DNA of 64,000 nt from Candidatus Poribacteria bacterium (GTDB lineage Bacteria; Poribacteria; WGA-4E; WGA-3G), in contig JAAXHL010000063.1 in assembly GCA_012270865.1 (NCBI GenBank), positions 1 to 64,000 on the forward strand, written 5' to 3'. Within the stretch, counting starts at the first letter, position 1. Every line of letters starts with the position of its first letter. The translations under genes were made by a program, and so were the position numbers. Shown one piece after another: positions 1 through 64,000 of the stretch. The notes beneath the pieces are model-generated. The model was not told the origin of the DNA. It saw nothing but the letters and a program-made list of their open reading frames with translations, and ran no database searches.

Positions 1-617
1 GGTCTAAATAAGCGTATGCACTTCAAGACGTTGGGTTTCACTCGGTTTTTGATAATGTCAGGTTTTCGGTAAATTTGACAGTTATCTTTTCTGTGAGGTT
101 TCCAGTAATATCCCATTCAACCCAACCTACGACTGCATCAAAACGATGACTTCTAATCCGCGAAATCCGAGATTCAGACATCCCTAAAACATGCCATCTG
201 TCCGAGAATAAAGAAATAGATAATTTTCCTTTGATTGAGACAGGAAATTGTGGTAGAATATGAGCAGATTTTCAACCTGTTACGCGAAGATACTACATGG
301 CGGAAGTGGGGCCAAACCGTAAACCGCATTCTTCATTTCGTTACTATATGTAACCCAACTTGCGACCTATGTGATTTTAGATGCACGAACACGGTTTTTC
401 AGTGAAAAGCGTCCCTTGCTGCGAAAAACTTGGTGTGTTTCCTATCATTTTCGGAGAACCCGAAGAGGCACAGGCTAACAGCCTATGCTACAAGGTGGCA
501 ACCTGCGTTATATGTAACACCTTCCCGGTCAATTGTTTCCTGCAGCATTCGTATAATCCCGTAAATGTATTTTGATAATTCATTGTAAAGGGTCGTGGAA
601 TTGCAGCTGAAGATCGC
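1..617. other. Left-edge region without a convincing gene
   Basis: No open frame here has a ribosome binding site and protein-like composition; the 64-codon frame at 381-575 has neither. The stretch from about 31 to 132 begins with GTTGGGTTTCAC and ends with CAACCCAACCTACG, matching the ends of the repeat at 38.6-38.85 kb, so it looks like a diverged copy of that palindromic element. A segment near 474-505 (AACAGCCTATGCTACAAGG) recurs in similar form near 40.85 kb and, inverted, near 45.64 kb. Confidence 0.5.
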
Positions 618-646
618 TTGACATTTTCCAGAAAAGTCGGTATCAT
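618..646 (+). promoter_or_regulatory. Sigma-70-type promoter of the binding-protein operon
   Basis: TTGACA at 618-623, a 17-base spacer and TATCAT at 641-646. This is a full -35 match and five of six -10 bases, placed 36 bases before the first binding-protein gene. It probably serves the co-directional genes to about 6.85 kb, because no strong terminator is visible among them. Confidence 0.65.
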
Positions 647-681
647 AGAATATATCTTTTCAAAACACATCGGAGAAATTT

Positions 682-2274
682 ATGAACACAAAATTTTACA
701 TAAAGGCTTTCTTACTCATCGTTTTGATACTATTCTCTACGGTATTTTCGTCCGTGTTCGCGGATTCGCATCTCAAGCGCGGCGGTACTTTAATATTCGG
801 GCGCGGTGGCGATTCTGTCGGGTTAGACCCAGCACTTGAGGAAGATGGTGAGTCCTTTAAAGTCTGTGATAATATCTACGATACACTCGTTGAATATAAA
901 GATGGAAGTACTGAACTGGAACCGAGTCTCGCTGAAAGTTGGGAGAGTTCGGAAGACGGTTTGACGTGGACTTTCTACCTCCGGAAAGGCGTAACGTTCC
1001 ATGACGGAACACCCTTGAATGCCGAAGCGGTTGCCTTTTCGTTGAACCGACAGCACGATAAGACGCACCCGTTCCATAATGTTGGGGGTAGCTACATTTA
1101 CTGGATCGCTACTGGCTTGGCAGAGATCGTGGATAAGATTATCGTGGTTGAGGAGTTTACCGTCCAAATCCACCTTAAAACGCCTTACGCACCGTTTATC
1201 TATACGATTGCTATCACACCGTTCTCTATTGTGAGTCCGACAGCCGTGAAAAAATGGGGAGACGAATTTTCTAATAACCCGGTTGGTACGGGTCCTTTCA
1301 AGTTTGTGCAGTGGGATAGAGGCGATAAAATCGTGCTTGCGGCAAACGACACCTATTGGGGCGGTCGTCCTCTGTTGGATAGGGTTATCTTCCGTTCTAT
1401 TCCAGACAATTCGGTACGACTTATTGAACTTCAGCAGGGTAGCCTCCACGCGATGGAGTTCCCAAATCCAGACGATCTGCAACAGATTGAAGACGATACG
1501 ACGCTCGAACTGCTATCGCAACCCGGTATGAGCATCGGTTATTTGGCGATGAACATGGACAAACCGCCGCTTGATAACCTCAAAGTCCGACTTGCTATTA
1601 ATCATGCCATTAATAAATCCGCTATTATTGAACATCTCTATCAAGGTTTGGGGATTCCTGCGAAGAACCCGATTCCGCCGACGCTCTGGGGATATGACGA
1701 TTCTATTGAGGACTATGCCTACGATCCGGAACTCGCGAAGCGATTGCTTGCTGAAGCGGGGTACCCGGACGGTTTTGAGACGACGTTGTGGGCACTACCC
1801 GTTCCGCGTCCGTATATCCCTGATGGACGCGCCCTTGCAGAAGTGCTGCAATCGGAACTCCGCAATATCGGCGTAGAGACAAAAATTGTGACTTATGATT
1901 GGGGGACTTATCTTGAGAAGACGAAGAATGGGGAACACGACATCGCAATGTTAGGGTGGAGTGCTGACCTCGGCGACCCAGATAATTTTCTCTATTTTCT
2001 GCTAAGCAAATCGTCTGCGGAGAAACCGGCGGGTAATATCGCATTTTACCGAAGCGATGCTATGCAAAACGTCTTGGAACAGGCGAGAGCAATTACGGAC
2101 CGCGATCAGCGGGTCTCGTTATACCAAGAAGCACAGCAGATTTTTCATAAAGATGTCCCGTGGGTTCCGTTGGCACACGCGAAACAGATTTTAGTTATAA
2201 ATAAAAAGGTTCAGGATCTCAAACTCCACCCGTTGAAGTGGAGATATTTCCGCCACATTTGGCTTGAGAAATAA
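682..2274 (+). CDS. ABC transporter substrate-binding protein, family 5 (oligopeptide/dipeptide type)
   Basis: A periplasmic solute receptor of the DppA/OppA type (530 residues, typical length). Residues 1-28 are a signal peptide ending ..SSVFA. The mature protein opens with LKRGGTLIFGRGGDSVGLDP and carries family hallmarks such as LAESWESSEDGLTWTFYLRKG and FHDGTPLNAEAV. The start is fixed by GGAG six bases upstream. It is about 70% identical by eye to the next gene product over the receptor domain, so the pair is a tandem duplication. No permease or ATPase genes adjoin them, so the transporter core must lie elsewhere. The ligand cannot be told; peptides, nickel or sugars are all possible in this family. 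Confidence 0.9.
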   Translation: MNTKFYIKAFLLIVLILFSTVFSSVFADSHLKRGGTLIFGRGGDSVGLDPALEEDGESFKVCDNIYDTLVEYKDGSTELEPSLAESWESSEDGLTWTFYLRKGVTFHDGTPLNAEAVAFSLNRQHDKTHPFHNVGGSYIYWIATGLAEIVDKIIVVEEFTVQIHLKTPYAPFIYTIAITPFSIVSPTAVKKWGDEFSNNPVGTGPFKFVQWDRGDKIVLAANDTYWGGRPLLDRVIFRSIPDNSVRLIELQQGSLHAMEFPNPDDLQQIEDDTTLELLSQPGMSIGYLAMNMDKPPLDNLKVRLAINHAINKSAIIEHLYQGLGIPAKNPIPPTLWGYDDSIEDYAYDPELAKRLLAEAGYPDGFETTLWALPVPRPYIPDGRALAEVLQSELRNIGVETKIVTYDWGTYLEKTKNGEHDIAMLGWSADLGDPDNFLYFLLSKSSAEKPAGNIAFYRSDAMQNVLEQARAITDRDQRVSLYQEAQQIFHKDVPWVPLAHAKQILVINKKVQDLKLHPLKWRYFRHIWLEK

Positions 2275-2278
2275 TAAG

Positions 2279-4054
2279 ATGAAAAACATAATTTTTATAG
2301 CAATCATATTTTGCCTGTCGTTGCTATTTTTGACAGGTGGCAGTGCAGAAGACGCAGAAGTTTTAGGCGATGTCAACGGCGACGGCGTTGTGAATATCCT
2401 TGATTTAGTGCTTGTCGCCTCTAATTTTGGTGAAAGTGTTGATTCAACAGAGTCCCCGAACCCGGATGTCAACGGCGATGGCACCGTAAACATTTTAGAT
2501 TTAGTGCTTGTCGGTAGCAATTTCGGGAAAAGTGTATCAGAGCGTACTTTGATCTTCGGACGCGGCGGCGATTCGATTACACTTGATCCGGCAAATATTG
2601 AAGATGGTGAGTCGGCGAAAGTTTGTGATATGATCTATGACTCGCTGGTTCAATACAAGGAAGCCACTACAGACATTGAACCGGCTTTAGCGGAGTCATG
2701 GACGCGCGCTGCTGATGGACTGACGTGGACATTTCACTTGCGACAAGGTGTCCATTTCCACGACGGTACTCCGTTTAACGCTGAAGCAGTCGTTTTTTCA
2801 TTCACTCGGCCGTTTGTGCTGTTTCGGAACTTTCATGAGCAATTTATCGACCAAATTACTGCCATTGATCCGTGGACGGTGCAGATTCGCCTCAAAACGC
2901 CGTACGCACCTTTTATCAGTACGTTGGCGGGAACTTCGTTTTCTATTGTAAGCCCCGCAGCGGCTCAGCGTTTTGGTGCAAGTTTTGGGGATAACCCTGT
3001 CGGGACGGGACCTTTCAAATTCGTTCAGTGGGATCGGAACGACAAAGTTGTCCTTGAAGCGAACGATCAGCACTGGGCAGGTAGACCGGCACTTGATAGG
3101 CTCATCTTCCGTTCTATTCCGGATAACGCCGTGCGGCTCGTTGAACTCCAGAAAGGCAATCTCCACGCCATGGAATTCCCGAACCCTGACGAGATACCGC
3201 TGATTCAAGGCGATCCAGAGTTCGAGATTCTTATGCAACCGAGCCTGAATATCGGTTATTTGGCACTGAACATAGAGAAACCGCCGTTTGATAATCTCAA
3301 AGTTCGACTCGCTATTAACCATGCGATTAATAAGACTGAGATTGTCGAACACCTCTACCAAGGTTTGGGAATTCCGGCAAAGAATCCGATTCCGCCGACG
3401 CTCTGGGGTTATAATGATTCGATTGAGGATTACGCTTATGACCCAGAACTTGCGAAACGGCTCCTCACTGAGGCGGGATACCCCAATGGATTCGAGACGA
3501 CGCTTTGGGCACTGCCTGTTCCGCGTCCGTATATTCCAGACGGGATGACATTGGCGGTAGCGATTCAGTCCGACCTCCGAAATGTGGGTATTGAAGCGAA
3601 GATTGTGACCTTTGACTGGGCGACTTACCTCACCAAAACAGCAGACGGGGAGCACGACATGGCGATGTTGGGATGGATCGCCGACGTGGCAGATCCAGAT
3701 AATTTCTTTTACCCGCTTTTGAGTATACCTTCTGCCGAGAAACCGGCATACAATATCTCGTTCTATCGGAGCGAAGAGCTGCAAACGATTCTGGATCGGG
3801 CGAGGACGAGTCCAGATCAAGACGAAAGTGAGTTTGACCCTGGTGCTATAGACAGGGCAGGCGTTATGTTCACAGATCGGGATATCCGTGCTGAACTTTA
3901 CCGGCAGGCACAAGTCATCGTTCATAGAGACGCACCGTGGGTGCCGTTGGCACATGCCCAAAGGATTTTAGTTATCAACAGCAGGGTTAAGAATCTGAGT
4001 CTTTCGCCGCTGAGTTGGAAATATCTCCGTACAGCCTCGCTTGAACCGGAATAG
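2279..4054 (+). CDS. Substrate-binding protein, family 5, with an N-terminal dockerin-like double EF-hand insert
   Basis: Paralogue of the preceding receptor. After a signal peptide (MKNIIFIAIIFCLSLLFLTG) come two dockerin-type calcium-loop repeats, GDVNGDGVVNILDLVLVAS and PDVNGDGTVNILDLVLVGS, at about residues 30-87. The receptor domain follows, beginning RTLIFGRGGDSITLDP. A TTG 15 bases upstream is in frame but overlaps the previous gene; the ATG at 2279 gives a proper signal peptide. Near the C-terminus it has about 20 residues missing from its neighbour (DQDESEFDPGAIDRAG). Dockerin modules normally bind calcium and cohesins, so this receptor may be anchored in a surface assembly; that is inference. 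Confidence 0.88.
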   Translation: MKNIIFIAIIFCLSLLFLTGGSAEDAEVLGDVNGDGVVNILDLVLVASNFGESVDSTESPNPDVNGDGTVNILDLVLVGSNFGKSVSERTLIFGRGGDSITLDPANIEDGESAKVCDMIYDSLVQYKEATTDIEPALAESWTRAADGLTWTFHLRQGVHFHDGTPFNAEAVVFSFTRPFVLFRNFHEQFIDQITAIDPWTVQIRLKTPYAPFISTLAGTSFSIVSPAAAQRFGASFGDNPVGTGPFKFVQWDRNDKVVLEANDQHWAGRPALDRLIFRSIPDNAVRLVELQKGNLHAMEFPNPDEIPLIQGDPEFEILMQPSLNIGYLALNIEKPPFDNLKVRLAINHAINKTEIVEHLYQGLGIPAKNPIPPTLWGYNDSIEDYAYDPELAKRLLTEAGYPNGFETTLWALPVPRPYIPDGMTLAVAIQSDLRNVGIEAKIVTFDWATYLTKTADGEHDMAMLGWIADVADPDNFFYPLLSIPSAEKPAYNISFYRSEELQTILDRARTSPDQDESEFDPGAIDRAGVMFTDRDIRAELYRQAQVIVHRDAPWVPLAHAQRILVINSRVKNLSLSPLSWKYLRTASLEPE

Positions 4055-4084
4055 CGATCAATAAGATTGGATGGGAATTTCATA

Positions 4085-5110
4085 ATGAATGCGTCCGTAT
4101 TTCGCGTTGGTGTCACGCGCGACTTCTTGAAACCTGATGGCACTTCTGATTTAGACGACATTGCGAACTCACTCTTTGAGCAGGCAGGTTTACAGTGGGA
4201 ATATATCGCAGAGAATACGCCAGCCTTAACGGCGGCACAGGTGCAAGATTACGATGCGCTCTTAGTGTTAGGGACGGCGATTACGGCAGAAACATTCGTC
4301 GGTGCAGAACGCTTGGCGATTATCGCAAGATTCGGTGTCGGATACGACAAAGTGGACGTATCCGCCTGTACCGAAAACGGTGTGTTACTGACAATCGCTC
4401 CGGATGGTGTTCGCCGTCCGGTCGCTACATCTATCATGGCGTTTGTCTTATCGTTGAGCCATCAGTTGTTGATAAAGGATCGGCTTATTCGTAACGGGGG
4501 TTGGCGCGACGCGTATAACTATATGGGAATCGGGTTGGTCGGTCGGACGCTCGGTCTTGTCGGTATGGGGAATATCGGGAAAGAGACGTTTAAACTGGCG
4601 AAACCGTTCGGGATGCGACATATCACCTTCGATCCATACGTCACACCTGCCGAGGCGGCGGAAGTCGATGCGGAACTCGTTGATTTGGATACGCTGATGG
4701 AAACGGCTGATTTCGTCTGTGTCTGCTGTCCGTTGACTGAACAGACGCGTGGTCTCATTGACGCGAGATGTATCGGACTGATGAAACCGACGGCTTACCT
4801 GATTAATACCGCACGGGGTCCGATTGTTGAGCAGGCGGCACTCACGGAAGCACTCCAGAATCAGCGGATTCAGGGTGCTGGACTTGATGTGTTTGAACAG
4901 GAGCCGATTGGCGATGACGACCCGCTCTTAAGTCTTGATAACGTTATTGTTACGCCGCACAGCATCTGCTGGACAGACGAATGTTTTGAGGGTAACGGTC
5001 GGAGCGCGTGTGAGAGTATCATCAGCGTGGCTTCCGGTCAAATCCCAGCGTATGTTGTCAATCGAGATGTGATAGAACGTCCAAAATTACGAAGGAAATT
5101 AGCACGATGA
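4085..5110 (+). CDS. D-isomer-specific 2-hydroxyacid dehydrogenase (phosphoglycerate dehydrogenase-like)
   Basis: NAD-dependent oxidoreductase of about 341 residues that interconverts a 2-hydroxyacid and a 2-oxoacid. The nucleotide-binding loop is LVGMGNIGKETF. The catalytic triad is visible: Arg 244 in INTARGPIV, Glu 271 in DVFEQEP and His 292 in TPHS. There is no C-terminal ACT domain, so it is the short form rather than a regulated SerA, and the substrate cannot be fixed. An upstream in-frame TTG at 4067 would add six residues; the ATG at 4085, preceded by GGGA, is preferred. Its stop overlaps the next start by four bases (ATGA), indicating translational coupling. Confidence 0.85.
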   Translation: MNASVFRVGVTRDFLKPDGTSDLDDIANSLFEQAGLQWEYIAENTPALTAAQVQDYDALLVLGTAITAETFVGAERLAIIARFGVGYDKVDVSACTENGVLLTIAPDGVRRPVATSIMAFVLSLSHQLLIKDRLIRNGGWRDAYNYMGIGLVGRTLGLVGMGNIGKETFKLAKPFGMRHITFDPYVTPAEAAEVDAELVDLDTLMETADFVCVCCPLTEQTRGLIDARCIGLMKPTAYLINTARGPIVEQAALTEALQNQRIQGAGLDVFEQEPIGDDDPLLSLDNVIVTPHSICWTDECFEGNGRSACESIISVASGQIPAYVVNRDVIERPKLRRKLAR

Positions 5111-5658
5111 GAAAGAAGAAACAGACGGCGATTGACAAGCGAGTTCTCAGGGCGGAATATCTTCGGATTATACCGGAGCATAGGGCAATGTTGCTTTCCG
5201 AGGAGATTTTTGAGAGTTTTGATCCACATGTTGGGTTTATCCATCAAGGCGTTGTTGCCCATGTCGAGACAATTGGCACACCCGAAGAATTAGGTGCGCA
5301 CGATGTCGAGAAAGAGATTGCCATACCTCGTTTGTCATGTTTTGTCGTGCTTGTAACGCAGGTCGCACTGCATCGCGTCAATCGCTTGCCACAACAATTC
5401 AAGCGTGCGGTATGGGAAACTATTGACGCTATCATTGATGAGGAGGCTGAAATTCCAGAGATTCTTTTGGTTGTTATTAACGATTGCTTAGAGAGAGCGA
5501 TCATGGAAATCAACTACAGCCAATTGAAGGAGGAGCGTATCGTAAATCGGCTATGGAGTAGCATCAAGTCCGTTTATGGTGAGAAACACGCGCCGGATGA
5601 TATTGAGATTTTCGACAACTTCTACGAATCTGAGGAGGATTCGGCGGAGGAAGAATAA
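5107..5658 (+). CDS. Conserved-looking hypothetical protein, 183 residues
   Basis: I do not recognise a family. The protein is soluble, with no signal peptide or membrane segment, and is rich in alpha-helix-forming and acidic residues. The tail is strongly acidic (ESEEDSAEEE). The middle (IPRLSCFVVLVTQVALHRVNRLP) is the only hydrophobic stretch. It is coupled by ATGA overlap to the dehydrogenase upstream and followed 51 bases later by the KOW protein, so the three may share a transcript. Codon use matches the neighbours, so I take it as a real gene of unknown role. Confidence 0.7.
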   Translation: MRKKKQTAIDKRVLRAEYLRIIPEHRAMLLSEEIFESFDPHVGFIHQGVVAHVETIGTPEELGAHDVEKEIAIPRLSCFVVLVTQVALHRVNRLPQQFKRAVWETIDAIIDEEAEIPEILLVVINDCLERAIMEINYSQLKEERIVNRLWSSIKSVYGEKHAPDDIEIFDNFYESEEDSAEEE

Positions 5659-5709
5659 AGGATAGCATATTTATAGAAATGGACTACGTTTTGAAATTGA
5701 GGTTAATTA

Positions 5710-6846
5710 ATGGCGCATGCATATACCCCCGGTCTTAAGGTTACCGAGGAAATGACTATTCAGAAAGAACGTCGGCTCCCGCTTGAAGGCGAGGTACTCG
5801 TCGAAGCTGGAGCAACCGTCAAGGCGGAGGATGTCGTCGCGAAGGCGGACCTGCCGGGCAACGTTCAACTGGTGAATGTTGCTAATCTACTCAGTGTTCC
5901 ACCGGAAGAGGTTGCGGAACATATACTTAAACCTGTCGGTGAAGCCGTCTCGGAAGACGAGGTTATTGCAACGACAAAAGGACTCTTTGGACTCTTCAAA
6001 TCGCAAGCACTTTCACCGATTGACGGTACGATTGAGTCAGTATCGGATATCACGGGTCAGGTAATCCTACGTGAACCGCCTATCCCTGTTGAAGTTAAAG
6101 CCTATACCGATGGAACGGTGACAGAGGTGCTTCCGAATGAAGGTGTCACGGTGGAGACTTATGGCACTTATATCCAAGGGATCTTCGGGATCGGTGGTGA
6201 GACGATTGGGAACCTGACCGTTGTTGCGGCATCGTCGAGCGATGCGTTGACTGCTGAACAGATAAAGTCTGAGCATCGGGATAACATTTTGGTCGGCGGT
6301 TCGCTGGTTACGACCGATGCCATTCAGAAGGCGATCCAAAACGGCGTTAAAGGGATCATCGCTGGTGGTATTGACGATGCGGATTTACGCGAACTACTCG
6401 GTTATGAACTCGGCGTTGCGATTACGGGTTCCGAGGAGATCGGGATCACGTTGGTTATCACAGAGGGGTTCGGGGAAATTTCGATGGCGGAACAGACGTT
6501 CACACTCCTGAAAGCGCGGGAAGGTATGAAGACCTCTATCAACGGTGCGACGCAGATTCGGGCAGGCGTTGTGCGTCCGGAGATAGTGATTCCATTCACG
6601 CCTGATACTGGAGCGTCAGCACCCGCCGCTGTGGACGGTGAAAAGGAAGGGATTTTGGAGGTTGGCAGTTCGGTACGCATCATCCGGGAACCCTATTTTG
6701 GGAAATTAGGACGCGTCACGGAGCTGCCGGTGGAGCTCCAGAATTTGGAGACAGAGGCGCAGGTACGGGTGTTGCGCGTCAGACTCGAAAACGGCGAGCA
6801 GACGACGCTGCCTCGTGCGAATGTTGAAGCGATTGAGGGGTCTTAA
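5710..6846 (+). CDS. Barrel-sandwich-hybrid protein with C-terminal KOW domain
   Basis: A 378-residue protein without a signal peptide. The N-terminal half resembles lipoyl/RnfC-type sandwich barrels: ERRLPLEGEVLVEAGATVKA, ALSPIDGTIESVSDITGQV, then KAYTDGTVTEVLPNEGVTVE. A central alpha/beta portion (NILVGGSLVTTDAIQKAIQN, GVKGIIAGGIDD) follows. A KOW-like motif (VGSSVRIIREPYFGKLGRV) lies at about residues 318-336. The combination suggests binding of a nucleic acid or a scaffold, but no enzyme activity can be assigned. It ends tail-to-tail with the FG-GAP gene, the two stop codons overlapping by four bases. Confidence 0.65.
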   Translation: MAHAYTPGLKVTEEMTIQKERRLPLEGEVLVEAGATVKAEDVVAKADLPGNVQLVNVANLLSVPPEEVAEHILKPVGEAVSEDEVIATTKGLFGLFKSQALSPIDGTIESVSDITGQVILREPPIPVEVKAYTDGTVTEVLPNEGVTVETYGTYIQGIFGIGGETIGNLTVVAASSSDALTAEQIKSEHRDNILVGGSLVTTDAIQKAIQNGVKGIIAGGIDDADLRELLGYELGVAITGSEEIGITLVITEGFGEISMAEQTFTLLKAREGMKTSINGATQIRAGVVRPEIVIPFTPDTGASAPAAVDGEKEGILEVGSSVRIIREPYFGKLGRVTELPVELQNLETEAQVRVLRVRLENGEQTTLPRANVEAIEGS

Positions 6847-7961
6847 CTGAATAGGTTCTCGTACCACTTGACGTTGCCGGTGCTGAGACCGCTTGCTACG
6901 ATGTCTAATCTGCCGTTTCCGTTCATGTCAACGACGTGCATCTGTCCGACACCTAAGCCGCCGTCGTCAATCGTCTCTTTACGCCAGTGGTTATGTGCCA
7001 AATCCTCCGGACGATAGAGATGTAGACTTGTGCCTTCACCGTTGTAACCACAGATGATCTCAAGTATCCCGTCATTGTCAACATCAACGGCGGCGAGGGA
7101 GTGCCCGCGATTGAGCGTGTCATCTATGAGATGACGTTCCCACGGATCGCTCCGTAGGTCGCCGGTGGCTTTATACCAGACAAGATTGTTCCCGTGCCAC
7201 GGTTCAATCGCTAAAATCTCGTTGATACCGTCGCCATCAATATCAGCAGCGAATGTATCGCTACACTCACGGTCGCTGACCACCCATTTACCCCAATCGT
7301 CCGTCATCGGTTCAGCAGGCGGCTCATACCAGATTAACCCCTCCGTGCAGCTTATCAACACGTCATCACGTCCATCTTGGTCCACATCGTTGATACTCAA
7401 ACCGTGGTTGATGTGGAGGGAATCGTCAAGGTGATGGGATTGCCAAGAGGTTGCGTCTTGCGGGGTTCCTGAGAGTTCATAGCACCAGAGGGAGCCTGGA
7501 CTGTGCCATTCGCCGGGTTTGCCATCTTCGCCGCGGATTGAGGCGACAATCAGGAAGGGGGCTGCGGTTGACGTTTCTCCTGATAAATTGGCGAGTGCGA
7601 TGCGGTGGATAAACGGCACATCGGCGATGTGGTGGCTCTTCCAGTTCTGTCCGTCTTGTGTTGGTGCTTCAAGCCAGTGGAGATAGCCACCGGCAGCGTT
7701 TACGCCGCTATAGAAGCCACTCCCCACAATGAGGTCAGGCGTGCCGTTATCGGTCAGATCATAAGGTGCAATGGTGATATGTCCGCTGCCTTGATCGGTT
7801 ACGAGGTGTCTTTTCCAGTGGGGTGCCTCGTACCACGCGATGATGGGTTCGCCTATGGAGCCTGCGATGATGTCGAGTTGACCGTCTCTGTTTATATCGG
7901 CAACAGCAAGCCCGTAAACGCTTTTGAAGGTGTTGTCCAGTAGATGTCCTCTAAATTCCAC
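6843..7961 (-). CDS. FG-GAP/VCBS repeat beta-propeller protein
   Basis: About 372 residues of repeated blades with calcium-loop motifs DINRDGQLDIIAG, DVDQDGRDDVLIS, DIDGDGINEILA, DVDNDGILEIICG and DMNGNGRLDIVASG, the signature of FG-GAP/VCBS propellers. These are usually extracellular or adhesive, yet no signal peptide is visible here. The start is taken at the GTG at 7961 because AGGAGG lies six bases before it. A longer frame from 7988 would bury that site inside the coding region. The gene is convergent with the KOW gene, and the acetyltransferase gene ends 47 bases upstream of it on the same strand. Confidence 0.8.
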   Translation of the reverse strand: MEFRGHLLDNTFKSVYGLAVADINRDGQLDIIAGSIGEPIIAWYEAPHWKRHLVTDQGSGHITIAPYDLTDNGTPDLIVGSGFYSGVNAAGGYLHWLEAPTQDGQNWKSHHIADVPFIHRIALANLSGETSTAAPFLIVASIRGEDGKPGEWHSPGSLWCYELSGTPQDATSWQSHHLDDSLHINHGLSINDVDQDGRDDVLISCTEGLIWYEPPAEPMTDDWGKWVVSDRECSDTFAADIDGDGINEILAIEPWHGNNLVWYKATGDLRSDPWERHLIDDTLNRGHSLAAVDVDNDGILEIICGYNGEGTSLHLYRPEDLAHNHWRKETIDDGGLGVGQMHVVDMNGNGRLDIVASGLSTGNVKWYENLFS

Positions 7962-8008
7962 GGCTAACCTCCTCATGCAACGGCACACACCGTGCGCCTC
8001 TTGTTACT

Positions 8009-8455
8009 TTAGGGATTGCGGAAAAACCTTATTATTCCTGGTTCTATCTCATACCCGACACTCGACCAGAACGCAACAGCCCACGGATACTTATCTTCCA
8101 CGAGTGCTGTGATGCGTTTAGCACCCTGTCCAACTAAACGTTTTTCCCCTTCCTTAACTAAGGCGCGTCCGATGCCACGCCGTCGATAGTCAGGATGAAC
8201 GGCTATGCGATACATGTTCCCGCGCCATCCATCAAAAGCGGCGATTAGGGATCCAACGATGCGTTGATCCACTTCAGCAACCAGTACCGATGCAGAACTC
8301 TCTATTACGCCACGGATGTCTGTAATGGTATCTGTGACGCTCGGAGATGTACCCGCAGCCTGCCACAATGCGAGGAGTGCTTCTGCTTCCTCTGGACGGC
8401 ACGCTCGGATTAAGAAAGGGGTTGAATGGGCGTTTGCGTTGTCGGATAAATCCAT
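8009..8455 (-). CDS. GNAT-family N-acetyltransferase
   Basis: A 148-residue single-domain acetyltransferase that transfers acetyl from acetyl-CoA to an amine. Motif A is clear: MYRIAVHPDYRRRGIGRALV, where RRRGIG forms the pyrophosphate loop. Motif B follows as AVAFWSSVGYEIEPG near residues 126-140. The layout is close to RimI/YpeA-like enzymes. The acceptor cannot be inferred. A dispersed repeat (8465-8580) separates it from ilvC, so it is probably independently controlled. Confidence 0.85.
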   Translation of the reverse strand: MDLSDNANAHSTPFLIRACRPEEAEALLALWQAAGTSPSVTDTITDIRGVIESSASVLVAEVDQRIVGSLIAAFDGWRGNMYRIAVHPDYRRRGIGRALVKEGEKRLVGQGAKRITALVEDKYPWAVAFWSSVGYEIEPGIIRFFRNP

Positions 8456-8464
8456 TTATGTGCT

Positions 8465-8580
8465 GTGGTGCGGTTGGAATGCAGATCGCAAGAAACACCC
8501 CAGCAAAAACACCCCCCTTTATCCCCCCTTATCAGGGGGCAGGCGAGTACGCCGCAAAACCGCACCTACCACAATTACGG
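8465..8580. repeat. Dispersed intergenic repeat, also present at 48.4 kb
   Basis: Contains GGAATGCAGATCGCA and, further on, GTACGCCGCAAAACCG followed by ACCTACC. The same two blocks, in the same order and orientation, occur at 48430-48497. Between them lies a C-rich/G-rich hairpin (CCCCCCTTATCAGGGGG) absent from the other copy. Confidence 0.6.
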
Positions 8581-8590
8581 GAAGGGGCTG

Positions 8591-9583
8591 TTATTCATCC
8601 AGCCAACTCATCATACTGCGGAGATTCTTACCGACTTCTTCGATCTGATGTTCGGTTTCTTGCCGACGGAGTGCGCCGAGAACGGGTTGGTTCGCCGCGT
8701 TTTCGAGTACCCACTCACGTGCGAAGACACCGCCCTGAACGTCTTTCAAGATTTGACGCATCTTGTCCCGAACACTGTCGTCAATGAGTTGCGGGCCGCG
8801 TGTGAGGTCGCCGTATTCAGCGGTATTGCTGACATCGTTCCGCATCTTGCTTAACCCGCCGGTATAGATGAGGTCAACGATCAGTTTTAATTCGTGGAGG
8901 CACTCGAAATAAGCCATCTCTGGCTGATAACCGGCTTCAACGAGTGTATCGAAAGCGGCTTTGATGAGGGCAGCGGTTCCGCCGCACAAGACGGCTTGTT
9001 CACCGAAGAGATCGGTTTCGGTCTCTTCACGGAAAGTGGTCTCGATGACACCTGCACGCGTGCCGCCGATGCCTCTTGCGTACGCGAGTGCGACATCGCG
9101 AGCGAGTCCTGTCGTGTCTTGATGGATAGCGATGAGACAGGGTACGCCGCCGCCACCTTCAAACACTTCACGGACAAGTGAACCCGGTCCTTTGGGTGCG
9201 ATCATGGCGACATCAATATCGCTGGCAGGTACGATCTGTCCGAAATGGACGCTGAACCCGTGCGAGACGAGTAGCATATTCCCTGCTTCCATGTTCGGTG
9301 CGATCTGGTCGCGATAGACGGCTGCGTGGCGTTCATCTGGGATGAGTACCTGAACGATGTCTGCCATCGCTGCGGCTTCTTCAACGGTCTTGACGGTCAA
9401 GCCTTCGGCTTCTGCGCGTGCTTTTGAGTGGCTGCCTTCGTATAGACCGACGACAACGTTTGCACCGCTGTCTTTGAGGTTGAGCGATTGTGCGCGTCCT
9501 TGTGCACCATAACCGATGACGGCGACGGTGCGTTCTTTCAGTAAATCAAAGTTAGCATCACTATCATAGTAAATCGTTGCCAT
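8591..9583 (-). CDS. ilvC: Ketol-acid reductoisomerase
   Basis: Class I enzyme (330 residues) converting acetolactate or acetohydroxybutyrate to the dihydroxyacid with NADPH, the second common step of valine, leucine and isoleucine synthesis. The Rossmann loop is [20 protein letters not shown]. The metal/catalytic motifs include [15 protein letters not shown] and [17 protein letters not shown]. It is third in the order ilvB-ilvN-ilvC. The 209-base gap to ilvN contains two tandem copies of the RBS-bearing leader repeat, one ending at this start codon. Confidence 0.95.
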
Positions 9584-9650
9584 TTTTTTAAATTTTCCTT
9601 GCGGTTCGTTCCTTTTAATTTTCCTTGCGGTTCGTTCAAGGTTCCTATAT
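9584..9650 (-). repeat. RBS-bearing leader repeat, two tandem copies before ilvC
   Basis: Read in the ilvC direction, the sequence CCGCAAGGAAAATTTAAAAAA abuts the start codon, with a second CCGCAAGGAAAATTAAAAGG just upstream. AAGGAAAA can act as the Shine-Dalgarno sequence. The same motif precedes the lactonase, folC and ggt starts. Confidence 0.65.
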
Positions 9651-9792
9651 GGAAAAACGGTTCTTTCCGTATATCCGGTTTCTCGGCGCGATGCTTGGGC
9701 TTACGCTCCTACAACAACGGCGCGTGCAGAATGCGAAAAAATTCTGATAACACCAGAAATTCTGATTGCACGCCTTGCGGATTGTTTTAAAA

Positions 9793-10293
9793 TTACTTTT
9801 CGGATCCGCGAAGCATCGCTATTTTACCGGTGCGTGCTAACTCAAGGATACCGTACGTACTAAAAATATCGATCGCCGCTTTCAATTTACCCTCATCACC
9901 TGTAATTTCAAGGACAAGTGAGGCAGGTTTCATATCTATAACCCGCCCACGGAAGACTTCCGCGACTTGTAGAATCTCGGTGCGTTTTTGAGGATCATCG
10001 GTAGCAACTTTGATAAGAACAAGCTCCCGCTCAACATGCGTTCCAGCAGTAGAGAGGTCGGTTACCTCAATAACATCAATGAGTCTGTTTAAATGGTGGT
10101 AGATTTGTTCAATAATTTGGGCATCGCCGTGTGTGACAAGGGTTATCTGCGAAATGCTTCTGTCATGCGTCTCGGCGACGTTGAGGCTATCAATATTAAA
10201 GCCGCGCCCACTGAAAAGTCCCGCGACGCGCGCGAGGACTCCGAATCGATTTTCGACTAAAACGGAAAAGATGTGTCGTTCTTCTGAATTCAT
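9793..10293 (-). CDS. ilvN: Acetolactate synthase small (regulatory) subunit
   Basis: A 166-residue regulatory subunit of acetohydroxyacid synthase that binds feedback valine and raises activity of IlvB. An N-terminal ACT domain (FSVLVENRFGVLARVAGLFS, then GRGFNIDSLNVAET, residues 9-45) is followed by the C-terminal domain with LVLEITGDEGKLKAAIDIF. Length is normal. It lies 171 bases downstream of ilvB; the gap contains a palindromic TATCAG-type repeat that could separate expression of the two subunits. Confidence 0.93.
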   Translation of the reverse strand: MNSEERHIFSVLVENRFGVLARVAGLFSGRGFNIDSLNVAETHDRSISQITLVTHGDAQIIEQIYHHLNRLIDVIEVTDLSTAGTHVERELVLIKVATDDPQKRTEILQVAEVFRGRVIDMKPASLVLEITGDEGKLKAAIDIFSTYGILELARTGKIAMLRGSEK

Positions 10294-10314
10294 TTTTTTA
10301 TAGTTTTCGGTTCG

Positions 10315-10457
10315 CCTGCTGCGCAGGCTTTCGGTTGTCGGTTATCAGAGACATAGTTCTCAATCATCAGTTCAGAGGTGTTTTTGATAGGGTGTTCCGC
10401 TCGTTTAAGGGTACCCTCTTGTAACTGACGACTGATAACCGATAACTGACAACCATT
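10315..10457. repeat. TATCAG-type palindromic repeat between ilvB and ilvN
   Basis: Imperfect inverted arrangement: TTGTCGGTTATCAG near the left end and ACTGATAACCGATAACTGAC near the right end. Related blocks occur at 12.60-12.68, 34.63-34.75 and 55.43-55.47 kb. No coding potential. Confidence 0.55.
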
Positions 10458-10464
10458 AAAATCA

Positions 10465-12141
10465 TTAAGCTAACCCGCGAATAACATCTCCGAGTCCTTT
10501 ACCTGCAGGTACCATCGGGAACACGTTTTCCTCTTCATCAACGATGAAGTCAATGACGACGGGGCCGTCGGTGATCCCTTTCGCCTTCTGCAGTGCGGGT
10601 GCGACATCCTCGGTGTGTTCGACGCGCAAACCTGTGGCACCGAATGCCTGCGCGAGCAACGCGAAATCGGGATTGTCGTGGTAATCGACAGCAGAATAGC
10701 GTTTACCGTGGAACAACTCTTGCCACTGACGTACCATCCCCAAATACATATTGTTGATGATAAAGATCTTAAGCGGCAGTTTCATTGTAACCGCTGGCAC
10801 CAATTCTTGGATTGTCATGATGTAAGAACCATCACCGTTGATATTGACAACGGTTTTATCTGGACATCCGAGTTGTGCACCGATTGCGGCAGGTAGACTG
10901 AATCCCATCGTGCCGAGACCACCGGAGTTGAGCCATTGTCGGGGTTCCGTGAATTTGAAGTACTGCGCCGCCCACATCTGGTGCTGCCCGACATCCGCGA
11001 CGACAATGGCATCGCTGTAATGCTCATAAATCTGCTCAATAACGTATTGCGGCATCACCTTATCGGCTTTCTGCTCGTATTCAAACGGGTACTTCCGCTT
11101 CCACTCTTGGATTTGATTGCGCCACGGGTCGATATCTGCTGTACTGACCTGTTTGTTCAGTTCCGTCAGAACACTCTTCGCATCACCAACGATGGGGACA
11201 TCCACCGGTACATTTTTTCCGATACAGGACGCGTCGATATCGATGTGGATCTTTTTAGCGTTGGGTGCGAATTTGCCGAGATCACCTGTAACACGGTCGT
11301 CAAATCTGGCACCGATAGCGATAACGAGGTCCGAATCGGTGAAGGCGTAATTTGCGCAACAGGAGCCGTGCATGCCGGGCATCTCCATCGCCAACGGGTC
11401 CGTTTCGGGAAACGCGCCGAGTCCCATCAGGGTAACAGTAATGGGTATTTGCGTCTTATAGGTGAGCTCTCTTAATTCTTCACTGGCGTTAGCGAGGACG
11501 ACACCGCCCCCGGCATAAAGCATGGGACGTTTGGCTTCTTTGATGAGTGCCGCTGCCTTCGCAATTTGTGCTGGATCACCGTGAACTTGTGGTTTGTAAC
11601 TACGGATGTTAACTGTTTCTGGATATTGAAACAGTGCTTCGTGTATTTGTGCATCTTTGGCGATGTCAATAATTACAGGTCCGGGTTTGCCCGTGCTTGC
11701 GATATGAAACGCCTCAGCGACAACATCTGCGACCTCTTCGCAGTCTTTGATGAGATAACTATGTTTACAGATTGGACGTGTTACGCCGATAACATCGCAT
11801 TCTTGGAAGGCATCGCTGCCGATAAAGTGTGTGAAGACCTGTCCAGTAATCGCGACCATCGGGATAGAGTCCATATAGGCGGTTGCAATGCCGGTGACAA
11901 GGTTGGTTGCCCCGGGTCCGGAAGTTGCGAGTGCGACCCCGACTTTCCCAGTGACGCGTGCGTAGCCATCAGCGGCGTGCGAGGCGCCCTGCTCATGCCG
12001 CATCGGGATCAATTTGATTTCGGTCTCGTCGTATAGGGCATCGAAAATCGGCATCGCTGCGCCACCGTTCACACCGAAAATATATTCGACACCTTCCCGT
12101 TTGAGACTATCAACCAGGATTTGCGCTCCTGAAAGTTCCAT
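10465..12141 (-). CDS. ilvB: Acetolactate synthase large (catalytic) subunit
   Basis: The thiamin-diphosphate enzyme (558 residues) that makes acetolactate or acetohydroxybutyrate from pyruvate. The activating glutamate lies in RHEQGASHAADGYAR near residue 50, followed by GVALATSGPGATNLVTGIA. The ThDP/metal motif is NGDGSYIMTIQELVPA near residues 434-450. It heads ilvBNC and is preceded by a 395-base leader with a consensus promoter, T-box and terminator, so transcription should respond to uncharged tRNA. Confidence 0.96.
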   Translation of the reverse strand: MELSGAQILVDSLKREGVEYIFGVNGGAAMPIFDALYDETEIKLIPMRHEQGASHAADGYARVTGKVGVALATSGPGATNLVTGIATAYMDSIPMVAITGQVFTHFIGSDAFQECDVIGVTRPICKHSYLIKDCEEVADVVAEAFHIASTGKPGPVIIDIAKDAQIHEALFQYPETVNIRSYKPQVHGDPAQIAKAAALIKEAKRPMLYAGGGVVLANASEELRELTYKTQIPITVTLMGLGAFPETDPLAMEMPGMHGSCCANYAFTDSDLVIAIGARFDDRVTGDLGKFAPNAKKIHIDIDASCIGKNVPVDVPIVGDAKSVLTELNKQVSTADIDPWRNQIQEWKRKYPFEYEQKADKVMPQYVIEQIYEHYSDAIVVADVGQHQMWAAQYFKFTEPRQWLNSGGLGTMGFSLPAAIGAQLGCPDKTVVNINGDGSYIMTIQELVPAVTMKLPLKIFIINNMYLGMVRQWQELFHGKRYSAVDYHDNPDFALLAQAFGATGLRVEHTEDVAPALQKAKGITDGPVVIDFIVDEEENVFPMVPAGKGLGDVIRGLA

Positions 12142-12193
12142 GCCAATTTCCTCACAAGTCGTAGATTTGAATCCTACGGGGAGTTGTTGAAAT

Positions 12194-12230
12194 TAAAAAA
12201 CCCCTCTCGTTCCATCTTTGGAGACGAGAA
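12194..12230 (-). terminator. Intrinsic terminator of the T-box leader
   Basis: In the ilvB sense, TCTCGTCTCC pairs with GGAACGAGAG across the loop AAAGAT, and GGGTTTTTTAATTT follows. This is the terminator arm that competes with the antiterminator formed by the adjacent T-box. Confidence 0.85.
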
Positions 12231-12475
12231 GGACGTTTGACTGACCTTACCGTGGTACCACTCCAATTCTCTTTCTCTTCAGAGAAAGAGCACTCTTTGG
12301 GATGCGATAACGGGCATCACACCGACTCATCCTACTTATTGTTCAGATGAGCAGCTCCGAGGCGACCTTCAGTCGTGGAAACTTGAGGAGACCTTTCAGC
12401 CCATGAATCTCCATCTCTTGCAAGCCCGATCGACTTACTCCTCCCCTTCAACGCTTTTTAGGGGTATCTATTTGT
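12195..12475 (-). promoter_or_regulatory. T-box riboswitch leader of ilvBNC
   Basis: In the ilvB sense the leader has a Stem I-like region with the conserved GGGGAGGAGTAAGT and CAAGAGATGGAG segments, then CGGAGCTG, and ends with the T-box core GGAGTGGTACCACGG (12251-12265). A terminator stem and T-run follow. A candidate specifier codon is GTC (Val) at 12364-12366, chosen because it precedes the GAGCTG block. A valine specifier suits ilvBNC, but this alignment is from memory. T-boxes sense uncharged tRNA and are best known from Firmicutes and related groups. Confidence 0.85.
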
Positions 12476-12543
12476 TTTTTAATTACGCACGCCGTTTTAC
12501 GAGGTTTCACGGCGATGCTAAAAAATATCGTGTTTACGCTTTA

Positions 12544-12572
12544 ATTATAACACATAAAAGCGGAGATGTCAA
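12544..12572 (-). promoter_or_regulatory. Consensus sigma-70 promoter of ilvBNC
   Basis: Read on the minus strand: TTGACA (12572-12567), 17-base spacer, TATAAT (12549-12544). Both hexamers are perfect. Transcription would start near 12537, giving a leader of about 395 bases before ilvB. Confidence 0.85.
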
Positions 12573-12595
12573 AAAAAATTAATTTGAGCATCAGA

Positions 12596-12690
12596 GATGC
12601 TCAGTTATCAGTTGTCAGTATTCAGTTAAGAGGTGCTTGATGACTTACATTTTTGCTTCACGAAGGCTGTTAACTGACAACTAAGGATCA
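12596..12690. repeat. TATCAG-type palindromic repeat
   Basis: GCTCAGTTATCAGTTGTCAG at the left and GTTAACTGACAACTAAGG at the right form an imperfect inverted pair of about 90 bases. It belongs to the same family as the block between ilvB and ilvN and lies in the divergent interval between ilvB and the methyltransferase gene. Confidence 0.5.
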
Positions 12691-12757
12691 CTTCGGTTGA
12701 ATAGGATAAAAAAGAAAAACTGAATGGCACTGATTAACTTTGGTTAATGTTAATTCT

Positions 12758-12786
12758 TTGACATAACTATCATGATATGGTAGTAT
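12758..12786 (+). promoter_or_regulatory. Promoter of the double methyltransferase gene
   Basis: TTGACA at 12758-12763, a 17-base spacer and TAGTAT at 12781-12786. The spacer and -10 form an imperfect palindrome (ACTATCATGATATGGTAGT, 12766-12784) that could be an operator. No controller protein gene is visible nearby. Confidence 0.6.
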
Positions 12787-12843
12787 ATACATGCATTGTC
12801 AAGGGATTAGTTTGATTACTTTCAATATTAGAGGATAAAATTA

Positions 12844-15525
12844 ATGAGCCAAAAATACAAATCTGTTTATTTCCCGGAGTATCCAGCGGAAACTGCTAAG
12901 AAAAAATCATTAACTTTAGCTTTTGGCAAGGAAACAGGCGAAATTTATGAGTGCGTTAAAGGACTTTCGAGTGCCGAATTACGTCAACTGCTTGGCAATG
13001 ATTATCAAACGCTTGTATCAAACGCTAAAGCCGACAATTTACCTTTAAATACCTATTGTCTTCGCCAATTGGAGAATTCCATAAATCTCATTCGGGAATC
13101 CGCTGTTCAGCTGTATCTGCCGGGTTTGAATATAAAAGCCGAATTATTTGATCCGGTGTCTGTAACTTTCAAGGGTGGACGAAAAGAACCGTTCGCTCGG
13201 TGGTACCCATACTTAGAGGGGTATTCAACGCAATTTGTGGAATCTATATTGGAAAGATACGCTCCGAATGCGCAAACAATCCTTGATCCTTTTGGTGGAA
13301 CGGGTACAACCGCCTTCACGGCATCACGCCTGAATAAAATTGCCTATTTTTGTGAAATAAACCCGGTTTTGCAGTTTATAAGTTTGACGAAAATAAAAGT
13401 CAGACGCTTAAAATCGTCTCAACGGTCCTTATTGGCTCAAGAACTTGCCCAAATCAAAACCTCACTCAAAGAGCTTGAAAGGTATCCGCGAAACTCTACT
13501 TTAGAGCAAACCTATGTCAACACCTTTGGTGATAGTCTATTTTTTGATGACCCTGTTTATGACCAAGTTTTACGGATTCGCTCGTGGATTGATGAAGTGG
13601 CACTTGAGAATCCGATTTTAGCTAATCTGATTACGATTGCAACCCTGTCGGCACTTGTTCCTGCCTCGCGAATGAAACGATCTGGCGATTTGAGATATAA
13701 AACAACGAAGGAACTTGAACGACAAGTTGTCCCACTTATTGAAGGAATTTGTCAAAATATTGATCAAATGGTTCAGGATATACGAAATGATGTTGATGGG
13801 CTGAAAACGGAACCGTTACTAATATGTGAAAACGCTCAATCGTTAGACGACATTCCATCTTTAAGTATTGATGCTGTTATAACAAGTCCCCCTTACGTCA
13901 ACGGAACAAATTATTTTCGGAACACAAAAATAGAATTGTGGTTCTTAGGCTGCTTAAAAGAAAAAAGAGATTTGGCGAAATTCCGAGAAGTATCTTTAAC
14001 AGCTGGCATCAATGACGTAACTGTCTCCAAAACCCCTGTTCTATCACATCCGGATGTTCAAAAGATTGTCTCTAAACTCGAAAAAGATGCCTATGATTCG
14101 CGCATTCCTCGTATGATTGCCAACTACTTTAGTGAACTATCAGAGGTGTTTCGATCAATTCGTCAACACTTGATGTCCGAGGCGACAATTGCGATTGACA
14201 TTGGGGACTCTTGTTACGCAGGTATTCATGTACCGGTGGATAGATTATTGTCGGTATGCTTGCAAGCGTTCGGTTTTGTCGAAGAAGATTCCGTCACCCT
14301 ACGACAACGCAAATCGAGAGGCGGAATGTTGCTCAAACAGTCATTACTTATTTTTAGATACACCGCTAATCAGAACAGAGGGATCCCTAATAAGCGAAAC
14401 TCGGATTGGCGTTCTGAATGGGACTCCTTCAAACAAAATCTACCGCATCAGAAAACACCATTTATAAAGAGGAACTGGGGACATGCCCGGCATTCATTAT
14501 GCTCTTATCCGGGTAAACTAAAACCTGCTATTGCACACCACTTGGTACAAACATTTGTTCCAGAAGATGGAAGGGTTTTAGATCCATTTGCCGGTGTTGG
14601 TACTATACCATTTGAGGCAGCATTGGCTGGTAAACACGCCTACGGTTTTGAGATAAGTCCTGCTGCTTTTGCTATCGCGAGTGCTAAGGTTCAAGAACCT
14701 ACGGAAATCGGGTGTATAACAGTTATTGAAACAGTAGAAGATTTTATTAACGGCCACTCGGTTACAGATATAGAGATTACTGAAGCAAATCAATTGGGAT
14801 TTAATGGCAAAATAGCCGAATATTATGAACAGCAAACTTTAAAAGAAATCCTTTTAGCGCGACGTTATTTTCAAATGCACCCCCCAAAAACTTCCGAAGC
14901 TCAGTTTGTGTTTGCTTCGTTGCTTCATATTTTACATGGAAATCGTCCGTACGCACTCAGTCGTCGTTCACATCCTCTTACACCTTACAAACCTACAGGG
15001 GCTTATGAATATCGCTCGTTGATTACTCAACTACGAGCAAAAGTTCAACGCGGGTTAAATGAAGATTTACCTGCGGATTTCCAATCGGGGAAGATATTTT
15101 TCCAAGATGCAACAGGTTGGTGGCCCAGAGAGATTGATCAACTGGACAGTATTATTACATCTCCGCCTTTCTTTGATAGCACCCGATTTTATTCTGCAAA
15201 CTGGTTAAGGTTATGGTTTTCGGGTTGGTCTGCTCACGATTTTAAAACATGCCCATCGGTTTTCGTTGACGAAAAGCAGAAAAGCAGTTTTGATGTATAT
15301 ATCCCAATTCTTCGTCAAGCGAAAGAGCGGCTTAAATCTAATGGGGTGATTGTTCTGCATCTGGGGAAAAGTACTAAGTGTGATATGGCGGATCATTTAC
15401 AAAAACTTGGTAAGCGGTGGTTTCGGTCAGCGGATGTTTTCGATGAAAGCGTTGCTCATTGTGAATCCCATGGTATCCGTGATAAAGGAACGGTTACGTC
15501 TCATCAATATCTTGTGCTGTATTAG
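12844..15525 (+). CDS. Fused double-domain DNA methyltransferase (N4-cytosine or N6-adenine type)
   Basis: An 893-residue protein with two complete methyltransferase cores. The first has DPFGGTGTT (SAM binding) at about 148-156 and TSPPY (catalytic) at 347-351. The second has DPFAGVGT at about 580-587 and TSPPF at 772-776. Both halves run motif I then motif IV, and SPPY-type catalytic loops are typical of N4-cytosine enzymes. Each half could methylate one strand of an asymmetric site. The gene is AT-rich compared with its neighbours and convergent with an HNH nuclease gene whose last 32 bases it overlaps. Together they look like a horizontally acquired restriction-modification pair. The target site cannot be read from sequence. 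Confidence 0.85.
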   Translation: MSQKYKSVYFPEYPAETAKKKSLTLAFGKETGEIYECVKGLSSAELRQLLGNDYQTLVSNAKADNLPLNTYCLRQLENSINLIRESAVQLYLPGLNIKAELFDPVSVTFKGGRKEPFARWYPYLEGYSTQFVESILERYAPNAQTILDPFGGTGTTAFTASRLNKIAYFCEINPVLQFISLTKIKVRRLKSSQRSLLAQELAQIKTSLKELERYPRNSTLEQTYVNTFGDSLFFDDPVYDQVLRIRSWIDEVALENPILANLITIATLSALVPASRMKRSGDLRYKTTKELERQVVPLIEGICQNIDQMVQDIRNDVDGLKTEPLLICENAQSLDDIPSLSIDAVITSPPYVNGTNYFRNTKIELWFLGCLKEKRDLAKFREVSLTAGINDVTVSKTPVLSHPDVQKIVSKLEKDAYDSRIPRMIANYFSELSEVFRSIRQHLMSEATIAIDIGDSCYAGIHVPVDRLLSVCLQAFGFVEEDSVTLRQRKSRGGMLLKQSLLIFRYTANQNRGIPNKRNSDWRSEWDSFKQNLPHQKTPFIKRNWGHARHSLCSYPGKLKPAIAHHLVQTFVPEDGRVLDPFAGVGTIPFEAALAGKHAYGFEISPAAFAIASAKVQEPTEIGCITVIETVEDFINGHSVTDIEITEANQLGFNGKIAEYYEQQTLKEILLARRYFQMHPPKTSEAQFVFASLLHILHGNRPYALSRRSHPLTPYKPTGAYEYRSLITQLRAKVQRGLNEDLPADFQSGKIFFQDATGWWPREIDQLDSIITSPPFFDSTRFYSANWLRLWFSGWSAHDFKTCPSVFVDEKQKSSFDVYIPILRQAKERLKSNGVIVLHLGKSTKCDMADHLQKLGKRWFRSADVFDESVAHCESHGIRDKGTVTSHQYLVLY

Positions 15526-16534
15526 TATCCATTTCCTGATGAATGACTTGTTGGTACGCCTGATCGGCTTGTCGAATCCAAGCGGATGAAATGGTTGTTG
15601 AATGCTGAAAAAAATCAAAATCCTCATATTCCAGAATCCGGTTACGTAGTTTGATAATTTCTGACATATAGGCTGCATATTTTGCAAGAAGTTGGTCAAC
15701 CTGTTCAGATATCTTAAGGCGTTCAATTGCTACCGGATTATAGTGTGGTTGCCCAGCGAGCGTTTCGTATTGAACACCTGTCAAGATAGCAAGATTCCTC
15801 AACTCTTTGTCCGAATAATATGCTGAAGGCCACTTATCTGATTTCTCACTATTATGCTCTCTACATAACAGTGTTGCATTTTCGGTTGTCAGGGGCCACA
15901 AAAAAACAGCAGGGAGTGTATGATCAAGCGGACGTTCTTTAGCATCAACTCCTCGTAGGTCTTTTCTGCACTTAAAACAACGATAGCCAAAACGTTTGTA
16001 GATATCTTCGCTATTAATTTTCCGACTTCCAGAGAGGTCCAAATACATCCGCCGTTTTTGCGCGGCTTCGCGGTGTTGATCTGTCAATCGAGTTTTATTT
16101 TTAATGGCGTTGTAAACTGCTTTACATAATCTGCACTCACCCTGACGACCAGATTTTCGAGCACTATGCCGGTCGAATAAATTAAGCGGTTTAATCGTAT
16201 TACAGATGATGCAATACTTATATTCTTGTGCTTCCTCAATATAGTCATCGTGCAGTATTGTAAATGTGCCTTTCTCAATAATAGAATTATCTCTCTGATC
16301 TTTCAGTTCATACGCATAGAATTGTGTTTCATCTCCAGATAGCATAACTATTTCACAACTCGGACAAACAATTTCAAAATCAGTAGCAATCTCATTTTTA
16401 CGAATGAAGATAAATTCTTTGCATTCACTGTTCAAACACTGGAACCCTTTGAAAACCACGTCACTCATTCCATGCACATGCTCTGCCCGTATCTGATTTG
16501 TTTTAACAACTTTTGTATACGGTTTGCGTCTCAT
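15494..16534 (-). CDS. HNH-type endonuclease, probable restriction enzyme
   Basis: A 346-residue zinc-rich protein. Several CxxC pairs occur: CPSC, CIIC, CRLC and CFKC. The HNH core is about residues 180-236: YRCFKCRKDL, the catalytic His in LDHTLPAVF, and Asn/His in TENATLLCREHNSEKSD. The C-terminal 80 residues are helical (QVDQLLAKYAAYMSEIIKLR). The gene overlaps the methyltransferase 3' end by 32 bases tail-to-tail and is equally AT-rich. I infer it is the cognate restriction nuclease; a role in recombination or mobile-element homing is the alternative. Confidence 0.75.
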   Translation of the reverse strand: MRRKPYTKVVKTNQIRAEHVHGMSDVVFKGFQCLNSECKEFIFIRKNEIATDFEIVCPSCEIVMLSGDETQFYAYELKDQRDNSIIEKGTFTILHDDYIEEAQEYKYCIICNTIKPLNLFDRHSARKSGRQGECRLCKAVYNAIKNKTRLTDQHREAAQKRRMYLDLSGSRKINSEDIYKRFGYRCFKCRKDLRGVDAKERPLDHTLPAVFLWPLTTENATLLCREHNSEKSDKWPSAYYSDKELRNLAILTGVQYETLAGQPHYNPVAIERLKISEQVDQLLAKYAAYMSEIIKLRNRILEYEDFDFFQHSTTISSAWIRQADQAYQQVIHQEMDTNTAQDIDET

Positions 16535-16736
16535 CTTTTACCTCTCGCGATGCGATAGTTCTGCAGTGTTGGATGTTCTGTATATCCGGTGTCTATTAAC
16601 ATCTGGAGCCGTGTTTGGTGGGGATTGCGCGAGCGGAACTCTATAGGAAGGCATCTGATTGTTTCGGAAGTAGAGGGTAGGGTTGAAACGGTGTTCGTGC
16701 CTACCCCTACCACAATCCGAAGTTTGTTATGGAAAG

Positions 16737-17348
16737 TTAGGCGTTCGCGACGTAAATCTCGTTAACGCGGTTCCAGTTGATGACATTCTTCCAAGCTTCA
16801 ATGTAATCTGGACGGCGGTTCTGGTAGTTGAGATAGTATGCGTGTTCCCAGATATCAATGCCGAGAAGTGGGGTATGTCCCTGCATAATCGGGCTGTCCT
16901 GATTGGCGGTGGAATAGATTTCCAAACCGTCGTCGCCGAGGACGAGCCATGCCCAACCGGAGCCGAAACGTGTGGCGGCTGCGGTCGTGAATGCTTCATT
17001 CGCGGCATCAAGTGAGCCAAAGGCGGATTTTATCGCGGCTGCGAGTTCACCGCTTGGGTCGCCGCCGTTGCCGCTCGGACACATAATGGACCAGAAAAGG
17101 GAATGATTGGCGTGTCCGCCACCGTTGTTGATGACGGCTTGACGTTTGTCTTCCGGGACCTGGTCGAGGTTCTGGAGGAGTTCCTGGACATCCATATCGG
17201 CGAGGGCACCGAGTCCTTCTAAAGCAGCGTTGAGGTTGTTAACATACCCCTGATGGTGTTTGCCGTGATGGATTTCCATCGTATCGGCACCGATGTGAGG
17301 TGCCAAAGCATCGTGCGCATACGGGAGCGCTGGTAATGTGTGTGCCAT
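16737..17348 (-). CDS. sodA: Superoxide dismutase, manganese type
   Basis: A 203-residue cytoplasmic Fe/Mn-family dismutase. Metal ligands are visible: His 27 (EIHHGKHH), His 82 ([10 protein letters not shown]), Asp 165 and His 169 ([10 protein letters not shown]). Gln 150 in TANQDSP and Gly in NGGGHANH are the residues that usually mark manganese enzymes. AGGAGG lies eleven bases before the start. A likely promoter sits at 17439-17467, so it may be expressed apart from the nuclease gene upstream. Confidence 0.95.
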
Positions 17349-17438
17349 TTAAACAATAGCCTCCTGTGTTGTCTTTTAGATGTGCTTGCAAATTGCGTAC
17401 TATCGGGTTGCAAGCAATGTAGTTAAAAAATCAAAAAG

Positions 17439-17467
17439 AGTATAGCAGAATTGTTAGAAGTGTGCAA
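17439..17467 (-). promoter_or_regulatory. Possible sodA promoter
   Basis: Minus strand: TTGCAC (17467-17462), 17-base spacer, TATACT (17444-17439). The -10 is a good match, the -35 only partial. Confidence 0.4.
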
Positions 17468-17510
17468 GTTTTTTCTCAAGGGAATGGTGTGAAATTTTGT
17501 CAGCAGAGAA

Positions 17511-20477
17511 TTAATCGTCTGATGAAGGCGTTTCAGAGATTGCGCCGACACGACAGATACGTTTATAGTCGCAGTAGCTGCAGGGTGCGGTTTTGTTGCG
17601 AGGCGTGATGGGGGCATCGCCGTCTTCTTCGGAGTCTACGAATGTTTCAACACGTGTGATGAGCGGAAATTTGCCGTTAGAAATACTGTCAACGTACTGT
17701 TGGACGTAGCCGCTGACACGTTCAAGCATCTCAGCAAAATATTCATCGGGTAACATTTGCTGTGTTTTTCGCTTCAGAATGTATGCTTCATTTCTATAAG
17801 ACTCTTTCCCAATAGCAAGTGTAATTCTACAATCGTTCAATCTAACTCTATGATACAAACCTGCCGCTGCTTCGTACTCGTCACCAAGCAGTTGCCTCGC
17901 GATTTCGAGATAGATAGACAATTGGAGTGCTCGACCCTCAAGAATATCTTTTATTCCAGGCGTTGAACTTCCACTTTTGTAGTCAATAACATTAAAAACA
18001 CCTTCACCTATATCAATGCGGTCAATTTTAGCGTTGAGGTGCACACCATCAATAGTGATAGACTCGGCGTGACTGAGGACAGAATCGGTTATACCCTGCC
18101 TACGACCAACGCCAACTTCAAAATAACGCGGGGTAGTGATTACATCATATTCTCGCTCCACCGCAAGCCACTGGTTTAGCGTGACTTTTAAGAGTGCTTT
18201 GTCTACTGTCCGAAAGAGATCATCAGACGCATCGTTGCTTATTATCATCTCATCTATAAGGTCAGTTAACTGCTGCTGTGCCTCTTCAAAGGCTTCTACA
18301 CCACACTGGCTAATAGCGGGTTGGTCTCGACGGTTATTATAGAATCGGACGAGAACATCGTGAACCATTATACCTTTTTCAAGGCTGGATAAACCTTCGG
18401 TATCCTCCTCATCTTTGCTGTCGAGTTCCAAGACTTGATCGGCAAAGTACTGGAACGGACACTTGGCATAGGTTTCCAACTCTGTGATGGAATAGGTCTG
18501 TTGCCCTCGTTTTTCTAAATCTGCACGACTTTCCGGAGATAGGGTTTCTGGCGTTAGCACACCTTCATAAGTAAGATATTCGTGCGTTTTTTCGCGGCTC
18601 TTTTCGACTTTAACGACATGATCTATTAACGGACGCATGCTCGTTAATCTATCGGGGAACGATTCATCGGGAGATGTCTCTGCTGTCCACATAAAGTTGC
18701 CGTAAGTGCTGAGGAAACCGGGAACACTGCCTTGGGTAGGATTGGCAGGCTCAATTGTTTCAACATTAGCAATCGCCTCTAATTGTCTGAGGAACGGGGA
18801 CGGAATCAGGTCTGCTTCACCTTCACGCTTCGGTATAAGGAGATAGAGTTGCTCGCGAAAGGATTTGAGGACACGATAGAACAAAAAGCGGTTATCGCGT
18901 AGCAGCTCGTCTTCATCTCGATACGGGACTTCTGGGAGGATTGGATCGGGACGATAATTTGCTGGGAATCGGCTCTCTACAAAGTCCCCTAAAAAGACGG
19001 TATCGAACGCCATGCTTCTGAGTTCACCGAGGGGTACAATCTTAACGGTTTCCGTCCTTGTTGTCGTTCTATTGCGATAGTATGTGTGTCTCGCAATGCG
19101 GAGGAGTTTGTCTATATATTCACTGAGCGGATATGATCTATCACTTTCCGATCTTAAGACGTTACAGAGTTCGGTAACAATTCTCTGGAATTGACGATAC
19201 GCCTCAACTTCGCCTTCAACAATTTCGCTATTTGTACCGAACATCGGGTTCAAAATATGTTGAACGACCTTTCCCTTTTTGAGTAACTTGTCAACATATT
19301 CCTGAAACTCGTTGGGTTGAAATGGACGTGTATCTGATGCCGGTTCGACCGCAGAGAAATAGGTATCGCCTAAAGGGGTGCGACCTGACGAGAGATGAGA
19401 AAAGATCGATTTAACGACTTCTGATTTTGTTATCGGTGTGCTATCTTCAAGTGAATAGGGGATGCCGTAAGCGGGAAAGGTTTCAGCGATGCGCTGTTGA
19501 TATTGTCCGATATTGTAGTAGGCGACACAAATGTCACTTAGTTTGCAATGTCCCTGTGAGACGCGTTTTTGGATCAGAGATGCAATCTGTTCAACTTCGT
19601 CGGACCTATCGGCGGGTCTCATCACTTTAATTTGAGATGTTGCGTTGGAATCGGTTCCCGAATTTGTGCTGCCGTTATCTGTGCGGAACAGGTTTTCAGC
19701 AAAATGTTGGTGGTGAACGGGGTCCCGTTCATAGTCAGGGTCGATAGTGGCTGTCGCATCCCTAAATTGTGAGACGAGATCCTTAATATTTTTATAAAGT
19801 GTTTCGTTCTCTGGAACATAGTCGGTACGAAACCACATCTCTATATCAGGTATTGTGGCGATGCGTTTTAATATCTTGGTGTTGGCTTCAGAGAGGACGG
19901 TGAACCCTTCAACAACAACGAGGTTGACTCCGCGAAATGCGTTTTGCATAAACGCCGAATCGAAATTGTTCGCAAGGTATAGGTATTTCCCCTGTTCGTC
20001 TATCCAACCGTCTTGAAGTTTAGTTTCGTAATTGTTATAAATGCATGCAAGGTCAACCTTGGTTGGATTGTCTGCCGTAATGTTCTTGGATGTTTCGCCA
20101 CGTTCCTTGAGGTGGTTAATTTTCTCTGCGACGAGTGAAAGCGTGCTGTCCGGTACAGAAATGTCTCGGTTGGGTCGAAATGCATCATAACGATAGGCGT
20201 TGGGATTGTTTAGTTGAGGGTTCGCGATTTCGTATAGCCAGAGGTTTTGTATTCCCTGTGAGATATATGTTCTCGCGGGACGGACTTGGTTGTATAACCG
20301 CTGCACGAAATTCACAATGGTGTACACACGCAAGTTGGGAACGGCGCGATTTGGATGATAGTCGACCAATTCGCGCTGACGTTTCAGGCGTGCGGCATCT
20401 GTCGGTACAATGACAACAAAAGTGTGCGCCTCATTGTTTTCGATGCGGGTTTTGAGGATATTTTCTATATTTTGCAT
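17511..20477 (-). CDS. AddB/RexB-like PD-(D/E)XK nuclease of recombination repair
   Basis: A 988-residue relative of the AddB subunit of AddAB. The N-terminal part is a degenerate helicase-like region (FVVIVPTDAARLKRQRELVD) and the middle resembles an inactive UvrD-like domain. The C-terminal RecB-family nuclease begins near YSITELETYAKCPFQYFADQ, with IDRIDIGEGVFNVIDYKSGS supplying the D..D-x-K core. Cysteines in KCPFQYF and CSYCDYKRIC match the Fe-S-staple arrangement of AddB. No AddA helicase gene adjoins it. It follows metG by 27 bases and is probably co-transcribed. Confidence 0.8.
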   Translation of the reverse strand: MQNIENILKTRIENNEAHTFVVIVPTDAARLKRQRELVDYHPNRAVPNLRVYTIVNFVQRLYNQVRPARTYISQGIQNLWLYEIANPQLNNPNAYRYDAFRPNRDISVPDSTLSLVAEKINHLKERGETSKNITADNPTKVDLACIYNNYETKLQDGWIDEQGKYLYLANNFDSAFMQNAFRGVNLVVVEGFTVLSEANTKILKRIATIPDIEMWFRTDYVPENETLYKNIKDLVSQFRDATATIDPDYERDPVHHQHFAENLFRTDNGSTNSGTDSNATSQIKVMRPADRSDEVEQIASLIQKRVSQGHCKLSDICVAYYNIGQYQQRIAETFPAYGIPYSLEDSTPITKSEVVKSIFSHLSSGRTPLGDTYFSAVEPASDTRPFQPNEFQEYVDKLLKKGKVVQHILNPMFGTNSEIVEGEVEAYRQFQRIVTELCNVLRSESDRSYPLSEYIDKLLRIARHTYYRNRTTTRTETVKIVPLGELRSMAFDTVFLGDFVESRFPANYRPDPILPEVPYRDEDELLRDNRFLFYRVLKSFREQLYLLIPKREGEADLIPSPFLRQLEAIANVETIEPANPTQGSVPGFLSTYGNFMWTAETSPDESFPDRLTSMRPLIDHVVKVEKSREKTHEYLTYEGVLTPETLSPESRADLEKRGQQTYSITELETYAKCPFQYFADQVLELDSKDEEDTEGLSSLEKGIMVHDVLVRFYNNRRDQPAISQCGVEAFEEAQQQLTDLIDEMIISNDASDDLFRTVDKALLKVTLNQWLAVEREYDVITTPRYFEVGVGRRQGITDSVLSHAESITIDGVHLNAKIDRIDIGEGVFNVIDYKSGSSTPGIKDILEGRALQLSIYLEIARQLLGDEYEAAAGLYHRVRLNDCRITLAIGKESYRNEAYILKRKTQQMLPDEYFAEMLERVSGYVQQYVDSISNGKFPLITRVETFVDSEEDGDAPITPRNKTAPCSYCDYKRICRVGAISETPSSDD

Positions 20478-20504
20478 TTTATTTCGGCACGTAGTGTGTA
20501 CTTG

Positions 20505-22400
20505 TTACCTTACTTGTGTTCCGAGGGGCATATCTTCTTCAAGAGATGCAAGAACAACGGAGTCGCCACTTCCTGCGAGGATCATACCTTGTGATTCGAT
20601 ACCGCGGATGGTTGCGGGTTCTAAATTCGCGACGACGATTACCTGTTTGCCGATAAGCACTTCTGGTGTGTAATGTTCGGCAATCCCGGCGACGACCTGC
20701 CGTTTTTCGGTGCCGAGGTCTACCTGTAATTTGAGGAGTCGGTCAGCATCTTCAACGGGTTCAGCAGCGAGGACACGTGCGACGCGCAAGTCAAGTTTCT
20801 GGAAGTCGGCAAAGGAGACCAACTCGGTTGTTTTTGGTTCCTGCTTCTGTTTCGGTTTGGCTGTCGCTTTCGGTTGTGGTTGTTTCTGTTTTTTAGTATC
20901 AACGCGCGGGAAAATAGGTTCGCCTCTGCTGACAGTTAAACCTACCGGTAAACGTCCCCATTCTGCGACGGTATCAAATTCCGATAGACCGATCTGTTTC
21001 TGAATCTTCTCGGCGGTTTCAGGAATGAAAGGTGAAATCAGCACAGAGATAAACCGGAGTGCTTCTAAACTGTTGTAGAGGATTGTCCCCATTCTGGACT
21101 TAGTTTCCGGTTTCGCGAGCGTCCAGACTTCGGTCTGTTGGATATAGCGATTGATGCGTCGGACGAACTCCCAAATCGTTTCTAATGCAGTATCAAAGGC
21201 GAAGGCTTTTATGTGTTCATCCAATTTATCTACCGTTGCCTGCGCCATCTGTTTGATTTCGTTGTCGAATTCGCCGGGTGTTGTCGGTTCGGGGGTTCCG
21301 TCAAAGTTTTTGTTGACCAGACCGAGGACGCGGTTGAGGAGGTTACCGAGGTCGTTGGCGAGATCGGCGTTGTAGCGTGCGTGTAAACGCGCGGGTCGGT
21401 AGTCGCCATCGTTCCCGAAACTAAATTCGCGGAGTAGGTAATAACGGAACGCATCGACCCCGTAAGTAGCGATATCGCCGTCCATATCAATGAAAATACC
21501 CCGTGTCTTACTCAGTGCTTCGCCGTCTTTTGTTAGCCAACCGTGCCCGACGATATGTTTAGGAAGCGGTAAGTTCGCAGCCATCAGCATTGCGGGCCAA
21601 AGCAGGGCATGAAAACGGGTGATGTCTTTTCCCATTATATGAACATCAGCGGGCCAAAAGGTTTGGTACTGCTCGCTCTCTGTTTCATAACCGAGAGCAG
21701 TAATATAATTACTTAAAGCCTCTATCCAGATATATATGATATGCTCAGGATCAAATGGGAACGGAATCCCCCAGGATAGGGAGGCACGGGAAATACTTAC
21801 ATCTTGTAATCCAGATTTCAGAAAGTTTAATAGTTCATTGCGCCGCGCTGCGGGATAGACGAAATCCGGATTTTCGTCGATATGCGCGAGTAAACGATCT
21901 TGATACTTGGAGAGTCTAAAAAAATAATTCTCCTCTTCTAACCATTGCAGTGGCAGTTTATGCGTAGGACAGATTTTTTCGTCCGTTAGTTCTTTCTCAG
22001 AAAAGAACTCCTCACACGAGAGACAGTAATATCCTTCGTACTTCCCTTTATAAACGTCACCGTTGTCATAGAGTACATTAAGGAATTTTTGCGCGCCGCG
22101 CTTGTGTAAATCGCTGGTTGTACGGAAAAAGATGTCGTGCGAGATGTTCAGGCGTTCCCACAGTTTAACGAAAGTTGGCGCGATCTTATCGCAATACGCT
22201 TGTGGTGAGAGCCCTTCCGCTTCGGCAGCATTATACACATTGGCAGCGTGTTCATCAACGCCGGTAAGAAAACAGACTTCACTCCCTTTGAGGCGGTGAT
22301 ATCGCGCTAAGACATCGGCAGCAATAGTGGTATAGGCGTTTCCTGCATGCGGTTCACTGTTAGGATAGTAGATTGGCGTGGTGACGTAAAATGTGCTCAT
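20505..22400 (-). CDS. metG: Methionyl-tRNA synthetase
   Basis: Class I synthetase (631 residues) that charges tRNA-Met. The HIGH-type motif appears as PHAGN in PIYYPNSEPHAGNAYTT and the KMSKS-type motif as ALSKTRG. A single zinc knuckle (CLSCEEFF...CPTHKL, residues 124-146) marks the MetRS type with one metal site. The C-terminal 105 residues (FADFQKLDLRVARVLAAEPV) are the Trbp111/EMAP-like tRNA-binding domain, joined by a Lys/Gln/Pro-rich linker. A perfect promoter lies just upstream even though holB precedes it on the same strand. Confidence 0.96.
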   Translation of the reverse strand: MSTFYVTTPIYYPNSEPHAGNAYTTIAADVLARYHRLKGSEVCFLTGVDEHAANVYNAAEAEGLSPQAYCDKIAPTFVKLWERLNISHDIFFRTTSDLHKRGAQKFLNVLYDNGDVYKGKYEGYYCLSCEEFFSEKELTDEKICPTHKLPLQWLEEENYFFRLSKYQDRLLAHIDENPDFVYPAARRNELLNFLKSGLQDVSISRASLSWGIPFPFDPEHIIYIWIEALSNYITALGYETESEQYQTFWPADVHIMGKDITRFHALLWPAMLMAANLPLPKHIVGHGWLTKDGEALSKTRGIFIDMDGDIATYGVDAFRYYLLREFSFGNDGDYRPARLHARYNADLANDLGNLLNRVLGLVNKNFDGTPEPTTPGEFDNEIKQMAQATVDKLDEHIKAFAFDTALETIWEFVRRINRYIQQTEVWTLAKPETKSRMGTILYNSLEALRFISVLISPFIPETAEKIQKQIGLSEFDTVAEWGRLPVGLTVSRGEPIFPRVDTKKQKQPQPKATAKPKQKQEPKTTELVSFADFQKLDLRVARVLAAEPVEDADRLLKLQVDLGTEKRQVVAGIAEHYTPEVLIGKQVIVVANLEPATIRGIESQGMILAGSGDSVVLASLEEDMPLGTQVR

Positions 22401-22449
22401 TGCGTTTTTTCTGGACCCCAGTTAGATAGAATTGATTCGTACGCTAAAA

Positions 22450-22478
22450 ATTATACCACGAGAAGTGCTGTTTGTCAA
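22450..22478 (-). promoter_or_regulatory. Consensus sigma-70 promoter of metG
   Basis: Minus strand: TTGACA (22478-22473), 17-base spacer, TATAAT (22455-22450). Both hexamers are perfect. It lies in the 104-base gap between holB and metG. Confidence 0.8.
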
Positions 22479-22504
22479 TTTCTGTTCTCGACTATCAGTC
22501 ATGG

Positions 22505-23461
22505 TCATTTGAGCAGCTTCAAACACATCACCTCTAAAGCCAAAGTAGCGTTCGTGTTGGTGTTTTCGATGAGAGATTTGGTGTCAAGGACGGTCTGGAT
22601 GGCTTGTTGTATACGGAGCCGAGAGTAGTGTGGTGCAATGGATTGGAGTTCTGTAATGGAGTGGATATGTGTTATTAATTCGATGGGCGCGCCTTGTTGT
22701 AAAAAGAGTAGGTCGCGATACCAGATGACTAACTCGCCTAAAGTTTCGGGGTTGTTTTTGAAGTGTTCGGCAAGCCTGAAAGCGGCTAACGGGTCTGTCT
22801 CTATGAGAATTTCCGGTACTTTTTGGGTGTGTATATCGCCCTTTTCGATGAGCGTGCGTGCTGCCCCGATTGCGCCATCCGCTGTTATCGCGAGTGCCGT
22901 CGCCTGTTCCGGTGCTACCGAAAACTGTTCGACCAAGATTTTGGCTAATTCTTGTGTCGGCATCGGGTGAAATTGGAGGATTTGACATCGGGAGCGCGTG
23001 GTCGGTAGCAATGCTCGCATGTTCGATGTCAAAAGGATTAGAACGGAGGCTGCAGGCGGTTCCTCAAGCGTCTTGAGCAGGCAGTTCTCTGCCTCGTCAT
23101 TCATGCGTTCCACATCTGCCAAGATGTAGATTTTCCGACTCGCTTCAAGCGGTTCATAGATAATCTGTTTTTGTAACTCTCGGATTTGTCCTATCTTTAG
23201 TGTACTCCCATCAGGCCGTATGAGCTGTAGGTCCGGATGGTTGCCGGAATCCATTTTCCGACAGGCGAGACAGGTTCCGCACGCCGTAGGTGGCTGTGTC
23301 TCTTGCTGGCAAAAGATGAGTTGTGCGAAATAACGTGCGACCGTCTCTTTTCCGACACCCGTCGGTCCGACGAAGAGATAGGCACCAGCGATCCGATCCG
23401 ATGCCACGGTATGTTCGAGTTGTTCAATAATTTGTTCGTGTCCGATGATTGGATTTTTCAT
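22505..23461 (-). CDS. holB: DNA polymerase III delta-prime clamp-loader subunit
   Basis: A 318-residue AAA+ subunit of the replicative clamp loader. P-loop GPTGVGKETVAR is at about residues 33-44. The zinc module CGTCLACRKMDSGNHPD follows, then YILADVERMNDEAENCLLKT with the Walker B/sensor region. The conserved SRC motif appears as TTRSRCQIL. It starts 20 bases after tmk, the usual tmk-holB arrangement, so the two are probably one transcript. Confidence 0.92.
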   Translation of the reverse strand: MKNPIIGHEQIIEQLEHTVASDRIAGAYLFVGPTGVGKETVARYFAQLIFCQQETQPPTACGTCLACRKMDSGNHPDLQLIRPDGSTLKIGQIRELQKQIIYEPLEASRKIYILADVERMNDEAENCLLKTLEEPPAASVLILLTSNMRALLPTTRSRCQILQFHPMPTQELAKILVEQFSVAPEQATALAITADGAIGAARTLIEKGDIHTQKVPEILIETDPLAAFRLAEHFKNNPETLGELVIWYRDLLFLQQGAPIELITHIHSITELQSIAPHYSRLRIQQAIQTVLDTKSLIENTNTNATLALEVMCLKLLK

Positions 23462-23481
23462 TTTTCTTCTGAGATATACCC

Positions 23482-24129
23482 CTACCCTGATAGATATTTG
23501 TGATACTCGGCTAAAAGTGCTGCATGGACGGCATCAGGAGCCTGGGTTGCATCTATTAGTTTGACGCGGTCTGGGTCTGCTTTCGCAGCGGATAGGTAGC
23601 CTTCACGGACTTTTCTATGTAAGTCCAGAGGTTCTCTATCCAAACGGTTGCGATGCGTTTCCCCGCGCTGCTGTCTCTTTAAGCCGATCTCTGGTGGTAG
23701 GTCAAGGATAAAGGTGATGTCCGGGGTCAAGCCGCCGGTAGCAACGTGATTCAATTGATGAATCAAGTCAAGATCAATGCCGCCGCGATACCCTTGGTAA
23801 GCTACGGTAGCATCAATAAACCTGTCACAGATGACGATTTGGTTCGTCTCTAATGCGGGACGTATGAGTTCTTCTACGTGTTGGGCACGTGCTGCAGCCA
23901 TCAATAGGAGTTCCGTCATCGGTGTTATTCTGTCGGATGTCAGAAAGAGTTCACGAATCCCCTCAGCAACAAGTGTCCCACCGGGTTCACGCGTGAGGAC
24001 AACATCTGGACCGAGAGATGCCGCCAAGCGTTGTGCCTGTGTGGTTTTGCCTGCACCTTCTACACCTTCAATCGTAATAAAAATTCCGTTTTTTAATTTT
24101 TCCTTGCGGATGGACGACGTGGGTTTCAT
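23482..24129 (-). CDS. tmk: Thymidylate kinase
   Basis: A 215-residue enzyme phosphorylating dTMP to dTDP. It has the P-loop GVEGAGKTTQAQRL, the DR-type motif in CDRFIDATVAYQGYRGG, and an arginine-bearing lid (RQQRGETHRNRLDREP). The start at 24129 is supported by AAAGG eight bases upstream. Unusually, the N-terminal residues SIRKEKLKNG are encoded by the dispersed leader motif (CCGCAAGGAAAAATTAAAAAA) that elsewhere sits just before start codons. The element therefore seems to have been absorbed into the coding region. Confidence 0.94.
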   Translation of the reverse strand: MKPTSSIRKEKLKNGIFITIEGVEGAGKTTQAQRLAASLGPDVVLTREPGGTLVAEGIRELFLTSDRITPMTELLLMAAARAQHVEELIRPALETNQIVICDRFIDATVAYQGYRGGIDLDLIHQLNHVATGGLTPDITFILDLPPEIGLKRQQRGETHRNRLDREPLDLHRKVREGYLSAAKADPDRVKLIDATQAPDAVHAALLAEYHKYLSG

Positions 24130-24154
24130 GTGTGAATGCCTTTCTTAACGCATA

Positions 24155-25171
24155 TCAGATAAAAAGCACCCACATCGGATTTTTACCGACTGCGTAGGTG
24201 GTAAGTGGCGACAATTCACCGCTCTGACGGTTGATACGGTAGGTGGCGAGTTTGCCAGACCCTTGACCGCCGACAAAAAGGAAGTTGCCTGCCCCATCAA
24301 TGTTAAAAACGCGGGGTGTCGGTTCGGTCAACTGATGCCCGATAGCACTGAGTTTACCGGTCTCTTCATCGATTGCGAATCCTGCGATGCTATCGTGCCC
24401 GCGATTGGAGACATAGAGAAATTCCCCCTGTGGGTCGATGTGGATTTGCGCACAAGTGTTATCCTCCTCAAAATCCGCGGGAAGGGTTGAGAGGTCTTCC
24501 TGTAGGTCCGCTAAGATGCCGGGATGTTCTCCTTCTTCTTCAAGTGCGTATGCCGAGACGCTCGATCCATTTTCGTTTGAGAAATAGAGGATCGGTTTGC
24601 TCGGATGGAAACAGAAATGCCGAGGTCCGATCGGTGCACCCGGATTAAGATTCCCTATAATATTCTGTGTGAGCATACCTGTCTTTTCATCGAAATGGAA
24701 CTGATAGATGGCGTTTCGAGGGTTCGTGTGCGGTACGAAGGCGTATCGGTTCGTGGCATCGGTCTCGACGCAGTGGGCACGTATATCGGTTTCGACCGTC
24801 TGAATCGGATCGCCTTGGACGGTTTTATCCTCGCCGATCGCGTGGACGGTAACCTTGCCTGCGCCGTAATAGGCGGAGAGCAGAAAATTGCCGGTTTTGT
24901 CCGTAGCGATATAACAGGTGTCGGCATCGAGATGGACGGTTCGCAGATGTGAGAGATGTTTCGTCTCTTCATCAATACGGAAAGTTGCGATTTCACGGCT
25001 CGATCGCAGCCCGGCATATAGGTAGTTACCGCACGGCGAGAGTGCTAACGGACCGGGAGAACCGGTGACGCTAATGTTTTCCTGAAGTTCGATGCCGCCG
25101 TTAGCAGCATCAAACGTATAGATAGCGATTCTGTTTTCTCCTGCTATGGAGAGATAGACATGCGTTTGCAT
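24155..25171 (-). CDS. Lactonase, seven-bladed beta-propeller (YbhE/6-phosphogluconolactonase type)
   Basis: About 338 residues with the family pattern VYLSIAGENRIAIYTFDAA, GNFLLSAYYGAGKVTVHAI, GPRHFCFHPSKPILYFSNE and GEFLYVSNRGHDSIAGFAID. Such enzymes hydrolyse 6-phosphogluconolactone or related lactones. The ATG at 25171 is chosen because the RBS-bearing leader motif ends directly before it; a longer frame from 25267 would translate the leader. No glucose-6-phosphate dehydrogenase gene is near, so the substrate is uncertain. Confidence 0.85.
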   Translation of the reverse strand: MQTHVYLSIAGENRIAIYTFDAANGGIELQENISVTGSPGPLALSPCGNYLYAGLRSSREIATFRIDEETKHLSHLRTVHLDADTCYIATDKTGNFLLSAYYGAGKVTVHAIGEDKTVQGDPIQTVETDIRAHCVETDATNRYAFVPHTNPRNAIYQFHFDEKTGMLTQNIIGNLNPGAPIGPRHFCFHPSKPILYFSNENGSSVSAYALEEEGEHPGILADLQEDLSTLPADFEEDNTCAQIHIDPQGEFLYVSNRGHDSIAGFAIDEETGKLSAIGHQLTEPTPRVFNIDGAGNFLFVGGQGSGKLATYRINRQSGELSPLTTYAVGKNPMWVLFI

Positions 25172-25183
25172 TTTTTTAATTTT

Positions 25184-25478
25184 CCTTGCGGTTCGTTGAA
25201 GTGGATTTGACCTTTGACGTTCCTCTCCCTTTATCTGAAGAAATGCCCAACCAAAAAACCCCTCCATTTCATTACGGGCTATGCGCGCATTAAAACTTCG
25301 TCGGTGTACCGGAAAGGGAGGAACACCGTTCCTTGCGGTTCGTTGAAGTGGATTTGACCTTTGACGTTCCTCTCCCTTTATCTGAAGAAATGCCCAACCA
25401 AAAACCCTCTATTTCATTACGGGCTATGCGCGCATTAAAACTTCGTCGGTGTAGCGGAAGGACAGGAACACCGCTCCC
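25184..25478. repeat. Two tandem copies of a 147-bp leader element
   Basis: The stretch beginning CCTTGCGGTTCGTTGAAGTG at 25184 is repeated at 25331 with only a few changes, a period of 147 bases. Each copy contains TTTCATTACGGGCTATGCGC. On the minus strand the copy nearest the lactonase gene supplies its Shine-Dalgarno sequence. Related but diverged sequence lies upstream of folC (34.54-34.62 kb) and hppA (33.0-33.18 kb). Confidence 0.85.
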
Positions 25479-25484
25479 TTTTTT

Positions 25485-26672
25485 CTACGTCGGATTAAAA
25501 AAAACACCAGCGGCACCCATACCACCGCCGACACACATCGTTACCATGCCGTATTCGTGATTCTGTCTGCGCATCTCATTCATCAGGCTCACGGTGAGTT
25601 TTGTGCCTGTGCAACCGAGCGGATGTCCGAGTGCAACAGCGCCACCGTTGACGTTCACCTTTTCAGGAGGCAGTTGTGCCTCTCGAATGACAGCGAGTGC
25701 CTGTACAGCAAAAGCTTCGTTGAGTTCTATGACATCCATATCGTTCAAAGTTAACCCTGCTGCCGCGAGTGCCTTCGGAATCGCAGGGACCGGTCCGATT
25801 CCCATGATTTCCGGTGGGACACCGGCTGTGGCGTAACTGACAAAATGTGCTATCGGATTGTAACCCTCTGTCTTCGCTCGTGCTTCGGACATTAGGACGA
25901 CAGCGGCGGCACCGTCGCTCATCTGAGAGGCGTTGCCAGCCGTCACTGTGCCGTCCATAAGAAAAACAGGTTTAAGGGATGCTAACGCCTCTGGTGAAGT
26001 GTCGCGGCGCGGTCCTTCATCGGTATCAAAGACAGAGTTCACGGTTTCAGAAGTCCCTGCCGAATTGAGGGTCGTCTCTTTTACTTTCAACGGGACAATT
26101 TCTTCACAGAATCTGCCTGCTTCAATCGCGGTGATCGCCTTTCGGTGACTTTGGTATGCGTAAGCGTCCTGATCCGTGCGAGATATACTATATTTTCGTG
26201 CCAGATTTTCGGCAGTCAACCCCATACTGAGATAAGTATCCGGTGCGTGTTCTATGAGTTCGGGGTTCGGTGAGAGATTGGCACCGAACGGTACCTGACT
26301 CATGCTCTCTACACCGCCAGCGACGACGATCTCGGCACGTCCAGATAGGATCCGTTCGGCACCCATTGCGATTGTCTCTAAACCGGATGCACAGAAACGG
26401 TTAATCGTCATAGCAGGCACAGAGACGGGGAATCCTGCGCGTAAACTGGCGATACGCGCGACGTTGTACCCCTGCGGACCTTCATGTGTGGCACACCCGA
26501 TGATAACATCGTCAATCGCTGCCAAGTCGAGTTGCGGGAGTCGTTCAACTGCATCGCGGAGTACAGTGGCGGCGAGTTCATCTGGACGTGTATTTTTCAG
26601 CGTGCCTTTTCCTGCCCTTCCGACGGCTGTTCGCACTGCGGATACGATAACCACGATCGGTGTCGCTTGCAT
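25485..26672 (-). CDS. Acetyl-CoA acyltransferase (thiolase)
   Basis: A 395-residue thiolase of the FadA type, cleaving 3-ketoacyl-CoA with CoA in beta-oxidation or condensing acetyl-CoA. The nucleophilic Cys is in [14 protein letters not shown] (near residue 90). The catalytic His is in [14 protein letters not shown] and the second Cys in [13 protein letters not shown]. It starts two bases after the enoyl-CoA hydratase gene, so the pair is co-transcribed and points to fatty-acid degradation. No acyl-CoA dehydrogenase gene is adjacent. Confidence 0.93.
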
Positions 26673-26674
26673 TA

Positions 26675-27661
26675 TTATTTACTCCTCTGTAGTGTTGCCT
26701 CTATCCTTGCGTGCGTCTCTTGCTCGCCACAGAGACTGAGGAACACCTCGTGCTCCAGATCGAGTAGATACTGTTCAGGGACAAATTGCGGTGTTGAAAG
26801 TTTGCCACCGCAGAGGACATAAGCCAATCGGTTAGCAAGATGTTGCGTATACGCATCAATGGTCCCTGCCTGCTGGAGTAGGTGCGTTTGTAGGTTAAAT
26901 CGAGCGATCCCTTCTTCACCGAGGACGAATATTTGTTGCGGTTCTGGTGGTTTGTATCCTGCCTTGTGCATGGAGAGCACGCGCTGCTTGGCATCCGCAA
27001 TATGTGTTTTCTGATCCGATGAGATACCATCCGTGCGACGGAGATAACCGAGTTCCACTGCATCCGCTGCGTTTTGTGAGACTGTGGACTCGCGGATGGT
27101 ATCAAAAGCCTTATTAACGTGAGGAAACAGATTTTGGATCGGTGCGGGTGGCGTTTGTCCGTCTAAGCAGCGGCGTGCCATCTCCTTCGTGCCGCCGCCA
27201 CCGGGAATCAGTCCGACGCGGAGTTCAACGAGACCGAGATTGCTTTCGGTATGCGCCTGGACGGCATCTGCCCCGAGCGCGAATTCACACCCACCGCCGA
27301 GTGCCATACCTGCCGTTGCAGCGATGACCGGTTTCGGTGTCGTCCGGAGTCTTGTACAGACGGTTTGCAGTTTGCGGAGTGTTGCCGAAATCGCGTCCCA
27401 ATCTTGGTTCTTCGCGCGTTCCAATAGAAGAATGAGGTTGAGTCCTACCGAAAAATGTTTCGCCTCTGTAGCGATAACCATACCTATGTGGTTCGCCTCA
27501 AGCTGCTCTAACGCGGCATCAAACAGTTCCAGCATTTCATCCCCGATGATGTTCAACTTGCTATGCAGCTCAAGCCGAACGACACCGTCGCCGATGTCTA
27601 TTAAACTGGCATCTGCGTTGGAGGTGATAGGTTTCGTGTCTGTGGTTTTTGTCGTTGACAT
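26675..27661 (-). CDS. Enoyl-CoA hydratase/isomerase, FadN C-terminal type, stand-alone
   Basis: A 328-residue crotonase-fold protein. The CoA/oxyanion-hole segments are FSVGLNLILLLERAKN and PVIAATAGMALGGGCEFALG. SNLGLVELRVGLIPGGGGTK supplies the acidic residue region. The stretch from there on (KEMARRC, then the long helical C-terminus) matches the C-terminal half of FadN-type fused enzymes. Those normally carry a 3-hydroxyacyl-CoA dehydrogenase at the N-terminus, which is absent here. The gene is followed two bases later by the thiolase gene, giving an incomplete fadN-fadA pair. Confidence 0.82.
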   Translation of the reverse strand: MSTTKTTDTKPITSNADASLIDIGDGVVRLELHSKLNIIGDEMLELFDAALEQLEANHIGMVIATEAKHFSVGLNLILLLERAKNQDWDAISATLRKLQTVCTRLRTTPKPVIAATAGMALGGGCEFALGADAVQAHTESNLGLVELRVGLIPGGGGTKEMARRCLDGQTPPAPIQNLFPHVNKAFDTIRESTVSQNAADAVELGYLRRTDGISSDQKTHIADAKQRVLSMHKAGYKPPEPQQIFVLGEEGIARFNLQTHLLQQAGTIDAYTQHLANRLAYVLCGGKLSTPQFVPEQYLLDLEHEVFLSLCGEQETHARIEATLQRSK

Positions 27662-27698
27662 ATCGGTAACTTATCCTTGTGAAGTTGTCAAACTGGTA

Positions 27699-28097
27699 TT
27701 ACACATCAAAATGATAGATGATTTCGTCAAATTGGTCAGCAGCGAAAGTGAATAGAAAAACAAGGTTTTCGGTGCCGGTACAGCGGAGCGAATGCTTTGC
27801 GTTAGAAGGTATAAAGACTGACGCACCCGGGCTGAGTGATGCCTCGTGATCATCTACTGTCACATACCCTGAACCGCTGATGACGTAATACGTCTCCTCA
27901 GGTTCGTGATAGTGGAGTGGGAGCAAGGTACCCGGAGCCATCTCTGCTATACCGGTGGTGAGTCGGCTGCTGGGCCCGCGTTCACCGGATACGAGGATTT
28001 TCCAACGGACCGGACTTTTGGCAGCGAGGTCTGGATCGTCCCAAGTTTCCCAGTCAAGTTCTGCTTGGTTGAGGATGATAGGTCTCTGTTTGTTCAT
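27699..28097 (-). CDS. Cupin-domain protein
   Basis: A 132-residue single cupin. Metal-ligand motif 1 is PLHYHEPEETYYVISGSG (two His and Glu) and motif 2 is PSNAKHSLRCTG. The fold often binds Fe, Mn or Zn. The role (dioxygenase, isomerase or sensor) cannot be deduced. I start at the ATG at 28097; a TTG at 28133 would add 12 residues, but neither has a good Shine-Dalgarno sequence. It lies 37 bases before the hydratase gene on the same strand. Confidence 0.75.
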   Translation of the reverse strand: MNKQRPIILNQAELDWETWDDPDLAAKSPVRWKILVSGERGPSSRLTTGIAEMAPGTLLPLHYHEPEETYYVISGSGYVTVDDHEASLSPGASVFIPSNAKHSLRCTGTENLVFLFTFAADQFDEIIYHFDV

Positions 28098-28170
28098 GAG
28101 AGGTATTGTAGCAAATTTGGGGTGATTTTGCAAGGTTTTTCCGATAAGACTGAGACGTACCGAACCGCTA

Positions 28171-28207
28171 CAAAAAGAAAAAGGGACAAGTGCATAGACC
28201 TGCCCCT
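28171..28207 (-). terminator. Intrinsic terminator downstream of ilvD
   Basis: In the ilvD sense, AGGGGCAGGT pairs with ACTTGTCCC around the loop CTATGC, followed by TTTTTCTTTTTG. It lies 23 bases past the ilvD stop. Confidence 0.7.
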
Positions 28208-28229
28208 ACATGTAGAGAGTCAACGGATT

Positions 28230-29909
28230 CTATCCAGTCACAGCACCTTCGGAGGCGGAGGAGACGGAGTTGGCATATTTCGCCATGACCCCGCGTGTAT
28301 AGCGCGGTTCCGGCGGAGTCCACTGCTCAAAACGTGCTTGGATTTCAGCGTCAGAGAGTTGGACATCGAGTTTGCGTTCCTTCGCGTCAATCACGATTTC
28401 GTCGCCTTCTTCGAGGATAGCGATGGGACCGCCTTTCGCGGCTTCAGGTGCGACGTGACAGATCATGAAACCGTGCGTTGCGCCGGAGAACCGACCGTCT
28501 GTTAAGAGTGCGACATCTTCACTCAACCCTGCCCCGACGATTGCTGCCGTTACGCCTAACATCTCACGCATCCCGGGACCGCCGGTGGGTCCTTCATAAC
28601 GAATAACGACGACATCACCGGGTTTGATCTCTCCGCCTTTAATCGCGGCGAAAGTATCCTCTTCACGTTCAAATATCCGTGCGGGACCGCGATGGAGGGT
28701 TCTGTCCTGTCCAGCTAACTTGATAACACATCCATCCGGTGCGAGGTTTCCTCTCAAGATAGCGAACCCGCCGGTCGGCTTGAGCGGTGCGTCTACGGGT
28801 CTGACGACCTGTTGTCCGTCGGTTTCAACAGACGCGTTTGCCTCCTCGCCGATGGTTTTACCTGTGACAGTGAGTTCATCGGTATGGAGGAGTCCTGCTT
28901 CCGCCATGCGTTTTGCTAAGAATGGGATACCACCGGCTTTATAGAGGTCGTTGGCGACAAACTGTCCGCCGGGTTTGAGATCGGCGAGGACGGGTGTTCT
29001 CTGGCTAATCGTGTGGAAATCCTCAATTGTTATCGGCACGCCTGCTTCGTGTGCGATGGCGAGAAGATGTAGAATACCGTTGGTAGAACCGGCAGTCGCA
29101 GCAACAGAGGTAATCGCATTCTCAAGCGATTTACGGGTAATAATTTGGCTCGGTCGCCGGTCGGCGGCGAGCATATCCATGACGAGTTGTCCGGTTCTGT
29201 ATGCTTCCTGATCCTTCTCTTCTAAGACTGCAGGAACACTTCCGCTTCCCATAGGTGCGATGCCGAGCATCTCAACGGCTGTTGCCATGGTATTGGCAGT
29301 AAATTGCCCACCACAGGCACCGGGACCGGGACACCCTTTACTAATCAGATCATCAAGTTCTTCGACAGTAATTGTGCCTTCCGCGTGCTGTCCGACTGCC
29401 TCAAATACATCTTGGATGGTGACATCGCGTCCCTGAAATTTGCCCGGCATGATTGAACCGCCGTAGAGGGTGAGTGACGGAATATCTAACCGTGCCAACG
29501 CCATAACCGTGCCGGGAACGGTTTTGTCGCATCCACAGAGCGCGACGACGGCATCAAACATGTTACCGATGGAAACCAACTCTATCGAGTCGGCGATAAT
29601 CTCTCGGCTGATGAGCGAGGTTTTCATACCTTCGGTACCCATCGTGATACCGTCCGAGATACTGACGGTATTAAATTCCAGAGGCGTTCCGCCTGCTTCA
29701 CGGATACCCGCTTTGACTTTAGCGGCAAGTCTTCTTAAGTGGAAGTTACAGGGACCGATCTCGATCCAGGTATTGGCAACCCCGATAATAGGTTTGTCAA
29801 GGTCTTCAGGTGAAAGACCACCGTCGCCGAACATGAGCATCGTGCGTGCTGCGGCGCGGTCGGGCCCGTCGGTAATCGCATAACTGCGGGGTTTCAACTT
29901 ATTGGACAT
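28230..29909 (-). CDS. ilvD: Dihydroxy-acid dehydratase
   Basis: A 559-residue Fe-S dehydratase that turns dihydroxyacids into 2-ketoacids, the third step of branched-chain amino-acid synthesis. Cluster cysteines are in [11 protein letters not shown] (near residue 122) and [19 protein letters not shown]. The C-terminal [19 protein letters not shown] segment is intact. It is separated from ilvBNC by 16 kb, and I see no T-box in its short leader. TAGGAGA lies eleven bases before the start. Confidence 0.95.
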
Positions 29910-30001
29910 TTGTCTGTGTTCTCCTACAAATTGATAGACAAGCAGAAGGTGGAGGCATAGGAAATTGGTCTCCCTATAACGCCGAGATTTAAGAATGATG
30001 A

Positions 30002-30499
30002 TTACATTGTGAATTCGTAGATGAGGTCTCCGTCTGGAGCATCTTTAAGTCGCAAAACGATGGTGCCTGCTTCCTGTCGGTAAGCGTTCTGATACATGGT
30101 TTTGATCGGTGTAAGGTCAAAGTGATAGTCTACCGTTGAGTATGCTTCGCATGGGTCACCGTTCGCATTGTGTGCAATATAAGCGTGCAGTTGAACGGGA
30201 AACGATTCGAGAAATTCCTCGGAAACGACGAGTGTGAATTCATGTTCTTCACACCCTCCACTGTAGGACACGCTGACATTTAATGTATCATCTGTGATAG
30301 CAGCAGAATTTAAGGCATATTCGTCGGTTCCGAATCTATCCCCCGCGTCACCAATGAACACAGTCCCTGTATAGACTATTTCGTCTGGATCAATGCCACC
30401 ATCATCGGGAGCTGTCTTCACCTGGTCATTTATCTGTTGACACCCGATGATGAAGATAGACAGGGTTAAGGCGTATGCAATAACAAATTTTAGTTTCAT
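30002..30499 (-). CDS. Small secreted lipoprotein
   Basis: About 165 residues. The start at the ATG at 30499 follows AAGGA by seven bases and gives a clean lipoprotein signal, [20 protein letters not shown], with lipidation expected at the Cys. The mature part contains [20 protein letters not shown], a pattern I associate with small lipoproteins of unknown function, and two more cysteines (one in GDPCEAYS) that could pair. It stands between ilvD and hppA. The function is unknown. Confidence 0.75.
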
Positions 30500-30614
30500 G
30501 ATATTTCCTTGAAGTAGAGATTGCAAGAACAGCGTGCTTCAACAAGAAAAGACTAATTACGGATCGCGAGCACAGCTCGCTCCTACAAGAAGATTTAATG
30601 TGGATATATCACCG

Positions 30615-32981
30615 CTACATACCGAGCCAGCTGCTAAGTAAACCGCCGTGTTTTGCGATGAGACCGGCGAACACGACTGATACCATAGACATCAACTTAA
30701 TCAGGATGTTAAGCGAGGGACCGGAGGTATCTTTGAACGGGTCGCCGACGGTATCGCCGACAATGGTGGCTTTGTGTTGTTCGGAGCCTTTTTCACCGTA
30801 TTCTTCTTTGTGTCTACCCTCTTCAATAAACTTTTTAGCGTTGTCCCATGCGCCACCGGCATTTGCCATCATGATTGCGAGTACGAAACCGGTCGCTAAC
30901 CCGCCTGCGAGTAGCCCTAACACACCACCGACATCGAAAATTAGCCCGACAGCGACAGGTACAACGATGGCGATGAGCGATGGGAAGATCATCTCGCGTT
31001 GCGCCCCGACGGTCGAGATTTCGACACATCGCGCGTAATCGGGTTTCTCTTTACCTTCCATAATACCGGGTTTCTCCCGAAATTGGCGACGTACTTCCGC
31101 GACCATAGCACCGGCGGCGCGTCCGACGGCTTTCATCGTCAACGCGCAGAAATAGAACGCCATGACTGCACCGATGAACAACCCGATGAGCACTTGCGGA
31201 TTCATGAGCGTGACATCGTAATAATCCATAAATTGGCTGACAGAGACCTTCACTGTCTCAATTGTGCCTTCACCTTCAATATCGAGTGTCTCTTTACCTG
31301 CCAAGTGGATTAAACCGTATCGGATTTCCTCTAAGTAGGCGGCTAAGAGTGCGAGAGCAGTGAGGGCAGCTGAACCGATCGCAAAACCTTTCCCTGTTGC
31401 GGCTGTCGTGTTACCGAGTGCGTCCAACTGATCCGTGCGTTCTCGAACACTTTCATCGAGTTTCGACATTTCAGCGTTTCCGCCGGCGTTGTCTGCAATG
31501 GGTCCATAAGCATCCGTCGCAAGGGTTATGCCTAACGTTGCGAGCATACCGACAGCGGCGATACCGACCCCGTAAAGTCCCATCAACGGTTGAAAAGGTT
31601 CTGTTGCCCCGCCGGGAAGATAGTAACTGATAGCGACTGCGGAGACAATCGTTATAACCGGAATTGCCGTTGATTCCATACCGACAGCGATCCCTTCAAT
31701 AATTACGGTTGCGGGTCCGGTTTGTGCCTGCTTCGCGATGGCACGCGTTGGCGCGTAATCGTGAGAGGTAAAGATTTCGGTGACTTTACCGATAATCAAG
31801 CCTGCGACGAGTCCGGTTACAATCGCACCCCATATCTGCCATCTGTTCGGGAGGTCGAGGTAAAGGAGCACTGGGAGCGACAAGATTGCGATCCCTATAG
31901 CACTGCCGTTGATGCCGAAGTTGAGTGAACCCATCAACTGCTTCATCGTTGCGCCCTCTTTTGTTCGCACCAGATAGATGCCCAAAATGGAGAGGATCAC
32001 GCCGATGCCAGCGATAATCATGGGTGCAGAGAGATATTTAAGTTGGAGTGCAAGGTTATTGTGATCTTGGGCGGCGACTGCGGCGACACCGAGTGCTGCT
32101 GTTGCAAGGATTGAGCCTGCGTAAGATTCGTAGAGGTCCGCGCCCATGCCAGCGACATCGCCGACGTTATCGCCGACGTTATCGGCGATGGCAGCGGGGT
32201 TCCTCGGATCGTCTTCGGGGATGCCTGCTTCAACTTTTCCGACGAGGTCGGCACCGACATCCGCGGCTTTTGTATAGATGCCGCCGCCGACACGCGCAAA
32301 GAGTGCTTGTGTTGAGGCACCCATACCGAAACTCAGCATAATTACAGTAATTTGAGGGAGCGGGTTAACTTCCAAGAACCCGGGTAATACTTTCGGGAAG
32401 AGGTAGTAGAGGATAAGGAACCATCCGGTAATGTCGAGGAGCGCGAATCCGACGACTATCAACCCCATGACAGCACCTGCTCGGAACGAGACCTTTAAAC
32501 CGGCGTTGAGTCCTTGCATGGCGGCACTTGTTGTGCGTGCGGAGGCGTTGGTCGCAGTCTTCATGCCGAGGAAACCGCAAAGCCCTGAGAAGAACCCGCC
32601 TGTTAGAAACGCGAACGGGACGACCTTATTTTGGGCATCAAGCACGAATGCCATGAAGATGAAAATCAGACAGAGCACAACAAAGACAATACCGACGACT
32701 TTGTATTGTTGCTTGATATATGCCATCGCGCCTTCTCGGACGGATTGTGCTATGTCGCGCATTGTTTCAGTGCCTTCGTCCTGTTTCATCACGGCGCGGT
32801 AGAAGTGGTAGGCGAATCCCAAAGCGATAAGTGCGCCGATAGGGGCAATCCACCAGACTGTAGGGATGGCTGGACGAGGGTCTGTTTGGGCAAAAGCCTC
32901 GGTGGCTAAATTTAAGATGGGTATGGATACTAAAAATGTTTTCCAATTTAACCACCGTCTTTTGCAAGTGATGTCAAGCAT
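30615..32981 (-). CDS. hppA: Membrane-bound ion-translocating pyrophosphatase
   Basis: A 788-residue integral membrane pump that hydrolyses pyrophosphate to move H+ or Na+. The substrate motif KAADVGADLVGKVEAGIPED and DNVGDNVGDVAG are intact, as is LGNTTAATGKGFAIGSAAL. Alanine rather than lysine after GNTTA is the mark of the potassium-dependent class, which includes both H+ and Na+ pumps. The first 32 residues (KTFLVSIPILNLATEAFAQT) look like an extra leader segment. AGAGAGG precedes the ATG by eight bases. Confidence 0.95.
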   Translation of the reverse strand: MLDITCKRRWLNWKTFLVSIPILNLATEAFAQTDPRPAIPTVWWIAPIGALIALGFAYHFYRAVMKQDEGTETMRDIAQSVREGAMAYIKQQYKVVGIVFVVLCLIFIFMAFVLDAQNKVVPFAFLTGGFFSGLCGFLGMKTATNASARTTSAAMQGLNAGLKVSFRAGAVMGLIVVGFALLDITGWFLILYYLFPKVLPGFLEVNPLPQITVIMLSFGMGASTQALFARVGGGIYTKAADVGADLVGKVEAGIPEDDPRNPAAIADNVGDNVGDVAGMGADLYESYAGSILATAALGVAAVAAQDHNNLALQLKYLSAPMIIAGIGVILSILGIYLVRTKEGATMKQLMGSLNFGINGSAIGIAILSLPVLLYLDLPNRWQIWGAIVTGLVAGLIIGKVTEIFTSHDYAPTRAIAKQAQTGPATVIIEGIAVGMESTAIPVITIVSAVAISYYLPGGATEPFQPLMGLYGVGIAAVGMLATLGITLATDAYGPIADNAGGNAEMSKLDESVRERTDQLDALGNTTAATGKGFAIGSAALTALALLAAYLEEIRYGLIHLAGKETLDIEGEGTIETVKVSVSQFMDYYDVTLMNPQVLIGLFIGAVMAFYFCALTMKAVGRAAGAMVAEVRRQFREKPGIMEGKEKPDYARCVEISTVGAQREMIFPSLIAIVVPVAVGLIFDVGGVLGLLAGGLATGFVLAIMMANAGGAWDNAKKFIEEGRHKEEYGEKGSEQHKATIVGDTVGDPFKDTSGPSLNILIKLMSMVSVVFAGLIAKHGGLLSSWLGM

Positions 32982-33185
32982 TTAAAACCTCTCTTTTTCT
33001 TTTTTAGTTTCCCTTGCGGTTCGATGCAGTAGGTTTGAACATTGAATCTCTTTCCGTAGAACTGAAGAAGTCTGCAGAAATACCCGATTTAGTCTCGGAA
33101 TAGACTAAATCCATTCCGTGTAAGACATTACAAAAACACGGAGCAAACGGCTTCATTTCATTACGGACTTACGATCTTTTGCGAA

Positions 33186-34532
33186 TCAATTTGGTTTAAA
33201 TATTTTAAGTGCCTGACCAACAAGGTAGAGTGAACCTGTGATGCAGATCAGGTCTGTCGGTGCTGCCGATGCTAACGCTTTCTCAATTGCGTCTTTTGGA
33301 TTTAGACACGCTGTAACGCGTGGAAATATACTGGACCAAGCATCTTGTATGACTTCAGCGGGCATCACACGCGGATTATCGAAAACTTGCGTTGTTAGAA
33401 CGGTATCCGCTGTTTTAGAGAGGACATCGCCAATGTCTATCAGGTTTTTATCTTTCATCAAACTCACGATAAAAATCGCTTGATCGTAACGAAAACACTC
33501 ACGAAGCGTCGAACACAAAACTTGCATTGCTGCGGGTGAGTGTGCGCCATCCAATACAACAAGCGGTGCTGACCTCATCGTTTGGATGCGGCCCTGCCAT
33601 TGCACATTTTTGAATCCTGCATAAACGCTGGCTTTTGGAATAGCATATCCATTTTGTTTCAGGCATTCAACCGCTGTGATCGCTGTCGTCGCGTTCACGT
33701 ATTGGTGGTAGCCGAGAAGCGGTATCGTCAGTTGCGAATAGTTTTCGGTATCTGTCTCAACATCAAACCGTTGTGCGACAGGCACCTTATCGTCATCTTT
33801 GACGAGACAGCGGATTGATTGACAATCTGCGCTGTGGGGTTTAGTTTCAACGATTGAGGCGTTGCGTTCGTTCGCGACTTTCTCAATCACTGCCCGCGCG
33901 TCTGGATGTTGCGGTGCGAGTGCGATCGGACATCCATCTTTAATGATTTCCGCTTTCTCTGCGGCTATTTCGGGGTATGTTTCACCTAATATCGCCGTAT
34001 GTTCCAAACCGATCGGCGTGATAACGGTCATAACAGGTGAGACGACGTTTGTTGCATCCAGTCTGCCTCCCAAACCGACTTCGATAACAGCAAAGTCTAT
34101 GGATTTGTCGGCGAAATAGTAGAAGGCGAGTGCGGTGTATATTTCAAAAAACGAGACAGGTCCGAATTCGGAAGCGGAAACGGTTTCGATTGCGGGTTTA
34201 ATGCTTTCAATGCAGCGAGCAATCTCTTCTTCTGAAATCAGTTCACCATCAATACGGCATCTTTCTCGTGGCGTAATGAGGTGTGGTGATGTAAACAAGC
34301 CTGTCTTGTAGCCTGCCTGTGTCAGCACAGAACCGATAAGTACAGCGGTGGACCCTTTGCCTTTGCTCCCCGCGATATGGATAACCTTTAATCTATCGTG
34401 TGGATCACCGAGTTGATTCAACAACAAGGAAATTCGGTCGAGATTGTAGAGCCGTGCTTGCCTCGAAAAGTCAGGACTTCTTTCATAGTCAATAAACGTT
34501 TCAATATAGGCGAGTGCCGCTTGGTAGTCCAT
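33186..34532 (-). CDS. folC: Folylpolyglutamate synthase / dihydrofolate synthase
   Basis: A 448-residue Mur-ligase-family enzyme that adds glutamate to folates. The ATP loop is VIHIAGSKGKGSTAVLIGS, near residues 40-58. A family signature follows in FFEIYTALAFYYFADKSIDF and EVGLGGRLDATNVV, with VLDGAHSPAAMQVL further on. The ATG at 34532 directly follows the RBS-bearing leader motif, so the longer frame from 34607 is rejected. It lies downstream of glyA, another one-carbon gene, with a repeat between them. Confidence 0.93.
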   Translation of the reverse strand: MDYQAALAYIETFIDYERSPDFSRQARLYNLDRISLLLNQLGDPHDRLKVIHIAGSKGKGSTAVLIGSVLTQAGYKTGLFTSPHLITPRERCRIDGELISEEEIARCIESIKPAIETVSASEFGPVSFFEIYTALAFYYFADKSIDFAVIEVGLGGRLDATNVVSPVMTVITPIGLEHTAILGETYPEIAAEKAEIIKDGCPIALAPQHPDARAVIEKVANERNASIVETKPHSADCQSIRCLVKDDDKVPVAQRFDVETDTENYSQLTIPLLGYHQYVNATTAITAVECLKQNGYAIPKASVYAGFKNVQWQGRIQTMRSAPLVVLDGAHSPAAMQVLCSTLRECFRYDQAIFIVSLMKDKNLIDIGDVLSKTADTVLTTQVFDNPRVMPAEVIQDAWSSIFPRVTACLNPKDAIEKALASAAPTDLICITGSLYLVGQALKIFKPN

Positions 34533-34746
34533 TTTTTTAATTTGCCTTGCGGTTCGGTGAGGGCGGGATGTTTCAAAAACGTTCCTCTCCGTATATCCGC
34601 GCTCCATTTCATTACGCGCTACACCTCATAATAGTTGTCAGTTGTCAGTGCAGTTTTTCTGCGAAAAACCTTTCAGTTTTCAGCAAGAGACTTTGGGGTT
34701 ATCAGCTATCTCTTTTAACCGATAACTGATAACCGATAACTGATAA
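34533..34746. repeat. Leader repeat plus TATCAG-type palindrome between glyA and folC
   Basis: 34533-34620 is a copy of the leader element ending at the folC start (sense CCGCAAGGCAAATTAAAAAA before ATG). 34629-34746 holds GTTGTCAGTTGTCAGTG and the direct repeat AACCGATAACTGATAACCGA, the TATCAG family. Confidence 0.65.
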
Positions 34747-36000
34747 CTATGTTAGATATTCATAGATCGGGAATTGTGAGCAGAGGTTCTTGACCTTCTC
34801 CCGAATTTGGCGTTTGATGGCAGATTTTTGTCGATTTTCGAGTGCCTCTGTAATAAAGTCAGCGACAAGCACCATTTCAGTTTCTTTCATACCCCGGGTT
34901 GTAATCATGGGTGTACCGAGCCGAATGCCACTTGTCGTTCTCGGTTTTCTCTTGTCGAAAGGAATGGTATTTTTATTGACGATAATCCCTGCGTCTTCGA
35001 GATGATCAGCGGCTTGCCGTCCACTTAATTTTTCATATTTTGAGGTGAGGTCCATGAGCATTAGATGGTTATCTGTGCCACCGCTCACCAATCGGAACCC
35101 GTTTTCAATGAGCCTTGCGGCGAGTGCTTTTGCGTTTTTAACGGTCTGTGCTTGACATGTTTTAAAATCGGGTTCGCTTGCTTCCTTGAATGCGACGGCT
35201 CTTGCGGCGATCGTGTGGAGGAAGGGTCCCCCTTGTAGTCCGGGAAACACAGCGCGGTCAATTTTGTCAGCGTATTCGGCTTTACACATAATCATTGCAC
35301 CGCGAGGTCCCCGTAAAGTTTTGTGTGTTGTTGTCGTAATTACATCGCAATAGGGAACAGGGTCGGGATGTACGCCGCCAGCGATAAGTCCTGCGATATG
35401 TGCTATGTCTGCGAGTAGGTATGCGCCGACGGCATCTGCCATCTGTCGCCATCCGGGAAAGTCGAAGTGTCGAGGATAGGCTGTTGCCCCGACGACGATG
35501 AGTTTCGGACGATGTTCTTCTGCGAGACGCGCGACGGCTTCCATATCAATCCGTTCGGTCTCAGCATCGACACCATAAGCGATGATATTATAATAGCGTC
35601 CTGAGAAGTTGACTTTATCGCCGTGGGTGAGATGTCCGCCGTGGCTGAGAGACATGGCTAAAATGGTGTCTCCGGGTTCAAGCAGGGCATGATAGACTGC
35701 CATATTCGCTTGGCTACCGGCGTGCGGTTGGACGTTGACGTGTTCAACACCGAAGAGTGCTTTGGCACGTTCAATGGCAAGCGATTCCACTTCGTCCATA
35801 AACTGACAACCGTTATAGTAACGCTCACCGGGATAACCTTCCGCGTATTTATTGGCAAGGATACTACTCTGGGTTTCCATAACGGCACGGCTGGCATAGT
35901 TCTCCGACGGGATTAGCATGAGAGAATTTTGCTGGCGTGTTAGGTCTTTGGCGACGATTTCAACGATTTGCGGGTCGACTTCACCTAATAATTTGTTCAT
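34747..36000 (-). CDS. glyA: Serine hydroxymethyltransferase
   Basis: A 417-residue PLP enzyme converting serine and tetrahydrofolate to glycine and methylene-tetrahydrofolate. The PLP lysine is in [19 protein letters not shown] (near residue 227). Substrate-site signatures [20 protein letters not shown] and [14 protein letters not shown] are intact. It sits upstream of folC, which suits a shared role in one-carbon metabolism. A plausible promoter is at 36171-36199, beyond a short inverted-repeat element. Confidence 0.96.
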
Positions 36001-36024
36001 TTTTCACCGCTTTTATTAAGAACA

Positions 36025-36133
36025 GAGCTTACGCAACCACCACTGTAGGGTTTTGCTGGGGTGTTTCTTCAGGGTTTGTAACCCCCGTTATAGTGTTTAT
36101 GATGTGTAGATCTATCAAAAAATGCGTAAGTCC
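36025..36133. mobile_element. MITE-like element with GGACTTACGCA-type ends
   Basis: The left end GAGCTTACGCA (36025-36035) and right end TGCGTAAGTCC (36123-36133) are inverted copies with one mismatch. They enclose about 90 bases with no coding capacity. The same end sequence, AGGACTTACGCA, begins the repeat at 38.59 kb. No transposase lies nearby. Confidence 0.5.
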
Positions 36134-36170
36134 TAAAGAATTGATGTTGCGTTGTAAAATAGATTGATAA

Positions 36171-36199
36171 ATTCTAACACAGATTTGCTACAAATTCAA
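36171..36199 (-). promoter_or_regulatory. Probable glyA promoter
   Basis: Minus strand: TTGAAT (36199-36194), 17-base spacer, TAGAAT (36176-36171). If correct, the MITE-like element lies inside the 5' leader of glyA. Confidence 0.5.
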
Positions 36200-36334
36200 A
36201 TTTTTCTTATGTTTGTTGCTTGTGGTCTCAGTTTCTTCATGGGAAATAAAGTTCCGTCGTATTTTAGTTGCGTTATACTGCTTACTGTGCTACACTGATA
36301 GGCACTGTAATTTTGTAAAGAAAGGTATTCATTG

Positions 36335-38548
36335 GTGCATAAGATCATAGCGTTGCAGAAAGCGAAATACATGTTTGTGTTTGCAGTATTCCTGATTATA
36401 TGGGGATGTGATTCACCGCAAAAGCGGCAGACACAACAACCCGCTGGACAGCAACCTGTACCCTCTGAAGTGATAGACCCCGCTCCGCCGCCTCGTGCAG
36501 AAGACTGGCGGACATTCATGTACGATTTAGGTTTCTCTGGCATGAGTCCTGATGCGACCCTCAAGCCGCCGTTGGATTTGCTCTGGAAATTTAAGACCGG
36601 CGGTCCACTCTACGCCTCCCCTGTAATTGCAAACGGTGTCCTCTATATCGGTTCGACCGATGGGAAGTTATACGCACTGGATGCGAAAGCGTGGGGAATC
36701 AAATGGGTATTTGATGCGGGAGATGCTATCCGTTATTCCGCTGCTGTGTCTGGAAATCGTGTCTATTTTACTGCTCGGAACAATAAGGTCTACGCGTTAG
36801 ATGCGAGAACAGGTGAGAGACTGTGGGAGTTCAAATCTAAAAATTGGATGGATGCCCCACCGATTGTTGTGGATAACACGGTCTATGTCGGCGCGTTTCC
36901 ATCAAAAATTTATCTGCTGAACGCAAGTACTGGCACGCTTGAATCGATGCGCGAGCGGGCGGTTCATATCCGTGGTATCGAATACGGTTGCTCGAACGGT
37001 GTGTTCCGCCCTGTCTTTCCAGAGCACAACGCGAAGTTGTGGCGCGGTTACACAAACGGCAGCGAGAGTTATCCGGTGACGGCAAACGATACGGTCTATA
37101 TTGGTGCGCGCGATGGCAAACTCCACGCCTTTGATGCGGTATCGAAGACGCAGACGTGGGTGCACCAACTCGGCGGTTTTGTGGAAGCTGCGCCTGCGAT
37201 CTCCGACGGTGTCCTCTACGCTGCATCTGGCGATGGCACCGTTTATGCGTTCAGCGGTGCCGGAGAAGGTACCCCGATGGCGGACCCTCGACAAATGGGT
37301 GTTGTTACATACGACACCGCCCCCGTTTACACGACTCATGAAGGGATGTCTGTACTGTTAAACTTGAACGATAGGGTGCGTCTGCCTATTGTGCAGAGTT
37401 CGGATGGATGGTATGAGGTTGAACTTCCAAACGGTACACGCGGGTGGATGGATAAGTTCGCTTTCGGTGAGTTCGTAGAGACAGACGGTATCTTGTTCAA
37501 TGCCAATTTTGGAGGCGAGCGCGGTTCACCAGCCGCTGTGCCGCATCGGATACAATTAATCGAAGGTGGCGAGTACCCGATCTGGAGTCCAGATGGAAAA
37601 CTTATCGCATTTCTGAAAAGGAGTGACGTAGGCAGCCGATATTGGCGAGCAAATGAACTGTGGATCATGGACCCGGCGGGACAGCAGGCGCGAAAACTTT
37701 ACACCGGACAGTTTTACAATCCATACATCTCTTGGTCACTCGACAGCAGACTTTTGGCGTTTGAGGTTGACGAGGAAGGCGTACGCTATATCTATACAGT
37801 AGACTGGAAGTTCGGACGTATTAAGCAGTTGGTTCTCGGTGAAGGACCTGCTTGGTCGCCGACTTCAAACCGTCTGGTATTTAGGCGGCGTGACTTCTCT
37901 CAAACTGGGAAGACGGATATCGTCTATCGTATTAATAGCGATGGTAGCGATTTACGTGCGATTGCGCGTGTGCCAGTTGAACGTGCGCAGCGTTCCTATA
38001 CCTATCTCTCACCCCCGTCTTGGGCACCAGACGGGACACGTGTCGCTTTCGGTGTGAACAACGCAAGATATGTCGGTGTTCGCATTCAAGATATAGATGG
38101 TGAACGTTTAAAAGAGATTCCAACGCAACATCAACAGGTTCACGAACTGGAGTGGTCGGTAGATGGTACGCTATTGGCTTATGTGCTATCAGGCAGTAAC
38201 CGTCCGGGGGAACGAATTGACCGGCAGATGCATATATCAGAGACAGCACAGGCTTTAACACAGAGCGAAATTCTGAACCATAAATCGCCATCCTGGTCGC
38301 CGACGGGGAAACAGTTGGCATATATGGAACGAGAGGACTGTGAAGGCATCCGCTGGAAGGTCTGGGTCTATGACCTTGAAAGCGGTAAGAAATTCCCTAT
38401 TGCCCGCACGCCAATGAAACTAACATCTGTCGTCTGGATGCCGGATGGTAAACACCTCTGTCTGTGGCAAACGTCGGATTATTTGCGTGATAATGCGTAT
38501 AAACCCGCCCTGACGAATGGGTGGATTATCCGTGTTAATACTAAATAA
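36335..38548 (+). CDS. Lipoprotein with PQQ-type propeller, SH3-like domain and TolB-type propeller
   Basis: About 737 residues. A lipoprotein signal (KYMFVFAVFLIIWGC) is followed by a Pro/Gln-rich linker. Residues ~55-300 hold PQQ-like blades (ASPVIANGVLYIGSTDGKLY, VYFTARNNKVYALDARTG). Residues ~320-375 form an SH3-like domain (YEVELPNGTRGWMDKFAFGE). Residues ~395-735 are TolB/WD40-like blades (YPIWSPDGKLIAFLKRS, ISWSLDSRLLAFEVDEE). GAAAGG precedes the start; GTG at 36335 or TTG at 36332 are equally possible. An envelope scaffold or sensor is likely; no enzyme residues are seen. Confidence 0.85.
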   Translation: MHKIIALQKAKYMFVFAVFLIIWGCDSPQKRQTQQPAGQQPVPSEVIDPAPPPRAEDWRTFMYDLGFSGMSPDATLKPPLDLLWKFKTGGPLYASPVIANGVLYIGSTDGKLYALDAKAWGIKWVFDAGDAIRYSAAVSGNRVYFTARNNKVYALDARTGERLWEFKSKNWMDAPPIVVDNTVYVGAFPSKIYLLNASTGTLESMRERAVHIRGIEYGCSNGVFRPVFPEHNAKLWRGYTNGSESYPVTANDTVYIGARDGKLHAFDAVSKTQTWVHQLGGFVEAAPAISDGVLYAASGDGTVYAFSGAGEGTPMADPRQMGVVTYDTAPVYTTHEGMSVLLNLNDRVRLPIVQSSDGWYEVELPNGTRGWMDKFAFGEFVETDGILFNANFGGERGSPAAVPHRIQLIEGGEYPIWSPDGKLIAFLKRSDVGSRYWRANELWIMDPAGQQARKLYTGQFYNPYISWSLDSRLLAFEVDEEGVRYIYTVDWKFGRIKQLVLGEGPAWSPTSNRLVFRRRDFSQTGKTDIVYRINSDGSDLRAIARVPVERAQRSYTYLSPPSWAPDGTRVAFGVNNARYVGVRIQDIDGERLKEIPTQHQQVHELEWSVDGTLLAYVLSGSNRPGERIDRQMHISETAQALTQSEILNHKSPSWSPTGKQLAYMEREDCEGIRWKVWVYDLESGKKFPIARTPMKLTSVVWMPDGKHLCLWQTSDYLRDNAYKPALTNGWIIRVNTK

Positions 38549-38585
38549 GCCATCCAAAATTTTCGATTGACAGCAAGGTCTCATA

Positions 38586-38852
38586 AATAGGACTTACGCA
38601 AATCTCACTCGTTAATTTGACTGGATTAGCACGTAGGTTGGGTTGAACGGAAATTTACGAAAAATCGTACAGCGTAGACAATTTTTGAAGGGCTTCCAGA
38701 AACCTGAAATCATCAAAACATAAGTGAAACCCAACATATTCAGTTTGGATTGTTGGGTTTCGCTATATCCATCTACAAGAATGGGCATCGAAAATCGGTA
38801 TTTCCCGTATAAGCGAGAAGGGGTCTTGAGTTTCATCGCTCAACCCAACCTA
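38586..38852. repeat. Palindromic CGTAGGTTGGGTT element
   Basis: Begins AGGACTTACGCA, then ACGTAGGTTGGGTTGAACG at 38630, and closes with the inverted partner CGCTCAACCCAACCTACG at 38838. Inside lies a second inverted pair around TTGTTGGGTTTCGC. A related copy sits at the left edge of the window. It has no coding capacity. Confidence 0.65.
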
Positions 38853-39105
38853 CGTTTACTACTTATTACGAAAATAAAATGCCTTACTGTAACCATTTCA
38901 TTGTCACCTGTATCGTTATCAGCTGCTATGGAGCAGTCACCATCCCATCTGCCGTAGTATTTTCCAGTACATTAGCAGCGGGATTAGCGAGAACAACACG
39001 TGACAAGCTGATAGTGGACGCTTTTGTCGCGACAACTTCAAATGTTACTGTAGCAAGCGTGCTGTCTCCAGCACTCTCTCCAGCAAGAGACATCTGGTAT
39101 TGCGG

Positions 39106-40050
39106 TTATTCAAGTTCCTCAGGGGTCAACGGACGACTCCATATCTTCACCTCATCGATCAGTCCTTTGTAAAATCGGTCCCGGTGCTCTCCGATCCAAA
39201 TCGACTGTCCGCTGTTGATGTCGTCTGTAACGTCATCGGTTTCACCAACCAACTCACCGTCCACGTAGAATCGGAGTTTTTTCGCAGTCTGGTCTCGGAC
39301 AGCAGCGAGGACATGCCATTCGTTATCATTCAGGAAGTTCTCGGACCCTACCGCTGTAAAAACCCTTATAAGAAGTTCTCCACTCTCGCCTATAACAACT
39401 TCTTCATTCTCGCCTATAACAACTTCTTCATTCTCGCCTGCAACAGATACGTGACTATTGAGATTAATACTCATCTTGCCTCGCCATTCTGGGTTGTCGC
39501 CGAGGTGGTTGAGTCCCCAAAATTTATCAGTCAATTGACGATAGTTTCCGACAATTCCATCGTCGAGTTGTGGTGCGTCATCTGTTTTTATCCACGCTTG
39601 TACTGTAAATGAATCACCAGTGGAAAAGGTAATGGAACCTGTCAGTGGCACTTCAACAAAGTCATCCGTGCCATCAAACTCCATTGCTTCGCCGGACTTT
39701 CCGGGAACTGTCTGTGCAGCACCGTTGATGATTCCATCATTGCCTTCCGTAGATTGATCTTTTACGATATTGCCTTGAATGGTGTCTTCATCAAAGCTCA
39801 GATGCAGCACTAATCCTTCTGTCACATTGGCTTGACTGGGCATTTCTATCGGTTCCGGTTCTACCATTGGTTCAACAGGTGTTGCTTCAACAGGAGTCTC
39901 CACCATTTCTGGTTCAGGGGTTGGTTCGGTTACTTCCGGTTCCGCATCTGGCATAACCTGTTCCAGCATTTTCTGTCCCCGTTCGCAACTTGTGAAGTAG
40001 ACCGTGCTGACGATAAGCGCAATAACGGCTATCCAAAAATATTTTCGCAT
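39106..40050 (-). CDS. LamG/concanavalin-like lipoprotein
   Basis: A 314-residue secreted lipoprotein. The signal MRKYFWIAVIALIVSTVYFT precedes a lipid Cys. Residues ~35-75 are a Pro/Glu/Val-rich spacer (EPTPEPEMVETPVEATPVEP). A LamG domain follows: LVLHLSFDEDTIQGNIVKDQ, then DSFTVQAWIKTDDA and YKGLIDEVKIWSRPLTPEEL. It contains an eight-residue tandem repeat (GENEEVVI twice, then GESGELLI) encoded by 24-base DNA repeats near 39.38-39.44 kb, probably a recent expansion. AAGGAGAG lies before the start. A carbohydrate-binding or adhesive role is likely. Confidence 0.82.
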   Translation of the reverse strand: MRKYFWIAVIALIVSTVYFTSCERGQKMLEQVMPDAEPEVTEPTPEPEMVETPVEATPVEPMVEPEPIEMPSQANVTEGLVLHLSFDEDTIQGNIVKDQSTEGNDGIINGAAQTVPGKSGEAMEFDGTDDFVEVPLTGSITFSTGDSFTVQAWIKTDDAPQLDDGIVGNYRQLTDKFWGLNHLGDNPEWRGKMSINLNSHVSVAGENEEVVIGENEEVVIGESGELLIRVFTAVGSENFLNDNEWHVLAAVRDQTAKKLRFYVDGELVGETDDVTDDINSGQSIWIGEHRDRFYKGLIDEVKIWSRPLTPEELE

Positions 40051-40086
40051 TGAGAACTCTCCTTAAGTATAAGATAAGTATAAGAT

Positions 40087-40124
40087 GGTTTGCGCAAAAC
40101 ATACCATTGTGTTCCGCGCAAACC
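40087..40124. promoter_or_regulatory. Inverted repeat upstream of the LamG lipoprotein
   Basis: GGTTTGCGC (40087-40095) and GCGCAAACC (40116-40124) are perfect inverted arms around 20 bases. Between it and the gene is a direct repeat of AAGTATAAGAT. It could be an operator or a leader hairpin; function unknown. Confidence 0.4.
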
Positions 40125-40949
40125 TTCTTAAAGTTGTATAGTACATGAGGAGCCGCAGTTGACATCCCGTATGAAATAGGGTGACAACGGCAAAACTCTT
40201 CATTTAGAATAAGGATGCATAAACTATGCCCGCTTAATTCTTAATTGAGGGTATTGATTAAATAATGATGTGAGAATTAGCGCGATACCCTCTGAACCGC
40301 GCTGCCTCACATTTTAGTTATAGCGTGGAGTGCCATAAACACCCTTTTAATTTACTCAGAATACCGCCCCGCCGGGGTTTGTTTAAACCTCAACCTTTAG
40401 TTTTGTAAGGGGCAATGTTTAGGGCAGCATTGCATCCCCGATTTTAAGCCCTGTAAGGGCGGTATGTTTATGGCTCAGCGCGTTCGTCTGAACCAGGATT
40501 TACAGGATTAGAGGATTACCAGGATTTTTCCGATCTATCGATTTCCCATTCATCCTGCGGCTTTGTAATACACTCATCGTCCCGTTGGAGCTCTGACTGT
40601 GTGGGCACCACAGTGCTATAAACATATTACCCCGCTGGGGCTTTACTTAAACCTCAATTTCACGAAGTGCTACCATACTGTTAGTTGAGGCGTGAACACG
40701 AACCCCTTTGATTGATATAATTATAACTCAAGTTACTCCCTACAAAATTTTAGACAGGCAGATCCTCTTTTCATCAAAAATCATTGCTTATCCGCCGGAT
40801 TTCGTAGCGTAAACTTTCAGTTTGCGCCCTTACAAACACAATCTAAAAGATTATGCTACAAAGGTGGCAACTTGGATTAACTACAGGGAACCCTTCAAAG
40901 GTTGCATCGTTCTTGAATTGTTTGTGCGATGCAAAAATGGGCATTCACA
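40125..40949. repeat. Gene-free stretch rich in dispersed repeats
   Basis: No plausible gene. It holds several repeat motifs seen elsewhere: GCCCTGTAAGGGCGGTATG (40449-40467; inverted near 48.32 kb), and ACCAGGATTTACAGGATTAG near 40.495 kb with an inverted relative near 43.45 kb. Three copies of a CCCCG(C)CGGGG-like block followed by TTTAAACCTCAA lie between 40.36 and 40.66 kb. GCTACAAAGGTGGCAACTTGG near 40.855 kb resembles the left-edge region of the window. Confidence 0.55.
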
Positions 40950-42059
40950 TCAAAAGTTGTAACTTGTGATCAACCCCAATTTAATATCCTTTTCGCCGGT
41001 ATCGTAACGGAGGATGATACCACCTGCCATCTTTGAAATAAAACTCTCTTCTGCGGATTTCTCCTCATCAGGAAGATCAAATAAGTAAAAGCCCAGTCCG
41101 GGTTCCCACGTAATTTCTGACATAGATGTTGTTTCTACCCGACGTGTGAAACGGACAAAGGCACCTAATCCGATTGTCTTGTCAAGACCTTTTTTGGTAG
41201 GAGGGGTCTCCTTAGACCCCTTCTCAGGTAAGTTGGGTATCCATAGAAAATCTATGTCGGCACTCAGTAACCAGAAATCTTCATAGTCTCCATCGCGAGC
41301 CCTAACACTCCTCTCCGTGACTTGCAAGTTGTTGTCAGATGATTTCAAAGTTTCGGTATTAATAACTTCAACTTGACGAAGTTCGCTATAGTTATTCTGA
41401 CTGGCACAACCGATAGAGACCCCTGCAAAAAATTTCCAGGGAATGAGCAAACTATAGTGCACAAGTCCTGACCCTCCCCTCAAATTTTGATCTTTGAATC
41501 CACTGGGAGTTGGTATATCTTTACTAACAAGTTTATAATCGCCGTGCCGATAGCCGGCTCTAAATCCAAGCCATTGGCCGCGCACAAATGGCATGGTGTC
41601 CGCTTCGGAAGTTTCGGGGATCCACCCGCGGATGGCGAAAATATCTGCCCTAATATCGGATGATATATTACTTCCATCGAGCAGTCCCGTGTAGCCATTT
41701 GCAGACTTTCCACCAACTTCAAAGCCGAATCTCCATACGCTTGGTTTCCGGTGATAAATAAATCTGCCTTTCACACTGCTATCCGTTGCATCAAGCTGGA
41801 TATCTTTTTCCTTCCAAGGACTCTCTTCCGGAGGATCCGTTGTACTCTCCTCAACGGGAGACTTCGCAGGTTCATCAATAACATTCTCAGCGGGAGGCTC
41901 CGCAGGTTTATCCGCAGGTTTATCAATAACATCCTTTAAAACAATTTGTGGGGAGATCAACGATGATATCTCCGTGGCGTTCTCCATAGAGGTTTGAGCT
42001 TGGACATAGCCGACGCAAATTAGCACATACAAACACAGTAAAAATAAGGATATTCTCAT
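40950..42059 (-). CDS. Outer-membrane beta-barrel protein with proline-rich linker
   Basis: A 369-residue protein with a signal peptide (MRISLFLLCLYVLICVGYVQAQ). A Pro/Glu-rich linker spans ~45-80, with repeats DKPADKPAEPPAENVIDEPA. A region of alternating hydrophobic strands follows (WRFGFEVGGKSANGYTG, WLGFRAGYRHGDYKLV, GLGAFVRFTRRVET). It ends KLGLITSYNF; a terminal Phe is typical of barrels inserted by BamA. GGAGGT precedes the start by eight bases. Family and cargo are unknown. Confidence 0.7.
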   Translation of the reverse strand: MRISLFLLCLYVLICVGYVQAQTSMENATEISSLISPQIVLKDVIDKPADKPAEPPAENVIDEPAKSPVEESTTDPPEESPWKEKDIQLDATDSSVKGRFIYHRKPSVWRFGFEVGGKSANGYTGLLDGSNISSDIRADIFAIRGWIPETSEADTMPFVRGQWLGFRAGYRHGDYKLVSKDIPTPSGFKDQNLRGGSGLVHYSLLIPWKFFAGVSIGCASQNNYSELRQVEVINTETLKSSDNNLQVTERSVRARDGDYEDFWLLSADIDFLWIPNLPEKGSKETPPTKKGLDKTIGLGAFVRFTRRVETTSMSEITWEPGLGFYLFDLPDEEKSAEESFISKMAGGIILRYDTGEKDIKLGLITSYNF

Positions 42060-42153
42060 TGCTATTTACCTCCAAATAAGCAATGGACGAACATTTTCAA
42101 TAAACTAAGTTCCTACTTTGGCAAAACGCAGCGAATTCAATTGAGTCACGTCG

Positions 42154-42792
42154 TTAGAAAAGAGGCATTTCAAAATGGAAATGATTGTCATGGTCAGCGC
42201 GAACTACCATACGTCCCGGAAACCCTTTTTCCATGGCAAGATTGTTCACTGTCTCACAGACATCTTGATCACTGAAGAGTCCACGGTGAAATCCGAGTTG
42301 AATTGCGTACCAACATACAGAGACACATTTCAATTTTTCCTGCCGTCCGTACCCCGGATCTCTCGGAAGTGTACCTACAAGGTCAATATCAACATGAGTC
42401 CCTGTCTTGTGCGCCGAATGACAACGTGTGGATGCAAAGTGCTTAGCACTGAGATCACCAATAAGCATCATAGGCGAATTTCCTCTATTCCACCAGTTAT
42501 ACGCCAAATTCATTGTTGCAATAACGGTAGTTTTAGTGCCCCAATGTTGATCAGGACAACTGGAATCATATCGGACATACATACCTTTGTATTCCGTCGG
42601 CAAATTTCTGTGGTGTGGTAATTCGACTGCAGCCGCGGTTACTTCTGACGATAGAATAAATTCTCCCAGTTCATCCGTATTCCGGTCAGCATTTGCAGCT
42701 TCTGTCAGTTTTTCAGATAGGGCACTCCCATCATCAGGAAGATCTATCAGCGATACTGACCCAAGGTCTGCAGATTCAAAAACGTGCTGCAT
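42154..42792 (-). CDS. LAS/MepA-like murein endopeptidase-type metallopeptidase, without signal peptide
   Basis: A 212-residue protein. A zinc site of the LAS family (MepA, VanX, lysostaphin) is visible: HKTGTHVD (His 128, Asp 135) and HFH (204-206) in ADHDNHFHFEMP. Such enzymes cut peptide cross-links in peptidoglycan. No signal peptide is present; the first 65 residues are acidic and look like an export or inhibitory region. This raises the possibility of an enzyme delivered by another route, such as an effector. AAGGAG precedes the ATG. The substrate is inferred from fold only. Confidence 0.65.
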   Translation of the reverse strand: MQHVFESADLGSVSLIDLPDDGSALSEKLTEAANADRNTDELGEFILSSEVTAAAVELPHHRNLPTEYKGMYVRYDSSCPDQHWGTKTTVIATMNLAYNWWNRGNSPMMLIGDLSAKHFASTRCHSAHKTGTHVDIDLVGTLPRDPGYGRQEKLKCVSVCWYAIQLGFHRGLFSDQDVCETVNNLAMEKGFPGRMVVRADHDNHFHFEMPLF

Positions 42793-42994
42793 TGAGAAAC
42801 TCCTTTCTATTCAACTGCTGCTTTGAGAAGGTTAAGTCCGTTTTTATGTAAAAACATCTGCCAATGCATAGATTCTCACATTTCCCAAAAGATTTCCGCG
42901 GTTTACAAGGCAAACTGCATAGAGGTGAAAATAGAACTTCAGCCATCCAATTTGGCAAGGATAACATACATCGGGCAAACCCCGATACGACAAC

Positions 42995-43038
42995 AAAAAA
43001 AGCCCGCGACGCAGTACTCCAAAAGCGCGCGAGCGGGC
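42995..43038 (-). terminator. Strong intrinsic terminator
   Basis: In the minus sense GCCCGC pairs with GCGGGC, with extra CGC/GCG pairing inside, followed directly by seven T. It lies about 200 bases upstream of the LAS peptidase gene and would end the transcript starting near 43321. Confidence 0.8.
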
Positions 43039-43321
43039 ATAATAAGGACAGACCGACAGAAATTATTGCCGAGACTGTGCTATAAAGTATGACAATTATG
43101 ACCCGGAAATTATTCGGGGGGGGGGGGTAATATTTGTATAGTATTTAGTAGAATTTACCTCAGACACAGTAAGGTGATACGCAGACCCATTGAACCGAAT
43201 TGCAGGGCTGCTTGCCTTATTAATGCTTAAACAGACGTATGCGTTCTGCATGTGGTGTCACCTACATAAAGTCGCGGAAAAAGGCATTTTGCCTTTTTTC
43301 CGCTCATTGAATTACGGGATT
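42995..43321 (-). ncRNA. Candidate small RNA transcription unit (unclassified)
   Basis: A perfect promoter (43356-43328) and a strong terminator (43038-42995) bracket about 325 bases with no credible reading frame on this strand. The transcript would begin with a hairpin (GCGGAAAAAAGGCA paired with TGCCTTTTTCCGC, 43303-43274). A long arm closed by AGGTGA/TCACCT follows, with ATGCAGA/TCTGCGT inside, then a 12-C run. I could not match it to tmRNA, 6S, SRP or RNase P RNA. A regulated leader of the peptidase gene is the alternative. Confidence 0.45.
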
Positions 43322-43327
43322 GGTATA

Positions 43328-43356
43328 ATTATACTTAAAAATCCGATTTTTGTCAA
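43328..43356 (-). promoter_or_regulatory. Consensus sigma-70 promoter with no gene directly after it
   Basis: Minus strand: TTGACA (43356-43351), 17-base spacer, TATAAT (43333-43328). The next gene on this strand starts more than 500 bases away, beyond a terminator. Confidence 0.75.
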
Positions 43357-43572
43357 TTTTTTTTCGCGAAAAACATTTTTCCGATAAATATTTCGGTAAT
43401 TCCATAAAAAGCGGTTTCAGTCAAAAGGAGTGACCACTCCTGAAAATCCTTGAATCTTGTAAATCCTGCTTCAGACGATAAACATCGCGTATTACCGAAT
43501 TAAATTCTTAATCCTCATCAATCCTCGCCAGCGGCGGTAGGCTCCTTGTTCACTGACAGACTGTCAACTTTT

Positions 43573-44742
43573 TCAAAATGCCGCTTCAAATAATGCCACC
43601 ATATCTGCTTCCTTACACTCTCTCGGATTGAATTTGTGGCAGTGATCGAGCATTGCATCCGCTCCGAGTTTCGGAATCTTCTTTCGATCCAAGCCAGCAG
43701 CTCCGAGACCGGTGGGCATATTCAGTTCTATATTGTATGCCTTAATTTTATCAATGGCAGCATCCCCCGCTTCATCGATATCCATTTCACTCGTATCTAT
43801 CCCTAAAGCACGAGCAACTTCGGCGTATCTCTCTCTGGCATAAGAAAAGTTGAATTCCATAACAGGCGGAAGGAGGATCGCGTTCGCTACGCCGTGCCGG
43901 ATAGGGGCATCCGTAGAGAGTTGATGCGCCAGAGAATGGACGGCACCGAGTCCTTTCTGGAACGAGAACGCTGCCATACACGATCCGAAGAGCATTTCGC
44001 CGCGTGCGGTTACATCGCTACCATCGTGATAGACCTTCTGGATATTTGCACTCAGCATTCTGAGTGCTTGCAGCGCAACGCCTTCGGCGATAGGATGGTA
44101 CTTGGTTGCGACGTACGCCTCGATACCGTGTGTAATGGCATCCATACCGGTGGCAGCAGTGAGTGCGGGTGGCATACTGAGCGTTATCCCCGGATCCAGG
44201 AGTGCGATGTTTGACATATTGAGCGGCGTGACGATTGCACGCTTCCGCCATCTATCGGTTGTGTTTAGCGATGTATCCGTAATAATCGCGCCTTGTGAAA
44301 CCTCGCTACCGGTGCCTGCGGTTGTCGGAACGCATACGAGTGGTGGCATATCGTCTCGAATCCGTTCGATGCCACCGACATCCGCGTAATACGGTTCTAA
44401 CGGTGGCGCGTGCGTCGTCAAAAGACGGATCGCTTTTGCAGCATCCATCACACTTCCGCCACCGACCGCAATGACGACATCACAAGCCTCCGATTTGTAG
44501 CGTTCTACACCGTCGTTAATGCTGAGATCTGTCGGATTCGGTTCGATGTCTGAATACGTAGCATGTGTCAAATCGCTTGCGTTTAAAGCGTCTATCGCTT
44601 TGGCAAGGATACCGGCGTTAATAACGCCTGCGTCGCTCACTAAAAGCGGTCTTTTGCCCCCAAACGCTTTGACGTGTTCCCCTAAATTTTGGATGGCACC
44701 GTCGCCAAACTCGATTCGTGGCGGTAAAAAATAGTTTTGCAT
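43573..44742 (-). CDS. Iron-containing alcohol dehydrogenase
   Basis: A 389-residue group III NAD(P)-dependent dehydrogenase. The nucleotide loop is VIAVGGGSVMDAAKAIRL. The metal site uses His in DAITHGIEAYVATKYHP and the paired histidines of GAVHSLAHQLSTDAPIRHG. VCVPTTAGTGSEVSQGA is a typical family segment. It could act on butanol, propanediol or a sugar-derived alcohol; the context does not say. It follows a hairpin that ends the neighbouring secreted-protein transcript. Confidence 0.92.
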   Translation of the reverse strand: MQNYFLPPRIEFGDGAIQNLGEHVKAFGGKRPLLVSDAGVINAGILAKAIDALNASDLTHATYSDIEPNPTDLSINDGVERYKSEACDVVIAVGGGSVMDAAKAIRLLTTHAPPLEPYYADVGGIERIRDDMPPLVCVPTTAGTGSEVSQGAIITDTSLNTTDRWRKRAIVTPLNMSNIALLDPGITLSMPPALTAATGMDAITHGIEAYVATKYHPIAEGVALQALRMLSANIQKVYHDGSDVTARGEMLFGSCMAAFSFQKGLGAVHSLAHQLSTDAPIRHGVANAILLPPVMEFNFSYARERYAEVARALGIDTSEMDIDEAGDAAIDKIKAYNIELNMPTGLGAAGLDRKKIPKLGADAMLDHCHKFNPRECKEADMVALFEAAF

Positions 44743-44782
44743 CTGCTGTCAGTCCTAAAATTTGATGCTTCTGGCATAAAGT

Positions 44783-44810
44783 TAGCGCGAGGTATTGGTC
44801 CCTCGCGCTA
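44783..44810 (-). terminator. Perfect 10-bp hairpin after the secreted-protein gene
   Basis: TAGCGCGAGG (44783-44792) and CCTCGCGCTA (44801-44810) pair perfectly around eight bases. The T-run is weak (ACTTTAT), so termination may be partial. Confidence 0.5.
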
Positions 44811-44834
44811 TGGGTTATCAAATACTTTCAAAAC

Positions 44835-45557
44835 CTATTTCACGGATTTGAGGTGTGCCCAGGTTGTGGCGAGTTTGCTTTTAGCGTCAACCGGTAATGA
44901 GGGACCGTCAGGTCCGTAAACAATAACATCGTCATAGTTGGCAACTGTTGACCATGTCGCGAGTCCGATTCTACCGACTCCGCCTTCGGTGTCATCGGCT
45001 ACTTCCGCAACTTCTTCATCGTTGAGGATGACGGTGTAACTATTGGGTGTATTGACGATCTTGATGTTATACCACTCGTCGTCTTCGATAGAATGGTTGC
45101 TATGGGCACCGGCTTTTCCGCCCCAGGATTCAACCTGTGAACGGGTGTTCCCCCAACCGCCGAGGTTCCACCAGTACTCTAATGAAGGCTTAAGGTTCGC
45201 CATACGGGGTGGATGATCTTCGAGGACTAATCCACGGGGTTCCATCAAACCTTGGCATCGGAACATAATCAGGAAACCTTCGGCACCGCTGACTTTACTC
45301 CCTCTTACTTCAAAGGTGTAATCGTTCCATTCGTCTTCCCAGAAGTCATCAGCAACAACACTCATGCAGTTGACTGAATTTAGGAGTTGGCGGTATTCAT
45401 CGTTCTTGAATTCCCACTCCCCGGAGAGCGGCACCCATTTATCTTCAGATGCCTTTGGGTCATCAAAATTGTCTTCAAAATAGGTTTGCGACATCGCGAT
45501 CGCGGCAATACCGAGCGTGATGCCACAGATAGCGATAAATAAGATACATTTTTTCAT
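44835..45557 (-). CDS. Secreted jelly-roll-like protein with conserved C-terminal tail
   Basis: A 240-residue exported protein. A signal peptide (MKKCILFIAICGITLGIAAI, then AMSQ) is followed by a concanavalin/DUF1080-like sandwich (FEDNFDDPKASEDKWVPLSG, EWYNIKIVNTPNSYTVILND, RIGLATWSTVANYDDVIVYG). It ends VDAKSKLATTWAHLKSVK. The secreted protein at 51.7 kb ends with almost the same motif although the rest differs, so the tail may be a sorting or anchoring signal. No enzymatic residues are seen. Confidence 0.78.
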   Translation of the reverse strand: MKKCILFIAICGITLGIAAIAMSQTYFEDNFDDPKASEDKWVPLSGEWEFKNDEYRQLLNSVNCMSVVADDFWEDEWNDYTFEVRGSKVSGAEGFLIMFRCQGLMEPRGLVLEDHPPRMANLKPSLEYWWNLGGWGNTRSQVESWGGKAGAHSNHSIEDDEWYNIKIVNTPNSYTVILNDEEVAEVADDTEGGVGRIGLATWSTVANYDDVIVYGPDGPSLPVDAKSKLATTWAHLKSVK

Positions 45558-45709
45558 AGTGCAATTCTCCTTTTAGAGTTATTTCGTGTAGCATGGTCTC
45601 CTATTAGTCAGTGCGCTTCTCGTGCTTTCTTCTGTAGCATAGCCTGTTAGGCTGTGCAGATATAACCTGTTCATTTATACTTTTCTGGTTCGCCCGATTT
45701 TCTAAGTTT

Positions 45710-46339
45710 TCACTTCGCTTGAGATAACCGGGGTAAAATGAATTCGTTAAGGAAAGGTTTCCTAGCATAAAATGCCCTTGAAGTACTACCATGTCCACGC
45801 CCCTTTGTTCTGGGCTGGATATATTTACCCATCTCGCTTTTAAGTGCAGAAAATCCCCGCGTCCGAATTGTTTCTTTAACCGAATTATAATCGTCTTTTA
45901 TTTGATTATAAACCTCAAGATTACCTAATAAATCGAAAGTTGTAACGCCATAAAAAAGCGATTTTTCCTCTTCTTTACTTTCCCAAATTCTTGCGCCTAT
46001 GACGATTCGCTTCAATTTGGCAAGTAAATGACTGTTTTCAAATTCAGTCCGCTCAAGGTCATCAGGATTAATCATTGTTATCGCCATCGTCTCTTTAACC
46101 TTTAGTTCTCCGCTTTTCTGGTATTTTAATGAAACCAATTTTAATTCCCATGATCCGGCGTTAGGTCTTCGAGAGGAATTGATTGGTAATCCCAAATATT
46201 TTTCAAGTACATGTCCTGCCCAACCTTTATTTTTCCCACCACTGTCTGTAAATACAGTGACTTTATACTTATCAGCAAGTTCCCTTAAATCTTTATTGAC
46301 AAGGTTTGATAATTTCTGGATTGCGGCTTTTCTTTTCAT
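45710..46339 (-). CDS. MutH/Sau3AI-like endonuclease, copy 1
   Basis: A 209-residue single-domain nuclease of the MutH fold. NKGWAGHVLEKYLGLPINSS matches the MutH GW.GQ.LE motif, with Glu 46. SWELKLVSLK gives the E-x-K pair (Glu 65, Lys 67). SHLLAKLKRIVIGARIW aligns with the MutH SH...KLKR segment, and GKYIQPRTKG plus RAFYARKPFL with its C-terminus. The acidic residue usual before ELK appears as Asn (RPNAGSWELK), which may alter activity. It is 60% or more identical by eye to the next nuclease. It is third in an AT-rich minus-strand cluster behind a methyltransferase. Confidence 0.78.
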   Translation of the reverse strand: MKRKAAIQKLSNLVNKDLRELADKYKVTVFTDSGGKNKGWAGHVLEKYLGLPINSSRRPNAGSWELKLVSLKYQKSGELKVKETMAITMINPDDLERTEFENSHLLAKLKRIVIGARIWESKEEEKSLFYGVTTFDLLGNLEVYNQIKDDYNSVKETIRTRGFSALKSEMGKYIQPRTKGRGHGSTSRAFYARKPFLNEFILPRLSQAK

Positions 46340-46436
46340 TATAAAACTCTTTCTGATGCGGCTTGATTCCTTTTTGGTAAAGTGAAATTGCCAGACGTTA
46401 TAACCGCCCTATCTACAAATAGTTCAATATACTTTG

Positions 46437-47063
46437 TTAGTTACCCGTCTGAGATAATGCTGGGAAGATGAATTTTTCAAGAAAGACTTTTCTAGCATAA
46501 AAGGCTCGCGAAGTACCTCCATGCCCCGTCCCTTTTGTTCTGGGTTGAATGTATACACCCATTCTCCCGGTAAGGGCAGAAAACCCATCTGTCCGAATTG
46601 TTTCTCTGATTAAGTCATAATCTGCCTTCACCTGATTGTAGACTTCTGGATCATCTAAATCAAAAGTTGTTACACAATACAAAATTGATCTTTCTTCCTC
46701 TTGACTTTCCCAAATTCTCGCAGCTACAACCATCTTTCTCAATTTGGTTAGCAAATGGCTATCTTCAAAATCAGTTCGTTGAACATTATAGGGGTCGATC
46801 ATTGTTACTGCCATTGTCTCTTTAATTCTCAACTCTCCATTTTTGAGATATTTCAGGGGAACTGTTTTTAGTTCCCACGACCCGAAGTTAGGAGCTTGAG
46901 CCGAATTAATAGGCAAATCTAAATGTCTTTCAAGTACATGTCCTGCCCAGCCTTTATTTTTCTTTTCATCCTTAAATACAGTGACTTCATATTCGCTAGC
47001 TAACTCTCGAAGGTCCTGACCAGCAATCGTTGATAATTTTTCAACTGCTTTTTGTCTTTCCAT
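46437..47063 (-). CDS. MutH/Sau3AI-like endonuclease, copy 2
   Basis: Paralogue of the neighbouring nuclease (208 residues). The same motifs are present: KGWAGHVLE (Glu 45), PNFGSWELKTVPLK (Glu 64, Lys 66), DSHLLTKLRKMVVAARIW, GVYIQPRTKGTGHGG and RAFYARKVFL. Nine bases separate it from the methyltransferase stop, so the two are coupled. Sau3AI contains two MutH-like domains in one chain that act as a pseudodimer. Two separate tandem copies here may act as a heterodimer. The cognate site is unknown; hemimethylated-site nicking, as in MutH, is also possible. Confidence 0.78.
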   Translation of the reverse strand: MERQKAVEKLSTIAGQDLRELASEYEVTVFKDEKKNKGWAGHVLERHLDLPINSAQAPNFGSWELKTVPLKYLKNGELRIKETMAVTMIDPYNVQRTDFEDSHLLTKLRKMVVAARIWESQEEERSILYCVTTFDLDDPEVYNQVKADYDLIRETIRTDGFSALTGRMGVYIQPRTKGTGHGGTSRAFYARKVFLEKFIFPALSQTGN

Positions 47064-47072
47064 GATTTTTTT

Positions 47073-48233
47073 CTATTGCCAATTGTTTTCTGAGTCATCC
47101 TCAAATAACGTATTGGAAACCTCCTCAATTCTCTGCTGAGCAATCTGATTATATGCTTCTTCTTTCTCAATCATTATCCATTTCCGACTGTGCTGCTCAG
47201 CGACAACTGCTGTAGTTCCGGTTCCAGAGAATGGATCAAGAATGAGATCGTCTTCATTAGTTCCAGCTAAAATAATTCGATTAATGACTGATACCGGCTT
47301 TTGCGATGGGTGTTTTCCATGCTTTCGTTCTGAACGTTTGGTAAGTGGAATTTCCCACATATTCCGCATTTGTTTGCCCTCGTTCATTGATTTCATCACT
47401 TCATAATTGAAAGTCCAATTTTTAGCTTTCTTACTTTCATTGTTGACCGCCCAAATGATAAACTCGGTGGACTCAGTAAACATTCGACAGGTAATATTAG
47501 GTTGGGCATTCGGCTTATACCAGACGATTTGGCTGATAATCCGTCGGTTAAATAAGGTTTGAAGTATAAAACCAATTGTAAAGATACAGTGAAAAGACCC
47601 AAAGATAAACAAATTTCCGTTTGTCTTTAGCAACCTCAAAACCTCAGTAATCCAATCAACCGTGAACTGAAAATAATCGTCCTGTGCAAAAATATCCCAC
47701 TGTTCTTGCATCGTGACATGTGAGCTAAACGCCCAACCTAAGCCTTTTTTTCTTGACATATTAAACGGTGGATCTGTGATGCAACAATCAAAAACCCCAT
47801 CAGGGAAAGAACGCATGATTTTTATGCAGTCTCCTGATACAATTTGATTGATCGGGAGTTCTTCAATTGTTCGGGCAAAAAGAGTTGGTGAATATCCGAT
47901 ACCACCAGAAGACGCATCATGTATTTCACTCTCTGCTATTTTGGGTGATATTTGGGTACTTTTCAGTGGATGGATTCCTGTTAGAAGATATTCTATCAGT
48001 TGAGCCTTCTTCAACGATGAATATCCTTTTAACCCACGTTTTTTGAGTTCTTCTCTTAACTCCTTTACGCGCATCTTGGAGCAATTCGCCTGATTAATAG
48101 TGTCGTTCAGTGGGCGGATTCCTGTTGAAAGATACTCTATCAGTTGGGTTTTCTTCAGCGATGAATATCCTTTTAACCCACGTTTTTTGAGTTCTGCCTT
48201 TAACTCTTTGTTTGTCATTTGTTGATAACTCAT
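47073..48233 (-). CDS. SAP-domain DNA methyltransferase (beta-class)
   Basis: A 386-residue enzyme. Two SAP DNA-binding helices lie at the N-terminus, residues ~6-36 (MTNKELKAELKKRGLKGYSS) and ~54-84 (MRVKELREELKKRGLKGYSS), almost identical in DNA too. The methyltransferase core has catalytic TDPPF (153-157) before the SAM motif LDPFSGTGTTAVVAE (from 332), the order of beta-class N6-adenine or N4-cytosine enzymes. HPSQKPVSVINRII is typical of that class. It is the first gene of an AT-rich unit with two MutH-like nucleases, and presumably protects host DNA from them. Confidence 0.88.
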   Translation of the reverse strand: MSYQQMTNKELKAELKKRGLKGYSSLKKTQLIEYLSTGIRPLNDTINQANCSKMRVKELREELKKRGLKGYSSLKKAQLIEYLLTGIHPLKSTQISPKIAESEIHDASSGGIGYSPTLFARTIEELPINQIVSGDCIKIMRSFPDGVFDCCITDPPFNMSRKKGLGWAFSSHVTMQEQWDIFAQDDYFQFTVDWITEVLRLLKTNGNLFIFGSFHCIFTIGFILQTLFNRRIISQIVWYKPNAQPNITCRMFTESTEFIIWAVNNESKKAKNWTFNYEVMKSMNEGKQMRNMWEIPLTKRSERKHGKHPSQKPVSVINRIILAGTNEDDLILDPFSGTGTTAVVAEQHSRKWIMIEKEEAYNQIAQQRIEEVSNTLFEDDSENNWQ

Positions 48234-48289
48234 TGTGTGGGTATATTCCTCCAGGTTTTTTGTTGAACTGTCACTGAAGCCTGCGTTAA

Positions 48290-48500
48290 AAAAGCAACAT
48301 CATAGGCATAGGTGATATAAACATGCCGCCCTTACAGGGTTGAATCGCTATTTATACGCCTTTCTATAAACAGACTGCCCCTACGGGACTAAAGAAGATT
48401 TTGAAATTTTCAATATTTTCGCGTAGAGTCCGGTTCGGTTAGGAATGCAGATCGCATTTGGGCGTGTACGCCGCAAAACCGAACCTACCGCCCCGGTACC
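48290..48500. repeat. Dispersed repeats upstream of the DNA-modification unit
   Basis: CCGCCCTTACAGGGTT (near 48.32 kb) is the inverse of the block at 40.45 kb. At 48430-48497 GGAATGCAGATCGCA and GTACGCCGCAAAACCG repeat the element at 8.47-8.58 kb. No gene is seen. Confidence 0.55.
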
Positions 48501-48559
48501 GAGGCGGTTGTTTTTTCTAAAATTGATGCTTATAACTACCAATTGTAGATGCACCACAA

Positions 48560-50212
48560 TTAATGATTAAGCGAAAATTCGGCTGAGTTTAATAAGACCC
48601 AGTAGATGTCCTCGTAAGCCAAATCTTTGTTGCGGTAGAGACTGCGTTCCAGATAACGTTGGAAATAGGTTTTCTCTTGCGCAGTCGGGAGCCGTGAGAG
48701 GATGTTGAGATAGAGATATTCTATGCGGTCAACAGGGTCGCGCCATTTCTCTAAGACGTAATTGACAAAACTGCCGCGCTCGTCATGACTGGCACTGTCG
48801 TTCACCATTTCGCCATTAATCATCATGAGTGCCTGTGGAACGGTTCCATTGAAAGCCTCGATCTCTTCCATTTCGCCGTTATCGAGTAGGAAAAGGAACC
48901 TGTTGAGATGATCACGTTTTCTCCGTTCAAGGCTTCGCAGCATACCGATACGATCTTCGCCACCTTGCCTATTATTTCCGCTCATTCTGATCTGCTGAAA
49001 TCGTTCAAATCCGGTCGCTTGGAGTAGCGAATAAAAGAACTGTTCGGCACTTAACGGTTTCATGTAAGCGTGTGAGTAATAGATATCGTCATCTTTATTA
49101 CTCTTATTGGTTTTGGAGGTACGCTGGTAAGTTTCCGAGTTAAGGATCGTCCGCATTAAGTGCTGTAAATCGTAATCGTGAATGAGGAAATCGTTGGCGA
49201 GCCAGTCCAACAATTCCGGGTTGGTGGGCGGATTTTCTTCGCCGAACCCGTCAATAGGTTCAACAAAGGCGCGTCCCATGAAATGTTTCCAGATACGGTT
49301 GACGATTGCCCGAGTAAAATAAGGATTCGATTTATCAGTCATCCATTGTGCGAGTGCTTCGCGCTTCTTGGTGAGTGAGCCTTCGTATTCCGCGCCACCT
49401 AAGAAACGTGGAACGATCTCTTCATCGAGTCTTTCGACCCAAAGTGCTCTTTGCGGTTTGTCGGTAATCAGGTAATTTTCCATCCGTTTCTCATCACCAA
49501 CCATGTCCATTCCTTGGATGTACCCCTTCTGCTCGCTATTAATACCGGCGAAAAAGGAGGCGATGCCGTAGAAATCCTTTTGACTCCAAACCTCTGTCTT
49601 ATGATCGTGGCATTCGGCACACTGCATAGGAAGTCCTAAGAAGAGTCGTGAACTATGCGAAGTAAGAACGGCTGGGGATCGATCATAACGCATGACGTAG
49701 TTTCCGGCACCGTTGTCTTTGAGTTCGCCATCTGCCGTGATGAGTTCCTGTACGAACTGATTGTACGGCATATTCTTCGTTACAGCACCGTTAACCCAAG
49801 ATGCCAATCCGATGCGGCGATCATCACCGTCACCGCGTCTACCGATTAACCAATTCACCCACAAACCGCTCCAATAGTTAATGTATGCCTCACTTCCGAG
49901 CAGCTGATTAATTTTTTTCTCGCGTTTGGTTGCGGAACCGTCTTTGAGGAAATCTAAGACTTCTTCAGGTGTTGGGATCTTTCCTGTCAAATCGAGGTGA
50001 ACGCGACGCAAAAACTCCGTGTCTTCCGATATACCTGACGGCTGGATACCTTCGTTTTTCAGGACGGCGTTGATGTGTCGGTCAAGATGCTTCGTACTTG
50101 ACGACACCTGTCGTGTCGGTGTGACTGTAATTTCGGCGCAATTGAGTGTTAAGAACGCGAAAGCAGACAGGATGATTAAAGCGCGAGTGGTTATTCCAAA
50201 AGATTTTTTCAC
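48560..50212 (-). CDS. DUF1549/DUF1553 lipoprotein
   Basis: A 550-residue member of the large secreted DUF1549-DUF1553 family, abundant in Planctomycetes and relatives. The lipobox is FLTLNCAE. DUF1549 occupies about residues 40-240 (EFLRRVHLDLTGKIPTPEEV). It includes a CAECHDHK motif near residue 195 that resembles a c-type heme site. DUF1553 follows (FTRAIVNRIWKHFMGRAFVE, NPELLDWLANDFLIHDYDL). Most relatives are longer (700+) with an extra cytochrome domain, lacking here. Function in the family is unproven, perhaps polysaccharide use. Confidence 0.85.
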   Translation of the reverse strand: MKKSFGITTRALIILSAFAFLTLNCAEITVTPTRQVSSSTKHLDRHINAVLKNEGIQPSGISEDTEFLRRVHLDLTGKIPTPEEVLDFLKDGSATKREKKINQLLGSEAYINYWSGLWVNWLIGRRGDGDDRRIGLASWVNGAVTKNMPYNQFVQELITADGELKDNGAGNYVMRYDRSPAVLTSHSSRLFLGLPMQCAECHDHKTEVWSQKDFYGIASFFAGINSEQKGYIQGMDMVGDEKRMENYLITDKPQRALWVERLDEEIVPRFLGGAEYEGSLTKKREALAQWMTDKSNPYFTRAIVNRIWKHFMGRAFVEPIDGFGEENPPTNPELLDWLANDFLIHDYDLQHLMRTILNSETYQRTSKTNKSNKDDDIYYSHAYMKPLSAEQFFYSLLQATGFERFQQIRMSGNNRQGGEDRIGMLRSLERRKRDHLNRFLFLLDNGEMEEIEAFNGTVPQALMMINGEMVNDSASHDERGSFVNYVLEKWRDPVDRIEYLYLNILSRLPTAQEKTYFQRYLERSLYRNKDLAYEDIYWVLLNSAEFSLNH

Positions 50213-50315
50213 GGTGGATGAACCTCCTTAGAGCACAATTCGATTTACAGAGACGTTTTTAAGAGTCTAACTTATTTTTTCCCAGATGTCAAGGAAAAGT
50301 GTCGGAAGAGGGTCG

Positions 50316-51368
50316 TTAACCCCAGCGAACACCTGTCGGAATGATGCCGACATCTTCGCCACGCCGCATCGCTTCAGCGGCATCGAGGATACTTGCTATG
50401 TCGTGTTGGGGTTCGTAATCTAATAACGTCTTGATTTTGCTCAGATCGAATTCAAAGTAGAGGGGTTGCGAAAGTTTGACATCCACAGAATCCATCTTGT
50501 AGCGTTCACATAGGTATGGAATGACCTCTTCATGTTTGAAAACACCATTTCCACCGAGTGTGAATTCTTCACCAACGGCGGCATCTTTCTCAATCCCTAA
50601 AACCAATCCCTGTACAATGTCTCGGACATCGGTAAAATGCTCCTTATAGGGTTGTCCGTTGAGGTTGCGTTTGAGGATGAACTTCTCTTGTCCGTCCCAG
50701 AGCCGCTTGACGGTCTCAGCGATCTCTAATTCAGTCGGATCGTCGCCTTTATAATTTTTATATCGGTTATAGATAGTACTGAAAACGAACTGCTTAGGTA
50801 AATCGTCTTCGTTGAGAAATTCGCTCGGTTCGATAACGGTTGTGAAACGGAAAACCGTGGATGGCACGCCGTATTGATGGTGGTAGGTCATACACAATTC
50901 CTCACCGATCCATTTGGTAAGGAAATACGGCATGTGATGGTATTTGGCGACCATGTCTTCGGTGATGGGTTCATTGAAGATTCGTCCTTTTTCGGTCAGC
51001 TCCCAATAAATCGCTTCCGTACAGGCGTAGACGAGGCGATGGATGTTCGGGTTGAACTCACGGATGCACTCCAAGATGTTGAGTGTTCCCATACCGTTGA
51101 TCGCCAAGTATTGACGGTTATCAAAGGGACCGCCGAAGGCAGCGGCGATGTGATAGATAGCGTCTACACCTTCAACGGCTTTTTTTACGTCCTCGTATTC
51201 GCGGAGGTCGCCGAGGACGGTCTCAACGCGTTCAGTGCCGTCCCACCTTCCGACACGATTCGCATCACCCGGGTAGACGAAACTCCGGATATCGTGTCCT
51301 TTTTCGAGCAGTTTTTTGACGAGATTGGATCCGATGCGACCTGTGCCGCCTGTGACTAAAATTTTCAT
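50316..51368 (-). CDS. NAD-dependent epimerase/dehydratase (extended SDR)
   Basis: A 350-residue extended short-chain dehydrogenase. The Rossmann motif is LVTGGTGRIGSNLVKKLLE at the N-terminus. The YxxxK catalytic pair is in PYFLTKWIGEELC, and VDAIYHIAAAFGGP resembles the family NNAG region. Such enzymes act on nucleotide sugars or similar substrates. Its Shine-Dalgarno sequence AGGAGA lies within a 91-base tandem duplication. No sugar-nucleotide genes adjoin it, so the substrate is open. Confidence 0.88.
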   Translation of the reverse strand: MKILVTGGTGRIGSNLVKKLLEKGHDIRSFVYPGDANRVGRWDGTERVETVLGDLREYEDVKKAVEGVDAIYHIAAAFGGPFDNRQYLAINGMGTLNILECIREFNPNIHRLVYACTEAIYWELTEKGRIFNEPITEDMVAKYHHMPYFLTKWIGEELCMTYHHQYGVPSTVFRFTTVIEPSEFLNEDDLPKQFVFSTIYNRYKNYKGDDPTELEIAETVKRLWDGQEKFILKRNLNGQPYKEHFTDVRDIVQGLVLGIEKDAAVGEEFTLGGNGVFKHEEVIPYLCERYKMDSVDVKLSQPLYFEFDLSKIKTLLDYEPQHDIASILDAAEAMRRGEDVGIIPTGVRWG

Positions 51369-51373
51369 TGAAG

Positions 51374-51555
51374 TCTCCTAAAAATCAATGTTATCCTCAA
51401 GTCCACAAGGACCTTTACGGGGGCGAGGTTACAAACCTCGCCTACGGTAGTGTGCGTCTGAGGTTCTCCTAAAAATCAATGTTATCCTCAAGTCCACAAG
51501 GACCTTTATGGGGGCGAGGTTAAGCCTTGCCTGCAGTAGTGTGCGGAGATAGAAA
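51374..51555. repeat. 91-bp tandem duplication upstream of the epimerase gene
   Basis: TCTCCTAAAAATCAATGTTA at 51374 recurs at 51465 and the two units remain alike to about 51555, with small changes. The unit nearer the gene supplies its Shine-Dalgarno sequence. The left unit contains a small hairpin (GGGCGAGGTTACAAACCTCGCC). Confidence 0.8.
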
Positions 51556-51557
51556 AG

Positions 51558-51588
51558 AAGGGCTACACTTTCGGTAGGTGCAGCCCTT
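51558..51588 (-). terminator. Intrinsic terminator after the secreted-protein gene
   Basis: In the minus sense AAGGGCTGCAC pairs with GTGTAGCCCTT (one G-T) followed by CTTTTCT. It lies 66 bases past the stop of the gene at 51655-52506. Confidence 0.65.
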
Positions 51589-51654
51589 GTTTACGGTTAT
51601 CTTGCCGGATTGTAAACGATGTTGGGTCACTCACAACTTGATGATAGAGATTTG

Positions 51655-52506
51655 CTATTGGGATTTTAGTTCTGCCCACCTAACGGCTAATTTATGCTTC
51701 GGTTCTACAGAAAATGCGGTGCTAACGAGTTCAATATTATCTATAGCCCACCACCAATCATTCTGTGCATCAATGACCCCGAAACTGATGACCATCTCAG
51801 CGGCGTTTGCCGGATTGTCAATCGGGATTTCTAAGGTCTCGTTTATCTGTTCACCGTCCTTTATATCCTCCTCATCCATATCGAGGGTAGGGATTGTGAC
51901 AAGGGTGTGTGCCCCTGCGTCAATACCGACACTGTCGAAGAAAAGGATACGTTCTTCCGCGCCGCCATCGAAACTAACTGTTATCTCTGCTTTTTGCGTA
52001 TCTTCCGGCCGCCAACTCGAATCCAACGTTAAGACGAGCGATTTCGCTGCTGCGCCCTTGATTTTAATGGGCGGTGTAATCAAGTGGCCATTCCAACGAC
52101 TAATACCGTCAGGATTGCCATTTCCTTCCCAGTCGTCCCACTCGTCAGGGTCAGACACAGCTCCTTTGCCGATGCCTTTGCCGTCATTGTGTACGCCTGT
52201 GAATTCACTACGGCGTTGGTCTTCTGCTGTTGCTGTCCACCATTCAAGGTCAACAATCGCCCAGGTTCTCCACTCAGGCATACCGAGGTCTTTGGGATTC
52301 TCGTTTGTGATTTCCCAACCGTCAGGCGGTTCACCCGACCAGACTTTGTCGTCTTTAACCTGTTCCAGTATACTCGCTTCAAGGGGTACATCTTCAAAAT
52401 CTTCTTCAAACAGAACAGTATCCGCTGCCCACACCAGTGATGTGGTAAAACAAAGCGTTACTATAAAGGTCGCCCGGACGACGACTCCGATAATGCTGCT
52501 ATTCAC
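51655..52506 (-). CDS. Secreted protein with conserved KLA..WA.LKS tail
   Basis: A 283-residue exported protein. The signal peptide is VVRATFIVTLCFTTSLVWAA. The body is acidic and Trp-rich and looks like a jelly-roll/lectin sandwich (LFEEDFEDVPLEAS, SLVLTLDSSWRPEDTQKAEI, WWWAIDNIELVS). It ends SVEPKHKLAVRWAELKSQ, closely resembling the tail of the secreted protein at 44.8 kb. I know no function. It has its own terminator. Confidence 0.75.
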   Translation of the reverse strand: MNSSIIGVVVRATFIVTLCFTTSLVWAADTVLFEEDFEDVPLEASILEQVKDDKVWSGEPPDGWEITNENPKDLGMPEWRTWAIVDLEWWTATAEDQRRSEFTGVHNDGKGIGKGAVSDPDEWDDWEGNGNPDGISRWNGHLITPPIKIKGAAAKSLVLTLDSSWRPEDTQKAEITVSFDGGAEERILFFDSVGIDAGAHTLVTIPTLDMDEEDIKDGEQINETLEIPIDNPANAAEMVISFGVIDAQNDWWWAIDNIELVSTAFSVEPKHKLAVRWAELKSQ

Positions 52507-52658
52507 GATAATCCTCCTATGGGGTGTTGATTAAGTTAGCCATATTCGTCTTCTTCTGGCATCTGTAAACGAGGTCTTCACCCGAAAGGTTTTGTTCTTG
52601 CGGATAATTTATGTTCGTGTGGTAAAGTACCCGCAAAGGCAGTTTTTAAAATTAGCAC

Positions 52659-54287
52659 CTAAAAAGTGACGGCGTATCCGTCGGTTCTTGGGTCGGAACC
52701 ACCGATAAGTGCGCCGGATTCCGGGTGAACCATTATCATCTGTGCGCTCCCCGGACCGCCCCAATCGCCTACAATTTGGAGCTCATGTCCTTTCCCTGCC
52801 AAGCCGTCTTTGGTATCTGAGGGGAACCGATTTTCTAACTGAAGGTCATTCGAGCAGGTGTGCGGAATCGTGGATTCCATCGGGTTCTGGAGACTACGCC
52901 AGCGCGGTGCAGAGACCGCCTCTTGTGGGGTCATTCCGAAATCAAGGACATGCGTGACGAGTTGTAGGTTTGTTTGTACTTGCGTATCAGCACCGGGCGT
53001 TCCACATGCCAAGAACGGTTGTCCATCCTTCGTAACGACGACAGGGTTCATGGTGTGTCGGACACGTTTCCCCGGCATCAAGCAGTTCGGGTGTCCGTCT
53101 TCGAGATGCCAATAGGTCATGCGGTTGTTCAAGAGGATACCTGTATCCCCAGCGACGAGACTGGAGCCGAACCCTGATTGGATACTCTGCAGTACACAGA
53201 CGAGGTTTCCTGCGCGGTCTGCGGTGCAGAAACAGGTTGTATCCTCGTGTGCTTCTGGTCCCCCGGCTGGTACATCAACGGCTGCCTTCTCCGAGTTAAT
53301 CCGCTCTGCTTGCTCGGCAGCGTAGGATTTCGATAACATGCCTTCTATCGGGACATCGACCCACTCTGGATCCGCCATATATTTTTCGCGGTCAGCGAAG
53401 GCGAGTTTTTTCGCTTCAACCATCAGATGTACACTCTCGGCGGTATTGCATCCCAAATTTTGCAAATCGAAGCGTTCAACCATGTTCAACTCTTGGAGCA
53501 AGATATGTCCACTCGAATTCGGTGGCATCTCATAGACTTCGTAGCCACGGTAGTTGACATGTATCGGTTCAGCCCAATGTGCATGGAAATCAGCGAGATC
53601 TTCAGCGGTTAAGAGTCCGTCATAGGCGCGGCTGAATTCACCGATAGCCTTAGCGATTTCACCCTTGTAGAATACGTCTCTTCCATGTTTGGCGATTTTT
53701 CGGAGTGTGGTACCGAGATTCGGGTTGGCGATGAACTGACCGGCGGGGATGGGTTCACCATCGTTTGTAAAAATAGCGCGACTGTCTGGTTCGGCGGCGA
53801 AACGTTGGTTCTCGCCTCTAAGTCCACCAGCGAGTCTATGACTGACCGGAAATCCGTCTTCGCAGAGCGAGATTGCGGGTGCGAAAACGTCCTCTAATTG
53901 GAGTGCGCCGTAGCGTTCGTGTGCGAGGAGCCACGCGTCAACGATTCCCGGTACGGAAACGCTCCGTATGCCTTTCATCGGGATTCCACCGTTCTTGAGG
54001 TAGGTCTCCCGGTTTGCAGCACGCGGTGCGGGTCCAGTGCCGTTTACTGCTTCGACTTTCCCGGTTTCTGCCCAATAGATGAGGATAAACCCGTCGCCAC
54101 CGAGTCCGGAGCCAGCAGGTTCAACCATACCGAGGGCGACAGCGGTAGCGATGGCCGCGTCAACGGCGTTACCACCTGCCATCATTGTTTGGATGCCTGC
54201 CTGTGAGGCGAGTACGTGTCCGGATGTAACCATTCCGTTCCGACCCATCACAGACGGACGGAACGCTGAGCCGTGTGGAGATTGCAT
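52659..54287 (-). CDS. ggt: Gamma-glutamyltransferase family protein (Ntn hydrolase)
   Basis: A 542-residue gamma-glutamyltranspeptidase-type enzyme that is normally cleaved into two chains. The catalytic Thr is the second T of HEDTTCFCTADRAGN. The large-chain hallmark GGNAVDAAIATAVALGMVEP, then GSGLGGDGFILI, lies near residues 40-75. NPVVVTKDGQPFLACGTPGA is the expected small-chain segment. No signal peptide is seen, unlike most glutathione-processing enzymes, so it may act inside the cell. The ATG at 54287 directly follows the leader motif, excluding a 12-residue extension. Confidence 0.9.
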   Translation of the reverse strand: MQSPHGSAFRPSVMGRNGMVTSGHVLASQAGIQTMMAGGNAVDAAIATAVALGMVEPAGSGLGGDGFILIYWAETGKVEAVNGTGPAPRAANRETYLKNGGIPMKGIRSVSVPGIVDAWLLAHERYGALQLEDVFAPAISLCEDGFPVSHRLAGGLRGENQRFAAEPDSRAIFTNDGEPIPAGQFIANPNLGTTLRKIAKHGRDVFYKGEIAKAIGEFSRAYDGLLTAEDLADFHAHWAEPIHVNYRGYEVYEMPPNSSGHILLQELNMVERFDLQNLGCNTAESVHLMVEAKKLAFADREKYMADPEWVDVPIEGMLSKSYAAEQAERINSEKAAVDVPAGGPEAHEDTTCFCTADRAGNLVCVLQSIQSGFGSSLVAGDTGILLNNRMTYWHLEDGHPNCLMPGKRVRHTMNPVVVTKDGQPFLACGTPGADTQVQTNLQLVTHVLDFGMTPQEAVSAPRWRSLQNPMESTIPHTCSNDLQLENRFPSDTKDGLAGKGHELQIVGDWGGPGSAQMIMVHPESGALIGGSDPRTDGYAVTF

Positions 54288-54312
54288 GTTTTTAATTTTC
54301 CCTTGTGGTTCG
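54288..54312 (-). repeat. RBS-bearing leader repeat before ggt
   Basis: Sense sequence CCACAAGGGAAAATTAAAAA ends two bases before the ATG. One more member of the family seen before ilvC, the lactonase gene and folC. Confidence 0.6.
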
Positions 54313-54349
54313 GTCAGGTGCATTGAAACTTGAAAGTTTCATCTCTTGA

Positions 54350-55417
54350 TTAGGCAAGCATCTTCTTGGCAAACGCTTCGACATCGACGCGTTCGTGTGT
54401 TCGCGCGGATTCGTTGCAGGCTTCCATGAGTATCCATGTGCCGAGGGTTGTGTCCTGCATCCAGTCTCGATCCCTGCCGTTGGCGATCGCCTGTGCGAAG
54501 GCATCGAATTGGAGTCTGTCGTCTTCTATGAGTCCTCCATGCAAATCTTGGAGCGTTAAATCTTCGATGTTTTTGCCGAGTCGGAAGAGTTGTAGGTGTC
54601 CTGCATCTCGTCGGAGGTCACCATTTTCACCGTGAAAGGTCCAACTCCCACTCCAACCGAAGGCGCCGCCGTGTCCTGCGCGCGTTCCTGCATAAGTGAA
54701 GGGTGCGCCGTTTGCGTATTCCATAAGCGCATTACCCCCCGCGGTGCCCCAAGCGTCAATTTGCCCGAGTTCGGGATCTCGACGGTTATGGATGTGCGCT
54801 GTAACGTATTTCGGGAGTCCCTTCGCGGCGACGAGTTGATCGAGTTGATGGCTCGTGCCAGCGTGGAAAAAGAGTCCATCTACATAAGCATCGGGTTGTC
54901 GAGAATCGGGACCGGTGTAGAGGTTTTGGCGGATCCAGAAGCGACATTCACCCGCCAGCATTTCACTGATACCGCCATCTTCGCGGAGCCATTCTCTCAT
55001 TTTCGCAGCAGCGGGGTTCCAGCGTTTGTTCTGTCCTTGAACGAGCATTAAGCCGGGGTTCGCCTTGTGTGCTTGAATGATGTTGTGGAATTCTGCTTGT
55101 GTTGTCGCGATGGGTTTAACACAGAGGGTATGCATGCCGAGATTCAGGCTTTCGACGATTAACTTGGCGTGAACGGTCGTTGAAGCATAGATTAGGCATG
55201 CCTGTGCATCGTGTTTTTCTTTTGCTTCGGTTATAGTCGTATAGATACGGTCTTCCAAGCCTTCGGGTGCACCGTTTATTGATGACACACCTTGCTGTGC
55301 GGCTTCAAGATTGATGTCTACGCACGCGACAGGTTCTAACCCGTGCGAGTTGACCTGTGCCTGTAAGCGTCCGTGTGCGAAGTGGGTACATCCGACGTGG
55401 ATCGTTGGAATCGGCAT
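54350..55417 (-). CDS. Gfo/Idh/MocA-family oxidoreductase
   Basis: A 355-residue NAD(P)-dependent sugar or inositol dehydrogenase-type protein. The dinucleotide loop is unusual (HVGCTHFAHGRLQ rather than GxGxxG). The EKP-type motif is CVKPIATT. The C-terminal domain includes GGNALMEYANGAPFTYAGTR and WSGSWTFHGENGDLRRD. It lies directly downstream of a DUF6807/PmoA-like gene, a frequent pairing in bacteria that degrade algal or sponge carbohydrates. The substrate is not evident. Confidence 0.88.
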   Translation of the reverse strand: MPIPTIHVGCTHFAHGRLQAQVNSHGLEPVACVDINLEAAQQGVSSINGAPEGLEDRIYTTITEAKEKHDAQACLIYASTTVHAKLIVESLNLGMHTLCVKPIATTQAEFHNIIQAHKANPGLMLVQGQNKRWNPAAAKMREWLREDGGISEMLAGECRFWIRQNLYTGPDSRQPDAYVDGLFFHAGTSHQLDQLVAAKGLPKYVTAHIHNRRDPELGQIDAWGTAGGNALMEYANGAPFTYAGTRAGHGGAFGWSGSWTFHGENGDLRRDAGHLQLFRLGKNIEDLTLQDLHGGLIEDDRLQFDAFAQAIANGRDRDWMQDTTLGTWILMEACNESARTHERVDVEAFAKKMLA

Positions 55418-55538
55418 TGTGAATCTCCTTTAATGGCTATCAGTTATCAATTGTCGGCTATCAGTAATTCGTTTGTGGCAGTTAGAAACGTTCGCAACTG
55501 TCACAGACGCTACTAACTCCTGACGACTCTTAGAAGGG

Positions 55539-56693
55539 TTAGGAGATTTCAACGGCAGGTGGGTTGATGAAATCGTGATATTTCTGTGCGACTTTCCCCT
55601 GAGTTGCATCGCCAGCGTGGATATGGACACGGAACCGGAAGTGCATCTCTTCACCCTGTTTGAGTGTGTAGGAACCGTCTTTCGAGGGGTCGCGTTCAAA
55701 TGTCCCGCTACCGAAAATATTTGTTCCCATTAACCCGTAGTTACGGACGTGCCAGTATGTCGGATAGCGAGGGTTGACGATATGATCGAACACAGCGATC
55801 CCGACCGGTGTCCCGTCAACCACCCCGGAATAATCACACCAGTTTGCGCGTTTGCCCCAGGTTTCGTTTTCATTGATCCCGCCGAATGCGTTTTCGATTT
55901 TTCCGCTATCAGAAGCGTTCATTGATGGATGGACGCGGATCGACATGATACCGCCTTCTTTGGTATCCCCGAAATGAACATCGCCGGTTGAAGCGGTAAA
56001 AGTGAGGTCCAAGTCGAGGAGCGCGGCATCCTCAGGTAGGTTATAGATTCGGAAGTTCTGCGTGTCTGTCATCAGGACATCGCCAGCTTGCGTTTCCCAA
56101 TTATTTTGTGTATAAATCCTACCGACGACTGCGCCACCCTGTTTTTGTGTGAAACCTTGATGAACGACTCTCCCCGAATTACTTCCTTCGCCCCAGAGAT
56201 CCACGTCATTCACCTCACCATAAGCGACGTAGAGTGAACGGTGATGGACGTGATCTTTGGAGATGTCGCTGGTTTCACCGCGCGTTACCTCGCGTCCATT
56301 CGGACCGAGGACGGGAAAGAAATAGGGACGGAACTGTTCCTGAGCGTAGCGGAACGTCGTAAACGGTCGATCATTGAGTGTGATAGCGATGGTTTCGGCT
56401 TCCTCATTAAGTTGAACGCCTGATTCACCGGCGACGCTGCCCTCCGAAAGTGTATAGGCGCGCGATTCACCAGCAGCAAGACCATCGAGTATCCAACTTA
56501 AGGCAGTCGTCCCATCTTCATTGGCGTAGCACTGTGCTGCGATGACGTTGCCGGAAGCCGTATCTGTTAATATGACGGCACCATCGTGAAGTTGACTTAC
56601 ACTTGGATGGTCGAGGTTGACACTAACGGGACAACCATCTCGGTCATGGAAACCGGCATCAACGGTAAACGTCGGTAACTTCTGATTTTCCAT
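55539..56693 (-). CDS. DUF6807/PmoA-like protein
   Basis: A 384-residue protein of the family annotated PmoA-like or DUF6807. Marks are RPYFFPVLGPNGREVTRGET, the histidine-rich SKDHVHHRSLYVAYGEVNDV, and DHIVNPRYPTYWHVRNYGLM. Despite the name it is not a methane monooxygenase subunit. Members are usually found beside Gfo/Idh/MocA oxidoreductases and sugar genes, as here. There is no signal peptide. The function is unproven. Confidence 0.82.
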   Translation of the reverse strand: MENQKLPTFTVDAGFHDRDGCPVSVNLDHPSVSQLHDGAVILTDTASGNVIAAQCYANEDGTTALSWILDGLAAGESRAYTLSEGSVAGESGVQLNEEAETIAITLNDRPFTTFRYAQEQFRPYFFPVLGPNGREVTRGETSDISKDHVHHRSLYVAYGEVNDVDLWGEGSNSGRVVHQGFTQKQGGAVVGRIYTQNNWETQAGDVLMTDTQNFRIYNLPEDAALLDLDLTFTASTGDVHFGDTKEGGIMSIRVHPSMNASDSGKIENAFGGINENETWGKRANWCDYSGVVDGTPVGIAVFDHIVNPRYPTYWHVRNYGLMGTNIFGSGTFERDPSKDGSYTLKQGEEMHFRFRVHIHAGDATQGKVAQKYHDFINPPAVEIS

Positions 56694-56830
56694 AAATTTC
56701 CTTTTCTTTATCTCGGTCTCCTCTTAGAAACTCTCATATCAGTGAGGAACGTGATTTTTTGTCTGTTTGGAGCCACTTAGTTTTGGTTACGTTGCGTTCA
56801 ACGGAAAGCTAAATGGCTCTGTCGAGCCTA

Positions 56831-57184
56831 TTAACTTTCCTCAGAAGTGAGGGCGAGGATGCCTTCTTCTTCGCTATTGTAGCTTTCAAAGACAGTCATT
56901 AATCGTCCGAGAATTAGGAGGTTACGGATATGTGCGCCGGCATTGACGAGAGCGGTCCGTCCACCTTTGCGAGAGACAGTCACGTTTACGGAAACGAGCG
57001 TTCCGAGTCCGCTACTGTCCATACGGGTAACATTTTCGAGATTAAAGATGACCTTCGGAGATTCAAAATGCTCTTCGAGTTCCTCATTAATCTGCTCTCT
57101 AATTTCAGCGTTTGCTGCACCGATCATGCGTCCGGTAGGTCGGACAACGATGACCCCTTCTCTTTGACGTATTTCTGCTAACAT
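56831..57184 (-). CDS. STAS-domain anti-sigma factor antagonist
   Basis: A 117-residue protein of the SpoIIAA/RsbV type. The phosphorylation loop is RMDSSGLGTLVSVNV (Ser 57 or 58). It would bind and release an anti-sigma kinase depending on phosphorylation. No kinase or sigma gene adjoins it. AAAGGA lies eight bases before the start, and a consensus promoter is at 57277-57305. Confidence 0.88.
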   Translation of the reverse strand: MLAEIRQREGVIVVRPTGRMIGAANAEIREQINEELEEHFESPKVIFNLENVTRMDSSGLGTLVSVNVTVSRKGGRTALVNAGAHIRNLLILGRLMTVFESYNSEEEGILALTSEES

Positions 57185-57276
57185 CTATTTTCCTTTCATA
57201 ATTAGTTGTGTAATTAGGGATACAGGTTCACAAGTTTATGGATTAAGCCTAAAAAGATATTCTCAATACACTAATA

Positions 57277-57305
57277 ATTATAGTTAATTTAGGAAATTTT
57301 GTCAA
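57277..57305 (-). promoter_or_regulatory. Consensus sigma-70 promoter of the STAS gene
   Basis: Minus strand: TTGACA (57305-57300), 17-base spacer, TATAAT (57282-57277). Both hexamers are perfect. Confidence 0.8.
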
Positions 57306-57409
57306 GAATTTGTTAATTTTCCGAAAGGCGTTCAGTTTTCAATAGTTAGTATCCTGAGTAACGCGAAAGATGAACATTTAGATATTTGAAATGCTCTGTT
57401 TTCAATTTC

Positions 57410-57678
57410 TTATGCTGCCCAATCGGTACATAACACCTCTGCCTGCTCCAAGACGGTTTCAGCAGTTTCCTCTCGTTTGTCGGGTGGATAGCCGTGTTTG
57501 AGAAGGGTCCGCTTCACCATTTTCGTATATTCGCGCGGGCACTCTCTTTCATTGTCCAGTCAATGCTTACGCTTCGCCGAACGGTTTCTACAAGTTCAAC
57601 GGCGATGGTTCGTAGCGTCTCATCACCCAACACTTTGACGGTGCTATCCTTAACTTCGAGTGCGTCATAGAATGCCAA
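57410..57678 (-). pseudogene. Remnant of type I restriction enzyme HsdR C-terminus, frameshifted
   Basis: The minus strand reads [20 protein letters not shown], then [20 protein letters not shown] and [13 protein letters not shown] up to a TGA. One frame over, the text continues [20 protein letters not shown] and [16 protein letters not shown] to a stop at 57410. Joined, this matches the C-terminal ~85 residues of HsdR motor subunits. A single-base frameshift near 57.52 kb breaks it, and the other 90% of the gene is absent. It lies just downstream of the defence cassette. Confidence 0.8.
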
Positions 57679-57695
57679 TTATTGTCCTAACCAAG

Positions 57696-58322
57696 TTACA
57701 CCAACAATTCCTCTCCTACGCATGCCTTAAGCCCTTCAACAAACACTTGAAAACTTTTGGATCTATTTCGATCCGGTTCCATGTGTTGTGCTATGTTCTG
57801 TGCTACCGTAGGTTTGGGTATCCGTTCTCTAAAGTAGTTTTGTTGTATCAGTAAGCGTTCCAATGCCTCGTAAGTCCCACCCTGAATTGCGTCAGGGTTC
57901 CGGTATTTTCTCTTATATTGGAGGGTTTTCGGAATTCTCGGATAAGCCGTATGCAGAGCCTCAATGTCTCCAAAGAACCACGCCTCTAATTCCTCAATTG
58001 CTAACCGGTTGACAACCCGAAAATCTTCGTTTGGAACCGCGCTGGATTTCGTGACAAATCCTGCTGTGTGCGCTGCTTTTTCTAAATATGCCTTCAATTC
58101 GTGGCAATCTCTTCGGTCTTCATCAATAAGCACAATAATTCGCCAGTCATCAGGTATCCATTGGCGATAGATTTTCAATCGATCCGGTAGATTCTTAAGC
58201 AGATGTTCTTTACCTTTAAAGACGAAAAAATCGGAACTGATATTGCCTAAAAAAATCTTTGGTAAGATAGTTCTCAATACCGCTTCTACGGAAGGCTCTT
58301 CTAACAAAAATTCAAGATGCAC
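57696..58322 (-). CDS. DUF4276 TOPRIM-like protein
   Basis: About 208 residues. The opening VHLEFLLEEPSVEAVLRTIL and the acidic RIIVLIDEDRRDCHELKAYL match DUF4276. These proteins are predicted to have a TOPRIM-like nuclease fold, with Glu near the N-terminus and a D-x-D-type site (IDEDRRD). RLAIEELEAWFFGD is the other conserved block. A GTG at 58322 preceded by GAGG is taken as start; an ATG at 58349 has no Shine-Dalgarno. It overlaps the SEFIR-ATPase gene end and is presumably its partner, as in ATPase + TOPRIM defence systems. Confidence 0.8.
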   Translation of the reverse strand: MHLEFLLEEPSVEAVLRTILPKIFLGNISSDFFVFKGKEHLLKNLPDRLKIYRQWIPDDWRIIVLIDEDRRDCHELKAYLEKAAHTAGFVTKSSAVPNEDFRVVNRLAIEELEAWFFGDIEALHTAYPRIPKTLQYKRKYRNPDAIQGGTYEALERLLIQQNYFRERIPKPTVAQNIAQHMEPDRNRSKSFQVFVEGLKACVGEELLV

Positions 58323-59982
58323 GTCCACCTCGCTTTGGACCGCCTGCATTGGTCAATGGATCACCAAATTCAAAGTAACCTTCCATCCAGAGTTCACCCA
58401 ACTTAATGCTTGCTTCCATAAACGCATTGATTCCTAACATCTCTGATGCGCGTTTGCAGACTGTGAAGCCTTTTTCATCCCGATAGAGTACCCACACTTC
58501 CTCAGCCCGAAGTTCATTGACAAGCCGCGGTGAATGTGTGGTAATGATGAGTTGAGAAAACATTAACACCTCAAGAAACTCCCCGACTAAACCGGTCAAC
58601 AAGCGCGGGTGTAGATAGTTCTCGGGTTCCTCAATACCGATCAATTGTGGCGGTTTTGGGTCATGAAATAGCGTCAGGTACGACAGCAGCTTCAGCGTCC
58701 CATCGGAGGCGAACTTCGCCAAAATGGGTTGGTCAAACGGCGCATCTTTTATCTTTAGATGGCGGCGACCACCCATCATTAATTCTGTGTCTACCTTTTC
58801 TAAACGCGGCACCTGATTCGATAGAGAAGAGATAATTTTTTCCAAACGTTCTGGGTATCTTTCCTGAAAGTACTGGATAACGCTGGGCAAATTGTCGCCT
58901 GTGGGGGATAATCTTTTTTGTACCCCATCATTGGTTGCTTGGCGCGTGGCATCGGTAGAAAGGTCGGAGAGATGCCAATCTGTAATAAAACGCCGAAAGG
59001 CACTGACGCGCGGGTGATGTGTAGATTGACCAAATATACTTGCTGCGATCGTTGTGGGATCATCCAGTTGCTCATTAATTGGCGTGTCTGTTTTATCCGG
59101 TGTTTCGCCAGGGATTACGCTGCCCTTTCCGTGATGAAAATTGAGGAAACGCAGATGTTTTCCGCGACTCCCGCGCCGCCATTGCAGCCACTCGGTTTCA
59201 ACAAAGGGGCCTTCCGCATTTTCATTGATGGAAAGATGATAGGTGATAATCGGTGTTTTAGGTTCTTCGCGATATTTCAATTCAAATGCAATCGGTCCAT
59301 CACAGCCGAGTGTCCGCAGCTCCTTGAAACCTTCTCTTTTGTCCAAAGCACGGCGCAGCCCGTCCGTGAAACATTCCGCAAGGAACGCAAACGCATCAAA
59401 TAGTGTTGATTTTCCACTGCCGTTTGGACCTAAAAAGACAGACAACGGTTTGAGTTGTGTTAATTCTATATCCCGTAACACGCGGTAGTTTTTTATTCGC
59501 AATGACTCAATGTATGGAATCAATGGTTTTTGCAGCGGGGGTAGCAAGAGCCGGTCATAAAGGAGCTCCTCAAATTTTGCATCAAATTGGGTGTCGTCCG
59601 TAAAATCAACATAAGCTCGTTCTTTCAAAAATTCTGGTGTTTTATCCTCCAATTCTGTCTGGCGAATTATGGGTATGAATTTGTTAGTTCCGAGAGCTTC
59701 AACAAGTTTTCTTGTTACAATCATCGGCTCGTATCCAATGCTATCCTCACCATCATTTGCCTTGCTCACGTAACTATCCGTACAAATAACAAGAACCTTA
59801 TCAGAGTCCTTAAAACCGCGTTCTATGAATAGGGTAACATTATTATCTGGCCCGAGGTTCCATTGGTCAAGTATTGCATTAACACCATTGCGGCGGAGTC
59901 GTACAGCGAGTTCGGATACCCACTGCTTGAGTTTTGGCGTATCGTGGGAATATGAAATGAAAACCTTATGTGTTTCCATCAT
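58312..59982 (-). CDS. SEFIR domain fused to OLD/RecF-like ABC ATPase
   Basis: A 556-residue fusion. Residues ~5-145 form a SEFIR (TIR-like) domain: HKVFISYSHDTPKLKQWVSE and DKVLVICTDSYVSKANDGED. An ABC-type ATPase follows, with IESLRIKNYRVLRDIELTQL, Walker A GPNGSGKST (185-193), signature-like ASDGTLKLLSYL (425-436), Walker B QLIGIEEPEN (446-455) and the H-loop ITTHSP (480-485). The SEFIR part is closely related to that of the upstream gene. With DUF4276 downstream it resembles the ATPase + TOPRIM architecture of PARIS or AbiL, but with an added signalling domain. I infer phage defence. Confidence 0.85.
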   Translation of the reverse strand: MMETHKVFISYSHDTPKLKQWVSELAVRLRRNGVNAILDQWNLGPDNNVTLFIERGFKDSDKVLVICTDSYVSKANDGEDSIGYEPMIVTRKLVEALGTNKFIPIIRQTELEDKTPEFLKERAYVDFTDDTQFDAKFEELLYDRLLLPPLQKPLIPYIESLRIKNYRVLRDIELTQLKPLSVFLGPNGSGKSTLFDAFAFLAECFTDGLRRALDKREGFKELRTLGCDGPIAFELKYREEPKTPIITYHLSINENAEGPFVETEWLQWRRGSRGKHLRFLNFHHGKGSVIPGETPDKTDTPINEQLDDPTTIAASIFGQSTHHPRVSAFRRFITDWHLSDLSTDATRQATNDGVQKRLSPTGDNLPSVIQYFQERYPERLEKIISSLSNQVPRLEKVDTELMMGGRRHLKIKDAPFDQPILAKFASDGTLKLLSYLTLFHDPKPPQLIGIEEPENYLHPRLLTGLVGEFLEVLMFSQLIITTHSPRLVNELRAEEVWVLYRDEKGFTVCKRASEMLGINAFMEASIKLGELWMEGYFEFGDPLTNAGGPKRGGRAS

Positions 59983-60038
59983 CTTTGTATCTCCGATTTG
60001 AGGTGATTGTCAAAAGTTTCGAGCGATGATGACTAAAG

Positions 60039-61538
60039 TTACATACCCTCAAAGAAATATCGATAAAGATCAGAGAGATTTGGAAGCGATCTCTCATTTA
60101 AGGACGTGGACCTTATCAATGCTTTTTCAGTTAAGTCTATCCAATTTTTCCATAAACTTTCTACTTGCTGACGTGTAGCATTTACAGAAGTCCAAAGATC
60201 CACAATGGAGTTTGGGTTACGACGAAGTAGAGAAATTGCTTGCCGCGTTGTATCGTAGTCTTGAAAAAGAAAAGTCAACGGAATTCTAAAATAAAACTCG
60301 GAAGTGGTGTTTAACATATCCTCGCGACCTGCGCCAATTACCGTCGCTAATTCATGAATATGCAATGCCATGTAATATGCAACCAGTGAAGTCCGGTAGT
60401 TTTGTTCATCTTCAAATATATGAAATAACCATTCCCATCTTTTATAGGCGTTAATCAAATAGTTCCAACTTTCGAGACTATGTCCGCCACGTGTACCACT
60501 AATTGATTGAGCGTAACCTATAAATTCGCCCATTTCCCATAGATGAAAGAACTTTGTTCCACCTGCAACTGGAATTTTAGCTCGGGCAAGACCGAGGGCG
60601 AGATCTATTTGAGATGTATTTAGACAGACGCACCCGTGCAGGCTGTGATATACGTATCCTAACGCATTTGGGAGACGTATCCAAACTTCGTATCCAGCCG
60701 GATTCCATCCAACAACATTCAGCAAATCATCAAGCAAAGATTTTTGATCCCTAAATTCTTCCCTACCGGATTCGACTCCCACTAACGCAATAGTCATTAA
60801 GGGAGAAACAATTTCAACTGCCTTATCCACAATTTGAACTAATTGTTCTTTGCTTTCAGGTTTTTGTCCATCTAATTCACCTTGCCGCCATTGGACCAAG
60901 TCTTTAAATGCCTTTGGTCGAATTTGCTTGACAAGTTCCCTCCATCCAAGTGTATCTCCTGCACGGACGAGTTTAGACGCTGTTTTGTAAGCCTCGGATG
61001 TGGATTCAACGTGCTCCGGAATATCAGTCAGTTGTGTATCTAATTCTACAGAAGGAAATGGGCTTTTTCCCAAAGGAGGCTTCTCTATAATTGGCATTTC
61101 GTGGAGTTCACGAATTAATTTTTCACATTCCGCGTCGAATTGGTTGTCATTTGTAAAGTCAGCATAAACGCGTGTTCCTAAAAATGTTGGTGTTTTTGCT
61201 TTTCGTGATGCCTGACGGATAATGGGTATGAATTTGTCTGTCCCTAAATTCTGAACAAGTTCAGCGTTTACAATCATCCGCTCGTAGCCGACACCGCCTT
61301 CGTCAGCATTTGCCTTGCTCACATATTTATCTGTGCAAATAACCAGCACCCTATCAGCGTTCACGATGCCATGTTCCATAAATCGTGTTACATCATCGCC
61401 CAGTCCAAGATCCCATTGGTCAAGTATTGCATCGATCCCATCACGGCGAAGTCGCGCAGCAAGTTCGGATACCCACTGCTTGTGCTCTGGAGAATCGTGA
61501 GAATATGAAATGAACACTTTAGGATTTTTCGCCATCAT
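60039..61538 (-). CDS. SEFIR-domain protein (bSEFIR-like)
   Basis: A 499-residue protein. Residues ~6-146 are a SEFIR domain (KVFISYSHDSPEHKQWVSEL, DRVLVICTDKYVSKANADEG, TDKFIPIIRQAS). The rest is helical and Trp-rich (WKNWIDLTEKALIR, YRTSLVAYYMALHIHELATV) with no family I recognise; it may sense infection. Single SEFIR proteins are known anti-phage factors. Its start overlaps the AlbA_2 gene stop by four bases (ATGA). The SEFIR parts of this and the next gene are about 65% identical by eye, so they arose by duplication. Confidence 0.82.
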   Translation of the reverse strand: MMAKNPKVFISYSHDSPEHKQWVSELAARLRRDGIDAILDQWDLGLGDDVTRFMEHGIVNADRVLVICTDKYVSKANADEGGVGYERMIVNAELVQNLGTDKFIPIIRQASRKAKTPTFLGTRVYADFTNDNQFDAECEKLIRELHEMPIIEKPPLGKSPFPSVELDTQLTDIPEHVESTSEAYKTASKLVRAGDTLGWRELVKQIRPKAFKDLVQWRQGELDGQKPESKEQLVQIVDKAVEIVSPLMTIALVGVESGREEFRDQKSLLDDLLNVVGWNPAGYEVWIRLPNALGYVYHSLHGCVCLNTSQIDLALGLARAKIPVAGGTKFFHLWEMGEFIGYAQSISGTRGGHSLESWNYLINAYKRWEWLFHIFEDEQNYRTSLVAYYMALHIHELATVIGAGREDMLNTTSEFYFRIPLTFLFQDYDTTRQAISLLRRNPNSIVDLWTSVNATRQQVESLWKNWIDLTEKALIRSTSLNERSLPNLSDLYRYFFEGM

Positions 61539-63289
61539 TTTTCATCTCCTTTGGTATAAGCGCGATATTCCAGTAGTGCCGATTTGCCGATGATGTCAAT
61601 GATGCGAACTATTAATTCTTTTCCATCAGTATCAGTAAGTAGTAAATCCTCCCCCGGAACGAAATGCGTCGGCTGCTTTTGTCCTTTATTTATCGCAATG
61701 TTAGAGGTATAGAGAAAAGGTCGATCATAAGGGTCACGAATCAGATTTATTTTTCCTGACAAGCCTGGCAGATTGCCCTTACCTTCAGGAAAGAGTGCTG
61801 AACCCCCTTTATGCAGAGATTGCATTTTAACGGTAAGTTTGCCTTGTGTTGGCACCCAATTGTGTTTAAGATATGCGGTGCAACCATCTGCAGTTACGAA
61901 TACGGTCATCGGCAGATTTACGGCGGGCAATTTGATATGTACATTACCACCGCCAGCGGTGAACCTGTGTGCCACCACATGATTCTGAAACAGGATTAAT
62001 ACATCTACTTTCCGGAGGGTAGAATCTGGCAGATCGCATTGGACAGAAGCCTCTACGCGTGTCACTTCAGTGGCAGCTGCTGGAATTGTGAGAATAAGTT
62101 CAGAATCATCTATGAGTTTATACCGAGGCGATTTTCCACTTAAAGCCTTCGTTTCGCGAAAAATGATTGGCACGCCGTCTCCGCGTCTTTCCATGAAGAA
62201 TTGTCGATCTCCTGATCCTCGGATGCTTTCAACAGGTATTCGGCCGAGCATTGAGGTAAGTGCGTCGTTTCGCGTTGATTGGCGTACTTCCATACTATCA
62301 ATTGTGAGGTTGTTTGGTAGGTTGCCGGGAGAATTAATTTCAATGCGGTCTATGAACATCGAGAGCCGAATCTTACTACCCTGCATTGTGTAATCGCGAT
62401 GGGCAACCGCGTTGACGATTGCCTCAAAGAGTGCCTTTTCACTGTATTGCGGTAGGTCAATGCGAGCGGGATTTTTGTATGCCCCGACACGCATGTTGCG
62501 CACAGCGAAGACAACCGCTTCAGCAATTTGTCGGTTCAAGGGTCCTGTAATTGTTTGTGCGTCTATCTGCCCGGATGCCTTATCTGCTCCTTGATAGTAA
62601 GTTGCAGTGATACAAGCGTTGGGGAGCCATTCCTCTGGAGAGCGGGTGCACAAAAGAATGCCTGCTACAGTTGCCCGTGTTGTGTCGTTTTCATCGTTGG
62701 TCAGAAGCCCCATCTTTTCCAACGCCAATTCAGGTGCCGCAGCACCCTCGACACTCAGCAGTGGTTTCCAAAGGGATTCATCTAAGGATCCAAAGCCTGT
62801 TCCCGGAACCGGCTGCTTGTCAAACCAAAGAAAGCGTGATTGTGCGCGCTGTTGCGCAAGACGCAGCCGTTCATCACTCGTCATCGGACGTTTTGAGCTG
62901 CCAACTCGGTGGTAACTACCGCCAGGGCTGTCGTGTTGTGTGTCGCCTCGCTCAACTTGGACAACCAAGAACGGTCTGCCTTCTTCTATCTCCCTACGAA
63001 CGATAATAGGTCGGATAGGTGGCTCAATCTTGTCGGTGCAAACCTCAGTCAAGAGTCGTTCCAGTGCATCCATTTGCTCGCGCGACATGCCTTGAACATC
63101 TCCACTGTCGGTTACACCACACAATAGCACACCACCAGCCGTATTGGCAAATGCGGCGAGTTCATTTGCGAGATCGTCCCGACGCGGACTCTTGGGAACA
63201 TTTCCTGCGAACACTATTTCCTTGAATTCCCAGTGGCTATCTTCACCTAAGCGGATGTGGCGTTTGATTTCTTCGTCACTGAAATTCAT
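61535..63289 (-). CDS. AlbA_2/Schlafen-type protein with ATP-binding-like domain
   Basis: A 584-residue protein. Residues ~10-135 form the AlbA_2 (Schlafen core) domain: EDSHWEFKEIVFAG (Glu 21, Lys 23), LANELAAFANTAGGVLLCGV, then SYHRVGSSKRPMT. Residues ~170-330 resemble the HATPase-like module of such proteins (ALFEAIVNAVAHRDYTMQGS, HRDY at 297-300). The C-terminal 200 residues are beta-rich and unlike anything I know. GGAGAGG precedes the ATG, whose bases overlap the small upstream ORF. In other bacteria this family occurs in defence islands. Confidence 0.8.
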   Translation of the reverse strand: MNFSDEEIKRHIRLGEDSHWEFKEIVFAGNVPKSPRRDDLANELAAFANTAGGVLLCGVTDSGDVQGMSREQMDALERLLTEVCTDKIEPPIRPIIVRREIEEGRPFLVVQVERGDTQHDSPGGSYHRVGSSKRPMTSDERLRLAQQRAQSRFLWFDKQPVPGTGFGSLDESLWKPLLSVEGAAAPELALEKMGLLTNDENDTTRATVAGILLCTRSPEEWLPNACITATYYQGADKASGQIDAQTITGPLNRQIAEAVVFAVRNMRVGAYKNPARIDLPQYSEKALFEAIVNAVAHRDYTMQGSKIRLSMFIDRIEINSPGNLPNNLTIDSMEVRQSTRNDALTSMLGRIPVESIRGSGDRQFFMERRGDGVPIIFRETKALSGKSPRYKLIDDSELILTIPAAATEVTRVEASVQCDLPDSTLRKVDVLILFQNHVVAHRFTAGGGNVHIKLPAVNLPMTVFVTADGCTAYLKHNWVPTQGKLTVKMQSLHKGGSALFPEGKGNLPGLSGKINLIRDPYDRPFLYTSNIAINKGQKQPTHFVPGEDLLLTDTDGKELIVRIIDIIGKSALLEYRAYTKGDEK

Positions 63290-63393
63290 GAGTCCTCTCC
63301 GAATCCGAGCATTTGCAAATTTTTCGCGATAGCATCATCTAATCGCCTTGCCTCTGCCATTTTATTTGTGTTTGTGTCTGATTTTTTTCCCAT
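63286..63393 (-). CDS. 35-codon first ORF of the defence cassette, HsdM-tail-like
   Basis: Encodes MGKKSDTNTNKMAEARRLDD and AIAKNLQMLGFGEDS. The second half resembles the extreme C-terminus of type I methyltransferase subunits (R-L-D-x-x-I-A-x-N-L-x-x-L-G-F/Y-G). Its TGA overlaps the AlbA_2 ATG, so translation is coupled. No clear Shine-Dalgarno precedes it, but a promoter lies 72 bases upstream. It may be a leader peptide or a relic of hsdM. Confidence 0.5.
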   Translation of the reverse strand: MGKKSDTNTNKMAEARRLDDAIAKNLQMLGFGEDS

Positions 63394-63464
63394 AATTTTT
63401 TTACAAGGTCCTATTACAAGTCTACAAAACAAAAACACCTTGGGTAACGAATCATTTCCTTAAA

Positions 63465-63493
63465 ATGATACCACATTTGGCATAGAAATTCAA
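63465..63493 (-). promoter_or_regulatory. Probable promoter of the defence cassette
   Basis: Minus strand: TTGAAT (63493-63488), 17-base spacer, TATCAT (63470-63465). Four and five of six consensus matches. It would start transcription about 65 bases before the small ORF. Confidence 0.5.
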
Positions 63494-63607
63494 CGGTTTT
63501 AATTGCGGAATATAGGCGTTGATTGCCCGAATTATGGGGAAAGAATGGTAGAAGAACACGGATTGAGGGGTGCGGTTGGTGACCGCACCCGCTTTTGGAG
63601 ATACTAT

Positions 63608-64000
63608 TCAACGCCCGACAGAGGGTTGCGGGGGCCAGTGGAGTCCGCGTTGACCGGATAAGGATCGGTTTGCCGAAGGACGATACGCACGGTCAGGTAA
63701 GCCGACGAGTTTGCCGTCTTCTATCCATTTTTCGTCGCTGCCGTAGAGTTCACCGATGAGGAGGTCCGTTAGTCTCTCAAGGGTTTCAGCGTGTGCTGGT
63801 GAATCGGCGAGGTCGTTTAACTCCCTCGGATCCTCTTCCAGATCGAAGAGTTGTCGGTAGTTGCCGGTGGCGTAGTAGATAAGTTTGAAACGTCCCTCGT
63901 GAATCATACGGGTCGCGCTGCCGCCTTCACCACATTCGCCGTACAACCACTCGCGTTTCTCGTCCCCTACCATCGGTATTCCGTCTACGGTGTCGGGGAT
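63608..64000 (-). CDS. Sulfatase, C-terminal part (runs off the right edge)
   Basis: The visible 130 residues run from IPDTVDGIPMVGDEKREWLY to the stop at 63608. They show the sulfatase C-terminal pattern: MIHEGRFKLIYYATGNYRQL, FDLEEDPRELNDLADSPAHA, then ETLERLTDLLIGEL. The catalytic Cys/Ser motif (C/S-x-P-x-R) lies beyond the window, so activity cannot be judged. A perfect GGGTGCGGT/ACCGCACCC hairpin sits just past the stop. Sulfatases fit desulfation of algal or sponge polysaccharides. Confidence 0.85.
   Translation of the reverse strand: MPDTVDGIPMVGDEKREWLYGECGEGGSATRMIHEGRFKLIYYATGNYRQLFDLEEDPRELNDLADSPAHAETLERLTDLLIGELYGSDEKWIEDGKLVGLPDRAYRPSANRSLSGQRGLHWPPQPSVGR

Follow-up and report, generated by a model that had tools for sequence, protein, structure and literature searches.

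Reportedly, bSEFIR was described by Millman et al. in 2022 as a single-gene SEFIR defence protein; the name itself gave no match in the literature searched. SEFIR defence systems have been described as NAD+-depleting (PMC12774641, PMC12322248). PARIS (i.e. AriA/AriB), AbiL and the OLD nucleases combine an ABC-type ATPase with a TOPRIM-like partner, which in PARIS and AbiL belongs to the AriB or RloB (i.e. AbiLii) family. HEC-01, the Hma-embedded candidate 01 (Payne et al. 2024 preprint, in the part of PMC12988326 that cites it), consists of an AAA_21 ATPase followed by a DUF4276 protein. Neither an anti-phage test of HEC-01 nor a useful paper on DUF4276 in defence was found in the literature searched. 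Defence genes that sit inside other defence operons are known from the HEC and PDC candidates (Payne et al. 2024, as far as it is cited in PMC12988326), and DarTG2 has been reported between hsdS and hsdR of type I restriction-modification (R-M) (PMC12255303).

The window analysed here, a 64,000-nucleotide stretch of a Candidatus Poribacteria contig (JAAXHL010000063.1), contains a cassette that resembles each of these systems in part (Table 1). The g3 protein is like bSEFIR in its N-terminal SEFIR domain, its match to the PADLOC model and the Tyr-Glu of TIR-type NADases, but here a second, 59% identical SEFIR domain is carried by the neighbouring ATPase. An ABC-type ATPase with a TOPRIM-like partner is shared with PARIS, AbiL and the OLD nucleases, whereas this partner is a DUF4276 protein. 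The ATPase and DUF4276 genes follow each other as in HEC-01 and, in relatives, are likewise embedded within another defence system; unlike HEC-01, the ATPase of the window has an N-terminal SEFIR domain and lies behind a SEFIR gene in a type I R-M operon that is deleted here. As for DarTG2, the trio of relatives (i.e. g3, SEFIR-HEC-01A and HEC-01B) sits between hsdS and hsdR, but the cargo is different and the R-M genes of the window are themselves gone. bSEFIR and HEC-01 are already described separately, and the SEFIR-fused variant in a decayed R-M context is new. The first-pass annotation knew of no described system with this set; within it, the ATPase and DUF4276 protein are the described candidate HEC-01, and no description of a SEFIR-HEC-01A fusion was found in the literature searched.

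Table 1. Positions of the cassette features within the window.
Feature	Position	Strand	Description
Conserved promoter block	63460..63497	-	38 bp, TTGAAT-17-TATCAT, extended -10; behind sulfatase gene
hsdM scar (35-codon ORF of the first-pass annotation)	63286..63393	-	HsdM codons 1-11 + last 24 codons + stop
g2	61535..63289	-	584 aa, SLFN_AlbA_2 + RecG-C-like HATPase_c_4
AlbA_2/SEFIR deletion join	61527..61550	-	AlbA_2 stop overlapping SEFIR start; sequence GGAGATGAAAAATGATGG
g3	60039..61538	-	499 aa, bSEFIR-like; SEFIR about aa 1-155 + helical C-terminal region
g4	58312..59982	-	556 aa, SEFIR aa 1-153 + HEC-01A AAA_21 ATPase aa 156-541
g5	57696..58349	-	217 aa, HEC-01B, DUF4276, TOPRIM-like
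hsdR stub	57410..57683	-	Final 274 bp of hsdR (T1RH-like_C), frame broken

Gene content of the cassette

All ORFs were confirmed, and examination of ORFs and family matches placed the AlbA_2, SEFIR, SEFIR-ATPase and DUF4276 genes on one strand with tight junctions, as had been annotated in the first pass. Transcription on the minus strand runs from the 35-codon ORF through g2, g3 and g4 to g5. The 35-codon ORF and g2, as well as g2 and g3, are joined by ATGA overlaps; g3 and g4 are separated by 56 bp, and g4 and g5 overlap by 38 bp. Assignment of the genes to defence was borne out by matches in Pfam and PADLOC, g2 matching SLFN_AlbA_2 (5e-21) and the RecG-C HATPase_c_4 family. Chance or a frame artefact was ruled out for the four large ORFs by strong family matches together with dN/dS values well below 1. 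The 35-codon ORF, which had been counted as a gene of the system, is what remains of hsdM after fusion of its two ends.

The cassette is made up of passengers of a type I R-M locus

Relatives were searched for in 85 genomes of the window's phylum, and close relatives were located in Candidatus Poribacteria contigs, the evidence coming mostly from MAGs. The cassette proved to consist of the passenger genes of a type I R-M locus, which in Poribacteria occupies a fixed chromosomal site between a sulfatase gene on the upstream side and STAS and DUF6807 genes on the downstream side. Full loci (i.e. L032, L034, L039, L047, L064 and others) start with hsdM, followed by AlbA_2, a small ORF/NTase_sub_bind gene, hsdS, the SEFIR gene, SEFIR-HEC-01A, HEC-01B and hsdR. 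Pfam identified HsdM (N6_Mtase, 7e-108, with HsdM_N), HsdS (Methylase_S, 9e-23) and HsdR (HSDR_N, SWI2_SNF2 and T1RH-like_C, 7e-132) in these relatives. Where relatives have intact hsdM, hsdS and hsdR genes, the window has a scar, no gene and a stub, respectively.

Three deletions, all of them located at short repeats or close to them, removed hsdM, hsdS and most of hsdR from the window and left the passengers intact. Positions 63416-63356 align to the region around the hsdM start in L039 and 63360-63286 to the 3' end of hsdM. The first 11 codons (63393-63361) and the last 24 codons plus stop (63360-63286) read as one joined frame, MGKKSDTNTNK followed by MAEARRLDDAIAKNLQMLGFGEDS, where the two parts meet at an ATGGC repeat. 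This deletion is in frame and preserved the overlap with the next gene. No close hsdM was found elsewhere in the window's genome, which is a draft of 223 contigs. The second deletion took hsdS and its small neighbour gene, and the AlbA_2 stop and SEFIR start, 1.5-2 kb apart in relatives, consequently meet in an ATGA overlap in the window. The hsdR remnant (57683-57410) is 87-90% identical to its nearest relatives and is joined just past the g5 stop. Annotation by spacing would fall into a trap here, as the tight gene overlaps were created by deletion and do not reflect one ancestral operon. A role of the passengers as guards that kill upon R-M loss is unlikely, since they are intact without R-M in the window, L037, L062 and L104.

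Other rearrangements were seen at this site. In L037, the bases ahead of the SEFIR start (about 6420-6433; GAGATGAAAAATGA) equal those of the AlbA_2/SEFIR deletion join of the window (61535-61550) although AlbA_2 of L037 now sits downstream. In L033 (1853-4765), the AlbA_2 gene has lost its AlbA_2 domain by deletion, and hsdM continues in frame into the remaining RecG-C part, giving a 970-aa ORF. In L032 (4359-6366), a Polbeta/MNT nucleotidyltransferase domain (PF18765) precedes Methylase_S within one HsdS ORF of 540-560 aa, and the preceding ORF encodes an NTase_sub_bind (PF08780) protein. Such MNT-HsdS-like ORFs recur at this site in about a dozen loci, e.g. L036, L040, L044, L047, L063 and L094; NTase_sub_bind and MNT-HsdS are apparently a HEPN/MNT-like pair whose MNT part has been fused to HsdS.

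A conserved promoter anchors an interchangeable slot

A promoter-like TTGAAT-17-TATCAT sequence lies at 63493-63465. Promoter-like sites were no more frequent across the whole region than expected by chance. Relatives match the 38-bp block around this one at 25-38 of 38 positions, as compared to a best score of 23 in shuffled sequence. The block occurs in about 25 loci, nearly all those of the site, with nothing above background in L046 and L102. The first gene behind it is interchangeable, being hsdM, the hsdM scar (in the window), a SEFIR gene (L037, L062), HEC-01A (L042) or AlbA_2 (L104), a pattern that suggests several losses of the R-M genes, each sparing different passengers. No hsdM scar is present in L037, L042 and L062, for which the R-M-free state may be ancestral. 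A separate, perfect consensus sigma-70 promoter (TTGACA-17-TATAAT, 12/12) occurs on the minus strand at 57277-57305, before the STAS gene (57184-56831).

The bSEFIR-like gene and the SEFIR-HEC-01 pair form a trio

In L062, g3, SEFIR-HEC-01A and HEC-01B stand alone behind the same promoter with intact frames and without R-M or AlbA_2 genes, showing that this trio is a self-contained unit. The first-pass annotation had proposed a search of many genomes for co-occurrence of the four large proteins, and this search upheld the pairing of the two SEFIR genes but not the inclusion of AlbA_2, which elsewhere is displaced, solitary or absent. A g3 gene adjoins HEC-01A in 13/14 loci with a SEFIR-fused HEC-01A vs 1/26 unfused loci, a difference (Fisher, 1.6e-8) that rests on only 3-5 independent fusion changes on the tree, with fused forms not being one clade (AU p 0.02). 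As so few independent changes underlie it, the association is only suggestive and may not be taken as independent proof of coupling. Among the 13 fused loci, the g3 of L054 has lost its SEFIR domain, and the sole unfused locus with an adjoining g3, L049, has a broken copy.

The only fused HEC-01A without g3 is that of L035, in which g5 is also lost and an Asp occupies the Glu position. The SEFIR domain of this gene (L035:8001-9668) is a hybrid, with the first ~35 codons g3-like, the first 96 bp being 92.7% identical to g3 of the window, and the remainder g4-like. This pattern suggests that the two SEFIR copies may have recombined in L035 and that g3 was lost by this route.

Constraint differs between the two SEFIR domains

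Matches of g3 were to SEFIR (PF08357, 9.3e-16), TIR_2 (5e-24) and, over aa 2-234, the PADLOC bSEFIR model (8.5e-79); the nearest solved structure to the SEFIR domain was 5y8e. Tyr-Glu is kept in all g3 sequences, with E86 present in 18/18, and the putative catalytic Glu, as placed by alignment, is kept in 13/14 g4 SEFIR domains. D40, W42, G47 or R63, which never vary in g3, are lost in several g4 SEFIR domains. Domain-wise dN/dS values were 0.08 for the g3 SEFIR domain, 0.26 for the g3 C-terminal part, 0.20 for the g4 SEFIR domain, 0.12 for HEC-01A and 0.15 for g5, with synonymous divergence broadly similar across domains. The g3 C-terminal region is predicted, with low confidence (pLDDT 63), to have a helical fold, and a search of g3 against PDB structures gave no match beyond the SEFIR part. 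Under this distribution of constraint, the g3 SEFIR domain fits a working or assembly role, the variable g3 region that of reading a changing cue, and the g4 SEFIR domain that of an adaptor. As a conserved Glu is present in both SEFIR domains, NAD+ cleavage may be a further output.

The ATPase and its partner belong to HEC-01

Besides its SEFIR domain, g4 matches AAA_21 (4e-31). The ATPase part scored highest, among defence ATPase models, against PADLOC HEC-01A (495.6 bits, 2.6e-149), a model of about 400 aa that g4 exceeds by its N-terminal SEFIR domain of about 153 aa. Unrelated defence ATPase models, AriA and AbiLi, gave 103 and 97 bits, respectively. Across 22 sequences there is no variation in the Walker A (NGSGK), EEPEN or TTH motif. 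For g5, matches were obtained to DUF4276 (PF14103, 3.1e-31) and HEC-01B (2.3e-83), and the TOPRIM residues E17 and D76xD78 are invariant in 20 sequences. The closest PDB match to the predicted g5 model (pLDDT 85) was the OLD C-terminal region, at a moderate level (E 1.2e-3, TM 0.48-0.50). On this model g5 is TOPRIM-like and nearest to OLD, as foreseen when the ATPase was annotated as paired with a TOPRIM-like protein, and a nuclease role is proposed for it; judged by their families, g4 and g5 would form an ATPase-TOPRIM nuclease. Membership of PARIS or AbiL was rejected because the HEC-01 models score ~5-fold higher in bits and g5 matches only DUF4276/HEC-01B.

Proposed mechanism and alternatives

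Our favoured reading, with a probability of roughly one half, is of an R-M passenger set in which the trio is the functional unit, g3 being the sensor, SEFIR-SEFIR contact recruiting or activating the ATPase-TOPRIM nuclease, and AlbA_2 acting independently. An infection cue would be sensed by the helical, rapidly evolving C-terminal region of g3, and g3 would assemble through its own SEFIR domain. The more divergent SEFIR domain of g4 would then join this assembly, and its joining would bring in or switch on the ATPase-TOPRIM nuclease for an attack on nucleic acid, possibly with NAD+ loss as an added output. Both abortive infection and direct SEFIR contacts are features that we infer. The specific proposal of a hybrid system, in which a SEFIR domain was copied onto the ATPase and heterotypic SEFIR-SEFIR assembly couples a bSEFIR-type sensor to the HEC-01 ATPase-TOPRIM nuclease, is advanced tentatively as a real possibility. 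If true, two defence modules merged when a copy of a shared adhesive domain was added to the partner, within an R-M operon since discarded, and one known module is coupled to the effector of another in the manner of adaptor domains in animal immunity. The natural configurations behind one promoter (i.e. the trio, HEC-01 or AlbA_2 alone, and the SEFIR gene alone in an R-M locus) are a ready comparison set that makes SEFIR-SEFIR coupling directly testable.

Coupling is opposed by loci of this site at which either module is present and the other missing. In L063 and L065, g3 lies between hsdS and hsdR without HEC-01, an arrangement that would allow putative single-gene action of g3, and HEC-01 without SEFIR occurs in most Poribacterial loci as well as in cyanobacteria and the phylum of L059. 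These occurrences, and the retention of Glu in nearly all g4 SEFIR domains, agree with two independent systems sharing one slot, namely a bSEFIR-type NADase (g3) and a HEC-01 with its own SEFIR effector domain, without g3-g4 contact. Such independence is rather unlikely, as the SEFIR domain on HEC-01A and g3 co-occur across loci and the losses at D40, W42, G47 and R63 fit binding more than an enzymatic role. Signal flow might also be reversed, with the HEC-01 ATPase complex sensing phage DNA or a DNA end and its SEFIR domain nucleating g3 as an NAD+-destroying effector. The NAD+ depletion described for SEFIR defence proteins, the invariant Tyr-Glu of g3 and the position of its SEFIR domain as the most constrained of all domains favour this direction. 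It is nonetheless unlikely, because fast evolution, which a sensor would be expected to show, is seen in the C-terminal region of g3, and the TOPRIM residues of g5 are kept in all sequences, so that the nuclease is likewise constrained.

Decay of the whole island, with the remaining genes inactive and on their way out after loss of hsdM, hsdS and hsdR, would explain why R-M genes are deleted or frame-broken in the window and why members are broken in L041, L045, L049, L101 and L102. This explanation is very improbable, given four full-length ORFs with intact motifs and an in-frame hsdM deletion that kept the overlap with the following gene; pairwise dN/dS values of 0.10-0.28 also oppose it, but are averaged over time preceding the deletions.

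Judging from its distribution, the AlbA_2 gene is in all probability an independent passenger of the R-M locus outside the SEFIR/HEC-01 unit. L104 has it as a solitary gene and L102 next to degraded R-M genes, in L037 and L052 it lies downstream, L036, L054 and L062 lack it, and it follows hsdM in loci without any SEFIR; across relatives it is not obligately linked to the SEFIR and ATPase genes. The first-pass reading of one five-gene system including AlbA_2 and the small ORF, drawn from adjacency and translational overlaps in the window and consistent with the presence of AlbA_2 at most fused loci, is hardly credible, since the small ORF is an hsdM scar, AlbA_2 is separable, and AlbA_2-SEFIR adjacency was made by deletion of the hsdS that separates them in intact loci.

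Distribution and precedents

Outside Poribacteria, SEFIR-HEC-01A fusions were absent from the plasmids, phages and viral contigs searched, from 339 cyanobacterial genomes and from 350 genomes of the phylum of L059. No second SEFIR gene was found adjoining the SEFIR genes of viral contigs. On a Meiothermus taiwanensis plasmid (L129; NZ_CP021131.1 49830-61026), hsdS and hsdR enclose a HEC-01 pair that is preceded by a DarTG-like pair of DUF4433 and macro-domain genes; the hsdS-hsdR gap holds different defence cargo in another phylum. A second Poribacterial context of HEC-01, with no R-M genes, was observed in L051, L053, L056 and L061, where the pair always lies behind a gene for a ~1160-aa protein and ahead of ~270-aa paralogues.
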